Assembly (NCBI GenBank): GCA_903868655.1
Contig: CAIPWG010000539.1
Location: 1-11,253 of the forward strand
DNA from: an uncultured Sphingomonadales bacterium
GTDB lineage: Bacteria > Pseudomonadota > Alphaproteobacteria > Sphingomonadales > Sphingomonadaceae
Direction of reading: 5' to 3'
Length of the DNA stretch: 11,253 nt
The position numbers were made by a program, and so were the translations under genes. This document shows, one piece after another, positions 1-11,253 of this stretch (positions are counted from its first letter, which is position 1; the number at the start of each line of letters is the position of its first letter). Under the pieces are notes generated by a model that saw nothing but the letters and a program-made list of their open reading frames with translations, ran no database searches and had not been told where the DNA came from.

Positions 1-869
1 CCGCGTTCGATCGCCACGCCCTTCATAAGTTTGTCGACGATCGGCGCGGCGGTTTCCGCCGGGATGGCGAAACCGATGCCGACGCTGCCGCCGGTGGGCG
101 AAAAGATCGCGTTGTTGATGCCGATGACATTGCCATGCATGTCGAACATCGGTCCACCCGAATTGCCACGGTTGATCGAGGCATCGGTCTGCAGATAGCG
201 ATCATAGGCCGAACCCGTACCGGTGTTGCGCGATACAGCGGAAATAATCCCCTGCGTTACCGTGCCGCCCAGACCATAAGGGTTACCGATTGCGATCACC
301 CAGTCACCCACGCGGGCATGGCGCGAATCACCGAATTTCACAAACGGGAAAGGCTTGGTGCCGTTGATCTTCAGGACCGCGAGATCCGATGCGGCATCTT
401 TGCCCACCAGTTTGGCGGGATAATCGGTGCCGTCGGGCATGGTGACGGTGATCGATTCGACCTCGCCTTTGCCCTCTGCGGTGATCACGTGGTTGTTGGT
501 CACGATATAACCGTCTGCAGAAACCACGAAACCCGATCCCAGCGACTGCGCTTCACGCGTTTGGCCACCGCCGTTGCCCGAACCGCCGGGTCCACCGGGT
601 CCGCCGAACATTTCGCCAAACGGTGTGCCGGCAAAGGGGTTCTGGGCCTGCACTTTCACGCGCTGACGTGTCGATATGTTGACCACGGCTGGCTGCAACT
701 GCTGGGTCAGATCAGCAAAGCTGGCTGGGGCCCCGGCGCGCGGGACCACCGCGTCCATCTTTGCGCTGTCGTTTTGTGCCACTTGGGCCCCGGCCGGAAA
801 ACCGGTAGCCAATGTCAGCGCACTGCCGGCGAGGAGCAGCGCCGAAGTAACTCCATAAGCGTATCGCAC
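1..869 (-). CDS. degP: Do-family periplasmic serine protease (DegP/HtrA/MucD), C-terminus outside the window
   Basis: Trypsin-like serine protease/chaperone that degrades or refolds misfolded envelope proteins in the periplasm. The visible 289 residues give a signal peptide (about residues 1-28, hydrophobic core LLLAGSALTLA), a glycine/proline-rich loop (77-103) and the protease domain. The catalytic triad is visible: His127 in TNNHV, Asp162 in ASDLAVLK and Ser237 in NRGNSGGP. The PDZ domains expected of the family would lie beyond base 1. The start is GTG at 869: it is the only start codon downstream of an in-frame TAA at 885-887 that keeps the signal peptide, and GAGGGA (884-879) sits 9 bases upstream as ribosome binding site. 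It lies 112 bases downstream of hflC on the same strand, the hflK-hflC-htrA order known from other alphaproteobacteria. A weak own promoter (TTTTCA, 15 bases, TATGAA at 895-890) is possible. Confidence 0.95.
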   Translation of the reverse strand, partial: MRYAYGVTSALLLAGSALTLATGFPAGAQVAQNDSAKMDAVVPRAGAPASFADLTQQLQPAVVNISTRQRVKVQAQNPFAGTPFGEMFGGPGGPGGSGNGGGQTREAQSLGSGFVVSADGYIVTNNHVITAEGKGEVESITVTMPDGTDYPAKLVGKDAASDLAVLKINGTKPFPFVKFGDSRHARVGDWVIAIGNPYGLGGTVTQGIISAVSRNTGTGSAYDRYLQTDASINRGNSGGPMFDMHGNVIGINNAIFSPTGGSVGIGFAIPAETAAPIVDKLMKGVAIER

Positions 870-981
870 GTGTCCTGGTCCCTCTTACTTTCATACCGTC
901 GGGCCTCAGTTGAAAACCACATCCCGTCAGGATCGTCACATCACTTTCCCTGCCTGAACAGGGTTTGAATACATTCCACCG

Positions 982-1773
982 CTAATGCCCGCGAAACTGC
1001 CGCAAATAGGCATTATCGGGTGACAGCACGATTGTCGTGCGGCTGCCCTTTTGCCCAAAAGTTGCCTCATAGCTCTGCATCGCGCGATAAAAATCATAGA
1101 ATTGCGGATCTTTGCCGAAACTGGCCGCATAGATCTGCCCGGCGCGCGCAGCAGCGGTAGCGCGAATCACGGCTGCATCGCGGTGCCCCTCTTCAGTGAT
1201 GGCAGCGGCTTCGGCTTGCGCTTTGCCAGCCATCCGCGCCAGCGCCGCATCAAGCGCCGCCCCTTCGGGCAGTCCTACACGCGACAGCCGCACATCGGTC
1301 ACCGCAATCCCATACCGCGCCAGGTCGCGATCGAGCATACTGCGCAAGGCCCCGTTCTGGCCACTTTCGCGCGCAAACCCATCACGCAACGCCGATACAA
1401 AGACTGCGCGCAGACTGTCATTCGCGGTGTCGGCGGTGCCGAGCGTCTGATAAAATCGAATGGGATCACGCACTCGCCAGGTGGCAAAGGCATCGATGGA
1501 CAGCGGCTGGCCATCAGCGGCGGTAACTGTCGTGGCCGTGACCGCCAGCGTCATCAGCCGCCGGTCCAGCCAGACCACCCGATCGACCCATGGCACGCAC
1601 AGCGCAAGACCCGCTTCGTTGATCACCCGCAGCGGATGACCGAGGCGAAGAACCAGCGCGGTGCGATCCTGCGCCACTGGGAATATGGCGGCACCGGCCA
1701 GGACCGCCAGGGCTGAAGCACCGGCGACGGCCCGCCAGGGCCATGCTGCCAAAGTCCGCATGTCAATGGCCAT
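982..1773 (-). CDS. hflC: HflC, SPFH-domain subunit of the FtsH-modulating HflKC complex
   Basis: Membrane-anchored SPFH (band 7) protein that assembles with HflK into a periplasm-facing cage around the FtsH protease and controls its access to substrates. The 263-residue product has one N-terminal transmembrane segment (about 14-33), an SPFH domain (about 34-170), a helical stalk (about 175-218) and the family C-terminus (FGKDPQFYDFYR from 219, SPDNAYLRQF near the end). ATG at 1773 is chosen because it overlaps the hflK stop by 11 bases and places the transmembrane segment at the N-terminus; an upstream in-frame ATG at 1860 would add 29 residues inside hflK. Oddity: between ARM (179-181) and FGKDP there are 37 residues, against 59 in E. 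coli HflC as I recall it. The conserved RGEGDAEA part of the stalk is missing. HflK carries a deletion of the same size. Confidence 0.93.
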   Translation of the reverse strand: MAIDMRTLAAWPWRAVAGASALAVLAGAAIFPVAQDRTALVLRLGHPLRVINEAGLALCVPWVDRVVWLDRRLMTLAVTATTVTAADGQPLSIDAFATWRVRDPIRFYQTLGTADTANDSLRAVFVSALRDGFARESGQNGALRSMLDRDLARYGIAVTDVRLSRVGLPEGAALDAALARMAGKAQAEAAAITEEGHRDAAVIRATAAARAGQIYAASFGKDPQFYDFYRAMQSYEATFGQKGSRTTIVLSPDNAYLRQFRGH

Positions 1774-2911
1774 CGCCGCCCCTTGCACTGTGTTGTGGCG
1801 GCTCCGCAGCCGGCGGGGACAGCGGAGGCAGTTGGGTGATCGTGCCCGGGGCATCAACAATCACTTTGTCGCTTTGCGCCATCACGCGTTCCATTGTCGC
1901 GTAATACATCTGCCGCCGGGTAATGTCGGGTGCGTTGCGATATTGGGCATAAACTTCGTCAAACGCCCCAGCCTCTCCCTGCGCGTGGGTGATCCATTGC
2001 CGCGACCAGTTTTTGGCCTGGTCCAACTCGCTCAGGGCCTCATTGCGTGCGGCGCTGACAGCGCGCAATGCGTCTGCAACCCGTGCGGGCGGGTCGGCAC
2101 GGCGCAAGTCCAGGCCATCAATCGCTATGCCCGACTGATAGCCGTCCAGCATGGCCTGAAGCAGGGCCGCTGCGCGATGGCCGACTGTTTCACGCGATGT
2201 TCCCATGGCCTGCGCCGCATCACTTTGTGCCACAGCGGTACGCAACGCGTCATCCGCGGCCTGCCGCAACGTAGCATCTGGTGCAGCCAGACCCAGTGCA
2301 TAGCGCCGCAGATCGCGAATGTGCCAACGCACATCGTAGACGACAGCAACCAATCCACCATCGCGGGTCATCATCAGGTGTTCGCCCCGACTATCAGGCG
2401 GTGTCAGGTGGCGCATCGTCGTCACGTCGTCGATGCGGACACTGCTGATCGGTGCTGGCCAAGTGACTACCAATCCAGGGCCATGCGCCTCTCCCCAGAC
2501 ACCCAGCGTGGAAACAAGTGCCTGATCGTGTGGTCCCACAGCGTGGAGCGATGTCGTCCCCAGCCCCGCCAGAACCAGGGCCCCGGCCAGCCAGCCGCCC
2601 CAGCGCGCAGTGAGCGCGGACAAACCGCCCACGCCAAGCCGACGCAGCACCGCCACCAAGCTGCGCGATGTGGCGCCGCGACGGGACGGTTGCGCGGAAC
2701 GGCGCGGCCGCGAATGGCGCCAGGGATTGGGCGCGCGCGGCGCGACAACGGCAGTGACGGGCACTTTTTCAGCCGGACCAGGCACAAGGCTATCGCCATC
2801 CTGAGGCGCAGGCACGGGTTCGGTCCCACCCCACGGGCTGTCCTGCTGGGCCGCGCCGAGGCCGTCTTTCGACGGACCATCGGTGGCCTTTCCCCTGTCA
2901 AGACCACTCAT
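1763..2911 (-). CDS. hflK: HflK, SPFH-domain subunit of the FtsH-modulating HflKC complex
   Basis: Partner of HflC in the inner-membrane cage that regulates FtsH. The 382-residue protein has a cytoplasmic Pro/Arg-rich tail (1-100; SPWGG at 25-29 and NPW at 62-64 are remnants of the usual Gly/Trp-rich tail), one transmembrane segment (about 104-124), an SPFH domain (about 127-275) and a stalk ending in the family motif YRNAPDITRRQMYYATMERVM from 324. The C-terminal tail is proline-rich. ATG at 2911 is chosen because upstream in-frame codons would run through the divergent promoter region into the mrp antisense. There is no Shine-Dalgarno, and TATAAC lies only 7 bases upstream, so the message may be leaderless. 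The last 11 bases overlap hflC. Oddity: from DPP (273-275) to PDIT the protein is 22 residues shorter than E. coli HflK, lost near residue 306. Confidence 0.92.
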   Translation of the reverse strand: MSGLDRGKATDGPSKDGLGAAQQDSPWGGTEPVPAPQDGDSLVPGPAEKVPVTAVVAPRAPNPWRHSRPRRSAQPSRRGATSRSLVAVLRRLGVGGLSALTARWGGWLAGALVLAGLGTTSLHAVGPHDQALVSTLGVWGEAHGPGLVVTWPAPISSVRIDDVTTMRHLTPPDSRGEHLMMTRDGGLVAVVYDVRWHIRDLRRYALGLAAPDATLRQAADDALRTAVAQSDAAQAMGTSRETVGHRAAALLQAMLDGYQSGIAIDGLDLRRADPPARVADALRAVSAARNEALSELDQAKNWSRQWITHAQGEAGAFDEVYAQYRNAPDITRRQMYYATMERVMAQSDKVIVDAPGTITQLPPLSPPAAEPPQHSARGGDGH

Positions 2912-2918
2912 GGATAAG

Positions 2919-2948
2919 GTTATAGGGTGCCCGCCCCAGAAAAACAGG
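2919..2948 (-). promoter_or_regulatory. Candidate heat-shock-type promoter of hflK-hflC(-degP)
   Basis: Reading the minus strand, CCTG (2948-2945), 18 bases, then CCTATAAC (2926-2919) resembles the alphaproteobacterial RpoH pattern CTTG-N17/18-CYTATNTNNG, with one mismatch in the upstream box and a perfect CCTAT. TATAAC also fits a sigma-70 -10, though no good TTGACA-like -35 is present. Initiation would fall about base 2912, directly at the hflK ATG, which agrees with the lack of a Shine-Dalgarno. This comes from pattern reading only. Confidence 0.3.
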
Positions 2949-3019
2949 TCTCGTTCCCATTTTTCCTTTGCTAGGGGGACGCCACGAGCGACAGGCAACA
3001 AGGACCGGATGAAAACGCG

Positions 3020-3985
3020 ATGACAGAGGCAACAGCGCTGGAACAGGCATTGCGCACCGTGGCGGGCGAGCGCGTACAAGTCGTGCGCATTTCGGCTGAT
3101 GGTTCGGCCAGTGTGGTAATCGATGCCGAAGGGCTGGACGACACCGCGCGCCAGACCATGCAGAGCGATTTGCACGCCGCAGCCAAGGGTATCGGCGTGG
3201 CGGCACTGCGCGTGGCAATGTCGGCACCGCGCCGCCGCCGCCGGATTATCGCGGTCGGTTCGGGCAAGGGTGGGGTTGGGAAGTCGACATTGTCGGCCAA
3301 TCTGGCGATCGCGCTGCACCGGCTGGGGCGCGCCACCGGGCTGGTCGATGCGGATATCCACGGCCCGTCGCAAGCGCGGCTGTTTGCCACCGAAGACCAG
3401 CGACCCGAGGCCAACGGCAACAAGCTGACCCCGGTGATGAGCCGGTTTGGCGTGCCAATGTTGTCGATGGCGCATCTGGTGCGCCCGGGTCAGCCGATCG
3501 CATGGCGCGGTCCAATGGCGGGCAATGCGCTGGGTCAACTGATCGACGCGGAATGGGGCAATGCCGAAGTGATCGTGGTCGATCTGCCGCCGGGCACCGG
3601 CGATGTGCAATTGACCATGCTGCAAAAATACAAACCCGCAGGCGCCGTCATCGTGTCAACCCCGCAGGATCTGGCACTCATCGACGCCACCCGTGCGATG
3701 GGCCTGTTCGAACAAGGCGGGGTGCCGCTGATCGGGATGGTCGAAAACATGGCCGGGTATCTGTGCCCGCATTGCGGTGAAACCAGCGATCCGTTTGGAC
3801 ACGGCGGGGCCGAACAGGCAGCCATGACCAGCGGACTGCCGTTCCTGGGTCGCATTCCCCTCGCCATGGCGATCCGTCAGGGCAGCGACGCGGGCGAGCC
3901 ACCCGCGGCCGGTGAAGGACCGCTGGCCGATGCCTATCTGGCGATCGCGCGTCAACTGGTGGAATGGTTGGACCGCAACGGCTGA
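3020..3985 (+). CDS. mrp: Mrp/NBP35-family P-loop ATPase, iron-sulfur cluster carrier (ApbC)
   Basis: Cytoplasmic dimeric P-loop NTPase that binds and hands over [4Fe-4S] clusters to apo-enzymes. In the 321-residue product the deviant Walker A GKGGVGKST is at 82-90, the Walker B-like VVDLPPGTGD at 186-195, and the cluster-binding CPHC pair at 249-252, all as in the family. The N-terminal 70 residues are a reduced MIP18/DUF59-type domain without the usual DPE loop and cysteine. ATG at 3020 is used: AAGGA at 3000-3004 is 15 bases upstream, which is long. A second ATG at 3009 opens a 4-codon frame (ATGAAAACGCGATGA) whose stop overlaps the mrp start, so translation may be coupled through it. It is the first gene of a plus-strand run, divergent from hflK by 108 bases, and its TGA overlaps the next ATG by one base. 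Confidence 0.95.
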   Translation: MTEATALEQALRTVAGERVQVVRISADGSASVVIDAEGLDDTARQTMQSDLHAAAKGIGVAALRVAMSAPRRRRRIIAVGSGKGGVGKSTLSANLAIALHRLGRATGLVDADIHGPSQARLFATEDQRPEANGNKLTPVMSRFGVPMLSMAHLVRPGQPIAWRGPMAGNALGQLIDAEWGNAEVIVVDLPPGTGDVQLTMLQKYKPAGAVIVSTPQDLALIDATRAMGLFEQGGVPLIGMVENMAGYLCPHCGETSDPFGHGGAEQAAMTSGLPFLGRIPLAMAIRQGSDAGEPPAAGEGPLADAYLAIARQLVEWLDRNG

Positions 3986-6333
3986 TGCGCAGGCCCCGCG
4001 CCTTTTCCCGCCGCACGGTGCTGGTCGGGGCCGGCGCAGCGGGCGCGCTGGTGGTGGGTCTGGCGCTGGTACCGCGCCATTATCGTGCTCCGCTGGTCGC
4101 GGGCGATAATGACCATGTGATCGACGGGTTGATCCGGCTATCGCGCGATGGCACGGTCAGTGTGGCGGTCCCGGCAACCGAAATGGGCCAGGGCGTGACC
4201 ACGCTCGCCGCCCAGATCATTGCTGTGGAACTGGGTGCGGACTGGCGTCGGATCGGGGTCGAACTGGCCCCGCTCAGCCCGTTTTATGCAGATCCCGTGA
4301 TTGCCGCCGAATGGGCCACGATGTGGCTGCCCCGCAGCATCGCGGGCGCTCCGTGGATCGGCGAAGCCCTGATTGGCGAACTGGCCGGAGCGCCAGGCGA
4401 TGCGGTGGTGCGGTATGAGGCCGATACCCAACCCGTGCTGATAACCGCATGCGGCACCACCGTGGCGGCATTTGAAACCCGGCTGCGATTGGCCGCCGCT
4501 GCTTTGCGACAAACGCTGATCGAAGCGGCAGCTCGCGAGGCGGGGGTCCCCGCCGCCCAATGCGACACCCATGATCATCATGTGATCGTTGGCAAACGCC
4601 GCGTCGCTTTTGCGAAGTTGATCGATAGCGCGCTGGCAGGGCCGTTGCCTGCCGCGCCGGCCTTGCGCCCTGCGCCCGCGCGCGAGTTGTCTGATTCACC
4701 CAACGGGCACGTTGCTGCGCCCGATTTCCCGAGGATCGACTTGCCCGCCAAAGTCGATGGCAGCCTGACCTTTGCAGCCGACGTGCGCCTGCCCGGGCTG
4801 GTTTACGCGGCGATCGCGCATGGTCCGCAAGGCCATTGCCGACTGGCCAGCCACGATGCGGCTGCGGCCCGCAAAGTGCCCGGCTTGATCGCAGTAGTGC
4901 CGTCGGAACGCTGGCTGGCGGCTGTCGCACACGCATGGCCCACTGCCGAACGCGCGCTTGTGGCGATGGACCCCTTGTTCCGGATCGATCCGCATGGGCC
5001 GGGCCGGGTGGTAGACAGCACGGCGTGCGAAGCTGCACTCGATCACGCGTTGCAGCACGGTGGCGCAAGCCGGATTGCCGCCGAGGGCGATGCCGATGGG
5101 GTGCTGGCGCATCCCGCATTAAGCGCACGTTATGACGTAGAACCGGCATTGCACGCCCCGCTTGAACCGGCCAGTGCCACCGCCCGGCTCAGCGGCGGAC
5201 AACTGGAACTGTGGATTGCGACGCAGGCACCCGAAGCCGCCGCGCGCGCCGCCGCGCGGGGCGCCGGGATCGGGCGCGATGCGGTTACCGTCTATGCCCT
5301 GCCCGCTGGCGGCAGCTTTGACGCACGGCTCGACACACGCATTGCCGAAGATGTCGCTGTGATTGCGCGCGAAACCGGGCGTCCGGTGCAGTTGACCTGG
5401 TCCCGCTGGCAGGAAACGCTCGCCGGATTTCCCCGCGCGCCGGTCACCGCACAGGTCAGCGCGGCATTTGACCCCGCCAAACAGCATTTGATAGGCTGGC
5501 GCGCACGCATCGCCACGCCCGCAAGTGGCGTCGAAACCGGCGCGCGGCTGTTTGCCGGAAAGACGTCAAACGCCGCCCAGACTGCTGCGCAAGGTGCTGC
5601 CGATCCACAGGCCGTGGCGGGTGGCATGCCCATTTATGCCATTCCTGCCCGCGCGCTGGATCATGTGACGGCGGATATCAGCCTGCCGGTCGGACGACTG
5701 CGCGGCGGCGCGCATGGTTACACCGCGTTTATCACCGAAAGTTTTATCGATGAATGCGCGCATTGGGCAGGCGCAGAACCGCTGTCCTTCCGCGCCGCTA
5801 TGCTGGGCAGCGAACCACGGCTGGTCGCCTGTCTCGAAGGTGCCGCGCATCTGGCGATGTGGGGCGGCGGTTCGGGTGGATCGGGGCAGGGCCTTGCCTG
5901 CCATGCGTTGCATCTGGCCGCGCCCGAGGGCCCACGCGCAGGATATATTGCCGTGGTGGCCAGCGCGCGCGTGGCAGGTGGCGCCATCCGGGTCGACAGC
6001 ATCGCCGCCTATTGCGACATTGGCCGGGTGATCAACCGCGACATTGCGCGCCAACAGATCGAAGGCGGGTTGCTGTTCGGCATGGCGCATGCGCTTGGCG
6101 GCACGACACGGTGGGCTGCTGGATTGCCAACGGCCGGACGGCTGGCCGATTTGCGCCTGCCACTGCTGGCCGATTGCCCGAAGGTTGAGGTTGCCTTTGC
6201 CACCAGCGACGCCGAACCGTTCGACCCGGGCGAATTGGGGATGGTTGCTATTGCACCTGCCATCGGCAATGCCTTGTTTTCTGCCAGCGGCACCCGTTTT
6301 CGTCGCCTGCCTTTCCTGTCCGAAGGACTATGA
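3985..6333 (+). CDS. Tat-exported molybdopterin-binding subunit-like protein (xanthine dehydrogenase / IorB family), divergent
   Basis: Related to the large catalytic subunit of molybdenum hydroxylases of the isoquinoline 1-oxidoreductase (IorB) type, which hydroxylate N-heterocycles or aldehydes. 782 residues. Visible are a twin-arginine signal (SRRTVLVG at 8-15 followed by a hydrophobic stretch to about 28), EMGQG (66-70), RGGAHGYTAF with ESFIDE (573-590), the cofactor-loop region GSGQGLACH (632-640), CDIGRVIN with QIEGG near 670-690, and GELG (749-752), whose Glu750 matches the catalytic glutamate. Oddities: the usual GGGFGRR motif is GGSFDAR (442-448), the following W-(T/S)-R-E-D is WSRWQE, and no [2Fe-2S] alpha subunit gene is adjacent. 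ATG at 3985 overlaps the mrp stop (TGATG), so coupling is likely. Family membership is clear; substrate and even activity are unknown. Confidence 0.85.
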   Translation: MRRPRAFSRRTVLVGAGAAGALVVGLALVPRHYRAPLVAGDNDHVIDGLIRLSRDGTVSVAVPATEMGQGVTTLAAQIIAVELGADWRRIGVELAPLSPFYADPVIAAEWATMWLPRSIAGAPWIGEALIGELAGAPGDAVVRYEADTQPVLITACGTTVAAFETRLRLAAAALRQTLIEAAAREAGVPAAQCDTHDHHVIVGKRRVAFAKLIDSALAGPLPAAPALRPAPARELSDSPNGHVAAPDFPRIDLPAKVDGSLTFAADVRLPGLVYAAIAHGPQGHCRLASHDAAAARKVPGLIAVVPSERWLAAVAHAWPTAERALVAMDPLFRIDPHGPGRVVDSTACEAALDHALQHGGASRIAAEGDADGVLAHPALSARYDVEPALHAPLEPASATARLSGGQLELWIATQAPEAAARAAARGAGIGRDAVTVYALPAGGSFDARLDTRIAEDVAVIARETGRPVQLTWSRWQETLAGFPRAPVTAQVSAAFDPAKQHLIGWRARIATPASGVETGARLFAGKTSNAAQTAAQGAADPQAVAGGMPIYAIPARALDHVTADISLPVGRLRGGAHGYTAFITESFIDECAHWAGAEPLSFRAAMLGSEPRLVACLEGAAHLAMWGGGSGGSGQGLACHALHLAAPEGPRAGYIAVVASARVAGGAIRVDSIAAYCDIGRVINRDIARQQIEGGLLFGMAHALGGTTRWAAGLPTAGRLADLRLPLLADCPKVEVAFATSDAEPFDPGELGMVAIAPAIGNALFSASGTRFRRLPFLSEGL

Positions 6334-7364
6334 TGCCCGAACCTCTTTCGCCTCATTGGCCCAGTGATCACCCGCGCGTCGCCACAGGACGGGTCGGCCT
6401 TTTGGTAGTCAATCTGGGCACACCCGATGCGCCCGATGCACGATCGGTGGCGCGCTATCTCAAACAGTTTCTGTCAGATCGGCGTGTGGTCGAAATTCCA
6501 GCGCTGCTGTGGCAGCCGATCCTGCGCGGGATCATTCTCAACACCCGGCCCAGGAAATCGGCGCATGCTTATGCGCAAGTCTGGACCGATGAAGGATCAC
6601 CACTGGCAGCGATCACCGCGGCGCAGGCACGCGCGTTGCAGCTGCGGCTGGGCGATGCGGTGGTGGTCCGCCATGCCATGCGTTACGGCAAGCCGGCCAT
6701 TGCAGCAGAGCTTGATACTTTGCTCGAAGCCGGCTGCGAACGCATTCTGATCGCACCGCTTTATCCGCACTATTCAGGCGCGACCACCGGCAGTGTCATG
6801 GATGACGTCGCGCGGTGGTTGCTCGGCAATCGCCGCTTGCCGGCCTTGCGCACGCTGCCGCCGTATCATGATGATCAGGGCTATATCGACGCGCTGCATC
6901 GTGATTTGTCGCAGCAGATCGCGGCGCTCGACTTCACACCCGAATTGCTGATGCTCAGCTATCACGGAATGCCCAAGCGCACGCTTGAACTGGGCGATCC
7001 CTATCATTGCCATTGCCGCAAAACGTCGCGCCTGCTGGGCGATGTGTTCAGGCAGAGCCACCCCGACTTGCGGGTGATCACCACGTTTCAATCGCGCTTT
7101 GGCCCGGCCAAGTGGCTTGAACCGGCAACCGACCACACGCTGGTCGCCGAAGCCAAGGCTGGCACAAAACGAATTGCCATCGCCGCACCCGGCTTCTCCG
7201 CCGATTGCCTCGAAACGTTGGAAGAACTGGCGATTCGCGGGCGCGAGGAATTCATCGGCGCGGGTGGCATCGACTTTGCCGCACTCGGCTGTCTCAATGC
7301 CGGGGATCAGGGGATGATCCTGCTCGAAGAAATGGTTCGCCGCGAATTGTCCGGCTGGATTTGA
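6330..7364 (+). CDS. hemH: Ferrochelatase (HemH)
   Basis: Inserts Fe(2+) into protoporphyrin IX, the last step of protoporphyrin-dependent haem synthesis, at the inner face of the cytoplasmic membrane. The 344-residue length fits bacterial ferrochelatases. Visible family signatures are VVNLGTPDAPD (26-36), the APLYPHYSGATTGS stretch (142-155), LSYHGMP with catalytic His212 (209-215), DPYHCHCRKTSRL (223-235), and PGFSADCLETLEE (287-299), whose Glu295 matches the second conserved catalytic residue. The C-terminus has a single Cys321 and lacks the clustered cysteines that bind [2Fe-2S] in some ferrochelatases. ATG at 6330 overlaps the previous stop as ATGA; the second ATG at 6333 is an equally possible start one codon later. 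It is the last gene of the mrp run and faces the next gene tail-to-tail with three bases between stops. Confidence 0.97.
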   Translation: MMPEPLSPHWPSDHPRVATGRVGLLVVNLGTPDAPDARSVARYLKQFLSDRRVVEIPALLWQPILRGIILNTRPRKSAHAYAQVWTDEGSPLAAITAAQARALQLRLGDAVVVRHAMRYGKPAIAAELDTLLEAGCERILIAPLYPHYSGATTGSVMDDVARWLLGNRRLPALRTLPPYHDDQGYIDALHRDLSQQIAALDFTPELLMLSYHGMPKRTLELGDPYHCHCRKTSRLLGDVFRQSHPDLRVITTFQSRFGPAKWLEPATDHTLVAEAKAGTKRIAIAAPGFSADCLETLEELAIRGREEFIGAGGIDFAALGCLNAGDQGMILLEEMVRRELSGWI

Positions 7365-7367
7365 CGT

Positions 7368-7739
7368 CTATCTGGCCCAGGGCTGCAACTGGCAGCCCCA
7401 GCCTTCGTGAAACACCGCAGTCTGGCGCGCAAACAGCAGATAGCTGGCCGTCACGCTATGCGCGGCGGGATCTTCGCTCAGGCTGACCCAGCCGACCGGG
7501 CCTTCCATGTCCTTGTGGCAATCGGCCAGACTGCGTCCGCCCAGATAGCGGCAAGAGCAGGCAACCCTTGCGCCATAAGCCGTGCCGGTATGGGCATAGC
7601 GCCCGGCCGGGGTCCAGATCCACGCCACACCCGCAATCACCAGCCCGAGCAGAGCCAGCACCGCCATCTGCCGCCATGATCGGCGGCGCGGCTGATCCGG
7701 GCGGGGTAAAGGATCTTGGTCGTGGGTGGTGTTTGTCAT
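7368..7739 (-). CDS. Small one-pass membrane protein with four cysteines, function unknown
   Basis: I do not recognise a named family. The 123-residue product has a polar, proline- and arginine-rich N-terminus (1-24), one transmembrane segment (about 25-42, MAVLALLGLVIAGVAWIW) and a C-terminal domain of about 80 residues. With RRR just before the helix, the C-terminal domain is predicted to be periplasmic. It contains Cys61, Cys63, Cys74 and Cys116 (ACSCRYL, LADCHKD and WGCQL), which could make two disulfides. ATG at 7739 is preferred: an open frame to 8003 would run antisense through the serine hydrolase start and its extra residues look like shadow sequence. No clear Shine-Dalgarno is seen. 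The start is head-to-head with the serine hydrolase (37 bases apart), which suggests a shared job, but this is only inference from position. Confidence 0.75.
   Translation of the reverse strand: MTNTTHDQDPLPRPDQPRRRSWRQMAVLALLGLVIAGVAWIWTPAGRYAHTGTAYGARVACSCRYLGGRSLADCHKDMEGPVGWVSLSEDPAAHSVTASYLLFARQTAVFHEGWGCQLQPWAR
7380..7398. terminator. GC-rich hairpin at the hemH / small-gene convergence, possible bidirectional terminator
   Basis: GGGCTGC (7380-7386) and GCAGCCC (7392-7398) form a perfect 7-base stem with a 5-base loop, 15 bases past the hemH stop and inside the 3' end of the opposing gene. Neither side is followed by a run of T, so it is an incomplete intrinsic terminator at best. Confidence 0.25.
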
Positions 7740-7776
7740 TGCCCGGCGCGTCGATCTCGGTGATGGGTCGGGAACG

Positions 7777-8895
7777 ATGATTCCCGCTCGGCTTTCCCTT
7801 ATCGCTCCGCTCGCGCTGGTGCCAGCGCTGATCGCCTGCCAATCCGCACCCGTGGCGCCACCGCTGTCGCAGACAGCGCTATCGGCAGTAGTGGCCAACC
7901 CCGGCACGGTATCACGCGCCGAACTCGCGAGCCGGATTGACGCACTGTTTACTGCGCCAGAGGCCGGCGAGACGCGCGCTTTGCTGATCTGGCGCGATGG
8001 CAAGCCGATCGCCGAACGCTATGGGCCGGGCTATGACCGCAATACCCGGTTCATCAGCTGGTCGATGGCCAAATCGATCACCGGGGTGCTGATCGGTATG
8101 CTGGTATCCGACGGGCGGCTCCGGCTGGATGAATCGGTGCCGATCCCCTTGTGGCAGCGCCCCGGCGATCCGCGTGGCGAAATCACGTTGCGCCAGCTGT
8201 TGCAGATGCGTTCGGGCCTGCGCCATGTCGAAGCAGGCGATCCACCTTACGAATCCGACGAAGTGCGCATGCTGTTTCTGGATGGCCGCGATGACATGGC
8301 GCGCTATGCCGAGGCACAGCCGCTGCAATATGATGCGGGGCGGAAATGGGTCTATTCGACCAACACCAGCGTCATTCTGGCCGATCTCGCCGCACGGGTT
8401 TTGGCGCCGGGCGGCAATCCCGAAATGCGGCGGCGCGCGGTGCTGGATTATCTGCATACCCGGCTGTTTGATCGGGTGGGAATGCACTCGGCGGTGCCCG
8501 AATTCGATGCGTCGGGCACGATGGTCGGGGGCAGCGCCATCCACGCCACCGCGCACGATTGGGCGCTGTTTGGCGAATTTCTGCGCCACCGCGGGTCTGC
8601 TGGCGGGGTCCAGCTGGTGCCGCGCCAATGGATCGATTTCATGACCGCGCCGTCACCGCGCGAATCGCAGTACGGGGCGCAGATCTGGCTCAATCGCGCT
8701 GCGACAACCGGCACGCCATCGCTGTTTCCCGACAAAGGCCCGGCTGATCTGTTCGCCTGCGAAGGCCACCTTGGCCAATATGTCCTGGTTGCTCCGTCGC
8801 GCAATCTGGTGGTGGTTCGGCTGGGGATGACGCCGGAAAACCACCTCGATCAGGTCACTTCGCGGCTCGGCGATATCGTCAGCAGTTTGCGCTAG
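7777..8895 (+). CDS. Lipoprotein serine hydrolase, beta-lactamase/EstB (class C-like) family
   Basis: Penicillin-binding-protein-fold hydrolase of the class C beta-lactamase/esterase group; these act on esters, peptides or unknown substrates, and true beta-lactam resistance is not implied. The 372-residue protein starts with a lipoprotein signal whose lipobox LIAC puts the lipidated Cys at 21. The active-site Ser96-x-x-Lys99 (SMAK) follows; a YSTN motif (193-196) matches the Tyr-x-Asn element, and HLG (331-333) stands where KTG/HxG is expected. ATG at 7777 is chosen because it gives the lipoprotein signal directly; an in-frame ATG at 7726 would overlap the divergent gene and place 17 odd residues ahead of it. 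It is likely attached to a membrane facing the periplasm. Its 3' end overlaps the convergent efflux gene by 17 bases. Confidence 0.88.
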   Translation: MIPARLSLIAPLALVPALIACQSAPVAPPLSQTALSAVVANPGTVSRAELASRIDALFTAPEAGETRALLIWRDGKPIAERYGPGYDRNTRFISWSMAKSITGVLIGMLVSDGRLRLDESVPIPLWQRPGDPRGEITLRQLLQMRSGLRHVEAGDPPYESDEVRMLFLDGRDDMARYAEAQPLQYDAGRKWVYSTNTSVILADLAARVLAPGGNPEMRRRAVLDYLHTRLFDRVGMHSAVPEFDASGTMVGGSAIHATAHDWALFGEFLRHRGSAGGVQLVPRQWIDFMTAPSPRESQYGAQIWLNRAATTGTPSLFPDKGPADLFACEGHLGQYVLVAPSRNLVVVRLGMTPENHLDQVTSRLGDIVSSLR

Positions 8896-9877
8896 CGCGC
8901 GGACTGCCTTGCGCCAGCAGCGCAGGGCTTTCGCCATCGGGGCCCGTTGCCAGAAGATCCTGCGCGCCGATCGTATTTTCATCGATCAGTCCGTCCGGAT
9001 CGGGATGGATCAGGATTTCGGTATCGGGAAATTCGCGGGCGAGCAGCGCCTCGATCTCGTCCATCACGTCGTGCGCCTCGGCAACCGTCATCGCGCCGTC
9101 CACCCAAACGTGAAACTGCACGAAATCGCGATTGCCACTGGTCCGTGTGCGCAAGTCATGAATACCCTTCAACGCAGGGTGGCGCGCCGCGACGGCCAGA
9201 AACCGTTCGCGTTTTTCAAGCGGCCATTCATGATCCATCAACTGTTCGATGGCGTCCTGGGATGCGTTCCATGCCCCCCAGCCGAGCCAGCCGGCAATGG
9301 CGAGCGCAAACCCCGCATCAACCCCCGGAACATGCCCCCAGTGATCGAGCGCCAGCGCCGCGATCACGGCCAGATTGAGCAGCAGATCGGCCCGGTAATG
9401 CACATGGTCTGTGGCAATCGCCACACTGCCGGTGCGGCGGATAACCGTGTGCTGATACCCGACCAGCGCCAGCGTCGCGACCATGGCAATCAGCGAAACC
9501 ACAATCCCGTCGCCGGGATCCTGCACTCCGCCCGGGACAAAGAATTGCGTGATGGCGCGCAAGGCGAGGCCAAACGCCGACAGTGAAATGAGCACCACCT
9601 GAAACATCGCAGCCAGCGCCTCGGCCTTGCCATGGCCAAACCGATGGTTGTGATCATCGGGAATCGCCGCGATCCATACCCCAAGCAACGTCGCCAGACT
9701 GGCCACCAGATCGAGCATCGTATCGGCCAGACTGCCGAGCATCGCCAAGGAGCCGGTTGATGCGACTGCCCAGCCTTTGAGCGCCAGCAGCAAGGTCGCC
9801 ACCGCGATCGAGGCCATGGCCGCCCGCCGGTTGAGAAGGCCTTTGTCGGGCGTGCTGGTCGCGTTCGTTTGAGTCAT
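8879..9877 (-). CDS. fieF: Cation diffusion facilitator, FieF/YiiP-like divalent metal exporter
   Basis: Inner-membrane proton-coupled exporter of divalent metals such as Zn(2+) or Fe(2+). 332 residues with six predicted membrane helices and a cytoplasmic C-terminal domain. The transport site has the zinc-type DD-HD arrangement: Asp52 and Asp56 in ADTMLD, His160 and Asp164 in HYRAD. The cytoplasmic metal-binding residues of YiiP are also present: His240 in HDLRTR, His256 in QFHVW, His269 in EAHDV, and His291/Asp293 in LIHPDP. About 35 residues beyond this form a tail ending in Cys332, and the DNA coding the end of it overlaps the serine hydrolase 3' end. ATG at 9877 lies 11 bases after the pdxH stop, so the two genes are probably co-transcribed. 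Metal specificity cannot be fixed from sequence, so the symbol is by similarity. Confidence 0.92.
   Translation of the reverse strand: MTQTNATSTPDKGLLNRRAAMASIAVATLLLALKGWAVASTGSLAMLGSLADTMLDLVASLATLLGVWIAAIPDDHNHRFGHGKAEALAAMFQVVLISLSAFGLALRAITQFFVPGGVQDPGDGIVVSLIAMVATLALVGYQHTVIRRTGSVAIATDHVHYRADLLLNLAVIAALALDHWGHVPGVDAGFALAIAGWLGWGAWNASQDAIEQLMDHEWPLEKRERFLAVAARHPALKGIHDLRTRTSGNRDFVQFHVWVDGAMTVAEAHDVMDEIEALLAREFPDTEILIHPDPDGLIDENTIGAQDLLATGPDGESPALLAQGSPRASANC
8907..8931 (+). terminator. Probable terminator hairpin of the serine hydrolase gene
   Basis: CCTTGCGC (8907-8914) pairs with GCGCAGGG (8920-8927) around the loop CAGCA: an 8-base stem with one G-U pair, followed by CTTTC. It starts 12 bases after the serine hydrolase stop and lies inside the opposing efflux gene. 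The short T run makes it a moderate candidate. Confidence 0.4.
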
Positions 9878-9888
9878 CGCTTGGGTAT

Positions 9889-10521
9889 TTACGGGTACAG
9901 CAGGCGGCTGGTCCAGCCTTCATTGCCGCAACGCACAAATTGCCGCCGTTCGTGCAGGCGAAATGTGCGATCCTGCCAGAATTCGATGCGTTCGGGGCGC
10001 ACCCGATAACCGGACCAGTGCGCCGGGCGCGGAACGTTACCATCGGGGTACGTCTCGCGCAGAGCTGCCACCCGGTCGAGATAGGCTTGCCGGCTGTCGA
10101 GCGGACGCGATTGATCCGACGCGGCCGAGCCCAGCCGCGATTCGGGATGACGGCTGGCAAAGTAGGCATCGGCTTCAGCCGGGGTCACTTCGCTGATCGG
10201 ACCTTCGATGCGAATCTGACGCTGTTGGATTTTCCAGTGAAACAGCAGCGCCACGTGGCGATTGGCGGCCAGTTCACCACCCTTGCGGCTTTGGAAATTG
10301 GTATAAAATACAAACCCGTCGGGCCCGTGGCCTTTCAACAGCACCATGCGCACCGAGGGCAATCCTTCCGGCGTTGCCGTTGCCAGCGCCATGGCATTGG
10401 GATCGTTGATCTCGCTGCCTTTTGCTTGCGCAAACCACGCATCAAACAGTTCAAACGGATCGCTATCCGGGATCGAGTCGCCATCCTGGGTGGGGCTGGT
10501 CGGGGGCGGCAAGGAGGACAT
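9889..10521 (-). CDS. pdxH: Pyridoxamine/pyridoxine 5'-phosphate oxidase (PdxH)
   Basis: FMN enzyme that oxidises pyridoxine or pyridoxamine 5'-phosphate to pyridoxal 5'-phosphate, in PLP synthesis and salvage. Cytoplasmic homodimer. At 210 residues it has the normal length. FMN-binding stretches are visible at RMVLLKG (58-64), FYTNFQSRKG (72-81) and QIRIEGP (102-108). The substrate-side signature is YFASRHPESRLGSAASDQS (120-138), and the C-terminal block runs from VPRPAHWSGYRVRPERIEFWQ to RLH (188-190), whose Arg and His match the residues that hold the substrate in the E. coli enzyme, and ends in the usual LLYP. ATG at 10521 has no strong Shine-Dalgarno; the proline-rich first 20 residues are probably flexible. 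It is the first gene of a two-gene unit with the metal exporter and is divergent from the J-protein gene by 204 bases. Confidence 0.96.
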   Translation of the reverse strand: MSSLPPPTSPTQDGDSIPDSDPFELFDAWFAQAKGSEINDPNAMALATATPEGLPSVRMVLLKGHGPDGFVFYTNFQSRKGGELAANRHVALLFHWKIQQRQIRIEGPISEVTPAEADAYFASRHPESRLGSAASDQSRPLDSRQAYLDRVAALRETYPDGNVPRPAHWSGYRVRPERIEFWQDRTFRLHERRQFVRCGNEGWTSRLLYP

Positions 10522-10562
10522 GGCGGTAACTTTCGCTGGTTTGATGGCGGCTGTGGCCTTGC

Positions 10563-10576
10563 CGGTGAAATCACCG
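10563..10576. promoter_or_regulatory. Inverted repeat in the pdxH / J-protein divergent region, candidate operator
   Basis: CGGTGA and TCACCG flank two bases, a perfect 6-base inverted repeat 41 bases upstream of the pdxH start. The loop is too small for a stable RNA hairpin, so a protein-binding site is the more likely reading. No regulator is encoded nearby. The rest of 10522-10725 shows nothing else I can support apart from the promoter at its right end. Confidence 0.2.
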
Positions 10577-10688
10577 CGCGGCCATGATCACAAGCATTCC
10601 TTTTAGCCCTTACCCGCGATGAGCCTCGGTTCCCAGCGGACCTTCCGGGCGATGCAATCGGCCTGTTTGCAATCCATTGTCCGAAAAT

Positions 10689-10720
10689 CTTGCAGGATGC
10701 CGGGCGCAAGCCTAGCTAGA
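10689..10720 (+). promoter_or_regulatory. Candidate RpoH-type promoter of the J-domain protein gene
   Basis: CTTG (10689-10692), 18 bases, then CCTAGCTA (10711-10718) resembles the alphaproteobacterial heat-shock pattern CTTG-N17/18-CYTATNTNNG, with mismatches at the fifth and tenth positions of the second box. Initiation would fall around 10725, next to the ATG at 10726, implying a leaderless or nearly leaderless message; no good ribosome binding site is present. Heat-shock control would suit a J-protein. Confidence 0.35.
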
Positions 10721-10725
10721 ACGGC

Positions 10726-11253
10726 ATGGCAGACCCCTATACCATTCTTGGCGTCACGCGCGGCGCCAGCGAAAAAGACATCAAGTCCGCCTATCGCCGG
10801 CTGGCCAAGGAACTTCACCCCGATCGCAATCAGGGAAAGCCTGATGCGTCCGAGCGGTTTGGCCGGATCACCAGCGCCTATGATCTGCTGTCGGACAAGG
10901 ACAAGCGTGCGCAATTCGACCGTGGCGAAATCGATGGCGACGGCAATCCGGCAGCACCGTTCGGCTTTGGCAGTGGCGGTGGAGGACAGGGCGGATTTGA
11001 GGGCTTTGCTGCACGCCCTGGCGATGGCGCGGGCGCAGACCTCGGCGATCTGTTCGAAGGCCTGTTTGGTGGCCGCAGCGGCGGGTCTGGACCGTTTGGT
11101 GGTCGACGCGGGCCGCCGCCGCGCGGAGGTAACGTCGCCTATCGGCTGGTCGTGCCCTTTGTCGATGCGGCCATCCGCGCGCCACAACGCATTACGCTCA
11201 AAGACGGCAAGACAATCGATCTGAAATTGCCCGCCGGTGTCGAACATGGGCAG
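10726..11253 (+). CDS. DnaJ-class J-domain co-chaperone without zinc finger (CbpA-like), C-terminus outside the window
   Basis: Co-chaperone that stimulates DnaK ATPase and delivers substrates; cytoplasmic. The 176 visible residues show a J domain (about 3-68: DPYTILGV, then HPD at 31-33 in KELHPDRN, AYDLLSD, KRAQFDRGE), a glycine/phenylalanine-rich linker (about 75-140, with GDLFEGLFGG) and the start of the C-terminal substrate-binding domain (NVAYRLVVPFVDAAI onward, LPAGVEHGQ at the window end). The linker passes straight into the C-terminal beta domain, and the CxxCxGxG zinc repeats are absent from what can be seen, so this is a type II (CbpA/DnaJB-like) protein rather than canonical DnaJ. 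ATG at 10726 directly precedes ADPY, the expected J-domain start. The gene runs off the right edge, so its full length is unknown. Confidence 0.93.
   Translation, partial: MADPYTILGVTRGASEKDIKSAYRRLAKELHPDRNQGKPDASERFGRITSAYDLLSDKDKRAQFDRGEIDGDGNPAAPFGFGSGGGGQGGFEGFAARPGDGAGADLGDLFEGLFGGRSGGSGPFGGRRGPPPRGGNVAYRLVVPFVDAAIRAPQRITLKDGKTIDLKLPAGVEHGQ

Follow-up and report, generated by a model that had tools for sequence, protein, structure and literature searches.

Paired loss of two 11-residue repeats from the HflK and HflC stalks of Sphingomonadaceae, with a smaller membrane cage as its probable consequence

The HflK/HflC complex is known; what is unusual in Sphingomonadaceae is that the stalk helix (CC1) of both proteins is shortened by exactly two 11-residue repeats, and that the paired shortening is family-wide. 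The loss is not a matter of chance, because both proteins are short in all 118 family genomes in which both stalks were measured and neither is short in any of 287 other genome rows. The stretch of DNA analysed here (the window, 11,253 nucleotides) is an entire contig of a fragmentary genome (654 contigs, 85% complete). The genomes closest to it fall within one genus, and the window is treated here as Novosphingobium. On its minus strand, hflK (positions 1763 to 2911, 382 aa) overlaps the start of hflC (982 to 1773, 263 aa) by 11 bases at its 3′ end. The best NCBIfam matches were HflK TIGR01933 (E 2.8e-41, 141.7 bits) and HflC TIGR01932 (E 1.7e-32, 112.5 bits), scores below the curated equivalog cut-offs of 159.4 and 134.4, respectively, which are annotation thresholds and were not counted as a biological definition. 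Both proteins contain an SPFH (Band 7) domain that passes the cut-off of PF01145 (E 2.5e-15 for HflK and 5.3e-20 for HflC). In the AlphaFold2 models a single N-terminal helix, predicted to be a membrane helix, precedes the SPFH strands of HflK (residues 98-118) and the SPFH domain of HflC (residues 11-29). Among solved SPFH proteins, the window HflK is closest to HflK (E 6.1e-22 to 4.3e-21, with stomatin at 1.2e-05) and the window HflC to HflC (E 2.8e-22 to 7.2e-22, with the next at 1.1e-06), and hflC adjoins hflK on its downstream side. As nearest relatives, gene order and fold concur, the name HflK was retained, and the window protein was regarded as a divergent HflK despite its sub-cut-off score.

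Several Novosphingobium relatives, among the matches listed, carry the NCBI name ‘protease modulator HflC’. Several near-complete genomes of the family (e.g. G131, G090 and G117) possess HflC yet gave no TIGR01932 match at E 1e-15. Together with the sub-cut-off scores in the window, this means that automatic annotation may miss or rename HflK and HflC of Sphingomonadaceae. On its downstream side hflC is followed, in the same orientation, by the start of a gene for a Do-family serine protease (degP/htrA-like; 3 to 869, minus strand; open reading frame and TIGR02037, E 6.6e-88), cut by the window edge. Elsewhere in the window, an Mrp/ApbC-like ATPase gene (3020-3985) is overlapped at its end by a gene for a molybdopterin-binding protein of the xanthine/aldehyde dehydrogenase type (3964-6333), which is followed by a ferrochelatase gene (6330-7364). 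The molybdopterin-binding protein has a twin-arginine-like N-terminus.

Stalk lengths were measured against E. coli K-12 hflK and hflC fetched by accession, which replaced the E. coli sequences used in the first-pass annotation; its anchor positions in the two window proteins were correct. From the second P of PP to the P of P[DE]IT, HflK has 54 residues in the window and 76 in E. coli K-12, a difference of 22. From the P of LP to the P of KDP, HflC has 55 and 76 residues, respectively; the 55 include one extra residue, inserted into the loop that follows LP where most long forms have a gap, so that the helix itself has lost 22. Counted from ARM to FGKDP, HflC is also 22 residues shorter. In the MAFFT alignment, a single 22-residue gap occupied identical columns in all 121 short HflK rows and all 123 short HflC rows, with duplicate loci and the window itself counted in. 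The remaining CC1 helices are unbroken in both AlphaFold2 monomer models and nearly equal in length: residues 276-326 of HflK (51 aa; 1934 to 2086, minus strand; model mbbf5fb08f091) and residues 172-221 of HflC (50 aa; 1111 to 1260, minus strand; model mec83b7b168f2), with the gap inside CC1. As aligned, the junction falls at K300/N301 in HflK (2011 to 2012, minus strand), where E. coli HflK residues 270-291 are without a counterpart, and at H197/R198 in HflC (1182 to 1183, minus strand), where E. coli HflC residues 244-265 are without one. As the stalk repeats every 11 residues, this placement is somewhat ambiguous and may be shifted by 11 residues. The loss sites had originally been put near base 1993 (HflK) and base 1152 (HflC), and are better placed at 2012/2011 and 1183/1182. 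The RATA segment, which had been assigned to the left flank in HflC, does not belong there, because the family sequence AQIIRAEADAxAARIYA aligns with AEILRGEGDAxAxxIYA to the right of the gap.

The 11-residue periodicity was examined by averaged hydrophobicity autocorrelation over full-length stalks (286 of HflK and 294 of HflC), with 2000 shuffles. At lag 11 the full-length stalks gave 0.50 (HflK) and 0.48 (HflC), values reached by none of the 2000 shuffles in either case, and at lag 22 they gave 0.59 in HflK (0/2000) and 0.42 in HflC (4/2000). Lag 7 was not elevated, its value being reached by 292 (HflK) and 836 (HflC) of 2000 shuffles. The missing 22 residues therefore correspond to two repeats, as had been proposed, and the facing sides of the helices would remain in phase. 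Among the short stalks, HflC kept lag 11 (20/2000), and in HflK lag 14 was the strongest (11/2000) and lag 11 weak (249/2000), so that some stalk contacts were probably reworked and not simply kept. In the period spectrum, the HflK peaks lay beyond most shuffles (7/300 reached the long-form peak and 9/300 the short-form peak), and the HflC peaks were not distinct from shuffles (69/300 long, 265/300 short).

HflC was searched for in 41 relatives and in 149 family genomes, 143 of which had a match; TIGR01932 was searched in 99 genomes of the order, 115 of the class and 120 of the phylum, and a class sweep with the window HflC (385 genomes, 293 with a match) was the source of further loci. Stalks were counted only from sequences that were fetched and aligned, and loci were fetched for part of the matched genomes. 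The family had 167 genomes with an HflC match, of which 118 yielded lengths for both stalks and two others a length for HflC only; the boundary of Sphingomonadaceae is here that of the genome collection and may be broader than in the NCBI taxonomy. The HflK and HflC lengths were 54 and 55 in 102 of these 118 genomes and 54 and 54 in the other 16. Outside the family every row was long (HflK 76-78, HflC 75-77): 50/50 in the order, 129/129 in the class and 108/108 in the phylum, the comparison set consisting of Pseudomonadota only. Eight long rows deviated from 76 and 76 by one or two residues, six of them through extra residues in the HflK PP loop ahead of the helix and two through a one-residue difference near the right anchor of HflC. 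Among the 405 genome rows with both proteins, no intermediate or one-sided shortening was seen. The SPFH block immediately preceding the stalk took 32 different lengths in HflK and 23 in HflC in the same rows, cut-end rows included, and the constancy of the stalk length is therefore special.

The 405 rows were kept from 415 with both proteins; the 10 dropped were eight duplicates (L003, L004, L124, L125, L128, L283, L029 and L033), L354 with broken hflKC frames (lengths 0 and 19) and L081 with a cut HflK (length 49; HflC 76). Loci L249 and L307 are likely the same record, and both were kept in the phylum group. In that group, 79 of the 108 rows came from a contig scan yielding 80 loci, gammaproteobacterial with one unplaced proteobacterial. 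Six loci provided HflC only (L026 with 54, L131 with 55, and L092, L221, L385 and L399 with 76), and one provided HflK only (L277, 76). Whether a match to the window HflC was in one piece or two was also considered as a test for the short stalk, and was rejected, since the one-piece matches include full-length stalks (genome G348, locus L206). L063-L065 and L067-L070, seven loci belonging to other families of the order, each represent a second hflK/hflC pair in the genome concerned, as judged from the presence of another HflC match elsewhere in seven of the eight genomes of L063-L070. The stalks of L063-L070 are full length (HflC 76, HflK 76-78), and L067-L070 carry an additional, weaker HflK-like frame of 486-490 aa in the same stretch.

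A FastTree tree (LG model; 403 distinct stalk pairs, 484 columns, stalk columns left out) grouped the 118 short rows, without exception, in a single clade (support 1.0), so that one length change is needed. Mapping both indels on the tree, as the first-pass annotation had recommended, thus gave a single short clade. Its central claims, that HflK and HflC have lost equal lengths, that both losses lie within the CC1 stalk and that the shortening is coordinated, all held; neither unequal or off-stalk losses nor shortening of one protein alone, the outcomes that it had named as contrary, appeared. The smaller or shallower FtsH-containing cage that it proposed is a prediction. Equal losses, their location in CC1, their size of two repeats and their co-occurrence in every row measured indicate that the change was coordinated. 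The shortening is real but not peculiar to one organism, being one ancestral change common to Sphingomonadaceae. No independent second case of paired shortening was found among the Pseudomonadota rows, and the length coupling of HflK and HflC rests on one evolutionary event.

In the E. coli HflK/HflC cage with FtsH (PDB 7VHP, 7WI3, 9CZ2 and 9PAW), the CC1 helices of both proteins exceed those of the window by 22 residues, and the 76 residues between anchors found there in both contrast with 54 and 55 in the window. The equality of CC1 in the two E. coli proteins is shared, to within the loop residue, by all 118 family rows. The E. coli QmcA cage (26 chains, 8Z5G) and the human stomatin cage (16 chains, 9WMJ) have the same architecture, but are built from a single protein. 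For human prohibitin PHB1/PHB2 (PDB 8RRH and 9O9Z), a mitochondrial cage of different paralogues with 17% identity over the structural match, PMC12624060 gives 11 pairs; by hand count its helix is about 3 residues longer than the short stalk, and the prohibitin 1 stalk (chain 8rrh_A) is about 19 residues shorter than that of E. coli HflC.

The same source (PMC12624060) describes a correlation between subunit number and CC1 length, y = 0.1782x + 10.22, and with this slope the 24-subunit E. coli cage minus 22 residues would have 20.1 subunits. Our own fit used the sequence distance from the start of CC1 to the C-terminal strand, loops included, in four cages of known structure (16 subunits in stomatin, 22 in prohibitin, 24 in HflK/C and 26 in QmcA). 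It gave 19.9 subunits, or 19.2-21.6 on leaving one cage out; by this loop-including measure the window HflC has 84 residues and E. coli HflC 103, so that it is 19, not 22, shorter. Both fits are correlations over few points. Based on the published slope (20.1), the four-cage fit (19.9) and the prohibitin 22-mer, together with the monomer models, the Sphingomonadaceae cage most likely comprises about 20 subunits, or 10 pairs, within a possible range of 18-22, against 24 in E. coli.

We therefore favour, with reasonable though far from full confidence, an ancestral paired loss of 22 residues, lengths kept equal thereafter, and a smaller cage of about 20 subunits with fewer FtsH hexamers. In the ancestor of Sphingomonadaceae, CC1 of both HflK and HflC would have been cut by two 11-residue repeats, and the two stalk lengths would have been held equal ever since, presumably because the two proteins alternate as neighbours within a single cage wall. 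A wall shortened in this way would probably close with fewer subunits, and the resulting dome above the membrane would be smaller, of prohibitin size, and able to accommodate fewer FtsH hexamers. For E. coli, PMC12048511 describes cages that enclose one, two or four FtsH hexamers, and a smaller ring should enclose fewer. The HflK Arg191-FtsH contact given in the same paper involves a numbering mismatch, as the E. coli K-12 HflK analysed in this work has Ala at residue 191. A stronger form of the proposal, in which CC1 length acts as a ruler, each 11-residue repeat adding about one pair, and the family has a natural 20-subunit (10-pair) cage with fewer FtsH hexamers, perhaps one, is put forward only tentatively.

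The main competitor, which we consider unlikely but worth serious attention, is that 24 subunits and a roughly unchanged diameter are retained, the only difference being a lower wall (up to about 33 angstrom of helix less). Beyond the stalk, the CC2 segment shows no large gaps in the alignment, so that the cap, which also sets the ring, looks unchanged, and the 22 residues make up a whole number of 11-residue repeats. However, the tie between CC1 length and subunit number, both in the correlation given in PMC12624060 and in the four-cage fit, speaks against it, as does prohibitin, which has a similar stalk and 22 subunits.

Six of the 149 family genomes (G058, G064, G065, G074, G077 and G149; 2.1-2.8 Mb each, one only 85% complete) lack both HflC (at E 1e-12) and HflK (at E 1e-3), and in each of 14 further family genomes searched both proteins were present. 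The two genes seem to be dispensable and to disappear as a unit. These absences, the long branch leading to the short clade (0.33) and the open nautilus-like assembly that E. coli itself forms, as described in PMC12048511, would fit a family without a closed mixed cage (an open arc, a small ring or separate homomers), in which the shortening is relaxed decay. Decay would not, however, hold one stalk length in 118 of 118 measured genomes or delete the same 22 residues from both proteins, and the two genes still overlap in the window and are absent together elsewhere, which makes this account quite improbable. That the short form is ancestral and the other Pseudomonadota gained 22 residues is the least credible reading, since, despite the similarly short stalk of mitochondrial prohibitin 1, long stalks were found in every one of the 287 other rows, among them rows from further families of the order and from different classes, and the tree groups the short rows in a single clade.

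The periplasmic part of FtsH was compared in 30 genomes, 15 of Novosphingobium and 15 of other families of the order. Its length, obtained by regular expression, was 85-88 residues in 14 of the 15 genomes from other families and 87 in 12 of the 15 from Novosphingobium; the off-scale values of L440, L442, L443 and L449 were taken as mis-anchored, as the aligned rows show no such insertion. A shortening of FtsH to match the stalk is thus ruled out in these 30 genomes: the periplasmic part is as long in Novosphingobium, and the client has therefore not shrunk along with the cage. In the fragmentary genome of the window, FtsH gave no match at E 1e-100. Novosphingobium FtsH (L441-L455) is mostly of an FFALRQVQ type, against FFMRQMQ in the other families (L426-L440). 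This difference, at the end of the second membrane helix and in the linker, may relate to the changed cage.

In the 11 of 25 Novosphingobium genomes with a clear QmcA match, QmcA has kept its length (12 matches, differing by no more than 3 residues along the matched region), and therefore there is no general trend towards shorter SPFH stalks in Novosphingobium. The genome's third Band 7 protein (L001) did not match QmcA. The qmcA gene lies about 4-8 kb from hflC in eight Novosphingobium genomes (G004:C5, G008:C36, G009:C56, G015:C19, G016:C19, G021:C2, G006:C3 and G023:C27), making two SPFH cage systems near neighbours there. LpxC is an FtsH substrate. With TIGR00325 it was absent from all 41 genomes of the order searched (G000-G040) and found in 4 of 14 control genomes. 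Sixteen of the 41 LpxC-negative genomes belong to other families, and the 15 measured among these all have full-length stalks. The idea that lipopolysaccharide synthesis was lost alongside the short stalk was rejected accordingly; LpxC loss is no marker of the short-stalk clade.

No earlier description of a shortened HflK/HflC stalk was found in the accessible literature on HflK/HflC, SPFH cages and SPFH evolution, in which subscription journals were thinly covered. In general terms, PMC2636767 states that related SPFH proteins may differ greatly in length, mostly through an elongated coiled coil. The Sphingomonadaceae present a natural experiment in one orthologous pair, with two repeats gone from both partners and the new length fixed throughout the family, and the paired shortening gives a sharp, testable prediction of cage stoichiometry. 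The short-stalk complex would offer a direct test of whether CC1 length sets cage size, and of whether cage size limits the number of FtsH proteases enclosed.
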